A stretch of 64,000 nucleotides of DNA from an uncultured bacterium (GCA_937951485.1 CALEDJ010000016.1:139086-203085), one strand, 5' to 3'; counted from the first letter of the stretch, positions 1 to 64,000 are shown. The notes: a model not told the origin generated them from the letters alone. A program made the numbers and translations.

Positions 1-161
1 CAGGATGCCCGTGCTGCATTGGATAACAGAAGGTTTTGCAAGAGCCTTTGACGTGTGCTTTTCATAGGTCCTCTCCGTCCTATAACATCCTGTTTTGCAA
101 TATTTTCCACAAATCCTCCGCCGCGCACCGCCCGCGGCGGCGCGGGCAAAAAGGACGTTCC

Positions 162-2426
162 ATGCAACCCCTGATCCTTACCCCGACGGAAGCGGCGGCG
201 CTCGATGCGCGGCGCATCGGCGGCAAAGCGTGGGGGCTGTTGCGCCTGACAGCGGCGGGGGCACGGGTGCCGCCGTGGCGCGTGATTCCAGCGGACGTGG
301 CGGCGGGGCGCCCGTGGCGCGAGGATGCGGCCGCCGTGGCGGCGTTGCGGGCGTGCTTTGAGGCGCTGCGCCGACCGCCGTTTCAGGGCGTAGCGGTACG
401 GTCTTCCGCGCAGATCGAAGACGCCGCGCGGCAATCCTGCGCAGGACGTTTTGCGACGGTGTTTGTGGCAGATGCCGGCGAATTGGTCGCAGCGTTGAAT
501 CATGTCCTGGATTCCGCCGGCGATGCGGCGGTTTCCGGGGGGATGGCGGTCATTCTGCAGTCTTGGGTGGCGGCCAGGGCGGCAGGGGTGCTGTTCTCGA
601 CGAACCCGGCAGCGGCACATCCCGACCGATGCTACCTTGAAGTGGTTCATGGCCAGGGGGCGGCGCTGGTCGGCGGCGGCGCGCAGCCGTCCCGGTTCCA
701 CCTGGACATTGTATCAGCGCACCTCCTGGACGCAGATCCCGGAGCAGACGGGCCGGACGACCTGGACCCCGCCTGGACCGCCGCGCTGCTGGCCACGCTG
801 CTGCGCGTCGAAGACCGAATGCAGACCCTCGTAGACATTGAATGGGCGGCGGATGCCCACGATCTCTGGTTCCTCCAGGCGCGCCCAGTCACGGCGATTC
901 GCGCCCATCCCGATCTGATGTCGCCGCATTGCGCTACTTCATGGTTCTTCGACCAGCGCTTCACGGAACCCATCCGCCCCATCACACGCACCACGCTGAT
1001 TCCGCGCATCGCGCGCATCGCGCTTGGCGAAGCGCTCGCCATGCGCGGTGCAGCCGCGCCCGACAATCCCGTGTCGTACTACGGCGGACAAGTCTATGTG
1101 CCGCACACGGTGTACCGCGCCATGCTGCGCGGTGCGCCGCGCTGGTTTCTCTCAGAAGACCTGCGCCAACTGTTTCCCGCGCGCTGCGCGTGTCCGCCGG
1201 CGGCGCGGCGGCGCGGCTCCCTTCTGCATTACGCCGCGTGCGCAGTCGTCGCGGTGCTGCGGGAACGGCGTGATGTATTCCGAAACATCTCCGCATGGGA
1301 TCAGTTCCAGGAGGAATTACGCCGGGCGCTGGAAAATATGCCGGAGACCATGCCGGAATCGGAAGCCGAATGGCGCGCCCGATGGGAACGCCTCGACACA
1401 CTGAACGACCGTTTCCTGCGACTGCACCGGTGGAGTTACCTCTGGGCGAATTACGCGTATTACGCCTGGCGTCTGGTCTGCGCCATGCTGCCCGAATCCT
1501 GGGCGGCGCGCCGCGAACGCCGTCTCTGGCAAGGCCTTCGTCTCCCTACCGCCGAAGCAAATGCCGCGCTGCGCGCCGCGCTTGCGCAGGACGCGGACCC
1601 CGCCGCGCTGGAAACATTGCGGCGCGACTACGGCCATCGCTCGCCATCCCTGGACCATGCCGCGCCCACCTGGGCGGAATTGGCCGATGCGGACATGTTG
1701 CACGCATATTATGGTGGAATACCCGCATCTCCACCGGCCACGCCGCCGGGAACGCCGGCGCGTTGGCGCGGCCCGATGCGGATACTGGCGCGGCTCCTGG
1801 CGATGCGCGAGGAACAGCGCTTTGAGTGGGAACGCATCCTGGCGCAACAGCGCCGGATGCTGGCGCAGGCCGGCGCATGGCTCGCCGCGCATGGCATCAT
1901 CGCCGACGCCGGGGACGTGTGGTTCCTGGAATGGGACGAACTGATCGCCGCGCGCTATCGCGGCGCCGAGGCGCCGCGCGGGGCGATCGCACGACGACGC
2001 CACGCGTTCCATCTCGAATCATTGATGGAAAAACCGCTCTTCATCGGCCCGGAACCGCCCGACGTTCCGCCGTCCGCCGCGCACCTGCGCGGCATCGCCG
2101 CGTCGCCCGGCGTGGTCCGGGGACGCGCCGTCTTCCTGCGCACCCCGGGCGACCTGCCGCCGCCCGGCGACACGCCGATCATCGCCGTATTGCGCGCCCT
2201 GGATCCCGCGTGGACCGTCCTCCTGTCTCGCGTGCAGGGCGTCGTTCTGGAACGTGGCGGCGTACTCTCCCATGCCGCCATCCTCGCCCGCGAACGGGGC
2301 GTCCCCCTCGTGATTGGCGTCGAAGACGCCACCCGCCGCATCCCGCCGGGAACCTGGCTTACCCTGGACGCCGCGCGCGGTATCGTGTATCTCGACAATA
2401 TTGATCAGGGGAACAGCGCGTCGTAG
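162..2426 (+). CDS. PEP-utilising phosphotransferase (rifampicin phosphotransferase/PEP synthase-like)
   Basis: A 754-residue protein of the PEP synthase/PPDK superfamily. The N-terminal ATP-grasp domain shows IGGKAWGLLRL near residue 18, AVRSSAQIED near 78 and the closing FLQARPVTAI near 240. The C-terminus is the swivelling phospho-histidine domain with GGVLSHAAILARERGVPLVIG, His near residue 704. The protein ends about 50 residues after this His, so the PEP/pyruvate TIM barrel of true PEP synthase or PPDK is absent. That architecture (ATP-grasp, middle domain, His domain) is the one of rifampicin phosphotransferase-like enzymes, which pass the beta-phosphate of ATP to a small acceptor. The acceptor here is unknown. 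I start at ATG 162, preceded by AAGGA, because the reading frame extending upstream to 36 has no family resemblance. The 3' end overlaps the convergent Nudix gene by 22 bp. Confidence 0.8.
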   Translation: MQPLILTPTEAAALDARRIGGKAWGLLRLTAAGARVPPWRVIPADVAAGRPWREDAAAVAALRACFEALRRPPFQGVAVRSSAQIEDAARQSCAGRFATVFVADAGELVAALNHVLDSAGDAAVSGGMAVILQSWVAARAAGVLFSTNPAAAHPDRCYLEVVHGQGAALVGGGAQPSRFHLDIVSAHLLDADPGADGPDDLDPAWTAALLATLLRVEDRMQTLVDIEWAADAHDLWFLQARPVTAIRAHPDLMSPHCATSWFFDQRFTEPIRPITRTTLIPRIARIALGEALAMRGAAAPDNPVSYYGGQVYVPHTVYRAMLRGAPRWFLSEDLRQLFPARCACPPAARRRGSLLHYAACAVVAVLRERRDVFRNISAWDQFQEELRRALENMPETMPESEAEWRARWERLDTLNDRFLRLHRWSYLWANYAYYAWRLVCAMLPESWAARRERRLWQGLRLPTAEANAALRAALAQDADPAALETLRRDYGHRSPSLDHAAPTWAELADADMLHAYYGGIPASPPATPPGTPARWRGPMRILARLLAMREEQRFEWERILAQQRRMLAQAGAWLAAHGIIADAGDVWFLEWDELIAARYRGAEAPRGAIARRRHAFHLESLMEKPLFIGPEPPDVPPSAAHLRGIAASPGVVRGRAVFLRTPGDLPPPGDTPIIAVLRALDPAWTVLLSRVQGVVLERGGVLSHAAILARERGVPLVIGVEDATRRIPPGTWLTLDAARGIVYLDNIDQGNSAS

Positions 2427-2926
2427 GTTTCCAGCAGGTCACGGTGGACGGTGAAGACCAGGTTGGGCCGGTCGGCCAGGGCATAGAAGCGCACCTCGCT
2501 CACATCGCTGCCCGCGCGAAGTTCGCCCTCCCAGCCCTCGACAAGATAGCCCAACACCAGGATGGCCCCGGAAATCGCGCTGGGCCGGGCGCTCGCGCCA
2601 ATCAGGCGGAAACGGCCGCCGCGCAGCCCCGTCTCCTCAAAGAGTTCCCGTCGCGCCGATTCCTCCGGGTTTTCCCCCACTTCCATAAAGCCCCCCGGCA
2701 GGCTCCATTCGCCCTTGCACGGCTCCACGCCGCGCCGCACCAGCAGCAATGCGCCATCGTCCCGGCGCACAAAACAGCAGGTCGCCGGGACGGGGTTGTG
2801 GTAGAAAAAGCGGCGACAGCGACGGCAGTGGGGCTGATGCCGCTCGCCGTCATCATGCACCACAAGCCGATCACCGCAACTCGGGCAGAAGTTGTATTGC
2901 AGCGGGTCCGGCGGCGTGTAACTCAT
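2405..2926 (-). CDS. Nudix hydrolase with N-terminal zinc ribbon
   Basis: A 173-residue protein. Residues 14-40 form a two-knuckle zinc ribbon (CPSCGDR and CRRCRR). Residues 50-170 form a Nudix fold with the full Nudix box GGFMEVGENPEESARRELFE followed by ETGL, so the metal-binding REXXEE core is intact. Zinc-ribbon Nudix proteins of this size are usually NADH pyrophosphatase-like or ADP-ribose/nucleotide-sugar pyrophosphatases. The substrate cannot be read from the sequence. The gene converges on the PEP-utilising enzyme and overlaps it by 22 bp. No strong ribosome-binding site precedes ATG 2926. Confidence 0.85.
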   Translation of the reverse strand: MSYTPPDPLQYNFCPSCGDRLVVHDDGERHQPHCRRCRRFFYHNPVPATCCFVRRDDGALLLVRRGVEPCKGEWSLPGGFMEVGENPEESARRELFEETGLRGGRFRLIGASARPSAISGAILVLGYLVEGWEGELRAGSDVSEVRFYALADRPNLVFTVHRDLLETYDALFP

Positions 2927-2993
2927 CGTATTTCCATTCTGGTCATCAACATCGTCTCATATGCGGCGATGGGCCGCTGCCTTATGCGAACAG

Positions 2994-3815
2994 TCACTTG
3001 ACACATCGAAAAACCACCTGACTCGGCGGAATCCGGTAGCGGCGGATTTCCTCCGGTTCGAGAAAATCTTTCGGGTCTATCCGCTCATAGGAGAACGGCG
3101 CCAGCCGCTCCTCAAAATCCAGCGGGGAATAGCCGCGATAATGATCGTATATTTCCGGGTCCGGCCGGCCGAACTCCACCGTCTTCGCCCAATCCATCAT
3201 GAACGGCACCATGATATACGCCGCGCCGTCAGGGTGCAGCACGCGGCGCATTTCCGCGATGCCGCGCCGGTCGTCCGGCACATGTTCGAGCACGTGCAGA
3301 CAGAAAATGGCGTGGACGGCGTTGTCTGCAAGGGCGAGATGCTGCATGTCGCACTGGAAAGCCGTGCCACGATGGGGCCGAATCATGTCCAGCGCATAAT
3401 CCGTATGCAGGCATTTCAGGTCCGGATTTCGCGCAATCAACACGCCGACCTGCTGCTCCGGCGCAAAATGCAGGGCCACGCCCGACAGCCGCATGAATAC
3501 CGGGCAGGCGCGCAAAAGATAAATATGCAGCATCCGGTGGCGCTCATGCGCGCGGCAGTGCGGGCACTCCGCCGACGGCACCGTGAAGGTTCCGCAATCT
3601 ATGGTGCGGAATTCGTAGCCGCGCCAGCCGCAGCAGGGACACTCCACCCGCGGCCGCCGCGTCAGTCGGTTCCGAAGACGCAGCCACGCATTGACGAGTA
3701 CATAGTGCGCATAGGCGCTCGCGGACGCCCAGCCGCTCCGGCGCAGCCGCTGCGAGAAAACTATGGCCGCATTCGCCGCGCCGCGCACCGTCTCCTTTAT
3801 CTTGATCCATGTCAT
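2994..3815 (-). CDS. SAM-dependent methyltransferase (type 11) with cysteine-rich N-terminus
   Basis: About 273 residues from ATG 3815; an upstream in-frame start at 3902 is possible but the added 29 residues look non-coding. Near residue 35 there is a CPCCGWRG knuckle and, about 20 residues on, CPHCRAHERHR, suggesting a structural zinc site. The C-terminal half is a class I methyltransferase: the acidic/NAVHAIFCLHVLEHVPDDRR segment (split here as NAVHAIFCLHVLEHVP) and LHPDGAAYIMVPF match motif post-I and motif III of Methyltransf_11. Family members of this form are often found near polysaccharide genes, but the acceptor is unknown. Confidence 0.75.
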   Translation of the reverse strand: MTWIKIKETVRGAANAAIVFSQRLRRSGWASASAYAHYVLVNAWLRLRNRLTRRPRVECPCCGWRGYEFRTIDCGTFTVPSAECPHCRAHERHRMLHIYLLRACPVFMRLSGVALHFAPEQQVGVLIARNPDLKCLHTDYALDMIRPHRGTAFQCDMQHLALADNAVHAIFCLHVLEHVPDDRRGIAEMRRVLHPDGAAYIMVPFMMDWAKTVEFGRPDPEIYDHYRGYSPLDFEERLAPFSYERIDPKDFLEPEEIRRYRIPPSQVVFRCVK

Positions 3816-4522
3816 GCGTTCTGCAACGCCCCGTCTCACAAGGAAAACCCGCTGTGCGCAGTCAACATTCCGGGGCCATGGTAACAACCATAAACAGCGC
3901 AATCAATCTCCCGCGATCAGCCCCCTGCTCGAATGACAGCCCCCTTCTTCGCGCGAAGCAGCATGGTCTGTCCCACCTGCGTTGAACCGGTCATGAACAG
4001 CACCGACATTGAAGAAAGGGACCCGCTTTCTCAGCGGCAAGCGCGCCAAACATGACTCCTGACATGTCCGCCGTGTTTGGTGGAAGTTGGGCCCTGCGGT
4101 TCACACAGTGGCTGATTTGGAGTGCGCCGCCTGTTCGGCACACTCCATAACGGCGCAAATCCTTACGGGTTCATGTTCATTTGATATGATGAGAGGCATT
4201 TGCGAAATGGACTCTTTTGGCGCGTTAGAGCACGAAATATCAGGGATTTCAGATGGCACTGAGAACCGGAACGCCCGTTTCGCAAATGTCTCGATGAGTA
4301 CGTCTATCTTGAAACCGTAAATCGTCTTGAGATGCGCCGGGGAATGAAATTTTTCCGTGAAACGCGCTGCCGCATCCCGCGACGCGGGAGCGTCGCAGGG
4401 GTGCGTTACACCGCAGGAGCGGTGTAACGAGGGGAAATGTTGCACCAAAGGTTGCACCAAAGGGGCACAACGGGGGAATTCTGGGCAATCGCGGCGATGA
4501 AAGCGGCGATTTGAAAATCCGC
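3816..4522. other. Gene-poor spacer carrying a Rep-C repeat
   Basis: About 700 bases with no convincing gene. Two short frames (77 aa on the plus strand, 153 aa on the minus strand) lack ribosome-binding sites and recognisable motifs, and the longer one runs through the repeat at 4384-4434. The stretch 4080-4320 is AT-richer than its surroundings. I see no RNA gene other than the tRNA terminator at its right edge. Confidence 0.5.
4384..4434. repeat. Rep-C palindromic repeat, copy 1
   Basis: GC-rich repeat beginning GCGGGAGCGTCG and containing the perfect palindrome GTTACACCG ... CGGTGTAAC (9-bp arms, 6-base loop, 4405-4428) followed by AGGGG. The same block recurs at 52640-52690 with GACACCGCGGGAGCGGTGTC and, inverted, at 45293-45315. 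Confidence 0.7.
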
Positions 4523-4554
4523 AAAAAACCCTTGAAAAACGGGATTTTTCAGGG
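4523..4554 (-). terminator. Rho-independent terminator of tRNA-Lys
   Basis: Read on the minus strand: stem CCCTGAAAAA / TTTTTCAAGGG (one bulge) with a TCCCG loop, followed directly by TTTTTT. It lies 8 bases past the tRNA CCA end, the expected place for the transcript to stop. Confidence 0.8.
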
Positions 4555-4562
4555 TAAATCAA

Positions 4563-4638
4563 TGGTGAACGGGGCGGGATTCGAACCCGCGGCCACCGGA
4601 TTAAAAGTCCGATGCTCTACCGACTGAGCTACCCGTCC
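4563..4638 (-). tRNA. tRNA-Lys (anticodon UUU)
   Basis: Complete cloverleaf on the minus strand. The acceptor GGACGGG pairs with CCCGTTC (one G-U), D arm GCTC...GAGC, anticodon stem CGGAC/ATCCG with loop containing TTT, and T arm GCGGG-TTCGAAT-CCCGC. The discriminator is A and CCA is encoded (4563-4565). Anticodon TTT reads AAA/AAG lysine codons. It is flanked by a promoter at 4690-4719 and a terminator at 4523-4554, so it is probably a single-gene transcript. Confidence 0.97.
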
Positions 4639-4689
4639 ACGAATGAAAATGACGCGCCGAAACTGAAGTAGAGGCGCGCGTATGGGGCT

Positions 4690-4719
4690 ATTGTACGTGT
4701 TTTTCATAGGGGAACGCAA
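4690..4719 (-). promoter_or_regulatory. Candidate promoter of tRNA-Lys
   Basis: On the minus strand TTGCGT (-35) and TACAAT (-10) are separated by 18 bp. The predicted start lies about 45 bases before the mature tRNA 5' end, which is usual for a tRNA leader. Confidence 0.45.
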
Positions 4720-4840
4720 GACACGGCACCGAAATCGCCCCTTGGGAATGCAATGGCGGAATCGCTGACCGAAATCATGGAAACGTCCGCCATCCGCAGG
4801 CGCCCATGGCGGCATGGAGGGCCGCCGTTTTGGGCATGGG

Positions 4841-5210
4841 CGAGCAGGCCTGTAAGCCGGGTTCTGTCTAGGGGATTGCTCCCCCGAGACGGCCATTCCT
4901 CTTGGACGCGCGTCGCCGCGCGCCTCCAGCATCCAACCCGGGAGCGGCGCGGGCCACGCCATGGCTCCCCTATTCGGAATTGCTCCGGGTGGGGTTTGGC
5001 AAGCCGCCGTGTCACCACGACGCTGGTGCGCTCTTACCGCACCTTTTCACCTTTGCCGGCCCCGCAGTGACGCGGGACGTGGGCCGTGTGTTTTCTGTGC
5101 CACTTTCCGTCGGGTCGCCCCGCCTTCGCGTTACGAAGCACCCCGCCCTGTGGAGCCCGGACTTTCCTCGGCGTCCGCACTGCGGACGCCGCGGCCGTCC
5201 GGCCTGCTCG
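4841..5210 (-). ncRNA. rnpB: RNase P RNA (bacterial type A)
   Basis: About 370 nt on the minus strand. The ends CGAGCAGGCC and GGCCTGCTCG pair as helix P1. The universally conserved 5' core GAGGAAAGTCCGGGCTCC appears just after P2/P3, and the 3' core ACAGAACCCGGCTTAC just before the end. Internal elements include GGTGCGGTAAGAGCGCACC (P10/P11 region). The RNA is the catalytic subunit that trims tRNA 5' leaders, and it sits 200 bases upstream of a tRNA gene on the same strand. Several short frames drawn across it are not genes. Confidence 0.97.
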
Positions 5211-5216
5211 CAATTG

Positions 5217-5222
5217 ATTATA
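5217..5222 (-). promoter_or_regulatory. -10 box of rnpB
   Basis: Perfect TATAAT on the minus strand, ending 6 bases before the first paired base of RNase P RNA helix P1, exactly where a -10 should be. No good -35 hexamer is visible 16-18 bp upstream. Confidence 0.75.
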
Positions 5223-5249
5223 CCTCATGGAGGGCGCGAAAACCGAGTA

Positions 5250-5420
5250 CGGCTGCAAAAAAGGAAGCGGGAGAAGCAGTAGGACGGGTCGGGCCGGGGG
5301 GATTGGGCGAAGGGGAGGGAGGGAGAAACGGGATGGAGGGAGGGAAGGGATGGCGGAAATGGGGCACAGGGAAGCGGTGGATATGGCGGAAAGAAAGCGC
5401 TGGTAGCGGGAAATGATCGG
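5250..5420 (+). other. Purine-rich tract with G-quadruplex motif
   Basis: The plus strand is almost entirely G and A over about 170 bases. At 5312-5332 it has four G-runs with short loops (GGG-A-GGG-A-GGG-AGAAAC-GGG), and more G3 runs follow to 5349. It lies between the divergent rnpB promoter and the sugar operon start at 5597. No supported gene lies here. Confidence 0.6.
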
Positions 5421-5596
5421 GGCGTTGCCTGGTCCGCGTTGACATGTTCTTTGGGCGGACAGTATCATCCGTTTGCTTCAGATGTGTACGTCGGAACCTG
5501 GCGCGTTCCTGTCTTTTCCATCGAAGAACATGTGTGTGGCTGTTGCGCCGTGGTGGCGTCCAAGTATTTCCAGGGTTGAAGAAGAGGGACCGAATT

Positions 5597-6601
5597 ATGT
5601 TGCGGGTGGGACTGATCGGATATGGCTATTGGGGGCCGAATCTGGCGCGAAATTTCAACGCGCATCCGGAGTGTGCGCTGATACGGATCGCGGACATGGC
5701 GCCGGCGCGCAGAAGCGCGGCGGCGGCGGCGTTTCCGGCGGCGGAGGTGACGGACGCCGCGGACATTGCCAAAGCGCCGGACCTGGATGTCATTGTCGTC
5801 GCTACCCCGGTGTTCACGCATTATGAACTGGCGAAGACCGCGCTGGAGCACGGCAAACATGTCTGGGTGGAAAAGCCGATGACCTCGACGCATGACCAGG
5901 CGCGGGAACTGACCGACCTTGCCCGCGCCCGCGGCCTGACGCTGATGGTGGACCATACGTTTCTGTTCACGGGCGCGGTGCGAAAAATGAAGGCGCTGAT
6001 TGATGCGGGGGAGTTGGGCGATTTGTATTATTATGATTCGACACGGATTAATCTTGGCATTTTCCAGCACGACATCAACGTGGTGTGGGACCTGGCGCCG
6101 CATGACTTGTCCATCATGGATTACCTGCTGGGCGACGCGGCGGAGGCGGTGAGCGCGCACGGCCGGGGCCATTTCGACACGGGGTTGGAGGATGTGGCGT
6201 ATGTGACGGTGTTTTACCCGAACAATCTGATCGCGCATTTTCATCTGAACTGGCTGTCGCCGGTGAAAATCCGGCGGACAGTGGTGGGCGGGTCGAAGAA
6301 GATGCTGGTGTGGGACGACCTGAACAAGGAGGAGCAGATCAAAATCTACGACAAGGGGATGGCGGTGGAGACGAAGGAGGGGTTGTATCGCGTGTTGGCG
6401 ACGCCGCGCCACGGCGACATGTATGCGCCGGTGGTGCCGACCGTCGAGGCGCTGAAAACCGAGGTGGAATATTTCGTGGAGTGCATTGAAAAAGGGCTTA
6501 CGCCTTTCAATAACGGCGCGGCGGGCGCGCGCATCATCGCGATGTTGGAGGCGACGGATCGATCGTTGAAAGAGAACGGGCGGGTTATCGCCTTGCGGTG
6601 A
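5597..6601 (+). CDS. Gfo/Idh/MocA-family nucleotide-sugar 3-dehydrogenase (WbpB/WlbA-like)
   Basis: 334 residues from ATG 5597 (GAGGGAC ribosome-binding site). The N-terminal Rossmann fold has GLIGYGYWGPNLARNF at residues 5-20. The active-site lysine is in WVEKPMT (Lys93), and the C-terminal catalytic region has VWDLAPHD at 163-170. The GYGYWGPN signature is typical of sugar-nucleotide oxidoreductases acting at C3 in the WbpB/WlbA group. The next two genes, 42 and 3 bases away, are a formyltransferase and a DegT aminotransferase. That order implies oxidation of a UDP-sugar to a 3-keto sugar for transamination. Assignment to C3 oxidation is inference from family and context. Confidence 0.85.
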   Translation: MLRVGLIGYGYWGPNLARNFNAHPECALIRIADMAPARRSAAAAAFPAAEVTDAADIAKAPDLDVIVVATPVFTHYELAKTALEHGKHVWVEKPMTSTHDQARELTDLARARGLTLMVDHTFLFTGAVRKMKALIDAGELGDLYYYDSTRINLGIFQHDINVVWDLAPHDLSIMDYLLGDAAEAVSAHGRGHFDTGLEDVAYVTVFYPNNLIAHFHLNWLSPVKIRRTVVGGSKKMLVWDDLNKEEQIKIYDKGMAVETKEGLYRVLATPRHGDMYAPVVPTVEALKTEVEYFVECIEKGLTPFNNGAAGARIIAMLEATDRSLKENGRVIALR

Positions 6602-6643
6602 CACACGAGCAGGGTTCTGCAAGTACTGGAATGGAAGGTAAAG

Positions 6644-7321
6644 ATGGCGAGAAACGTTATTCTGCTGGGCAAAGGCGCACTGGCGATCCGGGTGGCGGAG
6701 TGGTTCCTGCAAAATCCGGATTACACCCTGAAATTGGTGGTGCCCGTGATCCCGGAGCCGAAATGGACCGATTCGATTTCCGCATGGGCAAACAAGCACG
6801 ATGTGCCATTGGTCGAATCCGGTCGGTATAAAGACATCCCCGGCGTAAAGGACGAACATTGGCGCATTGATCTGGCGTTTTCGGTCTTTTACGACCGAAT
6901 CATCAGACCGTGGTTTATTGACAAGTGCGATCGGATCCTCAACCTGCACAACGGTCCGTTGCCGCGTTACCGGGGCGTGTCTCCCATCAACTGGGCGCTG
7001 AAAAATGAAGAGCGGATGCACGGCGTCACGATTCACGAGATCACGCCGGGAATAGACGACGGGCCGATCGTCTCGCAGGTGTTGTATTCGATTTACCCCG
7101 AGTTTGACGAAGTGCGGGATGCATATCTCCGGGGTTTGGCATACGGCTGGACCTTGTTCGAGCAGACCATGCCGATACTGGAGAAGATCAAGGCGGTGCC
7201 ACAGGACGAGTCGAAGGCGCTGTATTACGATTCGAGCAAGAACGCCCTGCTCGGTGAACGCCGCTATTTTACGCGGGAGGAATCGTTGCGGGCCATGGCA
7301 CAGCCGGGGAAGGAACACTGA
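6644..7321 (+). CDS. Sugar N-formyltransferase
   Basis: 225 residues with the formyltransferase fold. The catalytic triad of the family is visible as Asn100-x-His102 in NLHNGPLPRYRG and Asp138 in PGIDDGPIV, with the usual 36-residue spacing from His to Asp. The length is that of small sugar N-formyltransferases (WlaRD/QdtF/VioF type) that use N10-formyltetrahydrofolate to formylate a primary amine on a nucleotide sugar, and is shorter than methionyl-tRNA formyltransferase. It sits 3 bases upstream of the aminotransferase expected to make that amine. Which sugar is formylated cannot be read directly. Confidence 0.88.
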   Translation: MARNVILLGKGALAIRVAEWFLQNPDYTLKLVVPVIPEPKWTDSISAWANKHDVPLVESGRYKDIPGVKDEHWRIDLAFSVFYDRIIRPWFIDKCDRILNLHNGPLPRYRGVSPINWALKNEERMHGVTIHEITPGIDDGPIVSQVLYSIYPEFDEVRDAYLRGLAYGWTLFEQTMPILEKIKAVPQDESKALYYDSSKNALLGERRYFTREESLRAMAQPGKEH

Positions 7322-7324
7322 CCT

Positions 7325-8431
7325 ATGCAGGTGCCGTTTCTGGATTTGAAGACCCCGCACAACGAACTGGCCGATGAGATTCTGCCGCTGTGGGAGGAGA
7401 TTCTGCGGCATGCGGCATTTGTGGGGGGGCCGCATGTGGCGGCCTTTGAGGAGGAATTCGCGGCGGCGTGCGGAACATCGCATTGCGTGGCGGTCAACAG
7501 CGGTACCGATGCGCTCCGTTTTGCGTTTCTGGCGCTCGGCCTGCGGCCGGGCGATGAGGTGATTACGGTGGCGAATACCTTTATCGCCACGACGGAAGCG
7601 ATCACGCAGGCCGGCGGGCGGCCTGTTTTTGTGGATATTGACCCCCGCACGTACAACATGGACCCGGCAAAGATTGAGGCGGCCCTCACGCCCCGCACCA
7701 AGGGAATCGTGCCCGTCCATCTGTATGGACAGACGGCGGAGATGGACCCGATTCTGGAGATTGCGGGCCGGAAGGGCCTGTGGGTGGTGGAGGACGCCGC
7801 GCAGGCGCAACTGGCCGAATACAAGGGCCGCCGCGCCGGTTCCATGGGCGTCATGGCGGCGACGTCATTCTATCCCGGAAAGAACCTGGGCGCGTGCGGC
7901 GAGGCGGGCGCGGTGATGACCAACGACGCCGCGCTGGCCGCCACGGTGCGCAAACTCCGCGACCACGGTCAGGCCAGGAAGTATTACCACGAGATGGAAG
8001 GGTATAACGGGCGCTGCGATGCGCTGCAGGCGGCCGCGCTCCGGATTAAACTGCGCCGCTTGCCGGAATGGAATGCGGCGCGGCGCGCCGCGGCGGCGCG
8101 TTATCTTGAGCGGCTCTCCGGGATACCGGACGTCGTTGCGCCGAAAGTGGCGGACGGCTGCCTGCCCGTGTGGCACTTGTTCGTGATTCAGGTGGATAAT
8201 CGCGACACGGTGGCTGAAGCGCTGCGCGACCGGGGCGTCGGCACGGGGCTGCATTATCCCGTGCCGTTGCATCTGCAGGAAGCGTATCGCCATCTGGGGG
8301 GGGTTGAGGGCGCGCTGCCCGTGACGGAAGCCTGTGCGCGGAGATTGCTGTCCCTGCCGATCTTTCCCGGTCTGACCGATGCGCAGATTGATTACGTCTG
8401 CGAATCATTGGCAGCGGCAATAGAAAAGTGA
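7325..8431 (+). CDS. DegT/DnrJ/EryC1/StrS aminotransferase (WbpE-like)
   Basis: 368-residue PLP-dependent sugar aminotransferase. The PLP lysine is Lys186 in SFYPGKNLGACGEAGAV. Asp157 and Gln160 of VVEDAAQA contact the cofactor ring, and NSGTDAL (residues 58-64) is the phosphate-binding motif. The family converts keto-sugar nucleotides to amino sugars, usually with glutamate as donor. Together with the upstream dehydrogenase it forms a WbpB/WbpE-type pair (3-keto then 3-amino). ATG 7325 follows the formyltransferase stop by 3 bases, so the genes are probably translationally coupled. Confidence 0.9.
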   Translation: MQVPFLDLKTPHNELADEILPLWEEILRHAAFVGGPHVAAFEEEFAAACGTSHCVAVNSGTDALRFAFLALGLRPGDEVITVANTFIATTEAITQAGGRPVFVDIDPRTYNMDPAKIEAALTPRTKGIVPVHLYGQTAEMDPILEIAGRKGLWVVEDAAQAQLAEYKGRRAGSMGVMAATSFYPGKNLGACGEAGAVMTNDAALAATVRKLRDHGQARKYYHEMEGYNGRCDALQAAALRIKLRRLPEWNAARRAAAARYLERLSGIPDVVAPKVADGCLPVWHLFVIQVDNRDTVAEALRDRGVGTGLHYPVPLHLQEAYRHLGGVEGALPVTEACARRLLSLPIFPGLTDAQIDYVCESLAAAIEK

Positions 8432-8558
8432 CGCATTGAAGGAAAAGACTGCGCCGGAATCCGCCTCCGGTGAGCACAGAGGCTTTTGAGGAAGTTGTCT
8501 GTAATTGGAAGGGTGATTTGTGCCCCCCTTTGCATAGGAGTGCATATGAGAATTTCTG

Positions 8559-8605
8559 GAGACCTTCGGTCGTGGGCGTGGCACGGTCGGGCGACCGGCC
8601 ACAAC
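8559..8605 (-). repeat. Rep-A repeat, isolated copy
   Basis: Inverted relative to the array at 23.7 kb. On the minus strand it reads TTGTGGCCGGTC, then GACCG..CCAC, then GACCGAAGGTCT. It occupies the 250-base gap between the aminotransferase and the nucleotide-sugar dehydrogenase; nothing else is seen in that gap. Confidence 0.7.
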
Positions 8606-8684
8606 AAAAAAAGCGCAAGCGCGGCTTGGGTCCCCCAAAGGGCGGGGCGCGAAGCGCCGTGGGCTGTGAATGAGGAATAGGACA

Positions 8685-9971
8685 ATGAACGTCATCGTGG
8701 TGGGCGCGGGGCGGATGGGATTGCCGCTGGCGTGCGCGATTGCGGAAAGCGGTGCGCTGGTGACGGCCTGCGACGTGGACCCGGCGATTGTGGACGCGAT
8801 CAATGCGGGAACGTCGCCGTATGACGAACCGGGACTGGATGCGTACATCGCCCGGAATCATGCGGCGGGACGGCTGACTGCGACGACGGATACGACCGGC
8901 GCGGCGCGCGATGCGGATGTCGTCATCATCATCGTACCCGCCCATCTCACCCCGGACCGCGATATTGACTATGGGATTCTGCGGGCCGCATCGGAAGCGG
9001 TGGGCAGGGGGCTGAGAAGGGGGGCGCTGGTGTCCTGGGAAACCACCGTGGCGGTGGGCGGCACGCGCCGCGTATTGATTCCCGTCGTGGAACAGGCGAG
9101 CGGGCTTTGCGCGGGCCGCGATTTCTTTGCGTGTTTCAGCCCGGAACGTGTCAAGGCGCGCTTCGTGTTTGAAAAACTCCGCGAAACCCCCAAGGTAGTA
9201 GGCGGCTACGATGCCGCATCGGCGGAGGCGGGCGCGGCCTTCTACGCGCAGCATCTCGGCGCGCGCGTCATCAACGTGGACACGCTGGAGGCGGCGGAAC
9301 TGGTCAAACTTTCGGGAATGATCTATCGCGATGTGAACATTGCGCTGGCCAATGAACTCGCCGCCTATTGCGAGGCGGTGGGCGAGGACTACTGGCGTAT
9401 CGCCGAGGCCTCGAACGACGACGACGAAACCCGCTTGCTGTTCCCCGGCATCGGGGTCGGCGGCCACTGCACGCCCGTCTACCCCTATTTCATCATCCGC
9501 GACGGCGAACGCCGGGGCGTCATGCAGCATCTTGCGATAGCCGCACGCGCCATCAACGACAATCAACCCGAACGCAACGTGGAACGGCTGGCGCGCGCCT
9601 GGGCGCCGCTCCACGGGAGGCGCGTTCATATCCTGGGCTTGTCTTTCCGACCCGATGTGAAAGTGGACATCTTCAGCACGGCATATCCGTTGAGCACGGC
9701 GCTGCGCGCGCGGGACGCAATCGTCACGCTGGAAGACCCCTGGTATTCCGACGAGGAGATTCGCGCGGCGGGGTTTGAGCCGGCCTGCGCAGGCCGCGAT
9801 CCGATGGACGCCGTGATTCTCAACACCGCGCACGGCGCGTTCCGCAATCCGGACTTCGCGCAATGGCGCGCGCGCGGCATCGCGGCGGTGCTGGACGGCC
9901 GCAACGGCTGGGACCGCGAAGCCGTGGAGCGGGCCGGGCTGCTTTATCTTGGCGTGGGCCGGGGCGTGTAA
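8685..9971 (+). CDS. Nucleotide-sugar 6-dehydrogenase (UDP-GlcNAc/ManNAc dehydrogenase type, WbpA/WecC-like)
   Basis: 428 residues from ATG 8685 (GAGG, 9-base spacing); an ATG 15 bases earlier is less well placed. The N-terminal Rossmann motif is VVGAGRMGLPLA. The catalytic cysteine is Cys262 in GIGVGGHCTPVYPYF; this GGHC-P-PYF form is that of UDP-HexNAc dehydrogenases rather than UDP-glucose dehydrogenase (GGSCFPKD). The family oxidises C6 twice to a uronic acid using NAD+. In the WbpA/B/E scheme it would act first, giving UDP-GlcNAcA for the C3 dehydrogenase at 5597. It is separated from the three-gene block by a Rep-A repeat. Confidence 0.88.
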   Translation: MNVIVVGAGRMGLPLACAIAESGALVTACDVDPAIVDAINAGTSPYDEPGLDAYIARNHAAGRLTATTDTTGAARDADVVIIIVPAHLTPDRDIDYGILRAASEAVGRGLRRGALVSWETTVAVGGTRRVLIPVVEQASGLCAGRDFFACFSPERVKARFVFEKLRETPKVVGGYDAASAEAGAAFYAQHLGARVINVDTLEAAELVKLSGMIYRDVNIALANELAAYCEAVGEDYWRIAEASNDDDETRLLFPGIGVGGHCTPVYPYFIIRDGERRGVMQHLAIAARAINDNQPERNVERLARAWAPLHGRRVHILGLSFRPDVKVDIFSTAYPLSTALRARDAIVTLEDPWYSDEEIRAAGFEPACAGRDPMDAVILNTAHGAFRNPDFAQWRARGIAAVLDGRNGWDREAVERAGLLYLGVGRGV

Positions 9972-10008
9972 GGTTTGCGGAAGTAACGCTGGGCGCGAAG
10001 GAAGGTTC

Positions 10009-11637
10009 ATGAATACGGCGGGAGAAACGCAACGCTCCCTGGTTTCGCCCAAGGCGGATGCGGCTATACTGATCGGCGCATGCGCCGCGACAGGCGCGGT
10101 GATCGGGTTGACACAATATGTGTGTCTGCCGCTTGCACCGCTGGCCCTGGCGTTTCTGGCGGGCGGCAGCGTCGCCCTGGGGGTCTTCGGGGTCTCCGCC
10201 CTGCTTGCGCTGCTGCCGGTGCTTCTGGCCTTTCTGCTGATGCAACGTTTTGACGAATCATTTGCTGTTCCGCTGGATCATTATGTGGCATTGAAGCCGA
10301 CGTTCTATCTGACGTTGTTGTGTCTGTTGCTGCTGGGCGCGCGGGTGCTGCTTGACCCGACCGCCGATGTTCGTGGCAAGCCGGAACTGCAACGTTTTCT
10401 CGGTCGTCTCTTCTGGACCCTGGCGGCGTTCTTGGCGTTGGCTTTGATAACGATCGGAGTAAACCGCCTCTTCGACAACTATCTCCTTCATCGCGATTTG
10501 ACCGGCGAATTGCTCGCGCTGGGCGCGGTGGTGTCGCCGATTTTTTTCGTGGTGTTGCTGCCGAGATGCGGTCTGAGCCGCGCGCGGACGCTGTGGGCCA
10601 TCCGTTTCATGATCGGACTGGGCGGCCTGGCGGGGTTCATCCTGGCGGCGTTCGGTATTCTCCCCGGGCGGGTGTTGGATATGATCGGGTGGACGCAGGC
10701 CATCGGCGGCACCTTGGACCTGGTGCGCGGCCGTCTGCCGTTGGGCCATCCCAATTCCGTGGCCGCGGTGATCCTCCTGCTGATGCCGCCCGCGGTGGTC
10801 TTCGGCCTGGGTTGCGACAGGGGCTTCTGGCGCCTCTTTCATCTCGCATGCGCCGCGCTGATGTTCCTGGGCGTATTATTCTCCTTGTCGCGGTCGGCCA
10901 TGCTCTGTCTTGCGCTGATTCTCGCGCCGACCATGCTGTACCTGATCTGGCGGGCGCGGGGCCGGCGGCGCCTGGTGCTGGGGTCGTTGTCGTTCGCATT
11001 CTGCGCGGCGCTCGTCGCCATTGCGCTTTATCTTTTCAGTCAGTACGATTTCAGCCGCTTCTGGTCGCGCGGCTATCACGAAGACGCGTCGGTCGCGCGG
11101 CGCACCGACAGCCTGTACACGGCCCTGGCCATTTGGCGGGATTATCCGGTCTTCGGCATATCGCCCGATGCATTCTACATGCGTTTCGACATCCGCAAGG
11201 ACTGGGACATGCCCAGCCGGGATGAAATCAGCGGCCTGCTGTTCTACAAGGGCCGGGTCTCGGCGGAAACGCCGCACAATCTGTTCCTGATGGCCTTTGC
11301 CGAATTTGGTCTGCCGGGCGGTATCCTGTTTCTGTTGTTGTTGCTTTTCCTGTTGCGCATGGTCTGGCGCGCGCGCAAACACGCCGGCATCAGCGATTAT
11401 GATCGGCTCGCCCTCTCCGGGCTGCTCTTCGGATTGTGTGGATTCCTGCTGATGCAGATGTTCGGCGCGGAGTTGCTGGCCGCGCTGCGCGCAAGCATCG
11501 TGTTCTGGGTGCTCGCCGCGTTGACGGCGCATTATGCCGGCCTGGTCGAAGCGGAATCCCCCGCTGAAAACACATCCGTTTCCCCGGATAATCAAGCGGA
11601 CCGACCTGTTCCGACCGAGGCAATAAAAATGCCCTGA
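10009..11637 (+). CDS. O-antigen ligase/polymerase-family membrane protein (Wzy_C)
   Basis: 542 residues with about a dozen hydrophobic segments. A large periplasmic-type loop lies around residues 350-430, between Trp/Arg-rich helices. GHPNSVAAV near residue 245 and AETPHNLFLMAFAEFGLPGG near 423 match the conserved regions of the Wzy_C/WaaL family, which ligates or polymerises undecaprenyl-linked glycans at the outer face of the inner membrane. ATG 10009 has GAAGGAAGG upstream and follows the dehydrogenase by 37 bases, so it probably belongs to the same polysaccharide operon. Ligase and polymerase cannot be told apart from sequence. Confidence 0.82.
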   Translation: MNTAGETQRSLVSPKADAAILIGACAATGAVIGLTQYVCLPLAPLALAFLAGGSVALGVFGVSALLALLPVLLAFLLMQRFDESFAVPLDHYVALKPTFYLTLLCLLLLGARVLLDPTADVRGKPELQRFLGRLFWTLAAFLALALITIGVNRLFDNYLLHRDLTGELLALGAVVSPIFFVVLLPRCGLSRARTLWAIRFMIGLGGLAGFILAAFGILPGRVLDMIGWTQAIGGTLDLVRGRLPLGHPNSVAAVILLLMPPAVVFGLGCDRGFWRLFHLACAALMFLGVLFSLSRSAMLCLALILAPTMLYLIWRARGRRRLVLGSLSFAFCAALVAIALYLFSQYDFSRFWSRGYHEDASVARRTDSLYTALAIWRDYPVFGISPDAFYMRFDIRKDWDMPSRDEISGLLFYKGRVSAETPHNLFLMAFAEFGLPGGILFLLLLLFLLRMVWRARKHAGISDYDRLALSGLLFGLCGFLLMQMFGAELLAALRASIVFWVLAALTAHYAGLVEAESPAENTSVSPDNQADRPVPTEAIKMP

Positions 11638-11673
11638 TTGCGCCCGATGCCATGAGACGGCTAGGATCAGCGC

Positions 11674-13026
11674 ATGCCGGAAGACCTGTTTGAGAACGCC
11701 GCATTGGACCGCCTGCGGCGCGAAGCGCCGCTGGCGCGGCGGGTCGCGCCGAAAACGCTGGACGAACTGGTCGGCCAGGACCATATCCTGGGGCCGGGCA
11801 CCGTCCTCCGCCGCGCCATCGAAGCGGACCGCATCACGTCCCTCATCCTCTGCGGTCCGCCGGGTTCGGGCAAGACGGCGCTCGCGCGCATCATTGCGAT
11901 GCGGACCCGGGCGCACTTCGAGCCGCTGAACGCGGTCACCTCCGGCGTGAAGGAACTGCGCGAACTGATCGCGCAGGCAAAACAGCGCCGCATCCATGAG
12001 AATCGCCGCACCATTGTGTTTGTGGACGAAATCCACCGTTTCAACCGCGCGCAGCAGGACGCGCTCCTCCCCGACGTGGAAAACGGCACCATCATCCTCA
12101 TCGGCGCGACGACGGAGAACCCGTTTTTCTCGGTGGTTGCGCCCCTGTTGTCGCGGTCGCAAATCTTCGAGTTCCGCCGCCTGGAAGACGACCATATCGT
12201 CACGTTGCTGGAACGGGCGATCGCGCACCCGGAACTGGGCGTCAAGGACCTGCGCGTGGAGGCGGACCGCGCCGCCCTGGAGCATTTCGCCGCCTTCTCG
12301 GAGGGCGACGGCCGCCGTGCGCTCAACGCCCTGGAAATCGCGCTGATTACCACGCCGCCGGAGGCGAACCGGCTGCATATCACGGAAGACGTCGCCCGGG
12401 CGTGCATCCAGCGCAAACTCCTGCACTACGACGGCACGGGCGATGAGCACTACGACGCGGCGTCCGCGTTCATCAAGAGCATGCGCGGGAGCAATCCCGA
12501 CGCCGCCGTGTATTGGATGGCGCGGATGCTCGAGGCCGGGGAGACGCCGCGTTTCGTCGCGCGGCGCATCTGTATCGCCGCGTCGGAGGATGTGGGCAAC
12601 GCGGACCCGATGGCGCTGGTGCTGGCGACGGCGGCGTGGCAGGCGTGTGAATTCATCGGGATGCCGGAGGCGCGCATCATCCTCGCGCAGGCCGCGACAT
12701 ATGTGGCGTGCGCGCCAAAGAGCAACGCGGCATATCTGGCCATTGAGGCTGCGCTGGGCGATGTGCGCGAAAAGAAGACCGTCGCCGTGCCCCCGCATCT
12801 GCAGGACGCCTCCTACGGGGGCGCAAGACGCCTGGGGCGTGGCGCGGGATACCAATACGCGCATGACCACGAGGAGGGCTATGTGCCGCAGGAATACGGC
12901 GTGCCGCGCGGAACTTACTACCATCCAACGGAACGCGGCAAGGAAGCGGAATTCCGAGAACGCCTTGCGGGATTCGACCAGCGCGATCGCAAAATGTCAG
13001 AAGATGACCGGGAATCCGGGGATTAA
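11674..13026 (+). CDS. rarA: Replication-associated recombination protein A (AAA+ ATPase)
   Basis: 450 residues, full family length. Walker A GPPGSGKTALA at 61-71, Walker B/VDEIHRF at 117-123 (the DEIHRFN signature of RarA/MgsA/WRNIP1), sensor-1 region GATTENPFF, and a C-terminal tetramerisation domain ending in YVPQEYGVPRGTYYHPTERG, where the near-invariant Y-P-G is visible. RarA acts at stalled replication forks with RecA and SSB. It starts 37 bases after the Wzy_C gene and may be cotranscribed by accident of position. Confidence 0.95.
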   Translation: MPEDLFENAALDRLRREAPLARRVAPKTLDELVGQDHILGPGTVLRRAIEADRITSLILCGPPGSGKTALARIIAMRTRAHFEPLNAVTSGVKELRELIAQAKQRRIHENRRTIVFVDEIHRFNRAQQDALLPDVENGTIILIGATTENPFFSVVAPLLSRSQIFEFRRLEDDHIVTLLERAIAHPELGVKDLRVEADRAALEHFAAFSEGDGRRALNALEIALITTPPEANRLHITEDVARACIQRKLLHYDGTGDEHYDAASAFIKSMRGSNPDAAVYWMARMLEAGETPRFVARRICIAASEDVGNADPMALVLATAAWQACEFIGMPEARIILAQAATYVACAPKSNAAYLAIEAALGDVREKKTVAVPPHLQDASYGGARRLGRGAGYQYAHDHEEGYVPQEYGVPRGTYYHPTERGKEAEFRERLAGFDQRDRKMSEDDRESGD

Positions 13027-13146
13027 CGTTGCGTAGTTCTCCAGCCAAATGGTTCAATGCTTCTTCGCTTGTTCGTACAATCATGGTTCCCTATCATGCT
13101 TCAGGAAATAAGCATGAGATACTTGAGATTGATCATACGGATAACA

Positions 13147-13186
13147 TCCCCCGGCGCTTCGCGCCACCCCCTGCCAAGGGGGATTT
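13147..13186 (-). repeat. Rep-D repeat copy
   Basis: The sequence CCCCCGGCGCTTCGCGCC plus CCCCCTGCCAAGGGGG is the reverse complement of the core of the 73-bp tandem unit at 52.5 kb (CCCCTTGGAAGGGGGTGGCG). A shorter relic (CATCCCCCGGCGCTTCGCTG) lies near 30602. Confidence 0.6.
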
Positions 13187-13211
13187 GGCTGCGATTCAAA
13201 GGAAGAACACG

Positions 13212-13796
13212 ATGAAACCAGGCAAATCCTTTGTATTTGGTTGTCTCTCAGGCGTGATATTGACGATTGCGGGGCTTGTTGTCGCCACAGTCGCGGTCGT
13301 GTATCTATTTCAAGGGATGCTGGTCAAGAGCGCCGAAAGGCGCTTGCGCACGCCGCCCATCACCTCCGGGCTGACAGCGGATTATGCCTGGCAGGTCATT
13401 TCGCTGGACGGAGTGCCCCTTGACATGGAGGAGACGCGCGGCAAGGCCGTCTTCCTGCATTTCTGGCACCCGACCTGCATTGCGTGCCTGGCGGAAATCC
13501 CCGCCATCAACCGGCTCTACGATGCGATGCAATCAGCCAACGTGGATTTTGTGTGTATTGCTACCGGCGACAAGGACCCCCGCCCCGTCGTGCTGCAGGA
13601 AGACGTCCGTTTCCCCGTATACACGCTTGAGGGGGAGCGCCCGGCGGTCTATGAGACCACGATGACGCCCGCAACCTTTCTCATCGCGCCCACCGGCGAC
13701 ATTGTGTTCAAGCATGTCGGCGGGGCGAAATGGGACGACGAGACGGTGGTCTCTTTTCTTCGGATGCTCGCCGCACAACCCGCGGAAACCCCATAG
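13212..13796 (+). CDS. Membrane-anchored TlpA/ResA-like thioredoxin
   Basis: 194 residues from ATG 13212 (AAGGAAG upstream); the longer frame from 13029 runs through a Rep-D repeat and is unlikely. Residues 7-35 form one N-terminal membrane anchor. The thioredoxin domain has its redox motif Cys89-Ile-Ala-Cys92 in FWHPTCIACLAEIP and the cis-proline region TMTPATFLIAPTG. Proteins of this form reduce or oxidise cysteines in the periplasm, for example during cytochrome c maturation. No cytochrome genes are nearby, so the client is unknown. Confidence 0.85.
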   Translation: MKPGKSFVFGCLSGVILTIAGLVVATVAVVYLFQGMLVKSAERRLRTPPITSGLTADYAWQVISLDGVPLDMEETRGKAVFLHFWHPTCIACLAEIPAINRLYDAMQSANVDFVCIATGDKDPRPVVLQEDVRFPVYTLEGERPAVYETTMTPATFLIAPTGDIVFKHVGGAKWDDETVVSFLRMLAAQPAETP

Positions 13797-14342
13797 ATTG
13801 GCAACACTTCAGCCGAATGGCGTGAAATCATGAGGCCATGTACGATCATTCCTCTCCCTGTCATTGCGAGTCTCCCACCGCCTTCAGCGGCGATGCACAG
13901 AGAAAAGGGGCTGATTTTGTCTGCAGCAGAAGAGTACTGTCATTTCGAACGGAGCGGGAAATCTTCACCACAGCCCAGGATTTCTCGGTCGCCTGTGCTC
14001 TCTCAAAATGACAAAAGAAAGGGAAATCTGTAGTTTCACAGGTCCTCGATCGGCCACTTTCTCAGCAGCGGTGCGGCGCACCAGGCCGCCGAGAGAAGCA
14101 ATCTGCAATAATAGTGGCCTCATAATGTCTGAGATTGCTTCGCTTCGCTCGCAATGACGGGAATTCAGAGTTGACGGATAAATTCAAATTGTTGTATTGC
14201 TGGGAAAGCGCGTTTCCTTTCTTCTTTGAATCGCCGCCGCAGGTGGTGGGGGACTCGCAATGACGGGTACACAGACGCCGTGATTTCAGACCTGTCTCCA
14301 GCGCCATACGGCTAAAATGTTACTATAATCAAAGGAATTCCT
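13797..14342. other. Non-coding spacer with inverted dispersed repeats
   Basis: No gene supported. It holds two facing elements: GTCATTGCGAGTCTCCCACC near 13860 and its inverted form ending ACTCGCAATGACGGG at 14232-14265, plus another TCGCAATGACGGG end near 14161. A third element (GTCATTTCGAACGGAGCGGG near 13939, with TCTCAAAATGACAAA near 14000) has the same GTCATT/AATGAC termini. A TATAAT at 14324-14329 is too close to the next start to be its only promoter. Confidence 0.6.
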
Positions 14343-17123
14343 GTGGTGTTGTTTACGCTGACGCTGGCGCTTCTTGGGGCGGTTCCTGCGGGCGGCGGCG
14401 CGCCGCCGCTCGACATGCCCGAAGTGCTGCTCTGCGCACCGGTGAACCTGACATGGGCGGCGGACAACGCATCCTATTGGCGCGATATGGGTTTCGGCGG
14501 TTTCTTCGTACAGGGCATCTTCCAGCACCTGGGCATGGACGTGCCTTCAGGGGAAGATACAGCAACATCGTCAGCGCAGGAAACGCCGCTGCTCCTGGAA
14601 ATCCGCGCCGCGAACCGCCGCCTGTGCGACCGGGGAATCTGCAGGAATTTTCTCTACCTCGAAATGGCCCCGGAAGAAGCCTGGTTCACAGACCGCGATT
14701 TGGCCCATGCGGCGATTGCACGCTTCCGCGCGGCGGGCGCGTTGTGCCGCAGTGCCGGATTGCGCGGCATTGCGCTGGACACGAGGTCTTCCGGCATGAT
14801 CTACGACTGGCAGTGGGACGGCTATGATCTTGTCTCTGAAAAAACCGGGTCAATTCGCGAGTCGGTGCGCGGTTTTGGCCGCCGCGCTTTCCGCGCCTTT
14901 ATCGGCGCGCATCCCGAAACGGAACTGATCATCATCGCGGATGATCTGCTGCACGCGGGGCCGCTGTGGTTTGATTTGTTTGAGGGACTGGTGGAATCGG
15001 TGGGCGCGGCGGATGCCATTCCCCTCCATCTGCTGCTTCGGGAGAGTTGTCGGGAGACAGAGCCGCGGGCCTTGCGCGAGATCGCGCGGCGCGCGCATCG
15101 TCTGGCGCTGTCGCGCCTGAGCGCGTCGTCGCAGGCGATATGGCGGCGGCAAGGCGCGGTGGGGCTGGGCATGGAGCCGCTGGGGTATGAGGGAGAACGC
15201 CCCATCGCACAGTATTCGTGGGAGGCATTCCGCGCGCAGGCGCACGCCGTCAAATCCTATTCAGACGGTTATGCGTGGGTGGATGCGCCGCTGGGAGGAT
15301 GGTGGCGCATCACCGTGGATGAGATGACCCGTTATCTTGGGCTTTACCAGGGATATCCCGCAGGCGTGGTGGAAACGTTGCCGCTGGTGCCGGATTTCGA
15401 GCGATATGCGCCGAAGACATTCCTGGACGGATGGATGCGGGTGGGCGAAATGCCCATCGCGATGTTTGGGGGCGCAGCGGGCATGGTGTTTCGGGACGGG
15501 TCGTCCCCGGCCATCCTCTTCTGGGATGGGCTTGAATCTGTGGAATTGCCGGAAGATGCACCGGGCATGAGTATCACCGACCCAATCACCGGGGACTTGC
15601 GCGCACTGAATACAGATCAAGCGGATATCGGATTGGGGCGCAACGGACCGGCATTGCTGCGCGGCGCGCCCGCCGACCATTTGCTGCTGGAAGCGGGTCT
15701 GTGGATGCGTCCGGAGGATTTATTCAGCGCCGACCGTTCGCGGACAGGGCTGAGGTTCGGATTCGCCAACCGCACCGACGAGACGGTCTCCGGCACACTG
15801 GAACTCGTTCCTCCCACGGGCTATGGCATTGGCGCGGGCACATTCCGACTCAAGGCGGAACCGCGCGCGACATCCGAATTTCAGCGGACCGTCCAGGGCA
15901 TCTTCCAAACCGGCGATACGCTGGAGTTCCGACTGCTGCTCATGACTTCCGATGGACAAGCGGTCGCGCGCCGCTTTGAATACCACGTGGCGCCCGCGTT
16001 GCGATGGTCCGCCCTGGTGGATGGCATCCCCGCAGGTCCGCCAGCGTTGGTGCGCGCATCGCCCCAATCCCCCTGGAACGTAGTGACCGCCGATCACAGC
16101 GGCGAGGCGGTTTGCTGGGACGCGACCGGCAAGGCGGTGTGGCGGCGACAAGTTCGGGGCCGGTTTTTCGCGCCGCCGTTGATACTGCGGGGGCCGGGCG
16201 GCATTCCCCTCATTGCTCTGATTGATCACCGGGGAATTGTGCGTTTCCTGGACATGGAGGGCGATCCCGTACACGCGGCGGAACTCGGCGGGCCGTGCTC
16301 CACGGGGCATGCCATCACAGCCAACCTCTTCGGAGAGGAATCCGACGCAGTGCTGGCCGCATTGGACGACCGGCGGGTGGCGTGCCTTCCCTTCAATGCG
16401 GAGCGACCCGTTTGGGAACATGCCGTCATCGGCGACATCACTGGGCTGTGTCACGTTTCGCTGACCGGGGATGATCCGGAGATTCCATTGGACTTCGCGT
16501 GGTCCGCGCTCCGAAGTTTTGCGTATGTCGCGACCACTGCCCCTGATCCGGCGGTAATCTGCCTGGACGCAACGGGCGCGGAACGATGGAAAACCTCATT
16601 CCAGCACCCGCCGACCGGTCTGCTGAGAATAGCGCGGCGCGGAGAGGGGCAGTGGTTGCTGCTCGTTCCCGCATCGGAAGGGCATCTGTATTGCCTGGAA
16701 CCCCTGAGCGGCGCGCTGCGCAAGACGGTACGCAGCGGCCGAACTGCGGCGTTGCGGGATGCAATTGTCGTGCTGGACTCCGCCGACGACGCGCCGGATT
16801 TCATTCTCGCCGACGCGACGGGCCTGTACCGCTATTCCGACGAAGGGGAAATGCGGTGGTGCATACCATTTCCAGGAGCGCAGCGTTTGACCGCCGTTAC
16901 TTCGTCCGAAGAACCGGCGGTGATTGCGACGTCGGAGGAGGGCGCCCTGTGGGCCGTCTCATTGGCGGGCGGTATGCTGTGGCGCGATGAACGCGCCGCC
17001 GGGCCGGCGCTTGGACCCCCGCTGCCGGCGGATATTGACGGCGATCGCCGAATAGAATACCTGTATCTGTCCGCAGACCGACGACTGCGTGCCGCCGACA
17101 TGGGTCTTGCGGCAACAAAATGA
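14343..17123 (+). CDS. Secreted protein with TIM-barrel-like N-terminus and PQQ-type beta-propeller C-terminus
   Basis: 926 residues from GTG 14343 (AAAGGAA 8 bases upstream). A short hydrophobic leader (VLFTLTLALLGAVPAGG) suggests export. Residues 40-420 read like a glycoside-hydrolase-type barrel (WRDMGFGGFF, GLRGIALDTRS, ELIIIADDLLHAGPLWFD, GLGMEPLGYEG). The middle is a beta-rich region. Residues about 560-926 contain repeated WDATGKAVWRRQ, LDATGAERWKT, YSDEGEMRWCIPF-like blades of an outer-membrane-assembly/PQQ propeller. No catalytic pair can be named. I do not recognise an assigned family for the whole protein. Confidence 0.7.
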   Translation: MVLFTLTLALLGAVPAGGGAPPLDMPEVLLCAPVNLTWAADNASYWRDMGFGGFFVQGIFQHLGMDVPSGEDTATSSAQETPLLLEIRAANRRLCDRGICRNFLYLEMAPEEAWFTDRDLAHAAIARFRAAGALCRSAGLRGIALDTRSSGMIYDWQWDGYDLVSEKTGSIRESVRGFGRRAFRAFIGAHPETELIIIADDLLHAGPLWFDLFEGLVESVGAADAIPLHLLLRESCRETEPRALREIARRAHRLALSRLSASSQAIWRRQGAVGLGMEPLGYEGERPIAQYSWEAFRAQAHAVKSYSDGYAWVDAPLGGWWRITVDEMTRYLGLYQGYPAGVVETLPLVPDFERYAPKTFLDGWMRVGEMPIAMFGGAAGMVFRDGSSPAILFWDGLESVELPEDAPGMSITDPITGDLRALNTDQADIGLGRNGPALLRGAPADHLLLEAGLWMRPEDLFSADRSRTGLRFGFANRTDETVSGTLELVPPTGYGIGAGTFRLKAEPRATSEFQRTVQGIFQTGDTLEFRLLLMTSDGQAVARRFEYHVAPALRWSALVDGIPAGPPALVRASPQSPWNVVTADHSGEAVCWDATGKAVWRRQVRGRFFAPPLILRGPGGIPLIALIDHRGIVRFLDMEGDPVHAAELGGPCSTGHAITANLFGEESDAVLAALDDRRVACLPFNAERPVWEHAVIGDITGLCHVSLTGDDPEIPLDFAWSALRSFAYVATTAPDPAVICLDATGAERWKTSFQHPPTGLLRIARRGEGQWLLLVPASEGHLYCLEPLSGALRKTVRSGRTAALRDAIVVLDSADDAPDFILADATGLYRYSDEGEMRWCIPFPGAQRLTAVTSSEEPAVIATSEEGALWAVSLAGGMLWRDERAAGPALGPPLPADIDGDRRIEYLYLSADRRLRAADMGLAATK

Positions 17124-17361
17124 AAAAATCCTCAAAGCCGGCGGCATCAGACGCGGCCGCCCAACGCCAGTGGCTGTCGGCCGGCCTCCAGGACAAACAA
17201 ATGCTATAGTAAATGACCCGATTTCGGGAATATGACGATAAAGGGCGAGTCAATGACCGAATCAAAAAAACACCGTTTCCGGAGTACCTGTTTTTTCCCC
17301 GTGATTGCCCTGCGTTTCATGCTGACGCGGCCCATCCTGTCTTCCCAAGGTGCATAACCCC

Positions 17362-17781
17362 ATGCCCCCCTCTTTCCATCTGTCGGTAAAGGCCGTTCTG
17401 CGGGACGCCGAGGGCGGCGTGTTGCTGCTGCGGCGCGGGGCGCAGTCAAAAGCCAATGCGGGCAAGTGGGATTTTCCGGGCGGCAAGGTGAACGCGGGAG
17501 AGGCGTTCGATGTTGCGCTGCGGCGCGAGGTGTTGGAGGAGACCGGACTGGAAATCACGTTGTTGGGCGTGGCGGGCGTGGCCGAGGCGCGCATCGGGTC
17601 GGCACATCGAATCTTTTTGCTCCTGGAAGCGAAGCCGGTGGACGGCGAACTGCGATTGAGCGGCGAGCATGACGCCTGCGCGTGGGTGCCCCGCGCGGAT
17701 TTACCGAAACAGGACCTGGTGCGGCACTTCCGAGGATTTGCCCGGAAATATGCCGCATCGGAAACTCCCGCATGGGAATGA
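17362..17781 (+). CDS. Nudix hydrolase (MutT-like)
   Basis: 139 residues. The Nudix box GGKVNAGEAFDVALRREVLE followed by ETGL is complete, preceded by GKWDFPGG. The family hydrolyses nucleoside diphosphates linked to another moiety. The small size and the GKWDFPGGKV context resemble 8-oxo-dGTPase MutT and general housekeeping Nudix proteins, without proof of substrate. I prefer ATG 17362 (AAGG 11 bases upstream) over the in-frame GTG at 17350. The 238 bases before it hold no gene. Confidence 0.85.
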   Translation: MPPSFHLSVKAVLRDAEGGVLLLRRGAQSKANAGKWDFPGGKVNAGEAFDVALRREVLEETGLEITLLGVAGVAEARIGSAHRIFLLLEAKPVDGELRLSGEHDACAWVPRADLPKQDLVRHFRGFARKYAASETPAWE

Positions 17782-17796
17782 ATATGAAGGCAGTGC

Positions 17797-17825
17797 TTGT
17801 TGCTTCCGACGCTTGCTGATATAGT
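17797..17825 (+). promoter_or_regulatory. Candidate promoter of the aldehyde dehydrogenase gene
   Basis: TTGTTG and TATAGT separated by exactly 17 bp. The predicted start near 17832 gives a leader of about 53 bases before ATG 17885. Confidence 0.5.
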
Positions 17826-17884
17826 GGTGCGATGCTGGAAAATGTAAGCGCAGAGAGAGGACAACGCCGGGGAGGATGTTGCAA

Positions 17885-19477
17885 ATGAACGAAGAGATGG
17901 ATCGGCAATCCGTGGATGCGCCGTCAATCACCGTGAAGAACCCGCGAACAGGCGAAACGCTGTACACGATTCCCGAGCCTGCCGCCGCGGAAGTGGACGC
18001 CATGTTCGAGACGGCGCGCAGCGCCTTCGAGATTCTGCGCCGCATGACCGTGCGCCAGCGCCTGGATGAACTGGACAAGTTGAAGCGCTATCTCATCAGG
18101 AACCGCGAGAAGGTGGCCGCGCGCATCATGGAGGAAACCGGCAAGTGCCGCACCGACGCGATGGTGATGGACATTTTCCCGTCCATTGACATTGTGGATT
18201 TCTACCAGAAAAACGCGGAGAAGATGCTGGCCGATCAGAAGGTGAAGACGCCCATCATGTTGATCGGCAAGAAATCCAAAGTCGTGTACGAACCGATGGG
18301 CGTGGTGCTCGTCATTTCCCCGTGGAACTACCCCTTCAACCTGGCGTTCCTCCCCGCCGTGTGCGCCTTGACCGCCGGGAATCCGGTCATCCTGAAACCG
18401 TCGAAATATACGCCGCTGCGCGGCGTCATCGAAGAAATGGTCGAGGAAAGCGGATTCATGAAGGGCGCGTTCCAGGTGGCCTATGCCAGCCGCCGCACCG
18501 CGCACCGGCTCATCGAATCGCGCCCCGCAAAGATTCATTTCACCGGCAGCGTGGATGTCGGCCGGACCATCATGGAACAGGCGGCGAAGTATCTCATCCC
18601 CGTCGAACTGGAACTGGGCGGCAAGGACCCCTTCATCGTATTCGACGATGTGAACATCGAGCGCACGGTGAACGGCGCATTGTGGGGCGGCTTCGCCAAC
18701 TGCGGGCAGACCTGCACCTCCGTGGAACGCATCTACGTCCAGGAAAGCGTTTACGATGAGTTTGTCCGGCTCCTGAAGGAAAAGGCCGAAAAGATTAAAA
18801 CCTTGGAATCACCCGGCGCCCCCTTCGATGATCGTGACCTGGGCGTGGGCTGTATGACCACCGATTTTCAAATCCAGGAAGTGGAACAGCAACTCGCCGA
18901 GGCCCGGGAAAAAGGCGCGAAGATTCTCTGCGGCGGACGCCGCAACGGCCGGTCGCATGTGTTTCCGCCGACGATTGTCACCGACGTGGACCATTCCATG
19001 CGCCTGCAATACTATGAGACCTTCGGGCCGGTGGTTACCGTGACGCCATTCAAGACCGAGGAAGAGGCGGTCAAACTGGCCAACGACTCCCCCTACGGCC
19101 TCTCCGCCAGCGTATGGTCTGCGGACCTCGAACGCGCGGAGCGTGTCGCGCGGCGCATCGAGACCGGCAATGTTTCCATCAACAATGTCATGGCCACGCA
19201 GGGCAATTCTGCGCTGCCCTTCGGCGGTCTGCGCGAGAGCGGCTTCGGGCGCTACAAGGGCGCATGGGGACTGCATGCATTTTCAAACATCAAATCCATT
19301 CTCGTTGACAAGCAAAGCAACCGGCTGGAGTCCTATTGGTATCCGTACTCAAAGCAGAAGTATGAATTGCTCGCCAGGGTGATTGATTCGGTATTCAGCG
19401 GCGGCCCGTTGGGACTGATTAAAACCGTCTGGCTGGCGCTGAAACTTGAAGCCCTCACCAAAAAGGACAGGTTGTAA
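17885..19477 (+). CDS. NAD(P)-dependent aldehyde dehydrogenase
   Basis: 530 residues. Catalytic Cys277 lies in NCGQTCTSVERIYV, the general base Glu243 in VELELGGKDPFIV, and the oxyanion/cofactor motif SPWNYPFN near 145. I start at ATG 17885 because GGGAGG is 9 bases upstream; the ATG at 17876 abuts that same GGAGG. The C-terminal 45 residues past the normal fold end (LESYWYPYSKQKYELLARVI, then LGLIKTVWLALKLEALTKK) are amphipathic/hydrophobic, as in fatty-aldehyde dehydrogenases that sit on membranes. That last point is inference. Confidence 0.9.
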   Translation: MNEEMDRQSVDAPSITVKNPRTGETLYTIPEPAAAEVDAMFETARSAFEILRRMTVRQRLDELDKLKRYLIRNREKVAARIMEETGKCRTDAMVMDIFPSIDIVDFYQKNAEKMLADQKVKTPIMLIGKKSKVVYEPMGVVLVISPWNYPFNLAFLPAVCALTAGNPVILKPSKYTPLRGVIEEMVEESGFMKGAFQVAYASRRTAHRLIESRPAKIHFTGSVDVGRTIMEQAAKYLIPVELELGGKDPFIVFDDVNIERTVNGALWGGFANCGQTCTSVERIYVQESVYDEFVRLLKEKAEKIKTLESPGAPFDDRDLGVGCMTTDFQIQEVEQQLAEAREKGAKILCGGRRNGRSHVFPPTIVTDVDHSMRLQYYETFGPVVTVTPFKTEEEAVKLANDSPYGLSASVWSADLERAERVARRIETGNVSINNVMATQGNSALPFGGLRESGFGRYKGAWGLHAFSNIKSILVDKQSNRLESYWYPYSKQKYELLARVIDSVFSGGPLGLIKTVWLALKLEALTKKDRL

Positions 19478-19513
19478 GTTTTTCCGGACAAACATTGACT
19501 CAGGAGCAGCGCC

Positions 19514-20869
19514 ATGGCACAGGAAATGAACCGTCGGACTTTTCTGGGGCGTTCCGCCCAGGCAGCGGCAGGGGCGACCCTGCTGGCCGGCGTGCGCCGC
19601 GCGCGCGCGGACCAGGCAAACGACAAGATTGTCATGGGCGTGATCGGACTGGGCGGGCGCGGGCGCGATCTGTGCCGCAACTTCGCGCGCATTCCCGGCG
19701 TGGAGGTCGCCTATGTCTGCGATGTGGACGAACAGGGCCGCATCGGGACCTTTCCCGACCAGATGGCGCGCCAGCAGAACCGCCCGGTCAAAGCCGTGAC
19801 GGACATGCGCCGCATCTTCGATGACAAGGACGTGGACGCCGTCACAATCGCCACCTGCGACCACTGGCATGCGCTGGCGACCATCTGGGCATGCCAGGCG
19901 GGCAAAGACGTGTATGTGGAGAAGACGCCCGCCATCAACGTCTTCGAGGGCCGTAAGATGGTGGAGGCGGCGCGCAAATATCAGCGCATCGTACAGGTCG
20001 GCCTGCAGAACCGCAGCGCGGAATATGTCTGGAAGGCGCGCGACTATATCCAAAGCGGTCATCTGGGCGACGTGCATCTTGTCAAAATCTGCAACCTGAA
20101 AAGCGGGGCGCCGTTCACGTGCCCCCCGGACAGCGAGACGCCCCCGGGCGTTGATTACGACATGTATCTCGGCCCCGCCCCCAGCCGTCCCTTTAATCGC
20201 GGCCATTTCCACGACGGCTGGCTGTGTTTCTGGGCCTATTCCGGCGGCGACATGGGCGGCGACGGCATTCACCAGATTGACATCGCACGCATGATCCTCG
20301 GCGACCCGCCGCACCCCAAAGCGGTGCACGGCTGCGGCGGCAACCTTGCCTTTCAGGATGACCGCGAAGTGCCGGACACCCAGGTGGTCACGATCGAATA
20401 CGACCGTTACGTCATGACCTTTGAGTTGACCCAATGGGCGCCGTACATGATCAAAGTTCCCCCGGAAGTCCGCGACAATGATTTGTTCCCCGTCTGGGCG
20501 ACATGTTCCACGCGCATCGAAGTGTACGGTACAAAGGGGCTTATGCTGCTCGCCCGCCACGGCGGCGGCTGGCAGGTCATCACCAGGGGCGACGGGACCA
20601 TCGGCGCGCAGGAATTCGGCCGTCAGACGACCCTGGAGCATCAGGCGAACTTCATTGACTGCGTGCGCAGTCGCAGTCTGCCCCATGCCGATATCGAGAC
20701 GGGGCATCACAGCGCCTCGCTCATGTGCCTGGGCAACCTCGCCGTACGCCTCGGCGGACGCCGGGTGCCTTTTGATGGCGTCGCCGAACGCATTCCCGGC
20801 GATCCCGAGGCCGATGCGCTCCTGACGCGCCCCTACCGCGAGCCGTATGTGGTCCGAGAGCAGGTCTAG
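19514..20869 (+). CDS. Tat-exported Gfo/Idh/MocA-family oxidoreductase
   Basis: 451 residues. The N-terminus NRRTFLGRSAQAAAGATLLA is a twin-arginine signal, so the protein is folded with cofactor and exported. The Rossmann motif GVIGLGGRGRDLCRNF starts near 42. The lysine motif is VYVEKTPAINV, with Thr where most members have Pro. The C-terminal half has the H-D-x4-D-like GGDGIHQIDIARMILGDPPH of the secreted oxidoreductases expanded in Planctomycetes and Lentisphaerae. The substrate is probably a sugar or inositol derivative. Its 3' end overlaps the next ABC ATPase gene by 23 bases. Confidence 0.88.
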   Translation: MAQEMNRRTFLGRSAQAAAGATLLAGVRRARADQANDKIVMGVIGLGGRGRDLCRNFARIPGVEVAYVCDVDEQGRIGTFPDQMARQQNRPVKAVTDMRRIFDDKDVDAVTIATCDHWHALATIWACQAGKDVYVEKTPAINVFEGRKMVEAARKYQRIVQVGLQNRSAEYVWKARDYIQSGHLGDVHLVKICNLKSGAPFTCPPDSETPPGVDYDMYLGPAPSRPFNRGHFHDGWLCFWAYSGGDMGGDGIHQIDIARMILGDPPHPKAVHGCGGNLAFQDDREVPDTQVVTIEYDRYVMTFELTQWAPYMIKVPPEVRDNDLFPVWATCSTRIEVYGTKGLMLLARHGGGWQVITRGDGTIGAQEFGRQTTLEHQANFIDCVRSRSLPHADIETGHHSASLMCLGNLAVRLGGRRVPFDGVAERIPGDPEADALLTRPYREPYVVREQV

Positions 20870-21902
20870 CGGCGCGGCGGGCGCGACAGCCAACGCACCC
20901 GGGGCTGTGTCGCCGTCTTCGGAAGCAGCCCCGTTGTTGCGGGTGCATCGGTTGCAGACGCGCTTCTACACGCGGGGCGGCGTGGTGCGGGCGGTGGAGG
21001 ATTTGTCTTTCACGGTGGATGCGGGGGAAACGCTGGGGATCGTCGGCGAGTCGGGTTCCGGAAAGTCTGTGGCGATGTATTCGCTGCTGGGCTTGATTCC
21101 GTCGCCGCCGGGCCGGGTGGACCGCGGCGAAGCGCTGTTTGCCGGCCGCGATCTGCTCCGGCAACCGGAGCGCGCGCTGCGCGCGATTCGCGGCAGGGAA
21201 ATCTCCATGATCTTCCAGGACCCCATGACCGCGCTGAACCCCTACCTGCGCGTCGGCACGCAGGTGATGGAGCCGGTGCGCATTCACGACGGGATGCGGC
21301 CGCGCGAAGCGCGGGAACGCGCCGCGGACGCGCTGGCCTCAGTGGGCATCCAGGATGCGCGGCGGCGCATGGCGATGTATCCGCATGAATTTTCCGGCGG
21401 CATGCGGCAGCGCGTGATGATCGCCATGGCGCTGATCACGCGGCCGCGCCTGTTGATTGCGGATGAACCGACGACGGCGCTGGATGTGACGGTGCAGGCC
21501 CAGATTCTCGCACTGATTAAAAAACAACAGGCGGACCTGGGCATGGCGATGGTGCTGATCACGCACGATATGGGTGTCATTGCCGAGGCGTGCGACCGGG
21601 TATTGGTCATGTACGCCGGAATGGTGATGGAATCCGGGCCGGCGCGGGACATTTTCCGAAAACCGCTCCATCCCTACACACGCGCACTGATGCGGTCGCG
21701 GCCCGCGCTGCGCGGGTCCGGCGGGGAACTCTACGCCATCCCGGGCCTGCCCCCCGACCTGATCACGCCGATAACGGGCTGTCCCTTCGCCCCGCGCTGC
21801 GATCACGCCCGCGACGTCTGCCGCGAAGCGGCGTGTGCATTGCGGGCGTTGGAGGCGGAACATCACACGGCATGCGTTCGTGTGATTGCGGGGAAACTAT
21901 GA
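20847..21902 (+). CDS. Oligopeptide/dipeptide-type ABC transporter ATPase (OppD-like)
   Basis: 351 residues. Walker A GESGSGKS, Q-loop FQDPMTALNP, signature FSGGMRQRV and Walker B LLIADEPTTALD are all present. The C-terminal oligopeptide extension contains the cysteine cluster CPFAPRCDHARDVC, which in OppD/DppD binds an iron-sulfur or structural metal site. Such ATPases power periplasmic-binding-protein importers of peptides or nickel. Its start overlaps the oxidoreductase stop and its stop overlaps the next ATG (ATGA). No permease or binding-protein gene lies in the window. Confidence 0.92.
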   Translation: MWSESRSSGAAGATANAPGAVSPSSEAAPLLRVHRLQTRFYTRGGVVRAVEDLSFTVDAGETLGIVGESGSGKSVAMYSLLGLIPSPPGRVDRGEALFAGRDLLRQPERALRAIRGREISMIFQDPMTALNPYLRVGTQVMEPVRIHDGMRPREARERAADALASVGIQDARRRMAMYPHEFSGGMRQRVMIAMALITRPRLLIADEPTTALDVTVQAQILALIKKQQADLGMAMVLITHDMGVIAEACDRVLVMYAGMVMESGPARDIFRKPLHPYTRALMRSRPALRGSGGELYAIPGLPPDLITPITGCPFAPRCDHARDVCREAACALRALEAEHHTACVRVIAGKL

Positions 21903-22870
21903 GCAACGCCCTATTGCGCATGGACGCGCTGAAAACCCATTTTCCCGTGCGTCATGGCGTGGTCAAGGCGGTGGACGGCGTCACGCTGCGACTGGAGGCC
22001 GGGGAAACACTGGGGCTGGTGGGGGAATCCGGGTGCGGCAAGTCCACGCTGGCGCGGACGGTCGTGCGCCTGGAGCGGCCCACCGCCGGAAGCATTGTTT
22101 TTGAGGGGGCGCGGCTGGACCAACTGGAGGGCGAGGCCTTGCGGCGCGTGCGCCCCCGTTTGCAGATGATCTTTCAGGATCCCTATGCGTCGCTGAACCC
22201 ACGGCGCACGGTCTTCGATGCCATCGCCGAGCCGATGGTCGCGCACCGGATTACGCCGCGTCGGGAGGCAGCGGCGGCCGTCTTTGCGTTGATGGAGCAG
22301 GTGGGGCTTGCGCGACGCTACGCCCGGAAATATCCGCATGAATTCTCCGGCGGTCAACGGCAACGCATCGCCATTGCGCGGGCGTTGTCATTGCGGCCGC
22401 GCCTGCTGCTGGCGGATGAGCCGGTCTCCGCGCTCGACGTATCGGTGCAGGCGCAGATACTGAACCTGCTGATGCGCCTGCGCGCGGAATACAACCTCAG
22501 CATGGTGCTCATTTCCCACGACCTGGCCGTCGTCCGGCACATGGCGCGCCGCATCGCCGTGATGTATCTGGGGAAGATCGTGGAAATTGGACCGGCGGAT
22601 GAGGTGTTCCATCGTCCCCGGCATCCCTATTCCCGCGCCCTCGTCAGCGCCATTCCCCTCGTAGATGCCGACACGGAACAGCGCCGCACCAGGATTATGC
22701 TCGCGGGTGACCCGCCTTCCCCACTGAATCCACCGCAGGGCTGCGCGTTTCACCCCCGCTGTCCCTATGCCACCGCCGAATGCGCGCAGACATTGCCGGC
22801 CTTGCAGGCGTGCGGCGCGGAACACAAGGCGGCCTGCATCCGCCTGGATGCCATCGGCAATGGTTCATGA
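21899..22870 (+). CDS. Oligopeptide/dipeptide-type ABC transporter ATPase (OppF-like)
   Basis: 323 residues from ATG 21899, which overlaps the OppD-like stop by 4 bases. A longer open frame from 21590 is shadow sequence. Walker [23 protein letters not shown], signature [15 protein letters not shown], Walker [13 protein letters not shown] and the C-terminal [14 protein letters not shown] cysteine cluster place it with OppF/DppF, the partner of the previous ATPase. It ends 15 bases from the convergent plsC-like gene. Confidence 0.92.
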
Positions 22871-22885
22871 CATCCGGCGCAGGCG

Positions 22886-23647
22886 CTATTTCATCGGCAC
22901 GTAGTTTTGTCGGACCGCTGCATGCAGGCGTTCCGCCAGTTCCTTCCGGTCATCGCCGAACAACGGTTCTTCGCCGAAATACACGGTCGCGGTGCAGCCG
23001 TGATAACTGAGAAACCGGAACAAGTGCGTGAAGAACGGCTCCGGACGCCACCAGGCGACAATGCGGCTCGCCGGTGGCGAACCCTCCGGTGTTTCATAGC
23101 AAATCGTGGCGTAATGCACCGGCATTTTGTTCGCCACCGCCGGCTCAATCAGTGACGATTTGAAAGGTTCCACATCCTGCCCGCAGAAAATCCGGCTCTC
23201 GGGAAATATCGCCACGCCGTCGCCCATTTTCAGCGTGTGCGCGATGAGTTTGTTCACGCGCACGGTGTCGCGTTTGTCCTTGCGATCAATGAAGATGATA
23301 TAGATGGACCTGGCCATGAATCCCAGGATCGGCCAGTACTGCACATCCTCCCGGGACACGAAGATGCACCCGGTCTGATGCCCGATCACCAGCATGTCCA
23401 GATAACTGAGATGATTCGCCACGAGAAACATCGGCGGTTTCGGCGGCGTGCCGTGTGCAACGATGCGCACGCCCGCAATCAGCGCAAAGCCGCGCGCCCA
23501 CAGGCGAAGCAGGCTGCGCCGCAGGCGCCGGTCCAGCGCCTCACTGTAGAGCGCCGTCGGCCAGATCAACAGCCGCAACAGATACAGCACGGGCGTCATG
23601 ACGCCGAAGATAAGCAGGAATCGTGTCCATCGCTTGATAAACTGCAT
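22886..23647 (-). CDS. plsC: 1-acyl-sn-glycerol-3-phosphate acyltransferase family protein
   Basis: 253 residues from ATG 23647; in-frame extension to 23878 only translates the Rep-A repeats. An N-terminal hydrophobic segment (FLLIFGVMTPVLYLLRLLIW) precedes the acyltransferase motifs: HX4D in NHLSYLD, the motif around IFIDRKDKRDTVR, and FPES for phosphate binding. The reaction is transfer of an acyl chain to lysophosphatidate or a related acceptor at the inner membrane. It is a lone gene, convergent with the ABC ATPases. Confidence 0.85.
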   Translation of the reverse strand: MQFIKRWTRFLLIFGVMTPVLYLLRLLIWPTALYSEALDRRLRRSLLRLWARGFALIAGVRIVAHGTPPKPPMFLVANHLSYLDMLVIGHQTGCIFVSREDVQYWPILGFMARSIYIIFIDRKDKRDTVRVNKLIAHTLKMGDGVAIFPESRIFCGQDVEPFKSSLIEPAVANKMPVHYATICYETPEGSPPASRIVAWWRPEPFFTHLFRFLSYHGCTATVYFGEEPLFGDDRKELAERLHAAVRQNYVPMK

Positions 23648-23678
23648 AAGTTCGCCTGTCAAAGAATAGATGCGTCCG

Positions 23679-23945
23679 TTGTGGCCTCTGTTGTGGCCGG
23701 TCTCCTTGTTCCCTGTTGTGGCCGGTCTCCTGACCGCGCCACAAGACCGACCGAAGGTCTTCCCTGTTGTGGCCGGTCTCCTGACCGCGCCACAAGACCG
23801 ACCGAAGGTCTCCCAAACGCTTTCCCTGTTGTGGCCGGTCTCCTGACCGCGCCACAAGACCGACCGAAGGTCTCCCAAACGCTATCATCACATATTTGGA
23901 GACCTTCGGTCTATTGTGTGGCGCGGGCGGCAGACCTGCCGCAAC
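23679..23945. repeat. Rep-A array (three full copies plus partial and inverted copies)
   Basis: Three near-identical 50-base copies start at 23711, 23762 and 23824. Each contains TTGTGGCCGGTC-TCCT-GACCGCGCCACAA, which folds as a hairpin with 12-bp arms and one bulge, followed by a smaller hairpin AGACC-GACCGA-AGGTCT. A truncated copy lies at 23679-23710 and a diverged inverted copy at 23899-23945. Spacings are 51 and 62 bases, with CCCAAACGCT after copies two and three. The array fills the gap between plsC and argH. Confidence 0.9.
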
Positions 23946-23981
23946 AGCATGTATTGGAAGTGCCTGATGGGGAATCGCTAG

Positions 23982-23987
23982 TATAAT
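23982..23987 (+). promoter_or_regulatory. Candidate -10 box of argH
   Basis: Perfect TATAAT about 60 bases before the argH ATG. No matching -35 at 16-18 bp is visible, so it may need an activator or not be used. Confidence 0.4.
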
Positions 23988-24048
23988 GCGCAAGGAAGGA
24001 CGGCGCGACCAACGGTGTGAACGGCGCGGGCGCGCGGAGAAAGATCGC

Positions 24049-25443
24049 ATGAAAAAACTTTGGGGCGGAAGGTTCGACGACAATACCGACGCGCTGATGG
24101 AACAACTGGGCGAATCGGTGTCATTTGACGCGCGGCTCGCCCCGTGGGACATCCGCGCGAGCATCGCCCACGCGCACATGTTGGGCGCACGGGGCATTAT
24201 CACGAAATCGGACGCCCGTAAGATCATCATGGGACTGGAAGCCATCGGGCGCGACAGCGCCGCCGGGCGCATCGCGTGGGACGCGGCGCTGGAGGACATA
24301 CACACCAACATCGAGGCGGAACTGGTGCGCCGCGTCGGCGATGCGGGCAAGCGCCTGCACACCGCGCGCAGCCGCAATGACCAGATCGCGACGGATGTCC
24401 GGCTCTGGATGCGCGACCAGATTGACGCCATCGTGGCGCGCCTGCGCGCCGTACAAACGGCGCTGCTGGACTGCGCGGAAGCGCACCAGGACATCATCCT
24501 GCCCGGTTATACCCACTTGCAGCCGGCGCAGCCGGTGCTGCTGGCGCATCACCTGCTCGCCTACTTCGAAATGCTGCAACGCGATGCGGAGCGTTTTTCC
24601 CAGGCGCGGCGTCGCGTGAACGTCATGCCGCTGGGCGCCGCCGCGCTGGCGGGTTCGCCGCACCCGATTGACCGCGCGATGGTTGCGAAGGAACTGGGCT
24701 TCGAGGGCATATCGGCGAACAGCATGGACGCCGTTTCCGACCGCGATCATTTAATCGAATTCTGCGCCAATGCCGCCATTGCCATGATGCATCTCTCCCG
24801 TTTCTGCGAGGAACTGGTGCTCTGGTCCAGCCCCGCCTTCGGTTTCATCGAGATCAGCGACGCCTTCGCCACCGGTTCCAGCATCATGCCGCAGAAGAAA
24901 AACCCGGACGCCGCAGAACTGATTCGCGGCAAAACGGCGCGGGTGTACGGCGATCTTGTTGCGCTGTGCGCGCTCATGAAGGCGCTCCCGCTCACCTACA
25001 ACCGCGACTTGCAGGAAGATAAGGAGCAGGTCTTTGATGCGTCCGACACGCTGCAACTGTGCCTGGATGTAATGGCGCACATGATCCCCGTCATTCGTTT
25101 TGACGGTAAAGCCATGACGCGCGCCCTGCGCGAGGGTTTCATGGAAGCCACGGACCTGGCCGACTATCTTGCGGCCAGGGGCGTGCCTTTCCGGGAGGCG
25201 CATGAGACCGTTGGACAACTCGTCAGGCACTGCATTGCATCGAACAAGCGCCTCCCCGATTGCACGCTCGAAGAACTTCGCGGGTTTTCACCGGCGTTTG
25301 ACCGCGATGCGCTCGCTGTGATGACCCCGGAAGCCATTGTGCGCCGCCGCGACATTCCCGGCGGGACCGCCCCGCGGCGCGTCCGGGCGGCGCTTCGCCG
25401 CGCCCGTGCGACCCTGCACGCCGCACGCAGAAAAAAGGCATGA
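24049..25443 (+). CDS. argH: Argininosuccinate lyase
   Basis: 464 residues, normal family length, from ATG 24049; the frame extends upstream to 23986 without homology. It splits argininosuccinate into arginine and fumarate, the last step of arginine synthesis. Seen in the sequence: WGGRF at the N-terminus, HTARSRNDQ in the substrate site, [11 protein letters not shown] with the catalytic-base His, and the fumarase/aspartase signature [12 protein letters not shown] carrying the catalytic serine. An argA-like acetyltransferase and proC occur at 55.6-57 kb, but no other arg genes are here. Confidence 0.97.
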
Positions 25444-25539
25444 ACCGCGAAAAATAACCGCGACCTCTTCCCCAAAACCCCATCCAATCCGGATTTTGTG
25501 ATATGATTACTTTTGACAACGGCTGAGGGTGCTTTCACT

Positions 25540-27084
25540 ATGCCCAAAGAAGACAGAATTCTGGTGGTGGACGACGAGATAGTCATCCGGGAACTCATGT
25601 ATGACATTCTGTCGGATGAGGGTTTTTCGGTGGCCATCTCCCCCAATGGCAAGGCGGCGCTGGACCTGCTGCGGGAAGGGGAGAGTTTCGTAGTGCTTTT
25701 CACGGACATCATGATGCCGGAAATGGACGGCATCGCGCTGATCCGAGAGGCGCGGAAGATTGACCCGAACCTGGTGCCTATCGTCATGACCGGCTACGCC
25801 ACGCTTGAGACGGCCCGCGCCGCTGTGAAGGAAGGCGCTTATGATTACGTGCTTAAGCCGTTCAACCTCAGTGAGGTGAAACTTGCCGTCAGCAATGCTT
25901 TGGAGCGTCGCCGCCTGATCACGGAAAACACACGCCTGCTGGAAATCACCGAACTGTTCAAAATCAGTGAGAGCATCGCCTCCATCCGCAATGAGAAAAC
26001 GCTTCTGGACTTCATTCTGCGCGCTTCTCTGGAACGGGTGGATGCCCGGCGGGGGTCAATCATGCTGGTATCCGAGGATGGGCGGCGCCTCGAGGTCGCG
26101 TCTTCCATCGGCCTCCCCCATGTCCATCTCGGTGCGGTGGCGGAATTGGACAACAGCATTTCCGGATGGGTTGCCAAAAATGTTCAGCCGCTGCTTGTGC
26201 AGGACATCAAGAGTGCGCCGGAGTTCCTGCCGAAAAGCCGGCAACTGAGGGACGACTCTTTTGTCTCCGTGCCCTTGGAGCGCAAGAGTTCGCCGAGCGA
26301 TGAAGCGGCCATTGCCAGCATTGGGCGTCCGCGCGTCATGGCCGTGCTGAATGTTACGGAGAAACGGGGAGGGCAGCGTTTCACCGAAAGCGATCTGAAG
26401 ACCCTGAGTATTATCGCCAATCATGGTGCGGCAGCGTTGGAAAATGTGCGTCTTTTCAAAGATATCGAAGAAGCGCAGCGCGAAATCGTGTTTACGTTGG
26501 GTGAAATCGTAGAGACCCGTTCGCGCGAGACCGGCAACCACGTGAAACGCGTGGCGGAATACTCCAAACTGCTGGCGGTAAAGTGCGGCTTGCACCCCTC
26601 CGAAGCGGAAATCGTCCGGCTTGCCACTCCGCTCCACGATATCGGCAAGGTCGGCGTGCCGGATGCCGTGCTTAACAAACCCGCCCGACTGAGTCGCGAA
26701 GAATACGAAATTATAAAAACTCACACCCAGATCGGTTATGACATGCTCAAGGTCAGCAAGGGGCGGGTGCTTCAGGCAGCGGCCATCATCGCCCTGCAGC
26801 ATCATGAACATTACGATGGCAATGGCTATCCATTGGGATTGTCCGGCAGGAACATTCATATTTATGGGCGCATCACCTGTATTGCCGATGTCTTTGATGC
26901 CCTGGGCGCGGACCGCGTCTACAAGCAAGCATGGACTTTTCAGCAGATCATGGATTATTTCTGCGAACAACGGGGGCGGCAATTCGACCCCGAACTGGTG
27001 GATGTCTTTTTCGACAATATCGAAGAAGTGGTCGCCATTCGGGGCGCCTTTCCGGAACAGGACATCCATGCCGTCAGCGCATGA
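25540..27084 (+). CDS. Response regulator with GAF and HD-GYP domains (predicted c-di-GMP phosphodiesterase)
   Basis: 514 residues. The receiver domain (5-120) has the acidic pair VVDDE, phospho-acceptor Asp in LFTDIMMPEMDG, and the lysine in YVLKPF. A GAF domain follows (about 150-315). The HD-GYP domain (about 325-500) retains ETGNHVKRVAEYS, HDIGKVGVPD, HTQIGYDML, HHEHYDGNGYP and ADVFDAL, so both metal and GYP motifs are intact. The predicted role is hydrolysis of cyclic di-GMP in response to a histidine kinase signal. No kinase or GGDEF gene lies in the window. Confidence 0.93.
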   Translation: MPKEDRILVVDDEIVIRELMYDILSDEGFSVAISPNGKAALDLLREGESFVVLFTDIMMPEMDGIALIREARKIDPNLVPIVMTGYATLETARAAVKEGAYDYVLKPFNLSEVKLAVSNALERRRLITENTRLLEITELFKISESIASIRNEKTLLDFILRASLERVDARRGSIMLVSEDGRRLEVASSIGLPHVHLGAVAELDNSISGWVAKNVQPLLVQDIKSAPEFLPKSRQLRDDSFVSVPLERKSSPSDEAAIASIGRPRVMAVLNVTEKRGGQRFTESDLKTLSIIANHGAAALENVRLFKDIEEAQREIVFTLGEIVETRSRETGNHVKRVAEYSKLLAVKCGLHPSEAEIVRLATPLHDIGKVGVPDAVLNKPARLSREEYEIIKTHTQIGYDMLKVSKGRVLQAAAIIALQHHEHYDGNGYPLGLSGRNIHIYGRITCIADVFDALGADRVYKQAWTFQQIMDYFCEQRGRQFDPELVDVFFDNIEEVVAIRGAFPEQDIHAVSA

Positions 27085-27147
27085 AGTCCCGAGGCCGGAG
27101 TCGAAGCGGTGTCGCACGAGGCGAGCCGCGCAGGAGAAAACCCATTC

Positions 27148-30100
27148 ATGACGAAACCGCTGGAGAAGAACCCGTTCCTTTTCTGGTTGGTTCCATTCGC
27201 ATGGCTATGTTTCGCCGGGCTTGCGGAGGCCGGGGAAGCGCCAATGCTGTGGAACATTGGCCGGACCGATGGCAGCGCCGCTGAATTCGCGCTGGCGCCG
27301 GGCGGCTTCCGAGACTTCATAAATGACCCCTGTTTCATGGTGGGCTGGTCCGACCCCGCGCACGATTGGCCGTATGCACATCCAGGTCCTTCTGACGGCT
27401 GGGCAGGCCATCGCTCGCACACCTTCACCATATCGTTTTCCCTCAAGCGCCTGCCGAAAGCGGGCGAATGCGCCTTGCACCTGCACTTTGTTGACACCCA
27501 TAGCCTGCATCCGCCGCTCATGCGCATCGTGGTGAACGGCCGCGGTTTCACACGGCGCCTGCCCGCAGGCGCCGGCGACGCCTCCATTCACGGTGACTAC
27601 GCCGGGAGTGCGCCTTGCCACACGCAGGTCACTTTTCCCACAAACCTGCTTCGAAAGGGCGAAAATGAAATCGCCATCATTACGGACAGCGGCAGTTGGG
27701 CGATCTATGATGCCCTCGCGCTTCAAACACCCCCGGGCGCGGCACTGGCGCCGCCCGCGGCCACAAAGACCATGCTCGCCGCCGTGGATGCCCCGCGTGT
27801 GTTGATCGCCGCAGACAACGCACTGATGCAGCCGGTGCGCGCAACGGTGCGACACCATGGGGAACCCGTAACCGCCGTGCTGCGCGTGAGCGGAGCCGAA
27901 CCGCAATCCCTGACATTGACCAACGGTTCCCACATCATTGAAACGCTGCTCCCCGCGACAGACGCCGACAGGGTGGTCACAGCGTCGCTGGAAATCGCCG
28001 GGGAAATCGCAGCCGCTCAGGAGACGATGCTCCGGCCCGTACGGCATTGGACGGTGTATCTGATGCACCATACCCATCTCGATATCGGCTATACGCATCT
28101 TCAGACGGAGGTGGAAGAGAGGCAGTGGGCGCATATCGAGAAGGCGCTGGAAATCGCCGAAACCACCAGAGATTTCCCTCCGGAAGCGCGCTTCAAATGG
28201 CTGCCGGAGGGACTGTGGGCCGTGGACAGTTACCTGCGCCGCGCGGACGCCGCGAAAAAGCAGCGGTTTCTGGACGCGGTCCTGGATGGGACCATCGGCC
28301 TGGACGCCCTCTACGGGAACCAGTTGAGCGCGTTGTGCCGTCCGGAGGAATTGATCGAACTGACCGGCTATGCCCGCCGCTTCGCACGGGAATATGGCAT
28401 TCCGATAGACACGGCCATGATCTCCGACGTGCCCGGTTACACGTGGGGCATCATTCCCGTACTCGCCCAGAGCGGCGTACGCTATTTCTCCATCGGCCCC
28501 AACGCCGGACACCGTATCGGTCACACCCTCTCGACGTGGGGCGACAGGCCCTTCTATTGGGTCTCGCCCTCCGGCGGGGAAGAGGTGCTGTGCTGGGTGG
28601 CGGGCAAGGCGTATTCGTGGTTCCACAGCCGCCGGCTGGATGATGAGAATCGCCTGCTGGATTACCTCGATGACCTCGAAAACCGCGGATTCCCGTATGA
28701 GATCGTCCAGGTGCGCTACAACATCGGCGGCGACAACGGACCGCCCGACCCGATGCTGCCGGATTTCGTGCGCCGCTGGAACGAAAAATACGCCTTCCCG
28801 AAACTGGTCATCGCCACCACGAAGGAAGCGTTCGCTTCCTTTGAAGAACGATATGGCGCCACCATCCCGCGCATCGCGGGCGATTTCACCCCTTATTGGG
28901 AAGACGGGGCGGCGTCCTCCGCCTTGGAGACAGGCATCAACCGCGCCGCGGCGGAACGCCTGGTGCAGGCCAATGCGGTCTGGGCGCTGACCCGCCCCAA
29001 AGAATATCCCGCCCCCGCATTCCATGAGGCATGGCGCAATGTGCTGCTGTACGACGAGCACACCTGGGGCGCGCACAACAGCATTTCCGAGCCGGAGAGC
29101 GATTTTGCCCTGGGCCAATGGCGCATCAAGCAGTCATTTGCGCTGGAAGCCGACCGGCAGTCGCGCGCGTTGCTGAACGACGCCCTGGGCGCGGCTGCGC
29201 CGGGAGAAACACCCGTCACCGTTGTGCTCGTATTCAATACCCAGGGATGGACACGGGATGGCCTGGTCACCCTCCCCGCCGATTGGCGGCTCGCCGGAGA
29301 ACTGGTGAAAGACGAAGCAGGGCGGGCAGTCGCTTCCCAGCGGCTTTCCACCGGCGAACTGGTCTTCAAGGCGGGGGGGCTGCCGCCGTTCAGCGCGCGG
29401 CGATTCACCCTGCACGCGGCTGCGCCGCATGTCAATGGGACCGCCACGGCGCACGGCAACACGCTGCGCAATGGACTGATCACCGTGCGCGTGGATGCGG
29501 ATACCGGCGCCGTCGCTTCGCTCACACGGGAAGGCATTGCGGAGGACCTTGTCTGCCGCGAGGACGGTCCAGGCCTGAATGATTTCCTCTATGTCGCGGG
29601 CCGCGATCCAAAAGACCCCAAGCGCAATGCCCCGCCCCGGATCACCATCAAGGAATCCGGTCCGCTCGTGGCTTCGCTTCAGATATTGTCTGAAGCGCCC
29701 GGATGTCGTTCCCTCATGCGTGAAATGCGGTTGATAGACGGCATGGACCACTTGGAAATCGTCAATATCGTTGACAAGGAACTGATTTACACCCAGGAAG
29801 CCGTGCATCTGGCGTTTCCGTTCCATGTGCCCGGCGGCATGGCCCGCATGGACATCCCCTGGGCGGTGGCGCGCATCGAAGAGGACCTGCTGGAAGGGGC
29901 TTGCAAGAACTATTTCACCGTACAGCGTTGGGTGGACGTTTCCAACGCGGCATACGGGGCGACCCTGGCCACAGTGGAAGCGCCGCTGTTTCAGGTCGGC
30001 GGCATCACGAACGACCCGGTGGTTGTCGGGTGGCTGCGCGAAGTGCGTCAACCCGCCACAACCCTTTATGCCTATCTCATGAACAACTACTGGGAGACCA

Positions 30101-30507
30101 ACTACAAGGCGGCGCAGGAAGGTCCAACGCCGTTCCGCTTCGCCATCCGCCCGCACGGCGGCTTCGACGCCGCGCGCGCGCAACGTTTCGGCATGGAAAT
30201 ATCCCAACCGCTTATCGCTGTTCCCGCCGCGCCCGACGCAGCACCACACGACCTGCCGCTCCGCGTCACGCCCGATGAGGTCATCGTCACGATGCTGAAA
30301 CCGGCGGACGACGGGTCAGCGATCATCCTGCGCCTGTTCAACGCATGCGGTCAGCCGCGCGACATTGCCCTGGATTGGGGACCGAACAAACCGGAGCGCA
30401 TCGAGCACAGCAACCTGTTCGAAGAAACCGGTGAAGCAATCCAGGGAACCATCCGCCTCGCCCCGTGGGCATTTGCGACCCTTCGGATTGTGCCGCCCCG
30501 GAGGTAG
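27148..30507 (+). CDS. Secreted GH38-type alpha-mannosidase-like protein
   Basis: About 1,119 residues from ATG 27148 (AGGAG 11 bases upstream; a GTG at 27109 is in frame). An N-terminal signal segment FWLVPFAWLCFAGLAEA is followed by a beta-sandwich with NIGRTDGSAAEF, like the accessory domain of family 4 polysaccharide lyases. The GH38 catalytic domain begins with HHTHLDIGYT near 307 (zinc-binding His and Asp). The candidate nucleophile is Asp427 in ISDVPGYTWG, and YDEHTWGAHNS near 635 supplies another zinc ligand region. A C-terminal beta-rich half follows. The enzyme probably removes alpha-mannose or a similar residue from polysaccharide outside the cytoplasm. Confidence 0.85.
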   Translation: MTKPLEKNPFLFWLVPFAWLCFAGLAEAGEAPMLWNIGRTDGSAAEFALAPGGFRDFINDPCFMVGWSDPAHDWPYAHPGPSDGWAGHRSHTFTISFSLKRLPKAGECALHLHFVDTHSLHPPLMRIVVNGRGFTRRLPAGAGDASIHGDYAGSAPCHTQVTFPTNLLRKGENEIAIITDSGSWAIYDALALQTPPGAALAPPAATKTMLAAVDAPRVLIAADNALMQPVRATVRHHGEPVTAVLRVSGAEPQSLTLTNGSHIIETLLPATDADRVVTASLEIAGEIAAAQETMLRPVRHWTVYLMHHTHLDIGYTHLQTEVEERQWAHIEKALEIAETTRDFPPEARFKWLPEGLWAVDSYLRRADAAKKQRFLDAVLDGTIGLDALYGNQLSALCRPEELIELTGYARRFAREYGIPIDTAMISDVPGYTWGIIPVLAQSGVRYFSIGPNAGHRIGHTLSTWGDRPFYWVSPSGGEEVLCWVAGKAYSWFHSRRLDDENRLLDYLDDLENRGFPYEIVQVRYNIGGDNGPPDPMLPDFVRRWNEKYAFPKLVIATTKEAFASFEERYGATIPRIAGDFTPYWEDGAASSALETGINRAAAERLVQANAVWALTRPKEYPAPAFHEAWRNVLLYDEHTWGAHNSISEPESDFALGQWRIKQSFALEADRQSRALLNDALGAAAPGETPVTVVLVFNTQGWTRDGLVTLPADWRLAGELVKDEAGRAVASQRLSTGELVFKAGGLPPFSARRFTLHAAAPHVNGTATAHGNTLRNGLITVRVDADTGAVASLTREGIAEDLVCREDGPGLNDFLYVAGRDPKDPKRNAPPRITIKESGPLVASLQILSEAPGCRSLMREMRLIDGMDHLEIVNIVDKELIYTQEAVHLAFPFHVPGGMARMDIPWAVARIEEDLLEGACKNYFTVQRWVDVSNAAYGATLATVEAPLFQVGGITNDPVVVGWLREVRQPATTLYAYLMNNYWETNYKAAQEGPTPFRFAIRPHGGFDAARAQRFGMEISQPLIAVPAAPDAAPHDLPLRVTPDEVIVTMLKPADDGSAIILRLFNACGQPRDIALDWGPNKPERIEHSNLFEETGEAIQGTIRLAPWAFATLRIVPPRR

Positions 30508-30788
30508 TCGGGCTTTTTGCCGCGACCACTGAACGGAATCCCGTATGGGCAACACTTTAGTGGAATGGCATAGATTGTCGGGGCGCACTATATACCTTTT
30601 ACATCCCCCGGCGCTTCGCTGAAATGTAACCCGTATTGCATTTTCCCGACATGGTTTTGTAGAGTGCAGGCATCACATTTTCCCGAACGGGTATTTTCAC
30701 CATATCCTGAAATTCCGGGTGGGGATGGATGAAAACGTCGGAAAGGTTTACAACTTCGCCTGAAGGCATGACAAAGGAACGGAGCATC

Positions 30789-31919
30789 ATGATACGGAGA
30801 ACACGATATACAGTGGCGGCCGCAATGATCGCACTGGCGGCGATGGCTGCGCCGCTTTCGGCACAGGATGTCGCGGAGGGCCAATGGATAAACCTGTTTG
30901 ACGGCGAATCGCTGTTCGGCTGGACCCAGTTCGGCGATGCGGCGTGGGAAGTGGCGGACGGCGTATTGTCGGCCAAGCGCGGCACGAACGGCTGGCTGGC
31001 GAGCACGTGTCAGTTTGCGGATTTTGATTTGACGGTCAAAATCCGGGTCACAGGCAAGGGGTCGGCGGGGATTGTCTTCCGCACAGGACTGGAAGGACAC
31101 CATTCCGAGACGGGCGGCGCGGCGATCACGCTGCCCGCGCAGGATGACGACACATGGCGATTGGTGCAGGTGCGCGCCGTGGGGCCGTCGGTTTCCGCCA
31201 CGGTGGATGGCAAGACCGTGGAAGGGCTTGCGGTTTCGCGTGCGCGGGGCTATGTGGGCGTCCAGTACCACCGCTATCACCGCGACGGACGGGCCGCCCC
31301 CATTGTCGAAGTATCCGAAGTGCGGCTGCGTCCGCTGCAACTGACGACCATCTTCAACGGCAAGAACCTGGACGGCTGGAACATCATTCCAGACCGGGCC
31401 TCGGTGTTTTCCGTCGTGGACGGCGCGCTCAACATCAAGGATGGCAACGGCCAGATCGAGACGGCGGACGTTTACCGGGACTTCGTGCTGCAACTGGATA
31501 TCATCGCCTACGGCGATCCCAGGAAACCGCTGAACAGCGGCGTGTTTTTCCGGGGTCCGGTCGGCGTTTTCTGGAAGGGTTACGAATCGCAGGTGCGCAA
31601 TGAATTCATCCGCGACGACCGCACGCGGCCGGTGGACTTCGGCACGGGCGGCCTTTACGGCATTCAGGAAGCGCGCAAGGTGATTGCGTCCGAAGGCGAA
31701 TGGTTCCAGAAGACCATCGTATGTGAGGGCAACCATTTCGCCGTGTGGATCAACGGCCAACTTGTCAGCGATTACTATGATACGCGCCCGGTTTCCCCGG
31801 AAGGGGACGGCAAGAACGGTTTTGTATCGGCGCCCGGCACCATTCATTTGCAGGGGCATGATCCCACCACCAACCTCTCGTTCAAGAACATCCATATCCA
31901 GGAGTATCCCGCCCGCTGA
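30789..31919 (+). CDS. Secreted protein with two DUF1080 (3-keto-disaccharide hydrolase-like) domains
   Basis: 376 residues from ATG 30789, with signal peptide RTRYTVAAAMIALAAMAAPLSAQ. The first concanavalin-like DUF1080 domain opens with INLFDGESLFGWTQ, the second with TTIFNGKNLDGWNI near 198. The second is the fuller one, containing NSGVFFRGP, GLYGIQEARK and the closing IHLQGHD. The fold is that of 3-keto-disaccharide hydrolases and lamin-like sugar-binding domains, abundant in Planctomycetes-type genomes. The first copy lacks the H-x-D end motif and may be a binding domain. The 280 bases before it hold only a Rep-D relic near 30602. Confidence 0.85.
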   Translation: MIRRTRYTVAAAMIALAAMAAPLSAQDVAEGQWINLFDGESLFGWTQFGDAAWEVADGVLSAKRGTNGWLASTCQFADFDLTVKIRVTGKGSAGIVFRTGLEGHHSETGGAAITLPAQDDDTWRLVQVRAVGPSVSATVDGKTVEGLAVSRARGYVGVQYHRYHRDGRAAPIVEVSEVRLRPLQLTTIFNGKNLDGWNIIPDRASVFSVVDGALNIKDGNGQIETADVYRDFVLQLDIIAYGDPRKPLNSGVFFRGPVGVFWKGYESQVRNEFIRDDRTRPVDFGTGGLYGIQEARKVIASEGEWFQKTIVCEGNHFAVWINGQLVSDYYDTRPVSPEGDGKNGFVSAPGTIHLQGHDPTTNLSFKNIHIQEYPAR

Positions 31920-32032
31920 CCGCACCGCTTCGCGGGCGGCCGCGGAAAAGCATAGGACGGCGCTGGGAGGCGCCTGCGCCGAGCACCGGCCGGGCATATC
32001 CGCGCCGTCATGAATGCGGCAAGGAGTTCGTC

Positions 32033-33028
32033 ATGCACTATCGTCCTCTTGGCGCCAGCGGCATCCGGGTTTCCGTGCTGGGTTTCGGCGCGTGGCAGAT
32101 CGGTGATCCCCGGTATTGGGGCGACGACGCCGAGAGTGATGCGCAAGCCGCCGTGGATACCGCGTTGGACGCCGGCATCAACTTTTTCGATACGGCGGAG
32201 GTCTATGGCGACGGCGCATCCGAAGAGGCGCTCGGCAAAGCGTTGGGCGCGCGCCGCGAGGAGGTGGTCATCGCTTCCAAGGTGGCCCCGGAGCACTGTG
32301 CGCCTGATAAGTTGTTCGCTGCATGTGAAGAAAGTCTTCGAAGACTTGGGACAGATTACATTGACTTGTACCAGGTGCACTGGCCCTTTCGCGACCCTTC
32401 TTTTGAGGAGGCGTATGCCGCCCTGGACCGGCTTCGTCACGAAGGCAAAATCCGTGCGATCGGCGTATCCAATTTCGGCAGGCAGGATTTGACGGATTGG
32501 CTCGCCGTCGGCGATGCCGTGTCGAATCAACTGGGTTACAACCTCGTGTTCCGCGCAGTGGAATACGATATCGTGCCGTTATGCCGCCGCAATGACGTGG
32601 CGGTCATCGCCTACATGCCGCTGATGCAGGGGTTGCTGAGCGGCCGCTGGGAAAAGGTGGACGACATTCCGCCTGCCCGGCGCCGGACCCGCCATTTTTC
32701 GTCCAGGCGCGAAGGGGTCCGCCATGGCGAGCGCGGGTGCGAGCGTCTGCTGATGGAAACGCTGGGCGAACTGCGCCGTTTCGCCGACGCCATCGGCCTG
32801 CCCCTCGCGACGGTGGCCTTGTGCTGGCTGCTGGCGCAGCCGGGGGTGTCTTCCGCCATCATCGGCGCACGCAAGCCCCGGCAGATTCTGCGCAATGTGC
32901 GGGCGGCGGAACTGGACATCGGTCCCGCTGCGATTGCACAGATCAACGAGATCACCGCGCCGCTCAAGCGGGCGCTCGGCCCGAATGCCGACATGTGGGA
33001 GGGCGAGGACGACGCACGCATCCGATAG
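32033..33028 (+). CDS. Aldo/keto reductase
   Basis: 331 residues with a strong AAGGAG ribosome-binding site. The catalytic tetrad is complete: Asp53 and Tyr58 in FFDTAEVYG, Lys83 in IASKV, His116 in YQVHWP. RAIGVSNFG and the C-terminal NADP-binding ALCWLLAQPGVSSAIIGARKP follow the family pattern. It reduces an aldehyde or ketone, possibly a sugar, using NADPH. It ends 10 bases from the convergent phosphodiesterase gene. Confidence 0.92.
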   Translation: MHYRPLGASGIRVSVLGFGAWQIGDPRYWGDDAESDAQAAVDTALDAGINFFDTAEVYGDGASEEALGKALGARREEVVIASKVAPEHCAPDKLFAACEESLRRLGTDYIDLYQVHWPFRDPSFEEAYAALDRLRHEGKIRAIGVSNFGRQDLTDWLAVGDAVSNQLGYNLVFRAVEYDIVPLCRRNDVAVIAYMPLMQGLLSGRWEKVDDIPPARRRTRHFSSRREGVRHGERGCERLLMETLGELRRFADAIGLPLATVALCWLLAQPGVSSAIIGARKPRQILRNVRAAELDIGPAAIAQINEITAPLKRALGPNADMWEGEDDARIR

Positions 33029-33038
33029 GCGCGCCGAA

Positions 33039-33890
33039 TCAGGGCGCGCTCGCCCGCTCCTCGCGCATGCGTTCGTGAAGAAATTTGTGGATCGCAGGCA
33101 GGTGGTCCGCGTTGAGCAGGTCCACGCCCGCCTCATAAAGCACCTGCCACACCTGCCGGCCAAAAGGCAATCCCCAGAACCGGATGCGCTGACCATTGGC
33201 GTGGGCCTTCGCCACCAGTTCCTTCAGGCGCGCCTGCTCCGCTTCGGGCATCGGGCCGTCGCCGCGCCACTGAAACACGCTGCTCCACGACGCGCTCACC
33301 AGCGGCGTCAGGTGCGGCGATGTGCCCTGTTCAATATCGGGCGGCCGGCCGTCTATCGCCGCCAGTCGGGGCGATTCCGCCGCGATGGTCGCGCGCGGCG
33401 TGCTCCCCGAAATCAATACCGTCACCGCGCGCGGTTCCGTGCTGTCGTGGGTGAAAACGGTCAGCATTTCCTCGTAGTCTTTGAGCACCTCCCGCAACTT
33501 CGCGTAGGTTTTCTCCCCGTCGTCCTTGATGTCAATCAAGAGGATGACCGGCGGCCCGCCCGGGTAGATACGGCCATTGTTCTTGCGCGCGCGTTCCAGC
33601 AGCGGATCGAGATACATCCCGCGCAGCGTCTTTGCCGGGGTTGTACGGTGCAGATCATGCGCCACCAGCAACTCGCCGTCCACAAGGAATATGTCCGCCT
33701 CGACGCTGCATATGCCGAGTTCCAGCGCATCCAGCAGCGGCCGCTGCCGATAGTAATCGTTGTGCGAATGGGCGCGTTCCAGAGGAACAAGCGACTCCGC
33801 GCCCGGCCCGCCTGCCATCAGGATCAGCGTGAGGGCTGCGACCATGCCGCATATGCGCCGCATCCGGAAAGGCTTCGGTTTCCATCTCAT
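33039..33890 (-). CDS. Exported PI-PLC-like phosphodiesterase (AIM6 family)
   Basis: 283 residues with AAGGAG 8 bases before ATG 33890. A signal segment (GMVAALTLILMAGG) precedes RAHSHNDYYRQRPLLDALEL and the acidic SVEADIFLVDGELLVAHD, where the His, Glu and Asp of the TIM-barrel phosphodiesterase active site are seen. LIDIKDDGEKT and the C-terminal VDLLNADHLPAIHKFL match the AIM6-like branch of the glycerophosphodiester/PI-PLC superfamily. It is expected to cut a phosphodiester in the periplasm or outside. It is transcribed away from the zinc phospholipase C gene, sharing a 198-base upstream region. Confidence 0.85.
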   Translation of the reverse strand: MRWKPKPFRMRRICGMVAALTLILMAGGPGAESLVPLERAHSHNDYYRQRPLLDALELGICSVEADIFLVDGELLVAHDLHRTTPAKTLRGMYLDPLLERARKNNGRIYPGGPPVILLIDIKDDGEKTYAKLREVLKDYEEMLTVFTHDSTEPRAVTVLISGSTPRATIAAESPRLAAIDGRPPDIEQGTSPHLTPLVSASWSSVFQWRGDGPMPEAEQARLKELVAKAHANGQRIRFWGLPFGRQVWQVLYEAGVDLLNADHLPAIHKFLHERMREERASAP

Positions 33891-34088
33891 AAGGCAACTC
33901 CTTTTCCTCTGTTACGCAACATCGCCTTCGTTCCTACCATAAACGTCGAACAGACATGTTCGCAAGGTTGTTTCCGAGACTGGATTCCGGAATTGGTGCT
34001 GGATTGTGGCATGATGCCGATGAAACGGACGCCAACAGGTGCCGGTCAAAACCATGCTTTGCTTGAATCTCAGGAAAGGAAATGTCCG

Positions 34089-35609
34089 GTGCGCAGATGG
34101 GCCTTTGGTCTTGGTTTCTTAATGATTTCGTTCTCGGCAGCCGGGATTGGGGTGCGAACGCATGCCCAAATCGGACAGATGGCCATGGATGCGTTCCATG
34201 CGGGGGCGGACGAGATGCTCCCGGGATTCGAGGATTTTTTCAAGCACGACGACAATCGCAGAGCGTTCTTTTCCGGTTGCGCCTTTCCCGACTGGGGCTA
34301 CGCCGGCATTGATCAGGATGCGGCGGAAGACGCGCACTGGCGCCCTTTTCACCTTGCGTACCTGGAGGTCTTGCGGCGCCGCTTCCCGCCGCCCTGGGAT
34401 GCGGAAGCGCAGCGTCAAGTGGCATTCTTTCTGGGGGTGATCAGCCACAGCCTTACGGATATTCCGTGGCATTTCAGCAGCAGCACGGACAAGTCGTTCC
34501 TGGAGATGGGCCGCATCCACGACAACGCAAGCCATGGGGATGTTGAAAAGGGTTGCGACATCATTCTATACGCTGAACAGTCTCTCTCGCCATCAATGCA
34601 TATGGATACCTGGTGGCCGCTGGAGGTGCTAATCGAGGTGTACGAGCGCCACGGGCGTCCGGTAACACGCGAACAACTGGCCGCGGGCACGGCCCGGGCG
34701 CAGAGCATGTTTCTCGGCGGATGGGTCGTGGGTGCGTTGCAGGCACGGCGCTGGAAGGAAAGAATGCCCTGGGTCTATGCCCATCTCAATGACTACTACT
34801 ACGGCGGCATGGAACATGGCGCAGCCATCACCACAATGGCGAACAGGCACTACTACGCCCGGTTGCAGGGTTGGCATTACTATCAGAACACCCCCGCCTA
34901 CGCGGAATATGTGCGCCGAAATGACGATTATGTGCCGCATACGGCTGTCGCTGAAACGCATCTCATGGCCGCGCGCCCCGGCCACAACGCCGGCGGCGAG
35001 CCTTTTCTCGAAATCGGCAATAATGGGGCAGGCGACTTGCGGCGCGGGTTGATTCGCTTCGATCTTTCCGACATCGCGCCAGGGACCGATGTGGAACGCG
35101 CGGTGCTCTGGCTCTACTTTTCGGGACGCCGCGGCAGCGCACAGGAACAGGACAAAACCCTGGAGGCATTTGTCGTGAAGCGGCCTTGGCACGCTGGCAC
35201 GCAACTGAGTGACGCCATTCATGGCGTGGACGGCGCGCCGGCGGACGAAGCGGAAGCGACATGGAACAGCGCCGGCGGTGCGCCATGGGGTCGGGAAGGA
35301 TGCGATGATCCGGAAAAAGACCGCGAGAATATTCCGTTGGCGTCGCTGACGATTATGGCAAACGACAATCATGACCAGTGGAAATTCTGGGATGTCACCG
35401 CGGCGGCGCGGGAATGGGTCGCCGCGCCACACCAAAACTTCGGTCTCCTTCTGCGCGAACGTGATGAAGATAAGGGCGAACCCGGCATTTTCCAGTTCTA
35501 TTCGTCAGAGGCATTCAAGGCCGGGGAGGACGGTGATTGCGGCGGCACGCGCATCATGTACCGGCCCACGCTGATCATCTTTCCCAAAGCATCGAACGGC
35601 ATGCCTTGA
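34089..35609 (+). CDS. Secreted zinc-dependent phospholipase C-like protein with C-terminal DNRLRE-type domain
   Basis: 506 residues from GTG 34089 (GGAAAGGAAATG upstream); ATGs at 34011-34020 are in frame but lack a ribosome-binding site. The signal peptide ends in GVRTHA. The zinc site shows as HSLTDIPWH (H-x3-D-x3-H) near 118 and ASHGDVE (H-x3-E) near 148, as in the zinc phospholipase C/S1-nuclease fold. After residue about 290, AAETHLMAARPG... GLIRFDLSDIAPGTDVERA and FWDVTAAAREWV are typical of the beta-sandwich DNRLRE domain of surface proteins. It likely degrades lipids or nucleic acids outside the cell. Confidence 0.8.
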   Translation: MRRWAFGLGFLMISFSAAGIGVRTHAQIGQMAMDAFHAGADEMLPGFEDFFKHDDNRRAFFSGCAFPDWGYAGIDQDAAEDAHWRPFHLAYLEVLRRRFPPPWDAEAQRQVAFFLGVISHSLTDIPWHFSSSTDKSFLEMGRIHDNASHGDVEKGCDIILYAEQSLSPSMHMDTWWPLEVLIEVYERHGRPVTREQLAAGTARAQSMFLGGWVVGALQARRWKERMPWVYAHLNDYYYGGMEHGAAITTMANRHYYARLQGWHYYQNTPAYAEYVRRNDDYVPHTAVAETHLMAARPGHNAGGEPFLEIGNNGAGDLRRGLIRFDLSDIAPGTDVERAVLWLYFSGRRGSAQEQDKTLEAFVVKRPWHAGTQLSDAIHGVDGAPADEAEATWNSAGGAPWGREGCDDPEKDRENIPLASLTIMANDNHDQWKFWDVTAAAREWVAAPHQNFGLLLRERDEDKGEPGIFQFYSSEAFKAGEDGDCGGTRIMYRPTLIIFPKASNGMP

Positions 35610-35825
35610 TTTCGGGAACCTCCCAAAGCAGGGGCACACAAAGCGGGATCGAGCGGCAGCGTGGCTGTGAAACAGCGCAGGCGCACCGGCATTTTTGCAG
35701 GCTGACGCCTGTACTCCAGAACTATCCGTTGTGGCCGGCCTCCCGACCGAGCCACAGCAACGACCGAAGGTCTCCAACAATCTTGACAGGCTGAAGCCTG
35801 ATCTCCGGAACCGTCTCGCTGAAAA
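35610..35825. other. Spacer with Rep-B / Rep-A / Rep-B repeats
   Basis: No gene. Rep-B copies lie at 35697-35722 (GCAGGCTGACGCCTGTACTCC) and 35784-35810 (ACAGGCTGAAGCCTGATCTCC shortened), with a Rep-A copy at 35729-35773 between them (TTGTGGCCGGCCTCCCGACC ... ACCGAAGGTCT). Confidence 0.7.
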
Positions 35826-35853
35826 ATGAAATCGGCCCCCGGAGACAGGGGCC
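35826..35853 (-). terminator. Probable terminator of the cysteine-rich protein gene
   Basis: On the minus strand GGCCCC-TGTCTCCG-GGGGCC forms a 6-bp GC stem followed by a T-rich run (GATTTCATTTTTC), 70 bases past the stop codon at 35924. Confidence 0.55.
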
Positions 35854-35923
35854 AATCACCACGTGGGTTCACGACGCTACGGGAACTTCGGCTTCCGTCG
35901 CGGAAGACCGCATCAACACATTT

Positions 35924-36427
35924 TCATACCCTGGTCTTGCTGCATTCCGACTTTTCCGTCGCACAGCAGGATTTGCCTTCTTTGGCCTCCTTCTCGCCCG
36001 CAGCGCCCTGGGCCGACGCTTTGGATCCAGCACCACAGCATTTGTCCCCGGATTTCCCGGTGACGGGGCAGGAGTTTTCCCCTGCGGATTCTTTCTCACC
36101 GGAGACGCCTTGCGCTTTGGCTTCGCTGCATGCGGCCTTTTCCCCTGCATTGCATGACTTGGCGGCGTACTCGGCCTCGCCTGAGGCCCCCTGCGCCTTG
36201 TCGCCACACGAACTCATTTTGGACCATACGCAGGCTTTGCCGGATTGCGGTTGGTCGGATTTGTCGCCCGCCAGAACCGTTGCGGTCGTAACGCCGGCGA
36301 TAATCAGCGCGGCAAGGGTAAAGAGCGACCATTTCCAGCCGGCACTGCCAAGACACGAACTGCACCCTCCGGAAATGTTGCAACAACTGTTCTTCTGCGC
36401 ATCCGCGCCGTTTTCATGCTCGTTCAT
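35924..36427 (-). CDS. Cysteine-rich single-pass membrane protein, function unknown
   Basis: 167 residues with a clear GGAAAGG ribosome-binding site. The N-terminal 30 residues carry CC-x5-C-x2-C (SCCNISGGCSSC). Residues about 32-54 form one membrane helix (WSLFTLAALIIAGVTTATVL). The rest is low-complexity, charged, and contains ten more cysteines in short blocks such as SCNAGEKAACSEAKAQG, SCPVTGKSGDKCCGAG and KSCCATEKSEC, interleaved with SGEKE/AGEKE repeats. That is 14 cysteines in all. I do not recognise a family. Metal binding or redox chemistry outside the inner membrane is plausible but unproven. It lies downstream of ppdK on the same strand. Confidence 0.75.
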   Translation of the reverse strand: MNEHENGADAQKNSCCNISGGCSSCLGSAGWKWSLFTLAALIIAGVTTATVLAGDKSDQPQSGKACVWSKMSSCGDKAQGASGEAEYAAKSCNAGEKAACSEAKAQGVSGEKESAGENSCPVTGKSGDKCCGAGSKASAQGAAGEKEAKEGKSCCATEKSECSKTRV

Positions 36428-36584
36428 CGTGATTTCCTTTCCTCTCGTCCCGGGATGACATGCATCCGGGCCATTGTTTTGCGTTCCAGACAGCGCCCTG
36501 TTTACCGGCGCATGAAACGAAACGCAGCGGCGCGGGCGGATATTCCCGGTGCCCCCGGAAAAAAGGGTGGGGGTGTAAAGGCAA

Positions 36585-36616
36585 TCGCCCCCGCTTTCAT
36601 GTGAAGCCGGGGGCGA
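36585..36616 (-). terminator. Possible terminator of ppdK
   Basis: Inverted repeat TCGCCCCCG ... CGGGGGCGA with 9-bp arms, 22 bases past the ppdK stop. There is no immediate T-run on the minus strand, so it may be a weak or Rho-assisted terminator, or an RNA-stabilising hairpin. Confidence 0.45.
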
Positions 36617-36637
36617 CGGACAAAGTTTGGAACCTGT

Positions 36638-39388
<2,751 letters not shown>

Positions 39389-39843
39389 TATGCTACGCTC
39401 CTTACCTGTTGCTGAGAAATCCCCACGCCGGCGTCACAGTCCCCAAAAAACACAGGGCGCCCTGAAAACACAAGTCCGGCGGAGAAATAATGACTGGGTT
39501 TCGTTTTGCCGTTTCGGAAAACGAAGCCAAGTATAGCGAACACTGGAATTCCCGATCAAATGGGAGATACGCTTCATGCAGCGATTCGAGGCCAAAGCCA
39601 ATTGATCTTTGCGAGGGGCTTTGCTACTATTTCCTTTCCTGATGAATACCCTTTCTTGCGTGTGTCGGGAAGTGCATTGCAGGTGATTCATATCGTCGTC
39701 AAGGCCGTTATCGAGGTGCGGCGACGCGCACCCGGAACGCTGACAGCGGCGAAAGGGAAGGTGAATCCCTTCGGGCGTTGTCCGATGGGACGGCGGGGGC
39801 GGTAGTGTTCAGGACTGACAAGCAGTAACAGGAATCATGGACG
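39389..39843. other. Divergent regulatory spacer between ppdK and the oxidoreductase operon
   Basis: About 455 bases without a supported gene (short frames of 85-99 aa have no motifs). The ppdK promoter lies within it at 39530-39559. A palindrome-like GTTTTGCCGTTTCGGAAAACG sits just downstream of its -10 (near 39503). No clear promoter for the plus-strand operon was found. Confidence 0.5.
39530..39559 (-). promoter_or_regulatory. Candidate promoter of ppdK
   Basis: Minus strand TTGATC (-35) and TATACT (-10) are separated by 18 bp. The predicted start is about 135 bases upstream of the ppdK ATG. Confidence 0.5.
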
Positions 39844-40899
39844 GTGGCGGACCGGGGTCCGAAAAAGTTGGTGAAAGGCAATGTGGCGCTGGCCGAGGGG
39901 GCGGTGCAGGCGGGGCTGCGTTGCTATTTCGGCTATCCCATCACCCCGCAGAATGAGATTCCGGAATACCTGTCGGCACGGCTGCCGGAAGTGGGCGGCG
40001 TGTTTCTGCAGGCGGAAAGCGAACTGGCGAGCATCAACATGGTGCTCGGCGCGGCGGGCGCGGGTGTGCGCGCCATGACCAGTTCCTCCAGCCCCGGCAT
40101 CTCCCTGATGCAGGAGGGGCTTTCCTTTCTTGCGGGCAGCCAGTTGCCCTGCCTGGTCGTGAATGTGACCCGATGCGGTCCGGGCCTTGGCGGCATCAAG
40201 CCCTCCCAGGGCGACTACTACCAGGCCACGCGCGGCGGCGGCCACGGCGACTATCGCACGATTGTCCTCGCCCCGGCCTCCGTGCAGGAAATGTTTGACT
40301 GCGCCGCGCTGGGATTCGAACTGGCGGAGAAATACCGGAATCCGACCTTGATCCTGGCGGACGCCGTCATCGGGCAGATGGCCGAAGGCGCCTGTCTGAG
40401 ACACGAAAGACCGATTGTCACCGTTGACAAGCCGTGGGCGGTGACCGGCGCAAAGGGCCGCCCGCCGCAGAATATCCGCAGCATGTATCTGGAAGGCGAT
40501 ATCCAGGAGGAACTCAACATGACGCTGCGCGACAAATACGCGCAGATTGAACGCGACGAGGTCCGGTTCAAGGAATTCGCGCTTGATGACGCCGAAATCG
40601 TCGTGGTGGCTTTCGGCACCGCAGCGCGCATCGCGTTGTCGGCGGTGCAGGAAGCCCGCGACCAGGGCATGAAGGTCGGCCTGTTCCGGCCCTTTACCCT
40701 CTATCCGTTCCCGTTCAAGGAATTGCGTGCCCTCTCCGGGCGCGTGCGCGCCTTTCTGGATGTCGAACTCAATCTGGGTCAGATGGTGGACGACGTACGC
40801 ATGGCAGTCCATCCGGGAACGCCCGTACATTTCCTGGGGCGGCCTGGCGGCGGCCTGCCCACCCCGGACGACATTCTGGACAAACTCAAGGAATTGTGA
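39844..40899 (+). CDS. 2-oxoacid:ferredoxin oxidoreductase, alpha subunit
   Basis: 351 residues from GTG 39844 (AGGAA 9 bases upstream). It matches the pyrimidine-binding/transketolase-like alpha chain of the KorA/VorB type. GYPITPQNEIPEYL near 30, the QAESELASINMVLGAAGAG segment (catalytic Glu region), TSSSSPGISLMQEGLSFL and NVTRCGPGLGG are all present, with a C-terminal domain II from about 240. The complex oxidatively decarboxylates a 2-oxoacid (2-oxoglutarate or branched-chain) to acyl-CoA with reduction of ferredoxin. The exact substrate cannot be fixed. Beta and gamma genes follow with almost no gap. Confidence 0.93.
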   Translation: MADRGPKKLVKGNVALAEGAVQAGLRCYFGYPITPQNEIPEYLSARLPEVGGVFLQAESELASINMVLGAAGAGVRAMTSSSSPGISLMQEGLSFLAGSQLPCLVVNVTRCGPGLGGIKPSQGDYYQATRGGGHGDYRTIVLAPASVQEMFDCAALGFELAEKYRNPTLILADAVIGQMAEGACLRHERPIVTVDKPWAVTGAKGRPPQNIRSMYLEGDIQEELNMTLRDKYAQIERDEVRFKEFALDDAEIVVVAFGTAARIALSAVQEARDQGMKVGLFRPFTLYPFPFKELRALSGRVRAFLDVELNLGQMVDDVRMAVHPGTPVHFLGRPGGGLPTPDDILDKLKEL

Positions 40900-40902
40900 A
40901 CG

Positions 40903-41691
40903 GTGGCAAAGCAGGTTTTCAGCAAACCCGATGCGCTGTGCGACGCGGTGACCCATTATTGCGCGGGCTGCACGCACGGCACCGCCCACCGGCTGGTGGC
41001 GGAAGCCATAGACCACTTCGGCGTCGCGGACCGCGCCGTGGGCGTCGCCCCCGCCGGATGCAGCGTCATGCTATACAAATATTTCAATGTGGATACGATT
41101 GAAGCCGCGCATGGGCGGGCGCTGGCCACGGCCACCGGTATCAAGCGGGCGCGGCCCGACCTTTTTGTGTTCACCTACCAGGGGGACGGCGACCTCGCCA
41201 GCATCGGCCTGTGTGAAACCATGCACGCCGCGAACCGCGGTGAAGGCATCACGGTGATTTACGTCAACAACGCCGTGTATGGGATGACCGGCGGGCAGAT
41301 GGCCCCCACCACCCTGCCCGGTCAGCGCACCACCACCACGCCCGCCGGGCGCAACGTCGGGAACGAAGGCTATCCGCTGAGGATGGCGGAGTTGCTGGCA
41401 ACGCTCGACGGCGTGCGCTACTCCGAACGGGTGGCGCTGTTTGACGCGAAGCAGATTCGCCGCGCACGCAAGGCCATCTTTCATGCCTTTGAAGCGCAAC
41501 TGGAACACAATGGTTTCGGTTTTGTGGAAGTGCTCTCGGCATGCCCGACAAACCTGAAGATGTCGCCCGTGAAGGCGCAGCGCTGGGTTGAAGAGGTGAT
41601 GTGCGCGACATACCCGCTGGGCGTGCTCAAGGATTTGGAGACTGTCCCCGCGCCCCTGCCGGAACCCGAGGAATCCCTCCATGCACTTTGA
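40903..41691 (+). CDS. 2-oxoacid:ferredoxin oxidoreductase, beta subunit (TPP-binding)
   Basis: 262 residues from GTG 40903, 3 bases after the alpha stop. TPP/Mg2+-binding motif GDGDLASIGLCETMHAANRG and the following NNAVYGMTGGQMAPTT are characteristic of KorB/VorA/PorB chains. CAGCTHG near 19 and the cysteine of APAGCSV probably contribute to the [4Fe-4S] cluster found in this subunit. It acts with the alpha and gamma chains. Its 3' end overlaps the gamma gene by 11 bases. Confidence 0.94.
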   Translation: MAKQVFSKPDALCDAVTHYCAGCTHGTAHRLVAEAIDHFGVADRAVGVAPAGCSVMLYKYFNVDTIEAAHGRALATATGIKRARPDLFVFTYQGDGDLASIGLCETMHAANRGEGITVIYVNNAVYGMTGGQMAPTTLPGQRTTTTPAGRNVGNEGYPLRMAELLATLDGVRYSERVALFDAKQIRRARKAIFHAFEAQLEHNGFGFVEVLSACPTNLKMSPVKAQRWVEEVMCATYPLGVLKDLETVPAPLPEPEESLHAL

Positions 41692-42223
41692 AATCGTCAT
41701 GTCGGGTTTCGGCGGCCAGGGCATCATGTACATGGGCGACCTGCTCGCCCAGGCCGCCGTTGAAGAGGGCCGCAACGCCACCTTTTTTCCCACCTATGGC
41801 GCCGCCATGCGCGGCGGCACCGCCAACTGCATCGTCATCGTTTCCGACTACGAAATCGGGTCCCCCCTGCACCGTCGGCCCGATGCCGCCATCCTGATGA
41901 ACCAACCTTCCCTGGAACGTTTCGAGCCGATGATCAAGCAGGGCGGCCTTATGGTCTGCAATGCATCCATGATTGACCGTGCGGCCAGCAAGCGCAACGG
42001 CGAACTGCGCACCGTGTGGATTCCCGTAACGGAAATCTCGCGCACTGTCGCCGGCAACGAGCGATCCGCCAACATCGTCGCGTTCGGCGCATTCCTCAAA
42101 GCCGAACCCATCGTCCGGATCGAAACCATCGAGACCATCTTTCGCCAACTCCCCGCCCAGAAAAAGGCCATGATCGAGAAAAATCTCGCCGCGCTCCGCG
42201 CCGGCATGGATTTCGCCGCTTAG
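41681..42223 (+). CDS. 2-oxoacid:ferredoxin oxidoreductase, gamma subunit
   Basis: 180 residues. GFGGQGIMYMGDLLAQAA at 9-26 is the glycine-rich motif of the gamma (KorC/PorG) domain, and SYGAAMRGG-like TYGAAMRGGTANC follows, as in the family. It overlaps the beta gene, so the three chains are translated together. Its stop codon is the first triplet of a Rep-B unit. No ferredoxin-type delta subunit gene follows, which is unusual for four-chain Vor/Por complexes but known for some Kor enzymes. Confidence 0.93.
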   Translation: MHFEIVMSGFGGQGIMYMGDLLAQAAVEEGRNATFFPTYGAAMRGGTANCIVIVSDYEIGSPLHRRPDAAILMNQPSLERFEPMIKQGGLMVCNASMIDRAASKRNGELRTVWIPVTEISRTVAGNERSANIVAFGAFLKAEPIVRIETIETIFRQLPAQKKAMIEKNLAALRAGMDFAA

Positions 42224-42296
42224 CCTGTCATAAATTCCGGAATACACGCTTCAGCCTGTCATAAGTTCCGGAGTACACGCTTCAGCCTGTCACAGT
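42221..42296. repeat. Rep-B tandem repeat (31-bp period)
   Basis: Units start at 42221, 42252 and 42283 (the last partial): CAGCCTGTCATAAGTTCCGG followed by AGTACACGCTT. The end of one unit and the start of the next can pair around GCTTCAGC. Single copies occur at 62054-62080 and, inverted, at 35697-35722 and 35784-35810, where the palindrome AGGCTGAAGCCT is complete. The first unit contains the stop codon of the oxidoreductase gamma gene. Confidence 0.8.
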
Positions 42297-42440
42297 TGCA
42301 CCACGCCCCCACGCCAACGCGTGCACTCCAAACAAAAACGCTGTACCTGGCCCGCCTGCGCCGTGTTGCCCTTCCCCTGTCCGGCGCGATAGGATGAAAG
42401 CACACCACAACAACAACGACAGGACCGCGCCATAAAACGC

Positions 42441-42474
42441 CCTCTCCCGCCGGGAGAGGGATGGGGTGAGGGAA
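42441..42474. repeat. REP-like palindrome
   Basis: CCCTCTCCCGCCGGGAGAGGG is a perfect palindrome with 10-bp arms, followed by ATGGGGTGAGGG. Elements of this form are widespread between genes in many bacteria. It lies 24 bases upstream of the GBA2-type gene. Confidence 0.6.
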
Positions 42475-42497
42475 CATTACAAAAACAGGACCGCACC

Positions 42498-45071
42498 ATG
42501 AAACGACCAGATAAAGAAACCCTGTTCGCCTGCGGACCGCAGCAGGTCTATTCAGGGCGGCAACTGGAGCAAATCTCTTTTCCGCTGGGCGGCATCGGCA
42601 CAGGCTGTGTCGGCCTTTCGGGTTACGGCGGCCTGCGCGACTGGCAGATTTTCAACCGTCCGAACGTGGGCGGCAATCTGCCCTTCACATTCCCGGTGAT
42701 TTGGGCGCGGGAGCAGGGGCAAGACCCGGTGTGCCGGGTGGCGCAAGGCCCTCCGCCGCCGCCTTACATCGGCGGGGGCGGCGGCGATCCCTGCGTGAAC
42801 GGCGAGGGATTTCCCCATATGGACGCCTGCACTTTTCGTGGGGAATACCCCTTTGCATGGATTGATTTCACGAGCCTGAAACTGCCCCTAAGCGTGCGCC
42901 TGGAAGCCTACAACCCATTCATTCCCGGCGACGCCGACGCTTCGGGCTACCCCGTCGCCGTGCTGAAATACACAATCACCAATCCGCGCAAGCGCCCCGT
43001 GGACGCCACAATCGCCTGGAGTCTATTCAATCCCGTCGGCACGGTGGGCATCGCCGACAACGACCGCGTGCTCGGCCCCGCCGAATACGGCTTCGGGCAA
43101 AACGTCAATACCCCCGTGCTCGAAGGCCCGCTGCGCGGGCTGCTCTTCGCATCGCACAAATGGCCGCCGGAGCATCCCCGGTTCGGCAACCTGGCGCTGC
43201 TTACCCCGGAAAAGCGCGTCACCATCATGAAGTACTGGTCGCGTGAACCGTGGTTTACGCCCAAGCATGAATTCTGGGACACCTTCTCCGCCACCGGCCT
43301 GTTGCCCGACCATGACTATGCCCCGACCCCGGAAGGCCAGAGCGACGCCGGCGCGGTCGGCGCATGTCTGCGTCTCCAGCCCGGCGCGTCCGGAACAGTC
43401 GTGTTCTATATCGCCTGGTATTTCCCCAATTTTGAAAAGTACTGGCACGCATCCGGCCAGAATTGCTGCGGAACCTCCGGCGCGGCGAGACCAGTCTGGA
43501 AAAATTACTACGCCGGGCGGTTCAACGACGCCGTGGACGCGGCGCGGCAATTGCACGCGCGCGAGGCGGAACTCTACGCCGTAACGCGGCAGTTCCACGA
43601 CGCGCTGTTTTCCAGCACATTACCCGCGCCCGTTCTGGACGCCGTGTCGAGCCAGACGGCCATTCTGAAGACGCCGACCTGCCTGCGCCTGAGCGACGGC
43701 GCCTTCTACGGCTTCGAGGGCTGCGCCCCGGGCGCGGGCTGCTGCGAGGGGTCGTGCACGCATGTCTGGAATTACCAGCAGACCCTGCCGTTCCTATTTC
43801 CCGCGCTGGAGCGGTCCATGCGCGAGGCGGACTACGCATATAACCTGCGACCGGACGGCAGCATGGGCTTTCGCCTGCAACTGCCGCTGGGGTCGCCGCC
43901 GGACAATTTCCTGCCGTGCGCCGACGGGCAGATGGGCGGCATTATCAAAGCCTATCGCGACTGGAAAATCAGCGGCGACGATGCGTGGATTCGCCACTTA
44001 TGGCCGCGCATCAAACAGGCGCTGGAATATGCATGGGCGCAGTGGGACCCGGACAAGTCGGGCGTGATGACCGGCATCCAGCACAACACCTACGACATCG
44101 AGTTTCATGGACCGAACCCGCTCATGGCGGGATGCTATCTCGGCGCGCTCGCCGCCGGCGCGGAAATCGCCGCGCACCTCGGCGAATCAGACAGGGCGGA
44201 GGAATATCGCGCCGTGTCGGCGAACGGCCGCGCATGGGTCGAGGAGCACCTGTTCAACGGCGAGTATTATGTGCAGCGTCATGACCCTGAAAAGACGCCC
44301 CGATACCAGTTCGGCGATGGATGCCTGGCCGACCAGTTGCTCGGACAATGGATCGCGCGCGTGGCCGGGCTGGGCGATGTGCTTGACCCGGCGCAGGTCC
44401 GCCGCGCGCTCAAGTCCATCGTCAAATACAACTGGCGCGCCCACCTGCGCGAGCACGCCAACGCGCAGCGGGTTTATGCCATCCACGACGAGGCCGGGCT
44501 GATCCTCTGCACATGGCCGCGCGGCGGACGCCCTGCCGTGCCCTTCCCCTATTCCGATGAAGTGTGGACGGGTATCGAATACCACGTCGCCAGCCACTGC
44601 ATTCTTGAGGGCATGGTCGCCGAGGGGCTGCGCATCGTGCAGGCCGCGCGCGCGCGGCACGACGGCATCCGCCGCAACCCCTGGGATGAGTTCGAATGCG
44701 GGCATCACTACGCGCGCGCCATGTCGGCCTACGGGCTGCTGCTCGCCCTTTCCGGATTCTCGTATGACAAGGGCGCGGGCATTCTCGGCTTCGCGCCCCG
44801 CATCCGTCCGGAAAATTTCCGCTGCTTCTGGGCGATCGACGGCGCGTGGGGCGTTTTCAGGCAAACACCCAAGCGGGCCGTCATCGAAGTCCTTCGCGGC
44901 GACATCCTCCTCAGCCGGATAGACCTGGCGTGTTTTGCCGGCGCAACACGCGCTGCCGTGCGCTGCGGCAAAAAGACCATCCCCGCGACCCTCGACGACT
45001 TCGGCTCCCTCACCCTCGCCCGCGCCGTGCGCCTGAAGACCAGCGCAGCGCTGGAGATTTCCATCGCATAA
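42498..45071 (+). CDS. GBA2-type beta-glucosidase/glucosylceramidase (GH116-like)
   Basis: 857 residues. The N-terminal beta domain opens with ISFPLGGIGTGCVGLSGYGG and RDWQIFNRP. The (alpha/alpha)6 catalytic domain from about residue 370 has THVWNYQQTLPFLFPALERS, DGQMGGIIKAYRDWKISGD, GIQHNTYDIEFHGPNPLMAG, CLADQLLGQWIARVAGLG and DEVWTGIEYHVASHCI. These are the conserved blocks of non-lysosomal glucosylceramidase/GH116. No signal peptide is obvious, so it may act in the cytoplasm on imported beta-glucosides or xylosides. A cysteine-rich patch APGAGCCEGSC precedes the THVWN motif. Confidence 0.9.
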   Translation: MKRPDKETLFACGPQQVYSGRQLEQISFPLGGIGTGCVGLSGYGGLRDWQIFNRPNVGGNLPFTFPVIWAREQGQDPVCRVAQGPPPPPYIGGGGGDPCVNGEGFPHMDACTFRGEYPFAWIDFTSLKLPLSVRLEAYNPFIPGDADASGYPVAVLKYTITNPRKRPVDATIAWSLFNPVGTVGIADNDRVLGPAEYGFGQNVNTPVLEGPLRGLLFASHKWPPEHPRFGNLALLTPEKRVTIMKYWSREPWFTPKHEFWDTFSATGLLPDHDYAPTPEGQSDAGAVGACLRLQPGASGTVVFYIAWYFPNFEKYWHASGQNCCGTSGAARPVWKNYYAGRFNDAVDAARQLHAREAELYAVTRQFHDALFSSTLPAPVLDAVSSQTAILKTPTCLRLSDGAFYGFEGCAPGAGCCEGSCTHVWNYQQTLPFLFPALERSMREADYAYNLRPDGSMGFRLQLPLGSPPDNFLPCADGQMGGIIKAYRDWKISGDDAWIRHLWPRIKQALEYAWAQWDPDKSGVMTGIQHNTYDIEFHGPNPLMAGCYLGALAAGAEIAAHLGESDRAEEYRAVSANGRAWVEEHLFNGEYYVQRHDPEKTPRYQFGDGCLADQLLGQWIARVAGLGDVLDPAQVRRALKSIVKYNWRAHLREHANAQRVYAIHDEAGLILCTWPRGGRPAVPFPYSDEVWTGIEYHVASHCILEGMVAEGLRIVQAARARHDGIRRNPWDEFECGHHYARAMSAYGLLLALSGFSYDKGAGILGFAPRIRPENFRCFWAIDGAWGVFRQTPKRAVIEVLRGDILLSRIDLACFAGATRAAVRCGKKTIPATLDDFGSLTLARAVRLKTSAALEISIA

Positions 45072-45117
45072 GGCAAAAGGACACGAAGGACCACAAGGAC
45101 ACAAAGTACACCCCTCG

Positions 45118-45175
45118 TTGTGGCCGGTCTTCTGCGTATCCGCCCGGGCGTCTTGTGGGGCCGCGCTGCCACAAG
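45118..45175 (+). repeat. Rep-A repeat, diverged copy
   Basis: TTGTGGCCGGTCTTC, then a middle that differs from the consensus, then TCTTGTGGGGCCGCGCTGCC-ACAAG. It lies in the 250-base gap between the glucosidase and lepB. An inverted Rep-C relic (TTACACCGCTCCCGCGGC) follows at 45293-45315, just after the lepB stop. Confidence 0.55.
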
Positions 45176-45322
45176 GGGGTATTGTCAAAATCAATCACCG
45201 CATGGCGTCATTTTGACATCGTGCCATGATGGTTTCTGACAGGGAAGAAGCATGACGTTGCACAGGGTTCAGGCGGAAAGGATTTTTTCCTTCGTTACAC
45301 CGCTCCCGCGGCAACTCTTCTC

Positions 45323-46372
45323 TTACGGATCGTTTCGATCGTCGGCGCACTGTTTACGGCGGCGTTCGCGGAGAAAGTGGCGCATTTCGAGGCCGATGAG
45401 CGCGGCGGGGATGCCATAGAGCAGGGCCATGCCCCACCAGGTGCGGGAGAATCCGGTGAAATCGCGCCGACGATGCCACGGCCACCACACGGCGAAGGTG
45501 CGCCCCAGGATATGGTTCCTGTCCACCCAGCCATAGACGCGGCTGTCCACACTCTGCGCGCTGTTGTCCCCGAGCAGGAAATAGCAGTCCTCCGGCACGA
45601 TGCTGTATTCGGGGGCTTCCAGCACGCCGTAGCGCAGCGGCGGCTGATCGAACATGATCAATTCGGTCACGACGCTGAGGCTGGTGGGCGACACATCGGC
45701 GCAGAGTTCACGAAGCGTCTCGACAGGCAACGCGGTCAGATCGAGAGGCTTCACCAGGGGATGCAGGCGCGTCATATCCGCGTACAACTGCTGCACGGTC
45801 TCGTTCGCCGGGTTGAGCACCATGAGCGGATGATTTTCCTGGGCCAATTTCAGGAATACGCGGCGCACATCGTCTTCCTCGGGCCGCAATCTGGTGGTGT
45901 AGTGAAGCGTGTCGCGCAATCCTTCCGGCGGCTCGACAACCCCGCCGTTGATGCAGATACGCCCGTCACGAATGAGCACATGCTCGCCCGGCAGGCCGAC
46001 AACACGCTTGATCAGCGTGCGGTGCGGACTGGTCCCCGGCATGGGCCGGAACACGACGATCTCCCACCGTTTCGGCTCCGCCCAGTTCCAGAGGCGGATG
46101 GTGGTGAAGGGGATGCGCGGCCCGTAAATCCATTTGTTCACAAGAACGCGGTCGCCGCGAAAGAAGCGCGGGTCGCCGTGGAGCGTTTCCTCCATGGACC
46201 CGGAGGGGATGGTGTACTGGTCAACAAGGCAGCCCTTGATGAACAGGATCAGCCCGATGAGGGCGATCCAACTGAGAAGATTCTTTCGGGTCCAGGGACC
46301 GGTGATGGCAATCACCCCGCGCATCCACAGCGGCGCGGCGCGGGATGCGGTCTGTTCCTCGTAATCGTTCAC
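45323..46372 (-). CDS. lepB: Signal peptidase I
   Basis: 349 residues from GTG 46372, one base after the lepA stop. It is an inner-membrane protease that removes signal peptides. The membrane anchor is residues 33-50. Box B has the nucleophile Ser59 in IPSGSMEETL. Box D has the general base Lys122 in TLIKRVVGLPG. Box E is LLGDNSAQSVDSRVYGWV at 267-284. Between boxes D and E there are about 140 residues, including a predicted helical insert (160-250) rich in Leu and Glu that is not part of the catalytic core. A second hydrophobic segment (WGMALLYGIPAALIGLEM) lies near the C-terminus, an unusual place. Transcribed after recO and lepA. Confidence 0.93.
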   Translation of the reverse strand: MNDYEEQTASRAAPLWMRGVIAITGPWTRKNLLSWIALIGLILFIKGCLVDQYTIPSGSMEETLHGDPRFFRGDRVLVNKWIYGPRIPFTTIRLWNWAEPKRWEIVVFRPMPGTSPHRTLIKRVVGLPGEHVLIRDGRICINGGVVEPPEGLRDTLHYTTRLRPEEDDVRRVFLKLAQENHPLMVLNPANETVQQLYADMTRLHPLVKPLDLTALPVETLRELCADVSPTSLSVVTELIMFDQPPLRYGVLEAPEYSIVPEDCYFLLGDNSAQSVDSRVYGWVDRNHILGRTFAVWWPWHRRRDFTGFSRTWWGMALLYGIPAALIGLEMRHFLRERRRKQCADDRNDP

Positions 46373-46373
46373 C

Positions 46374-48191
46374 TCAGCGGTCCGATTCTTCGTTGACTTT
46401 GAGCAAGGCCATGAACGCCTCCTGCGGCACTTCGACCAGTCCGACCTGCTTCATGCGTTTCTTGCCCGCCTTCTGTTTTTCCAGCAGTTTCCGCTTGCGG
46501 GTGATGTCGCCGCCGTAGCATTTCGCCGTAACGTGCTTGCGCAGCGGCTTGACGGTTTCACGCACGATGACGCGCCGCGCGATGGCCGCCTGGATCGCCA
46601 CCTCGAACTGCTGGCGCGGAATGAGTTTCCGAAGTTTGGAGGCGAGCGCGCGGCCCACATAGGCCGCGTGATCGCGGTGCACAATGGTGGACAAAGCGTC
46701 CACCGGCTCGTCATTCAGCAGGATGTCGAGTTTCACCAGGTCGCCGGGCCGGTAGCCGATGATCGTGTAGTCGAGCGATCCGTAGCCCCGCGTGCAGGTC
46801 TTCAGTTTGTCGTAGAAGTCAATCACGATTTCGGCGAGCGGCAGATGATAGACGATCATGCAGCGGCGCGCGTCAATATAGTCAACCCGCACATGAATGC
46901 CGCGCTTCTTCTTGCACAATTCAATGACGGCGCTCACATACTCCGTCGGGCAGAGGATGTCCGCTTCGATGTACGGTTCTTCGCACACCTGAATCTCATT
47001 CGAAGGCGGCATTTGTGACGCCTTTTCGATGATCATCGTCTCGCCGTTGGTTTTCACCACGCGGTAGGCCACGTTGGGCATCGTGATGACCAGCGTGAGA
47101 TCAAATTCGCGCTCCAGCCGCTCCTGAATGATTTCCATGTGCAGCAGGCCGAGGAATCCGAGCCGGAACCCCAGTCCCAGCGCGTCGGAACTGTCCGGCT
47201 TGAAGTCGAACGAGGAATCGTTCAGTTGCAGTTTTTCCAGCGCCTCGCGCAACTCGTTGTAATCATTGGCGGCGGCGGGATACATCCCGCAGAAGACCAC
47301 CGGCTTGACTTCCTCGAATCCCGGCAGCGGTTCTTCGGCGGGATGAACCGCGTCGGTGACGGTATCGCCTATCCTGGTGTCGGCAAGGTTCTTGATGTTG
47401 CAGATGAGGTAGCCCACCTCGCCCGTAACGAGTTCGTTCCTGGGCCGCATGTCGGGCGTGAAAATGCCGACCTCCGCCACTTCATACTTGCCCTGGGTGA
47501 ACATGAGCAGTACGCGCTGCCCCACCCGGATGCGGCCGTCCACCACCCGCAGATACACGATCACCCCGCGATAAGTGTTGTACTTGGCGTCGAAGATGAG
47601 CGCGCGCAGCGGCGCATCGGCCCGACCGCGCGGCGGCGGCACGCGCCTGACCACCGCCTCCAACACCTCCTGCGTGCCGATGCCCGACTTCGCACTGGCG
47701 AGCACCGCCTCGCTTGCGTCGAGGCCGATCACGTCTTCAATCTGCCGGCGCGTTCCTTCGATATCCGCGCTGGCCAGGTCAATCTTATTGATAACGGGGA
47801 TGATCTCCAGGTTCTGATTGATGGCCTTGTAGGCGTTGGCGAGGGTTTGCGCCTGCACGCCCTGCGCGGCGTCCACCAGCAGCAGCGCGCCCTCGCACGC
47901 CGCGAGACTGCGCGACACCTCGTAGGAAAAATCCACGTGGCCCGGCGTGTCAATCAGGTGCAGCAGGTATTCCTGACCGTCCAGGGCGCGGTACTGCATC
48001 TGCACCGCCACCGACTTGATGGTGATGCCGCGTTCCCGCTCGATGTCCATCGTATCGAGCGTCTGCTCCTTCAGATTGCGCTTGTCCACGGTGCCGGTAT
48101 ATTCCAGCAGCCTGTCGGCCAGCGTGGACTTGCCGTGGTCAATATGCGCAATGATGCAGAAGTTTCGTATCCGCTGCTGCTCGATGATCAT
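46374..48191 (-). CDS. lepA: Elongation factor 4 (back-translocating GTPase LepA)
   Basis: 605 residues, full length. G1 AHIDHGKS, G2 RERGITI, G3 DTPGHVDF and G4 NKIDL are all present. The C-terminal LepA-specific domain ends in [20 protein letters not shown] followed by KKRMKQ. It binds ribosomes under ionic or cold stress. It is placed directly upstream of lepB, as in many bacteria, and 45 bases after recO. Confidence 0.98.
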
Positions 48192-48236
48192 GCCTCTTTC
48201 GTCATATCCCGTCGCCGTTGCCTCATGCTCCCGACA

Positions 48237-48959
48237 TTATCCGAACATTTCCTCCGCCACGCGAACGCTGCGGAAATCCGTCTCCAAATGCCGCGCGGCA
48301 TAGTCGCGCAACAGCAGGAACAACTCCTTCGGCGCGTCCTGCACCGGGCAGACCACCGTGGCCGCGTTCATCGCGCGCAGCGCCGCCTGCGTCGCCGGCG
48401 CAATCCGCCGGTCCGGGCGGCATCCCGGACAACACAGGCCGCCGTCCAGCGCGAAGCCCGCCGCATCGCTCAGCGTCGCGCCGCAACGCACGCAGACCTC
48501 GGTCTCCGGCGCAAAACCCGCCGCGCCAATCAGGCGCAGCGCCTGCCAGCAGGCATGGGTCCGCGCATCGTGCGGCCAGGCGCACAACGCCGCCAGGCCA
48601 GAGACCAACGCTTCATAGGGCGCACGCGACGGCTCATTCTCGTGCGCCGTGCGGCAGGCCAGTTCCAGCGGAAATCCCGCATAGACCCCGCGCGCCGGGT
48701 CCCGCTTGATCGCGGGAAACCCGTCCAGCAGCGTCGCCTCCGCCAGCACCTGCACCTGCCGGCCGTCTTTCCAATAATACACCAGTTCCACCCGGTTGAA
48801 GGTGTCGAGCGCCCCTGCGAACGCGCTGTGACGCCGCCGGACCCCCTTGGCCATGCACGCCATCCGACCCCGATCAGGCGTCAGAAACGTGACAATCCGG
48901 CTTGTTTCGCTGAAATCCACCCCCCGCAGCACCACCGCCTCTGTCTTTTCCTGCGACAC
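48237..48959 (-). CDS. recO: DNA repair protein RecO
   Basis: 240 residues from GTG 48959, with GGAGG 5 bases upstream. This gives an N-terminus SQEKTEAVVLRGVDFSETSR typical of RecO. An ATG at 49016 would add 19 residues, and the open frame to 49958 is antisense to the sulfatase gene. The OB fold (residues 4-80) is followed by a helical domain with a zinc site, CVRCG and CCPGC near 156 and 176. RecO loads RecA on SSB-coated DNA with RecR. First gene of a recO-lepA-lepB operon. Confidence 0.9.
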   Translation of the reverse strand: MSQEKTEAVVLRGVDFSETSRIVTFLTPDRGRMACMAKGVRRRHSAFAGALDTFNRVELVYYWKDGRQVQVLAEATLLDGFPAIKRDPARGVYAGFPLELACRTAHENEPSRAPYEALVSGLAALCAWPHDARTHACWQALRLIGAAGFAPETEVCVRCGATLSDAAGFALDGGLCCPGCRPDRRIAPATQAALRAMNAATVVCPVQDAPKELFLLLRDYAARHLETDFRSVRVAEEMFG

Positions 48960-49108
48960 AACGCCCTCCGACACAAAAACGGGGGATGCTCGACGCTTCT
49001 CCGGGCAGGACAACATCCGAGAGCATACCATCCGCCGCGCCATCCGCGCAAACACCGCGGGAGAAAACACGCATAGGTTCCCATATGTCTGAATCCTGAC
49101 GTTCGGCC

Positions 49109-49137
49109 TTGCCTGCGGAGACGTATTTCGGTACAGT
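49109..49137 (+). promoter_or_regulatory. Candidate promoter of the sulfatase gene
   Basis: TTGCCT and TACAGT spaced by 17 bp. The predicted start near 49144 leaves a 38-base leader with GGGAGGG before ATG 49182. Confidence 0.5.
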
Positions 49138-49181
49138 GATCCCTTAATGGCAATTGATGCCGAATATGGGAGGGACTTCAC

Positions 49182-50684
49182 ATGTGCGGGACGACAACCC
49201 GACGGGATTTTCTGCGGCGGACGGCGGCCCTGTCCGCCGGTGGTGCGGCAGCCGCTGCGATGCGCGGCGCGCAGGGCGCGCAGGCGGCGTCGCGCGCGCA
49301 GACGCGCCCGAACATCGTCTTTATTCTTATAGACGATATGCGGTTCGACGCGATGGGCCTGCTGGGGCATCCCTTTCTGGAGACACCGCATCTGGACGCG
49401 CTGGCGCGCAACGGCGTGCTGCTGGAAAACGCCTTCGTCACCACGTCGTTGTGTTCGCCGAGCCGGGCCTCGATTCTCACCGGCATGTACGCGCACACCC
49501 ACGGCGTGCTGGACAATGCCACGGCGCTCCCGGACGACGCGCCGCTGTTTCCGGTCGCGCTGCAACAAGCGGGTTATGACACGGCCTTCATCGGCAAGTG
49601 GCACATGGGCGGCGGCAGCGATGCGCCGCAACCGGGCTTCAACCGGTGGGTCTCGTTCCGGGGACAGGGCGTCTATCTCAACCCGACATTCAACGTGGAC
49701 GGCGTACAGACAAAGCATGAGGGACACAATGCGGACCTGCTGACCGACTACGCCGAGGAATTCCTGAAAAGGCCCCGAGAGAAACCGTTCTTCCTGTATC
49801 TGTCGCACAAGGCGGTGCATGCGGAGTTTCGACCCGCAGACCGCCATAAGGGGTGTTACGCGGACAAGAAGTATCTTTATCCCGATTCGATGGCGGATAC
49901 GGAAGAAAACTATCGCGGCAAGCCGGAATGGGTGCGGCGGCAGCGCCACAGTTGGCACGGCGTGGACGGCATGTATAACAACAGCACCGATTTCGACACG
50001 TTCGCCCGGGATTACGCCGAAACGATGCGATCGGTGGACGACAGCGTCGGGCGCGTGGTGGAAACGCTACGGGCGTTGGGACAACTCGAGAACACCTTCA
50101 TCCTCTTCACCTCGGACAACGGCTTTCTCTTCGGCGAACACGGACTGATTGACAAGCGCACCATGTACGAGGCGTCCATCCGGGTGCCGATGATCGCGCA
50201 CGGGCCGGGCCTCTTCACGGGCGGTCGCCGCCTGCCGCAACTGGCGTTGAACATTGACATCGCCCCGACCATCCTGGACGCCGCGGGCATTCCGATCCCG
50301 GCTTCGATGCAGGGGCGCTCGTTCCGGCCGCTGCTGCGCGGCGATACCATCGCGTGGCGCGAGGATTTCCTGTACGAGTACTTCTGGGAGCGGAGTTTCC
50401 CGCAGACGCCGACGGTGCTGGGCGTGCGCGGCGACCGCTACAAATTCATGGTCTATCACGGCATCTGGGACCGCTACGAACTCTATGACTTGCAGGAAGA
50501 CCCCGGAGAAAGAAACAACCTGCTGGGGCCGTACCTGCAACGCCACGAAGGCGGTACGCTGGAGAGTCTCATCCGCAGCACCGCGCCGGAACCGATCAAA
50601 ACCGTTTTCAACAATATGTACGCAAGGCTGCAACGTCTGCTCAAGGAAACCGGGACGGGTTTGGACCCTGTCTGGGCACGATAG
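49182..50684 (+). CDS. Tat-exported arylsulfatase (Cys-type)
   Basis: 500 residues. TRRDFLRRTAALSAGGAAAA is a twin-arginine signal. The alkaline-phosphatase fold begins with NIVFILIDDMRFD (metal-binding Asp51/Asp52). The sulfatase signature CSPSRASILTG contains Cys91, which must be converted to formylglycine by an anaerobic or aerobic maturase not present in the window. IGKWHMGG and TSDNGFLFGEHG provide the remaining active-site Lys, His, Asp and Asn. It probably desulfates an algal or host polysaccharide. Strong ribosome-binding site GGGAGGG. Confidence 0.94.
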   Translation: MCGTTTRRDFLRRTAALSAGGAAAAAMRGAQGAQAASRAQTRPNIVFILIDDMRFDAMGLLGHPFLETPHLDALARNGVLLENAFVTTSLCSPSRASILTGMYAHTHGVLDNATALPDDAPLFPVALQQAGYDTAFIGKWHMGGGSDAPQPGFNRWVSFRGQGVYLNPTFNVDGVQTKHEGHNADLLTDYAEEFLKRPREKPFFLYLSHKAVHAEFRPADRHKGCYADKKYLYPDSMADTEENYRGKPEWVRRQRHSWHGVDGMYNNSTDFDTFARDYAETMRSVDDSVGRVVETLRALGQLENTFILFTSDNGFLFGEHGLIDKRTMYEASIRVPMIAHGPGLFTGGRRLPQLALNIDIAPTILDAAGIPIPASMQGRSFRPLLRGDTIAWREDFLYEYFWERSFPQTPTVLGVRGDRYKFMVYHGIWDRYELYDLQEDPGERNNLLGPYLQRHEGGTLESLIRSTAPEPIKTVFNNMYARLQRLLKETGTGLDPVWAR

Positions 50685-50695
50685 CAACGCACGGA

Positions 50696-51226
50696 TCAGC
50701 GCGGCGACGAACCGGCGAGATACTGCGGCGGATTGAGGGCGAACCCCGCCCGCGTCTCACGCGATGCGTCCGCTTTGCAGGGAATCGTCAGCGTGGTGCC
50801 GTCAATCAGCCGCGCCGGCAAAGCGATGCGTGTCAGGTCCGCGTCGGCCTTGGCGCCCCCCGCCGCCTCGACCAGATCGCCCACCCGCGCACCGGCATCC
50901 AGCCGGTAAAGTCCCGGTCGCCGCACCGCCCCCGTGACGGCCACCGCAACCCGTAGCGGCGGTGTTGTCGGGTCCGCCATGCGCTTCGGCGGAATCGGCG
51001 GGTTTGCAGTCGCTTCCAAGTTGTTTTCCGGAAGCCGGGTCACAGACATGACAACGGGCGCAGGCGTCGGCGTCGCTGTTGGAGGGTTCCCTGCGATGAT
51101 CGTCTGCCCGGCGCGATCCTGTTCCCTGCGCGCGTGATAGGCCAACGTCGCTGATCCCGCCAGAATGGACACCGCAAGCAGAAACAACAACGCCTGCTCC
51201 CGGCGCGTCATCAGACGGCTCAGCAT
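50696..51226 (-). CDS. Membrane-anchored SLBB-domain protein (ComEA N-terminal type)
   Basis: 176 residues. One N-terminal transmembrane segment (ALLFLLAVSILAGSATLAYH) is followed by a Pro/Thr-rich linker (residues 45-90). A single SLBB fold comes next: VAVTGAVRRPGLYRLDAGAR, VGDLVEAAGGAKADADL, LIDGTTLTIP. This is the ligand-binding half of ComEA-like proteins without the helix-hairpin-helix DNA-binding half, so a DNA-uptake role is doubtful. It follows the prepilin-like gene at 51274 by 47 bases on the same strand. Confidence 0.8.
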   Translation of the reverse strand: MLSRLMTRREQALLFLLAVSILAGSATLAYHARREQDRAGQTIIAGNPPTATPTPAPVVMSVTRLPENNLEATANPPIPPKRMADPTTPPLRVAVAVTGAVRRPGLYRLDAGARVGDLVEAAGGAKADADLTRIALPARLIDGTTLTIPCKADASRETRAGFALNPPQYLAGSSPR

Positions 51227-51273
51227 GAAATTTCATTTCCTGTGTTCGAAAAACGATGTCTGGAGCGATTCAT

Positions 51274-52254
51274 TCAGCGCACCGTGTCGAATGCGCCGAC
51301 CACCACGCCGATCAGGTTCGCCATGGCCTGGGTGAGCGGGCCGCGCCCGGGATAGCGGATGAATTCGACATGGCCATCGAAGAATAACGTGTTGCTGCCG
51401 CCGGGCACGTGGTTGAAGAGCGAGACGGCGATGCCGGAACCCATCAGATCGCACATGATGGGCAGATTGCTCTGGGCCACGGCGGAAGCCGCCGGGTTGT
51501 TGATGTCCGTGATGAGAAAGCGCTCGATGCCCTCGCGCAGCCGATAGACCGTGGTCCCGCCGCCGTTACCGTTGGGCGGGGCGACTGTGGCGTCGGCCTC
51601 CATCATGCCGCGCTGGTCGGTCAGGTATTTCGGCAACACCGCCTGCAGCAGTTGGGCCACCTGGATGGGCACCACCATGGTGTTCAATTGGGCGATAATG
51701 CCGGGGTCCATATCGGGAAACGCCCATTGGATCGCCGCCGCCAGCAACGGCGCACACGCGCCCATCGGCGCTTCATACGCCGGCCGGCTGTCCAGGCGGT
51801 CGAAGACCCAGCCGAAATAGCCATAACTCTCCTGCATCATGTGTCCTCGGGCGATAATCCAACATTCGCCCTTGTAATAGGTCCTGTCGAGGTAAATACT
51901 GTGCCAGGTGGGGTCGCCTGGCGCATCGCAGCAATAGAGTTGGTCCACCGTTCCGTTGGGGTCCGATGGGCAGATGATGATGGCGGGGTCCGTCAGATAC
52001 TCCGGATATACCGCCTCCGGGCGCGGCGCCATGGCCAGATACGGCCAGGAAGCCAGCGGCGGGCAACGCCCGCCCGGCGCCTCGTTCGCGTACATCTTGT
52101 AGATCAGTCCCCATTGTTTCAGGTTGTTCTGGCAACTCGAACGCCGCGCCGCTTCGCGCGCCCGCGCCAGCGCCGGCAACAGTATTGCCGCGAGAATACC
52201 GATGATAGCAATGACCACCAGCAATTCGATCAACGTAAAACCCCTGTACCGCAT
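51274..52254 (-). CDS. Prepilin-like protein with type IV methylation motif and H-x9-DG domain
   Basis: 326 residues, GAGGGAAG ribosome-binding site. [29 protein letters not shown] is shown here in parts: the cleavage/methylation motif GFTLIE at 5-10, then about 20 hydrophobic residues. The C-terminal block [18 protein letters not shown] is the H-x9-DG motif of the DUF1559-type proteins expanded in Planctomycetes, Lentisphaerae and Hydrogenedentes. Probably exported and assembled, or held at the inner membrane, by a type II/IV pilus-like machine. The partner machinery is elsewhere. Confidence 0.9.
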
Positions 52255-52493
52255 GACTTCCCTCTCCCATCATTGCATCGGTTCGCCCGCATGATGACAC
52301 CGTTCCCAGCGCCCAGAATAGCGTATTTCGCAATTTCCGTCAATAGGTCCTTTGGACGCGACATCCATGTGTTTCGCGCAGATTTTTGATAGAGGTTTCC
52401 CTCGTTGCACCGCCCCCCGCTGCAATGCGTATTTAAGGAAATCCAAGCCGAAAAACAAAGACGTTTCCTGTGGGTATGGGTCAAAAACGCGAC
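52255..52493. other. Upstream region of the prepilin-like gene
   Basis: No gene supported. A Rep-C-like relic (CCCTCGTTGCACCGCCCCCC) is near 52402. The short frames across this stretch have no ribosome-binding sites. Confidence 0.45.
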
Positions 52494-52697
52494 GCGGGAA
52501 CGTCGCGCTGGTGCGTGACAGCGCCGGGGCAGGTCCCCCTTGGAAGGGGGTGGCGCGGGGAGCGTCGCGGGAGCGTCGCGCTGGTGCGTGACAACGCCGG
52601 GGCAGGTCCCCCTTGGAAGGGGGTGGCGCGGGGAGCGTCGCGGGAGCGTCGTGCTGGTGCGGGACACCGCGGGAGCGGTGTCACGAGGGAAACGTGA
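52494..52697. repeat. Rep-C/Rep-D tandem array (73-bp period)
   Basis: Two full 73-bp units start at 52494 and 52567, and a third, truncated one at 52640. Each begins GCGGGARCGTCGYGCTGGTG (R, Y variable) and ends with the hairpin CCCCTTGGAAGGGG and GGTGGCGCGGGGAGCGTC. The third unit switches after 25 bases to the Rep-C ending ACACCGCGGGAGCGGTGT. The array lies immediately upstream of the ubiE gene. Confidence 0.9.
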
Positions 52698-52783
52698 CTC
52701 GCGCATTGACAATGAATACAATGCTGTCTCCAGTTATGACTGCGCGGAATTGGGCGCGCAAGACGGGCCGCAGATTCAAGAAA

Positions 52784-53545
52784 ATGACGCCAGCCTCTCA
52801 TAACGACGATCATCCCGAACGCCATCCGGTGTGGTGGATGTTTGATCGCATTGCGCGGCGCTACGACCTGCTGAACCGGCTCCTGTCTTTCGGTCGGGAC
52901 CAGGCGTGGCGGCGCGAGGTGGTGCGCGGCATTCCGCGCGGCGCGGACCTGTGCATCGTTGACTTGGCGACGGGCACGGCGGATGTGTTGCTGGCGGCGC
53001 GGGAGGCCGCGCTGCCGCTGCGACTGGGCGTGGGCGTGGACCCCTCGGAGGGGATGATCGCGCTGGGGCGCGAGAAGGTGCGGCGGCTGGCGGCATCACC
53101 CCCGCTGCACCTGGTGCGCGGCGACGCCTGTGCGCTGCCGCTGGGCGACGCCTGCGCGGACGCGATCACGATGGCCTTCGGCATCCGCAATGTGGCGGAT
53201 GTGGATGCGGCGCTGCGCGAGATGCGGCGGATGCTGCGGCCGGGCGGACGCGCGCTGATCCTGGAGTTTTCATTGCCGGAGAACCGGCTGATTCGGTGGG
53301 CGTATCTCCTGTATTTCCGGCATGTGTTGCCGCGCATCGGCGGGCTGATTTCCGGCGATTTTGCCGCCTACCGCTATCTCAATCAGACCGTCGAGCAGTT
53401 CCCGTACGGCGCGGCGTTCTGCGCGAAGATGCGCGCGGCGGGTTTTGTCGCGGTGAGCGCGCGGTCCATGACCTTCGGCGTCGCCACGGTTTATGAGGGC
53501 GTATCGCCAGACCTCACAGAAACACGGCCCGCCGGCGGTCCATGA
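52784..53545 (+). CDS. ubiE: Demethylmenaquinone/ubiquinone methyltransferase
   Basis: About 253 residues if started at ATG 52784; earlier in-frame ATGs at 52712, 52721 and 52736 are possible and no ribosome-binding site decides. The protein has FDRIARRYDLLNRLLSFGRD at the N-terminus, SAM motif I VDLATGTAD, ITMAFGIRNVAD (signature 2) and the AYRYLNQTVEQFP motif. It adds the last methyl group in menaquinone or ubiquinone synthesis. An anaerobic-type oxidoreductase set in the window favours menaquinone. Its last 32 bases overlap the convergent maf gene. Confidence 0.9.
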   Translation: MTPASHNDDHPERHPVWWMFDRIARRYDLLNRLLSFGRDQAWRREVVRGIPRGADLCIVDLATGTADVLLAAREAALPLRLGVGVDPSEGMIALGREKVRRLAASPPLHLVRGDACALPLGDACADAITMAFGIRNVADVDAALREMRRMLRPGGRALILEFSLPENRLIRWAYLLYFRHVLPRIGGLISGDFAAYRYLNQTVEQFPYGAAFCAKMRAAGFVAVSARSMTFGVATVYEGVSPDLTETRPAGGP

Positions 53546-54122
53546 GGTCGAAGAGATTCACGCCGATTTGCCGGAGCAGTTTGTCGAGTTTGACGATGGG
53601 CAGACCGAGCACGTTCTGGTAGCAGCCGTCATAGCGGGCGACCAGCAGGCTGCCGGGGCCGTCCACGGTGTACGCGCCGGCGCGGTCCACCGGATTGACA
53701 ATCTCCACGAATCTGGCGATTTCCGCGTCCGTCAGTTGGCGGAACGTGACATCGGTGCTTTCCACGCCTTCGACGCTGCGGCCCGTAGCGGTGTCCGTCA
53801 CCGCGATGCCCGTAACGACCTGGTGCGTGGTGCCGGAGAGCCGGCGCAGCATGGCCCGCGCTTCAACGGCATCGGCGGGCTTCGAGAGCACATGATCGTC
53901 GAGAAAGACCAGTGTGTCCGCGCCGATCACCACGGCCGGCGCATCCAGCCGCCGCGCGACATCGTCGCGCTTTGCGCGTGCATTCGCCGCGACAATCACG
54001 GCGGGCGCCGTCCCGCTGTCACATTCCGGCGCGTCGCTGGGGATGACTTCTACGGGGATGCCCAGCGCCGCGAGCAGTGCGCGGCGGCGCGGCGAAGCGG
54101 ATGCCAGTACGATGCGTTTCAC
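53514..54122 (-). CDS. maf: Maf-family nucleoside triphosphate pyrophosphatase
   Basis: 202 residues. SASPRRRALLAALGI at 8-22 is the Maf signature, followed by VIGADTLVFLDD (catalytic Asp), KPADAVEARAMLRRLSGTTH and YKIDGPGSLL-like YTVDGPGSLLV. Maf proteins hydrolyse dTTP, UTP or modified nucleotides to monophosphates and slow division when overexpressed. Its ATG overlaps the lolA stop by 4 bases. Last gene of the argA-like/proC/divIVA/lolA/maf operon. Confidence 0.95.
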   Translation of the reverse strand: MKRIVLASASPRRRALLAALGIPVEVIPSDAPECDSGTAPAVIVAANARAKRDDVARRLDAPAVVIGADTLVFLDDHVLSKPADAVEARAMLRRLSGTTHQVVTGIAVTDTATGRSVEGVESTDVTFRQLTDAEIARFVEIVNPVDRAGAYTVDGPGSLLVARYDGCYQNVLGLPIVKLDKLLRQIGVNLFDLMDRRRAVFL

Positions 54123-54928
54123 GGCTGGGGCGCTTCCGTGGGACGCGGCGCATCGAGTTCGATCACCGTGACGCTCGGTCCCGGCACGGGCGTTGACGGC
54201 GCAGGGGTGGCGGCGTCCATCTGTTCCAAGGCCTCGGGGTAGCGTTCGCCGCCCGGCCCCACCGTCTTCAATACGCGGTCGTCCTTGATGACCTTCGTGC
54301 CTTCCGGCGCGAAGATTTGCATGCGCGCAGGATCCGGCGCAATGTTGATGCGGTAATCGCGCACATTGATGATGACTTCCGAGTCTTCGTCGTTCCGGAT
54401 GTGGATGCGATGGGGCAGGAAATCCGCGTCGCGCAGATAGAGCCGCGCTTCAATGAAATCAAAGCCCTCCTCATCGGGGTCTTTCGGCCGGAGCAGGATG
54501 CCGCGCCTGCCTGCCGTCTCATCGGGCGTGGTGAAGAGATGCACGTCATAATCACGTTGGAGCGCCTCGGTGTCGTCGTCAAATCCCAGGAAGAAGACAT
54601 CGGCGCGCGGGTTGTCGCCGAGATCATAAATGACCAGTTGTTTGATTGCCGGCTCGTATTCCAGGATCAGACGTCCGTCCACCATCGTGCTGCGGTCCGG
54701 GTCTTCGGTGCGCAGAAGGATGCGGCGCGGCCTGGCGTAGAAGATGGACCCATCGGTGTCCAGCGTTTCATCCGGCACAATGGTTTTCTGCGTGAATTTC
54801 GCCTCCAGCGATTCAATGCCGTCGCGCTTCGCCTTAAACTCGGCGAAGAATTGGTCGAAGGCGGCGTCGGGCGCCTCCGGCGCATCCGCCGCGCAGAGGA
54901 CTGCAACGAGGATCAGCGCACCGATCAT
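54119..54928 (-). CDS. lolA: Outer-membrane lipoprotein carrier LolA
   Basis: 269 residues with a short signal peptide (MIGALILVAVLCAADA). The half-barrel fold of LolA is indicated by LEAKFTQKTIVPDETLDTDG, IFYARPRRILLRTEDPD and LYLRDADFLPHRIHIRN. LolA carries lipoproteins across the periplasm to the outer membrane, so the organism is a diderm. A proline-rich tail (PAPSTPVPGPS) of about 40 residues is added at the C-terminus. It overlaps divIVA and maf by 4 bases on each side. Confidence 0.9.
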   Translation of the reverse strand: MIGALILVAVLCAADAPEAPDAAFDQFFAEFKAKRDGIESLEAKFTQKTIVPDETLDTDGSIFYARPRRILLRTEDPDRSTMVDGRLILEYEPAIKQLVIYDLGDNPRADVFFLGFDDDTEALQRDYDVHLFTTPDETAGRRGILLRPKDPDEEGFDFIEARLYLRDADFLPHRIHIRNDEDSEVIINVRDYRINIAPDPARMQIFAPEGTKVIKDDRVLKTVGPGGERYPEALEQMDAATPAPSTPVPGPSVTVIELDAPRPTEAPQP

Positions 54929-55569
54929 CTCATGACCTCCCCTTCCGTTGGGTCACCCTCTCCTTCGGGCTGGTCCAGCCACGGCGGCTCGCGTTCGATC
55001 TCAATCTTCCCGGCGGGCCGCGCCGGTTCCGGCACAAAATCGCCCGCGGCGGCGGGACGGGGCGCCGCCTTGTGTTCGGCGCGGGGGATTTTCGCCACCA
55101 GCGCGGCATGCGCCTTGAGCATCGCCGCAAGGTCATCGCGGAGCCGGTCGCGCGCGGCTTGCAGCGCCGCAATCTCCGCCTGCAGGGCTTTGGGCAGTTC
55201 GCTCGCGGCGTGTTCCGCGCGCGCGCGAGCCAGTCGCGCTTCCTCCAGGATGGCCGCTGCCTGGCGCTTGGCGGCGGCCAACGTTTCCTCGCTGAACTTC
55301 TGCGCCGTCACCAGCGCATCGCGCAGACTGCTTTCCATCTCGCGCAGGGCTTCGATTTCCTCTTTTTGCGACTCCGCCTGCGCCTTCAGGTCGCGCACCT
55401 GTCGAACGAGCGACTCCAAGACATCGCCCACGCGCTCCAGGAACGCGTCCACCTCCGCCTTGTCATAACCGCCGACGACCTGCGTGTGAAACTCGGTATT
55501 GTAGAGATCGCTCGGGGTGATGGCGGATTCTTCACCGAACACTTCCGACACGACCCGATCCTTTCGCAT
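54925..55569 (-). CDS. DivIVA-domain coiled-coil protein
   Basis: 214 residues from ATG 55569 (GGGAGA upstream; the frame extends to 55635 without need). Residues 16-50 (ITPSDLYNTEFHTQVVGGYD, KAEVDAFLERV) match the membrane-curvature-binding N-terminus of DivIVA. A long coiled coil (50-165) and a Pro/Glu-rich tail follow. DivIVA proteins mark poles and septa. Finding one in a diderm next to lolA and maf suggests a role in coordinating envelope growth, which is inference. Confidence 0.85.
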   Translation of the reverse strand: MRKDRVVSEVFGEESAITPSDLYNTEFHTQVVGGYDKAEVDAFLERVGDVLESLVRQVRDLKAQAESQKEEIEALREMESSLRDALVTAQKFSEETLAAAKRQAAAILEEARLARARAEHAASELPKALQAEIAALQAARDRLRDDLAAMLKAHAALVAKIPRAEHKAAPRPAAAGDFVPEPARPAGKIEIEREPPWLDQPEGEGDPTEGEVMR

Positions 55570-55618
55570 GTGTGCTTCTCCCAAACCAGACGCGCCGCAG
55601 GCGGCGCTATTCATCGCG

Positions 55619-56428
55619 TCATGCGCCGAGTTCACGCGACCGCGCCGCCGCCGCCTGCACCGCCTCGCGTACCAGATTCTCGAAGCCGCCCTCGTACAGC
55701 CGCCGCAACGCCGCTTCGGTGGTGCCGCCTTTGGAACTTACCCGCTCGCGCAAGGTCGCGGCGCTCTCACGGCTTTCGCGCAACAGCACGCCCGCGCCGT
55801 AAAGCGTCTGCGCCGCCAGGCGCGATGCGGCGTCTGGAGCCAGCCCTTCCGCGACGGCGGCGTTCACCAGGCATTCCACCAGATAGAAGAAATACGCCGG
55901 GCCGCTTCCGCTAAGCGCAGTCACGGCATCCAAATCGCATTCGTCCACCATCTCCGTGACGCCGACCGCATCGAAGATTTGCCGCGCCGTTTCCGCGTCG
56001 GCATCGGTGCAGCCGGGACCCGGCGCGATGCCCGCAGCGCCGGCCAAAACCAGCGCCGGGGTATTGGGCATGACCCGCACTATCCGCGCGCCGTTTCCCA
56101 GTCGGGTTTGAAGACGCGCAATGGAAATGCCCGCCATGATGGAGATCACCAACCCCGTCGGCTTGCGCACTTCCGCAAGGCCATGCAGCGCGGGGTCCAT
56201 GATCTGCGGCTTCACCGCGAGAACCAGGGTGTCGGCGGCGGCCGCCAGCGCCCCGGCTGACGGCGCGATGCGCGCGCCGAGTTGCTCCGCCGCGCGCGCG
56301 CGGTCGGGGTCCGGGTCGTATGCCATCGCCTGGTCTGCGCGAATCACCCCCCTGCCGAGCAAACCCTCCAGAATGGCCGATCCCATATTGCCGTAGCCCA
56401 AAAATCCGATGCATCCCTGCAAACTCAT
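55619..56428 (-). CDS. proC: Pyrroline-5-carboxylate reductase
   Basis: 269 residues from ATG 56428, GAGGAA upstream. The Rossmann motif FLGYGNMGSAILEGL, VLAVKPQIM, VRVMPNTPALV and the C-terminal signature ALSGSGPAYFFYLVE plus SSKGGTTEAALR are complete. It makes proline from pyrroline-5-carboxylate with NAD(P)H. Its start overlaps the stop of the argA-like gene by 4 bases, and divIVA follows after 49 bases. Confidence 0.96.
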   Translation of the reverse strand: MSLQGCIGFLGYGNMGSAILEGLLGRGVIRADQAMAYDPDPDRARAAEQLGARIAPSAGALAAAADTLVLAVKPQIMDPALHGLAEVRKPTGLVISIMAGISIARLQTRLGNGARIVRVMPNTPALVLAGAAGIAPGPGCTDADAETARQIFDAVGVTEMVDECDLDAVTALSGSGPAYFFYLVECLVNAAVAEGLAPDAASRLAAQTLYGAGVLLRESRESAATLRERVSSKGGTTEAALRRLYEGGFENLVREAVQAAAARSRELGA

Positions 56429-57006
56429 CCGCCTGGTTCCTCTCTTTTCGCCGCGTCGGGCGGCGGCAGATCGCACACCATCGCTATTTCGTCACAGCCC
56501 GGAAAAAGACGACAACGGCTGCAATCTTTGAAGACCTTGTAGGGCAGTTCCGTCTTGTCCACCATGCGGAAACCGCTGCGCTCGAAGAAAACCGGCACCC
56601 GCGTCAACGCATAGACCCGCGCGATCTCCATGCGGCGCGCTTCTTCGATCACCTCCGCCACCAGCCGCTCGCCGATGCCCCGGCCGCGCAAATCCTCCCG
56701 CACCACCAGCGACCGCACCTCCGCCAGGTCTATCATGTCTATGTGAAGCGCCACGCAGCCGCCCAACCCCTGATCATCCACATAGACATAGAAATCCCGC
56801 ACGTTCTCATAAAGTTCCGGCAAGGCCCGGGGCAACACCTGTCCCGCCGCCGCCGCCGCGTCCAGCATCGCCTTCAGCGCCACCACCTCTGTGAGCCGGG
56901 GTTTTCGAATCACGCCCGGAGCCGCGCCACCCGCCGTATTGGACGCTACGCCGCACGCCGCCCCCTGCGACAAATCCGCGGGGGATATCGTCATTGATTC
57001 GTCCAT
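56425..57006 (-). CDS. GNAT N-acetyltransferase, ArgA (N-acetylglutamate synthase)-like
   Basis: 193 residues. The GNAT core has VRSLVVREDLRGRGIGERLV, with the acetyl-CoA-binding R-G-x-G-I-G loop. YALTRVPVFFERSGFRMVDK and LPYKVFKDCSRCRLFPGCDE match the stand-alone short N-acetylglutamate synthases, including the C-x2-C-x5-C cluster seen in them. It likely catalyses the first step of arginine synthesis. The first 35 residues are an unconserved Ala/Gly-rich extension. First gene of a five-gene operon ending with maf. Confidence 0.85.
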   Translation of the reverse strand: MDESMTISPADLSQGAACGVASNTAGGAAPGVIRKPRLTEVVALKAMLDAAAAAGQVLPRALPELYENVRDFYVYVDDQGLGGCVALHIDMIDLAEVRSLVVREDLRGRGIGERLVAEVIEEARRMEIARVYALTRVPVFFERSGFRMVDKTELPYKVFKDCSRCRLFPGCDEIAMVCDLPPPDAAKREEPGG

Positions 57007-57118
57007 GTCACCCTATTCCCTGCACTGTCCGACATTGCGCGCAGAAGCAACCATACAACCCGAAAAAGCGTGCCACTCTACCATAAAAACGCCTTTTTTC
57101 GCGAATCGCGGCGCGATT

Positions 57119-57979
57119 TCACAGCACTTCGGTCAGCGTCGCAATCTCTTCGAAGCGCCCCGCGCAAAGATGTTCCGGGTAGGCATTGAAGGCGCCGGAA
57201 GCGATGTTCCGCCATGCGGTCCATATCGCCTGTCCAGGAGCGGCGAGATCGGTCTGGCGCCTGACCAGCGCCTCCTCGGCCAGCAGAAATCGCGCGCGGG
57301 TGCCGGCGTCCCACTCCGGCATGTCGCGCGCCAGGATCGCCAGCCGCCGGATGATCGCGTCACAAATGCGCTTGCCGTCCCCGGCGTTGGCGAAGCGCTT
57401 CGGGTCTCGGCCGCCCACGCCCTGGTGCGGCTCCTCGCCGAGGCGATCCAGGTCCACCTTGCCGGGAAACAGGTGCATCATAAGGGAGGTCTCAAAGAAC
57501 GCGGCATGGTCGCCGTAATAATTTTCATCCAACGCGAGGAAGTATTCCGGCGTGCCGAGCACGGGGATTTCCAGCAGGCGGGTCATGCGCACCGCCGTGT
57601 CGCGCACGAGGATCTGCTGGGCCGCCCCGTAATGTCCTGTCAGCAGGATAATCGCCTTGAACCCGTTCCGCCGCGCCTCGCGGCACCATTGCTCCAGCCA
57701 GGGACGCAAATACCGCGATTCGCGCGCATTTTCAGGATCGAAAATGAAGGTGTGCGGTTCATCCAGGCCGCCCACCCCCCCGAAAATCGGCGGATGCACG
57801 ACGCCGCGCCCCATTTCGGCGGCGCGCACGCACAGCGCATGCGCCTTCACGGCGTCCACGCCCGTCACATTGTGCAGCCCATGCCATTCGATCGTACCCA
57901 TCGGCAGGAAAACCGTCGGACATGCCGCCAATGCGGCATCCAGTTCGCGCGGCATCAGGTATTCCATGCGGACTTCCAT
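57119..57979 (-). CDS. Creatininase-family amidohydrolase
   Basis: 286 residues with GGAGGG upstream of ATG 57979. PMGTIEWHGLHNVTGVDAVK at 26-45 holds the metal-binding Glu and His residues and Asp of the family. LTGHYG near 114 and the later Glu in HAAFFETSLMMHL complete the site. Members hydrolyse cyclic amides such as creatinine, or N-formyl and formamide groups in cofactor and flavin pathways. Substrate unknown. The 113 bases between it and the argA-like gene hold no signal that I can read. Confidence 0.88.
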   Translation of the reverse strand: MEVRMEYLMPRELDAALAACPTVFLPMGTIEWHGLHNVTGVDAVKAHALCVRAAEMGRGVVHPPIFGGVGGLDEPHTFIFDPENARESRYLRPWLEQWCREARRNGFKAIILLTGHYGAAQQILVRDTAVRMTRLLEIPVLGTPEYFLALDENYYGDHAAFFETSLMMHLFPGKVDLDRLGEEPHQGVGGRDPKRFANAGDGKRICDAIIRRLAILARDMPEWDAGTRARFLLAEEALVRRQTDLAAPGQAIWTAWRNIASGAFNAYPEHLCAGRFEEIATLTEVL

Positions 57980-58180
57980 CGCAGTGCCCTCCCATGCGCA
58001 GTCGAAGTTGGCGTCACGGCGCGCTTGTGCGTATTATGACACGGTGCATGAATGCAAGAGTAGACGAGGCTTCCAGTCTCGTCGCACGCTTTGGCCGGCG
58101 CGGACTTGCTCACGCAGTCCAAAGGGAGCGCCGTGCAGATTTGACTGAAGGCTTTTGCTCGGCGCAAGGAGGGTGACGCA

Positions 58181-60454
58181 ATGTCAGGAACGGTAGTGGT
58201 CATGATGTTGTTGACGGCGGCGGAACTTCCGGCGGGCAATGCGCCCGCGCCGGTGTCCTTCCCGCATTTTCCGGACCGGCTGCACGCCTTCGTGTGGCTG
58301 AACTGGGAACTGGTTCCGATGGAGCGCATGGCGGCGTGTGTCGGCGCGACGCCGGAACAGATTCACGCCATCGGGCGGCGCATGGGACTGGCCGATCCCC
58401 CTGCGGTGTCCGAGGAACAATGGCTGCGGTCCTACATCACCGTCATCCGGCGCAACTGGCACCTGCTTCCTTACGAGCAACTCCTTGCCCTGTTGGGCTG
58501 GAGCGCGGACGAACTCGCCTACACCCTCCGCGAAGATGATTTTCTGTTTATCAAACTCGGCAGCCACAAGCCCGCATGCGCCCCCCTCCGCTATGCGACT
58601 GAATCGGAGGAGACCCTGCGCCGCGCCGAAGCCGTCGGCGCGGCAATCCACGAAGCGTTCCCCGACGGCCTGGCGGCCGGACCGGATCCGCTCTTTGGGT
58701 TTGTGGCACGGCTGTCCGCGCCGCCGGAACATCCGCCGCGCACCTGGGAAAGCCGCTTTGCGCCGCGTTTCTGTCCGTCGTATTTCGCCATCTACGGCGA
58801 CCCGTTTCTGCAGACGAAGGCGGAATCCTTCCCGGACGGCTACCTGGCGCGACTGGCGGACGCCGGGGTGGATGGCGTCTGGGTGCAGGCGGTGCTCTAT
58901 ACGCTGGTTGCGTTTCCCTGGGATGCGGCGCGCAGCGCGCGGCATGCGGAGCGCCTGGATGCCCTGGCGCGGCTGGCGGCGCGCATGCGCCGGCATGGTC
59001 TTGGCCTGTACCTTTACCTCAACGAGCCGCGCGCAATGCCGTTGTCGTTCTTCGAGGGGCGCGAGGAACTGCGCGGCGTGGTGGAAGGCGATCACGCGGC
59101 GATGTGCACGAGCAACCCCGCAGTGCGCGATTATCTGCGCGGGGCCGTGGCGGGCATCTGTCGGGCCGCGCCGGACCTCGCGGGCTTCTTCACCATCAGC
59201 GCCTCGGAAAACCTGACCAACTGCTGGTCGCATCACCGGGGCATGGAATGTCCCCGTTGCAAAGACCGTTCCCCCGAAGAGGTGATCGCCGAACTCCACG
59301 CCGTCCTCCGCGAAGGCATCGCCGAAGCGAATCACCCGGCCGGACTTATCGCGTGGGACTGGGGCTGGCGCGATGAATGGGTGGAGGGCATCATTGCGGG
59401 ATTGCCGCAAGATGTCGCATTGCAGAGCGTCAGCGAATGGAGCCTGCCGGTCGAGCGTGGCGGCGTGCGTACGGAAGTCGGGGAATACTCGTTGTCGGCG
59501 GTCGGGCCCGGCCCGCGCGCCACGCGCCACTGGGCGCTGGCCCGCGCGCGCGGCCTGAAGACGATGGCCAAAGTGCAGACCAACAACACCTGGGAGTTGG
59601 CGGCGGTACCCTATATCCCTGTGGTCGCGCTCGCGGCCCGACACGCCGCCAACCTGCGCACCGCACATGTCGAGGGATTGATGCTGAGTTGGACGCTCGG
59701 CGGCTATCCATCGCCGAATCTGGAGGTTTTCGCGGAAATGGGGCGGCCCGAGGAACAGGAGGTGGACGTCGTATTGCGGCGCGTCGCCGCGCGGCGCTTC
59801 GGCGAGGCGCTGGCTCCGGCGGCGGTCGCGGCATGGCAGGCGTTCAGCGCCGCTTTCACGGAATATCCCTACCATATCGGCGTGGTGTACAGCGGGCCGC
59901 AGCACGTCGGCCCCGCCAACCCGCTCTGGGAACACCCCACGGGCTACGCGCCCACCATGGTCGGGTTCCCTTACGACGGCCTCGACGGCTGGCGTACCGT
60001 CTATCCGCCGGAGGTGTTTATCGCGCAGTTCGAGAAAATGGCCGACGGCTTCGATGCGGCCATCGTCGCATTGCAGCGCGCCGCTGAGGGTGCGGAAGCA
60101 TCCGCTGAACAACGCATGGCGCTCGACAGCGAAATCACCATCGCCGAGGCGTGCGCCATCCACTTCCGCAGCGTCGCCAACCAATCGCGCTTCGTCCTTG
60201 CGCGCAACGCGCTGGCCGCGTGCGACGACGCCCCTCAGGCGGCGGAACACATCGCCGCACTGGAAACCGCGCTTCAGAGCGAACGCGAACTCGCCATCCG
60301 CCTCTACGCCCTCCAGCGGCGCGATTCGCGCATCGGCTTCGAAGCCTCGAACCATTATTTCTATGTGCCGCTCGACCTCGCGGCCAAAGTGATCAACTGC
60401 AATGATTTGCTGACCAGATGGCTGCCCGCCGAACGCGCCCGGTTCGGGGTATGA
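58181..60454 (+). CDS. Uncharacterised large protein, TIM-barrel-like, possibly exported
   Basis: 757 residues with a strong AAGGAGG ribosome-binding site. A weak signal (VVVMMLLTAAELPAGNA) begins it. Residues 180-480 look like a hydrolase barrel: FPDGYLARLADAGVDGVWVQ, GLGLYLYLNEPRAMP, AGFFTISASENLTNC, GLIAWDWGWRDEW. A CPRCKDR knuckle sits in ENLTNCWSHHRGMECPRCKD. The C-terminal 200 residues are helical. The barrel segments recall family 20-like and other retaining glycosidases, and Glu in SASENLTN and Asp in AWDWGW are candidate catalytic residues. I do not assign a family. Confidence 0.7.
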   Translation: MSGTVVVMMLLTAAELPAGNAPAPVSFPHFPDRLHAFVWLNWELVPMERMAACVGATPEQIHAIGRRMGLADPPAVSEEQWLRSYITVIRRNWHLLPYEQLLALLGWSADELAYTLREDDFLFIKLGSHKPACAPLRYATESEETLRRAEAVGAAIHEAFPDGLAAGPDPLFGFVARLSAPPEHPPRTWESRFAPRFCPSYFAIYGDPFLQTKAESFPDGYLARLADAGVDGVWVQAVLYTLVAFPWDAARSARHAERLDALARLAARMRRHGLGLYLYLNEPRAMPLSFFEGREELRGVVEGDHAAMCTSNPAVRDYLRGAVAGICRAAPDLAGFFTISASENLTNCWSHHRGMECPRCKDRSPEEVIAELHAVLREGIAEANHPAGLIAWDWGWRDEWVEGIIAGLPQDVALQSVSEWSLPVERGGVRTEVGEYSLSAVGPGPRATRHWALARARGLKTMAKVQTNNTWELAAVPYIPVVALAARHAANLRTAHVEGLMLSWTLGGYPSPNLEVFAEMGRPEEQEVDVVLRRVAARRFGEALAPAAVAAWQAFSAAFTEYPYHIGVVYSGPQHVGPANPLWEHPTGYAPTMVGFPYDGLDGWRTVYPPEVFIAQFEKMADGFDAAIVALQRAAEGAEASAEQRMALDSEITIAEACAIHFRSVANQSRFVLARNALAACDDAPQAAEHIAALETALQSERELAIRLYALQRRDSRIGFEASNHYFYVPLDLAAKVINCNDLLTRWLPAERARFGV

Positions 60455-60467
60455 GAAGGACACGACC

Positions 60468-60965
60468 TTGACGGAAATGCTTCGCCTTGACCACGTCGCG
60501 CTGGAAGTCGCCGACCTGGACGCCGCCATCGCCTTCTACACACAAAAGATAGGCCTGCGCCTGCAATTCCGGCAGGTGGACGAATCGCACCACGAAGCCT
60601 TCGCTTTTCTCGAAATGGAGGGCGGCAACCTCGAACTGCTGCAAAGCCTTGACCCCGATAATCGGCCCAAGCCCTTCACCCCCCTCCCGCGCCGCGATTC
60701 CAACTGCCCGCATGTCGCCATCGGCGTCAAAGACCTCGACGCCCTGCTGCAACAACTCCGGCGCGACGGCATTCCGCTTGTCAAAGGCCCGCTCGAAATC
60801 CCCGGTCAGGTGCGCTGGTGCTACCTGGCGGACCCGGACGGCAATATCCTCGAATTCGTGCAGTGGGCGCAAACTCCTTGCCGGTATGCCGTTCCCCATA
60901 TGCGCCGGATTCCCGCATCCGACCGGAACCTTGCTTCCTTGTCGAACAGACAGGGGCTGGAGTAG
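60468..60965 (+). CDS. VOC-family (glyoxalase/lactoylglutathione lyase-like) protein
   Basis: 165 residues from TTG 60468 (AAGGA 7 bases upstream; ATG 60477 is the alternative). LDHVALEVADLDAAIAFYTQ with the first metal His, EGGNLELLQ with Glu, PHVAIGVKDLDALLQQL and DPDGNILEFVQW follow the paired beta-alpha-beta-beta-beta modules of glyoxalase I and methylmalonyl-CoA epimerase. All four metal ligands appear present. It is 13 bases from the preceding gene and may be cotranscribed with it. The last 30 residues are an unconserved tail. Confidence 0.88.
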   Translation: MTEMLRLDHVALEVADLDAAIAFYTQKIGLRLQFRQVDESHHEAFAFLEMEGGNLELLQSLDPDNRPKPFTPLPRRDSNCPHVAIGVKDLDALLQQLRRDGIPLVKGPLEIPGQVRWCYLADPDGNILEFVQWAQTPCRYAVPHMRRIPASDRNLASLSNRQGLE

Positions 60966-60975
60966 AATCCGCGGC

Positions 60976-61950
60976 ATGATTACCGCTTACATCCTGCACG
61001 ATGCCGGCAATTCGGAAATCCTCCGGGACGCCTCGGCGATCGCGGACGTATGGGCCGCCGGCGGGGTCTCGATGTGGGTGGATGTGGCGGGGGATGAGCG
61101 GGCCGCGTTGGAAACGCTGGGGGAACGCATGGGCATCGAGCGCCCGGCCATCGAGGACTGTTTCGAGGGACGACAGCGCCCCCGCATTGACGAATACGAT
61201 GACCACATTTTTCTATTGATGTATGATCCTGCTGTTTCAGAGGGGACGACGGCATTTTCCCCGAACAAGGTGGGAGTGTTCTATAGTCCGAAGCGCATGG
61301 TGACGGTGCACCCGGAGCCGGTCCGCGCGCTGGACCCGGTTCACCGGCGCTGCGCCGCCAATCCTGGTGCGGCCTTCCAGCGCGGACTGGATTCCCTGCT
61401 CTATATGATTATTGACGGCATTGTGGACGACTGCGTGCTGACGGCGGAAAATTACGAAGACGCCATGGATGCCGTGGAGGAGCGATCGCTCGCCGGGGAA
61501 ATTGACTCGAACATTCTGGGCGATCTCTCGCAACTGCGCCGCGATCTCATTGCGTTCCGCCGCTACCTCAGTTCACTGCGCGAGGCGTTGCGTCCCTTCG
61601 CGCAAGGGATGTACCGGCATCTTTCTATTGATCTGGAATTTCAATTCCGGCACGTGACGGACCATGTGTCGCTGGCGTTGGAGGTGATAGAAGGGCTGCG
61701 TGAAGCCACCCACGCCGTCCACGACAACTATTTCGCGCAACTGGCCGAACGCACCAATGCGCTCATGCGCACCCTGACCCTGTTTTCCACCTTCCTGCTC
61801 CCCCTCGCGCTGATCACGGGCTTCTACGGCATGAACATCATCCTGGTCCCGTCCATCGAAAGCCCGTGGACCACCGTGTTCGTCTGCGCGCTGATGGTGA
61901 TTACCGGCGTCTGCATGTACACCTACTTCCGCCGCCGAAAGTTTCTGTAA
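60976..61950 (+). CDS. corA: CorA-family divalent cation transporter
   Basis: 324 residues from ATG 60976; the frame open from 60649 overlaps the VOC gene and is discarded. The long cytoplasmic domain and stalk helix are followed by two C-terminal membrane helices. The pore motif YGMN (GFYGMNI) stands at the end of the first helix (LFSTFLLPLALITGFYGMN), and a basic tail FRRRKFL ends the protein. It imports Mg2+ or Co2+ down the membrane potential. Confidence 0.93.
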   Translation: MITAYILHDAGNSEILRDASAIADVWAAGGVSMWVDVAGDERAALETLGERMGIERPAIEDCFEGRQRPRIDEYDDHIFLLMYDPAVSEGTTAFSPNKVGVFYSPKRMVTVHPEPVRALDPVHRRCAANPGAAFQRGLDSLLYMIIDGIVDDCVLTAENYEDAMDAVEERSLAGEIDSNILGDLSQLRRDLIAFRRYLSSLREALRPFAQGMYRHLSIDLEFQFRHVTDHVSLALEVIEGLREATHAVHDNYFAQLAERTNALMRTLTLFSTFLLPLALITGFYGMNIILVPSIESPWTTVFVCALMVITGVCMYTYFRRRKFL

Positions 61951-62053
61951 TTTTCCCCTCTGGCCGACCCGGCGCGACAGCGCCTTCCCTGTCACGGAGT
62001 AATCCCGGGCATTTGTGTTGTTTCCTCTGTGGAACATATACTGGCTTGCGCAA

Positions 62054-62080
62054 AGTTCCGGAGTACAGGCTTCAGCCTGC
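62054..62080. repeat. Rep-B repeat, single copy
   Basis: AGTTCCGGAGTACAGGCTTC followed by AGCCTG; the palindrome CAGGCTTCAGCCTG is complete here. It lies in the 150-base gap between corA and the DUF362 gene. Confidence 0.75.
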
Positions 62081-62103
62081 CGATGTTCGGGAGTATCAAC
62101 AAC

Positions 62104-63180
62104 ATGAGCAAAGTTGCGGTCTTGAAAACCACGCCGGAGACGGTGATCGCGGATTATAAGCGGCTGCTGGATATGGCTGAGTTCACCAAACATATCCCCA
62201 GAGACAAGCCGGTCATTCTCAAGGACAACATCTCCTGGCATTACATGTTTCCCGGGGCGAACACGACGCCGTGGCAGTTGGAAGCCGTCATCCAGTACCT
62301 CCAGGACAACGGCTACCGGGACATCTCGGCGGTGCACAACGAAACGGTGGTCATCAACGCGCCGAAGGGCCAGCGCCTCAACCGGCTGGACAAGGTCTAT
62401 GCCCGCTATGGCATCCGGGAGTTGATGAACTACGAACCGAACGACATGAAGTGGATTCGCTACGAACCGAAGGCGAAGATGCAGGCGCTGGATAGCATCT
62501 TTCCGGAAGGCATCATGATTCCGGATTATTTCTTCGGAAAAAGCATCGTGCATCTGCCGACGGTGAAATGCCACATCTACACGACCATGACCGGCGCGAT
62601 GAAAAACGCCTTCGGGGGCCTGTTGAATACCAGACGGCACTATACGCATTCGGTGATCCATGAAACACTGTGCGACCTGCTGGCCATCCAGCAGGAAATC
62701 CATACCGGCATCTTCGCCGTGATGGACGGCACCACCTGCGGCAACGGCCCGGGACCGAGATGCATGGTTCCCGTTCAGAAGGACTATATTCTTGCCAGCG
62801 CAGACTCCGTCGCGATTGACTGCGTCTCCACGCACCTGATGGGACTGGACCCGCATGCCGTCAAATGCGTGTGGCTTGCACACGAACTGGGGCTGGGCGT
62901 GGGCAAGTTTGAGGAGATAGAAGTGGTCGGCGAGGACATCCGCAACGAACACTTCGGTTTCTCGGTCGGCTCCACCTTCGCCAGCCACGTCGGTCACACC
63001 ATGTGGTTCGGGCCGATGCGCCCCATTCAGAAACTGTTTTTCCACACTCCCATCGTCAACATTTTCATCCTGGGGTCCTATCTCTATCACGATTATTTCT
63101 GGTACCGTGTGAAGGGGATGCCGCGCGTGCGCGAGTGGCTCGAGACGCCCTGGGGCCGCCTGTTTGAAACCTACGGATGA
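62104..63180 (+). CDS. DUF362-family protein
   Basis: 358 residues from ATG 62104; the frame open from 62029 runs through a Rep-B repeat. VILKDNISWHYMFPGANTTP near 38, LPTVKCHIYTTMTGAMKNAF near 162 and DGTTCGNGPGPRCMVP with ASADSVAIDCVSTHLMGLDP follow the DUF362 pattern. Many members carry ferredoxin clusters, but this one has no CxxCxxC cluster. The C-terminal 60 residues include a hydrophobic stretch (IVNIFILGSYLYHDYFWY). The role is unknown. Confidence 0.8.
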   Translation: MSKVAVLKTTPETVIADYKRLLDMAEFTKHIPRDKPVILKDNISWHYMFPGANTTPWQLEAVIQYLQDNGYRDISAVHNETVVINAPKGQRLNRLDKVYARYGIRELMNYEPNDMKWIRYEPKAKMQALDSIFPEGIMIPDYFFGKSIVHLPTVKCHIYTTMTGAMKNAFGGLLNTRRHYTHSVIHETLCDLLAIQQEIHTGIFAVMDGTTCGNGPGPRCMVPVQKDYILASADSVAIDCVSTHLMGLDPHAVKCVWLAHELGLGVGKFEEIEVVGEDIRNEHFGFSVGSTFASHVGHTMWFGPMRPIQKLFFHTPIVNIFILGSYLYHDYFWYRVKGMPRVREWLETPWGRLFETYG

Positions 63181-63377
63181 TTGCCCCGAAGCCGGAGTCA
63201 TTCGCCGGCAGACACGAAAGGCGTCCCGGGAAAACGGGAACACACCGTGATGATCCCGGCGGCGATCCCTGTTTTCATTAACGACGGTGTACCATTGCCT
63301 GCGGACGTGAAAACCGAAATCACGGCCGCTTGAAATGGCCACCCGAAGACGGCCTCCACGCTTATGTCACGGAAGAT

Positions 63378-63843
63378 TCATGCACCTGGCGGCGGTCCAG
63401 GACAGAACCCGTCTTCCGTCGGCGGGTCTTCCCCGGGACAATGGTAATACCCGCCGGAATTGTAGAACTGGATCACCCGAAGCACCTCTGACAGACTGAT
63501 CATCCAGTTCTGCGGGTTGTAATCGCTCGCGTGCGGGACACAATCCTGTTGCGATGGATTCGGACCGGGCACATACCCGTCTTCCGTGTTTTCCGGCGGA
63601 ATGGCGCAATGGTAGCCGCCGGAGTTATAGAACTGGATAATCCGCAGCACTTCTGAAAGGCTGATCACGTTATCGTGGTTCTGGTCGGCATCGTGGTATT
63701 CCTCTTCGCCCTCGCCTTCCCCTTCGCCCTCGCCTTCACCTTCGCCCTCGCCTTCACCTTCGCCTTCGCCTTCCCCTTCGCCTTCGCCTTCCCCTTCGCC
63801 CTCGCCCTCGCCTTCGCCCTCGCCCTCGCCCTCGCCTTCGGCA
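63378..63843 (-). CDS. C-terminal fragment of a secreted protein: GE-repeat linker and two dockerin-like repeats
   Basis: Read on the minus strand, about 22 Gly-Glu pairs (63702-63842) lead into two tandem copies of a dockerin/EF-hand-like module. The first is HDADQNHDNVISLSEVLRI, then IQFYNSGGYHC; the second is ASDYNPQNWMISLSEVLRVI, then QFYNSGGYYHC. Each ends in TEDGYVPGP or TEDGFCPGP. The D-x-N-x-D loop can bind calcium in the first copy, less clearly in the second. Such tails close large secreted proteins in Hydrogenedentes-like genomes. The N-terminal part is missing: the frame continues to 63908 only through sequence that does not look native. Confidence 0.75.
63702..63842. repeat. Hexanucleotide low-complexity repeat
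   Basis: Runs of CCTTCG and CCCTCG units on the plus strand, coding for Gly-Glu pairs on the minus strand. About 23 units. It is a likely site of replication slippage and of assembly error. Confidence 0.9.
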
Positions 63844-64000
63844 GGGGACCGGCACTCGCCGTCGAGCACGGCTGGTACGCCTACCCCTTGCTCTACGGCG
63901 CGCTCCACCCCGACGCGCAGTGGTGCGCGGTGCGGGACGAGAGTCGCGCCGGCTCGGGCCCGCTCCTCGACGAGCTCCCCGCGGGTGAGGTCCCCTTCTC
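63844..64000 (+). CDS. Partial open frame of foreign character at window end
   Basis: A plus-strand frame from 63846 stays open for 51 codons to the edge and translates as GPALAVEHGWYAYPLLYGAL followed by HPDAQWCAVRDESRAG and more. About 92% of its codons end in G or C, more than the neighbouring genes. It has no start codon because the frame runs back into the repeat. I do not recognise it. It may belong to another genome joined at the repeat. Confidence 0.4.

Follow-up and report, generated by a model that had tools for sequence, protein, structure and literature searches.

The question raised by this locus is whether an operon built like those for 2,3-diacetamido-uronic acids, with a formyltransferase in the place of the acetyltransferase, could supply a formylated amino-uronic acid. 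The known counterpart is the WbpA-WbpB-WbpE-WbpD(-WbpI) pathway of P. aeruginosa, which leads to UDP-GlcNAc3NAcA / ManNAc3NAcA (PMC10622841). The DNA analysed here, called the window below, is a stretch of 64,000 nucleotides from an uncultured bacterium, whose genome is denoted G000. A first-pass annotation had placed a run of five proteins at 5597-11637, and all five genes are found there on the + strand with intact reading frames (Table 1), separated by gaps of 42, 3, 238 and 37 bp in this order. As also claimed, the formyltransferase gene (FT) lies between those of the dehydrogenase (GFO) and the aminotransferase (DEGT), and within the five-gene run there is no acetyltransferase, WbpD-type or other, its slot being filled by FT. 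The wider spacing between DEGT and the 6-dehydrogenase gene UGD6 is accounted for by a dispersed repeat, with further copies (blastn) at 23714-23946 and 35728-35776 of the window and on another contig of the same genome (G000:C29, L058:8608-8702), and a gap of this width is missing in the related genome G002. The operon is flanked by PPDK-like, Nudix, methyltransferase and RarA-like ATPase genes, with apparent purine synthesis genes further upstream; as the flanking genes are not glycan genes, the operon stands alone. No glycosyltransferase adjoins it, and the locus contains no WbpI 2-epimerase, an enzyme required for the manno product only.

Table 1. Features of the five-gene run, with positions in the window
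Feature	Predicted identity	Position	Strand	Basis
GFO	Gfo/Idh/MocA NAD-dependent sugar-nucleotide 3-dehydrogenase (GnnA/WlbA-type)	5597-6601	+	Pfam, NCBIfam, fold
FT	Single-domain 225-aa sugar N-formyltransferase	6644-7321	+	Formyl_trans_N, PDB sequence match, fold
DEGT	PLP-dependent DegT aminotransferase	7325-8431	+	PF01041, nearest PDB entries
Repeat	Dispersed repeat in the intergenic stretch between DEGT and UGD6	8557-8651		blastn copies
UGD6	NDP-sugar 6-dehydrogenase with GGHC motif	8670-9971 (probable start 8685)	+	TIGR03026
Wzy_C	O-antigen ligase/polymerase-like membrane protein	10009-11637	+	PF04932, hydropathy

The operon was compared with 68 genomes of the phylum, all belonging to one order in the collection used, by gene-order tables from tblastn. 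Among them, G002 belongs to the same family as G000, and G001 to the same genus as G002. A survey of genomes for this gene order, proposed earlier as a check, returns the full five-gene order in G002 (L031) and an order in G001 (L056) that is identical except for an acyltransferase (ACYL) instead of FT, namely GFO (78%)-ACYL-DEGT (68%)-UGD6 (74%)-Wzy_C (45%), the Wzy_C partner being kept in both; the arrangement is therefore not a matter of chance. FT is not found in G001, where ACYL is a hexapeptide transferase of 159 aa between GFO and DEGT. Over the 68 genomes, the gene after GFO is ACYL in 16, with a weak match in G003 besides, and FT in two (G000 and G002), showing that FT takes the position of the acyltransferase in what is otherwise an ordinary acetamido-sugar operon. 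The nearest solved relatives of ACYL are the N-acetyltransferase 7s3u, the WxcM-like 4mzu and WlbB (3mqg), enzymes of a kind that acetylate C3 amines, and judged from its sequence ACYL is a hexapeptide acetyltransferase of the WlbB/FdtD kind. There is thus strong support for the proposal of a WbpA/B/D/E-like set whose acetyltransferase has given way to a formyltransferase, the same locus holding ACYL in G001 and FT in G000 and G002. A search of 175 kb of G000 for ACYL-like genes, as candidates for a WbpD homologue elsewhere, gave one match (G000:C29), which is O-acetyltransferase-like and lies without GFO beside a GT2 gene, a DegT paralogue and a methyltransferase gene.

The genes of the operon seem not to share one history in the three relatives. 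In an exploratory tree analysis, with few taxa, groups picked after the first trees and moderate support for DEGT, the GFO tree pairs G001 with G002 (100/98), while the trees of DEGT (84/85) and UGD6 (98/98) pair G000 with G002, and AU tests reject the alternative groupings (p 0.0017 for GFO, 0.03 for DEGT and 0.01 for UGD6). Since G002 goes with G000 in two trees and with G001 in the other, the simplest reading seems to be that FT-DEGT-UGD6, or acyltransferase-DEGT-UGD6, was exchanged as a unit between relatives.

FT matches the Formyl_trans_N family of Pfam over the cut-off (61 bits), and the Asn-x-His...Asp triad reported for it in the first-pass annotation is intact as N100/H102/D138, invariant in 16 aligned members of the family. 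Its closest PDB sequence is WlaRD, and QdtF ranks high as well. The suggested comparison of a predicted structure (pLDDT 92) with known sugar formyltransferases places WlaRD and QdtF among the top matches too: Foldseek ranks WlaRD/HCAN_0200 first and VIA-align FdtF/QdtF/WlaRD, with ArnA (Z 23.4) level with WlaRD/QdtF. FT has the fold and the triad of WlaRD, QdtF and FdtF, its nearest relatives of solved structure, but it is a single domain of 225 aa, shorter than WlaRD and only ~25% identical to it, has partners of UDP-HexNAc type, and comes from a genome without the ketoisomerase of dTDP-sugar pathways. With the formyltransferase domain of ArnA, which acts on UDP-Ara4N, it shares the similar fold and, as predicted for FT, the handling of a UDP-sugar; unlike ArnA, it is not fused to a decarboxylase domain, and ArnA acts on the C4 amine of a pentose.

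The fold of FT is also matched by Fmt and 10-FTHF dehydrogenase, as would be expected if FT were a PurN/Fmt-type or deformylase enzyme that stands in the operon by chance and acts on some other substrate. We consider this extremely unlikely, since G000 holds four further Formyl_trans_N genes, and FT belongs to a separate family that has GFO and DEGT as neighbours in unrelated phyla as well as on phage-like contigs and that replaces ACYL here. A housekeeping formyltransferase was likewise rejected, on the four other genes and on the way FT tracks GFO and DEGT across phyla. Homologues at ~46-75% identity are found in G002, a Flavobacteriales MAG (L006), two Acidobacteria (L007, from Acidobacterium sp. 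S8, and L008) and IMG/VR contigs, with a more distant member at 44% identity (L030), and Gfo/Idh and DegT genes are immediate or near neighbours of FT in nearly all these loci. L007 and L008 show the order GFO-FT-DEGT, and an FT-GFO-DEGT cassette without UGD6 is carried by 13 of 15 IMG/VR contigs. Several of the FT-bearing contigs are phage-like, with genes for a UvsX-like recombinase, ribonucleotide reductase and clamp loader, which suggests a role of the cassette in the modification of phage or host glycans. Searches of plasmids and isolated phages gave distant matches only, nearly all below 40% identity, and among the 396 genomes sampled from Acidobacteriota and the 395 from Bacteroidota there were no members beyond those known, indicating that the family is rare. 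By these comparisons FT is a distinct family of short single-domain formyltransferases with GFO and DEGT as constant partners, and the conserved unit is FT, GFO and DEGT, with UGD6 as an optional addition.

DEGT has a PF01041 match of 398 bits, over the cut-off, and keeps the PLP lysine motif (SFYPGKNLG). Its nearest PDB entries are 2oga (339 bits), which we take to be DesV, 7b0d (339), QdtB (338) and WbpE (305); DesV, QdtB and WbpE are 3-aminotransferases, so that the earlier assignment to the WbpE type holds up. QdtB and DesV, together with WlaRD, QdtF and FdtF for FT, would also fit the formylation of a dTDP-3-amino-3,6-dideoxyhexose as in the WlaRD/QdtF/FdtF pathway, with UGD6 unrelated to it. 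That candidate was rejected on the absence of the FdtA/QdtA 3,4-ketoisomerase (PF05523) from G000, G001 and G002. The 3-ketone is moreover already explained by the Gfo/Idh dehydrogenase, an enzyme that the dTDP route does without, and the low identity and shorter length of FT relative to WlaRD speak against it too; the dTDP route is thus very unlikely.

For GFO, the first-pass annotation was right as to the Gfo/Idh/MocA superfamily (Pfam 98 bits, over the cut-off), though its label 'WbpB-like' proves too specific. GnnA (7bvj) is matched at 58 bits and WlbA at 40, while the folds are tied (Z 34.8 and 34.0), so by sequence GFO is nearer GnnA, whose substrate is UDP-GlcNAc, than WbpB/WlbA. Among specific NCBIfam models, NF040723 (UDP-GlcNAc 3-dehydrogenase) scores highest, at 158 bits (next 94), which falls below the curated cut-off of 450 of this archaeal equivalog model. 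K93 (EKP), D165 and H169 are present and invariant in the family alignment.

UGD6 matches TIGR03026 (304 bits) and the N, central and C domains of UDPG_MGDP_dh in Pfam, all over the cut-offs. It carries GVGGHC including the catalytic Cys, GGHC being the HexNAc-type motif of 6-dehydrogenases, and has an unusual HCTPVYP where VDP is usual; among substrate-specific models, none matched near its cut-off. Genes of this clade are present in six of the 68 phylum genomes (G000, G001, G002, G006, G029 and G060), in all six inside the cluster: just after DEGT, by a few bases, in G001 and G002, as GFO-ACYL-UGD6 in G029 and G006, with G000 and G002 as the sole genomes where UGD6 adjoins an FT cassette. 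The occurrence solely in these clusters points to a functional link with the pathway, and the lack of a UGD6 of this clade in most GFO-ACYL clusters of the phylum makes C6 oxidation an optional extension. The claim of a uronic acid product is supported by this exclusive association, with a putative substrate for UGD6; the 6-dehydrogenase is missing from most FT and ACYL cassettes.

The closeness of GFO to GnnA by sequence, its high rank by fold and the best NCBIfam model, together with the FT cassettes without UGD6 in Acidobacteria and IMG/VR contigs and the many ACYL clusters without it, would agree with a GnnA/GnnB-like route, in which GFO, DEGT and FT turn UDP-GlcNAc into UDP-2-acetamido-3-formamido-2,3-dideoxy-glucose, while a distinct uronic acid, destined for the same glycan, comes from UGD6. 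GFO and DEGT resemble GnnA/GnnB, the enzymes of the UDP-GlcNAc3N route, in the proposed two-step chemistry of 3-ketone and then amine; here, unlike there, the two enzymes are followed by a 6-dehydrogenase and by a transferase for N-formyl or N-acetyl groups, and the operon includes Wzy_C, not lipid A genes. Against this route, UGD6 lies in the operon in all three relatives, and its clade is nowhere in the phylum outside the cluster, where a general supplier of uronic acid would be expected to occur elsewhere too. We regard the GnnA/GnnB-like route as unlikely, at about one chance in four.

We favour, as probable, that the operon makes a UDP-2-acetamido-3-formamido-2,3-dideoxy-hexuronic acid of the GlcNAc3NFoA type, to be built into a surface glycan, in agreement with the first-pass annotation as to the product. 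Like the Wbp set of P. aeruginosa, it unites a 6-dehydrogenase, a Gfo/Idh 3-dehydrogenase, a DegT 3-aminotransferase and an N-acyltransferase, and in the relatives G001, G029 and G006 the acyltransferase is a WlbB-like acetyltransferase; it differs in having an N-formyltransferase for WbpD, a GFO nearer GnnA than WlbA, and no WbpI in the locus. Because FT stands where the relatives have an acetyl-CoA-dependent N-acetyltransferase of left-handed beta-helix fold, the pathway would be an acetyl-to-formyl variant of that for 2,3-diacetamido-uronic acids. The nearest solved relatives of ACYL, of FT (the 3-N-formyltransferases WlaRD, HCAN_0200 and QdtF) and of DEGT (DesV, QdtB and WbpE among them) all point to C3, and the clues from FT, GFO and DEGT, taken together, speak for a UDP-HexNAc that is modified at this carbon. 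The substrates, C3 regiochemistry, reaction order, configuration and glycan destination are what we infer for an operon whose gene identities, catalytic residues, synteny, swap and exclusive UGD6 linkage are read from the DNA. GFO would oxidise C3 of a UDP-HexNAc(A), e.g. UDP-GlcNAc(A), with NAD to the 3-ketone, which DEGT would transaminate with PLP to the 3-amine, and FT would then move a formyl group from 10-formyl-tetrahydrofolate to this amine, giving the 3-formamido sugar. UGD6 would oxidise C6 with two NAD, as the opening step like WbpA or as the closing one, and both orders would give the same product. After transfer of the sugar, the Wzy_C protein (PF04932 64 bits, over the cut-off; 14 TM segments predicted by hydropathy) may polymerise or ligate the glycan. 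What counts against the formamido-uronic acid is that GFO is nearer GnnA, that most clusters have no UGD6, that UGD6 matches no substrate-specific model near its cut-off and bears HCTPVYP, that no glycosyltransferase adjoins, and that the search for a WbpD homologue elsewhere in G000 covered 175 kb.

Sugars with a 3-formamido group are known as 6-deoxyhexoses on dTDP backbones. A description of a 2-acetamido-3-formamido uronic acid was not found in the literature searched, in which specialist carbohydrate journals are thinly covered. In Brucella, formyl and acetyl are alternative N-substituents of perosamine, at C4 of the GDP-linked sugar, with an acetyltransferase introduced by engineering (PMC5981137), while in the present operons the swap is natural and concerns a UDP-HexNAc 3-amino pathway. 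FT cassettes without UGD6 probably give the non-uronate UDP-GlcNAc3NFo, and ACYL ones UDP-GlcNAc3NAc. More broadly and tentatively, at somewhat less than an even chance, a portable cassette of FT, Gfo/Idh and DegT may be at work in unrelated bacteria and on phage genomes, making UDP-2-acetamido-3-formamido-2,3-dideoxy sugars; in the present lineage it may have ousted the acetyltransferase from an operon for a diacetamido-uronic acid, so that an undescribed UDP-3-formamido-uronic acid would result, with FT-DEGT-UGD6 exchanged as a block. If the proposed pathway is right, it defines a distinct family of single-domain formyltransferases, and closely related loci that differ only in the kind of acyl donor enzyme, acetyl-CoA or formyl-folate, would provide a clean natural experiment. 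A formylated amino-uronic acid would then be added to the bacterial sugar alphabet, and the chemistry of a surface antigen would be tied to one-carbon metabolism.

The tree of the Gfo/Idh/MocA 3-dehydrogenase (GFO) conflicts with those of the DegT aminotransferase (DEGT) and the nucleotide-sugar 6-dehydrogenase (UGD6) for the host genome (window 5597-9971), its relative G002 (L031) and the congener G001 (L056), a pattern that an exchange of the acyltransferase-DEGT-UGD6 block would produce. The DEGT-UGD6 gap of the window holds one copy of a dispersed repeat (Table).

In a Flavobacteriales MAG (L006), a homologue of the G001 hexapeptide acyltransferase (ACYL; 63%) and the N-formyltransferase (FT) are neighbours, that is, two acyltransferases stand together, and no close DEGT is found on the contig sequence examined. 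The FT, GFO and DEGT cassette is also present on phage-like IMG/VR contigs (L016-L020, L022-L029), where UGD6 is missing from it, and several of them carry UvsX, ribonucleotide reductase or clamp-loader genes. On several, GDP-mannose dehydratase or epimerase-type genes adjoin the cassette. Separately, the host genome has a Cas9-like gene close to a contig end.

Features located in the window and other loci
Feature	Location	Remark
GFO, ACYL homologue, FT (in this order)	L006:6518-8669	Flavobacteriales MAG
Sugar transferase	L007:5702-6841	PF02397; bacterial; Acidobacteria
Sugar transferase	L008:5592-6815	bacterial; homologous to L007 gene by eye; Acidobacteria
GC-rich dispersed intergenic repeat	window 8557-8651 (DEGT-UGD6 gap), 23714-23946, 35728-35776; L058:8608-8702	
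Cas9-like protein	L060:17118-19001 (host contig C8)	HNH_4, Cas9 alpha-helical lobe

In the two Acidobacteria, the gene immediately upstream of the cassette encodes a sugar transferase. This hints that glycan assembly in these bacteria may begin with the formamido sugar, the inferred product of the cassette.
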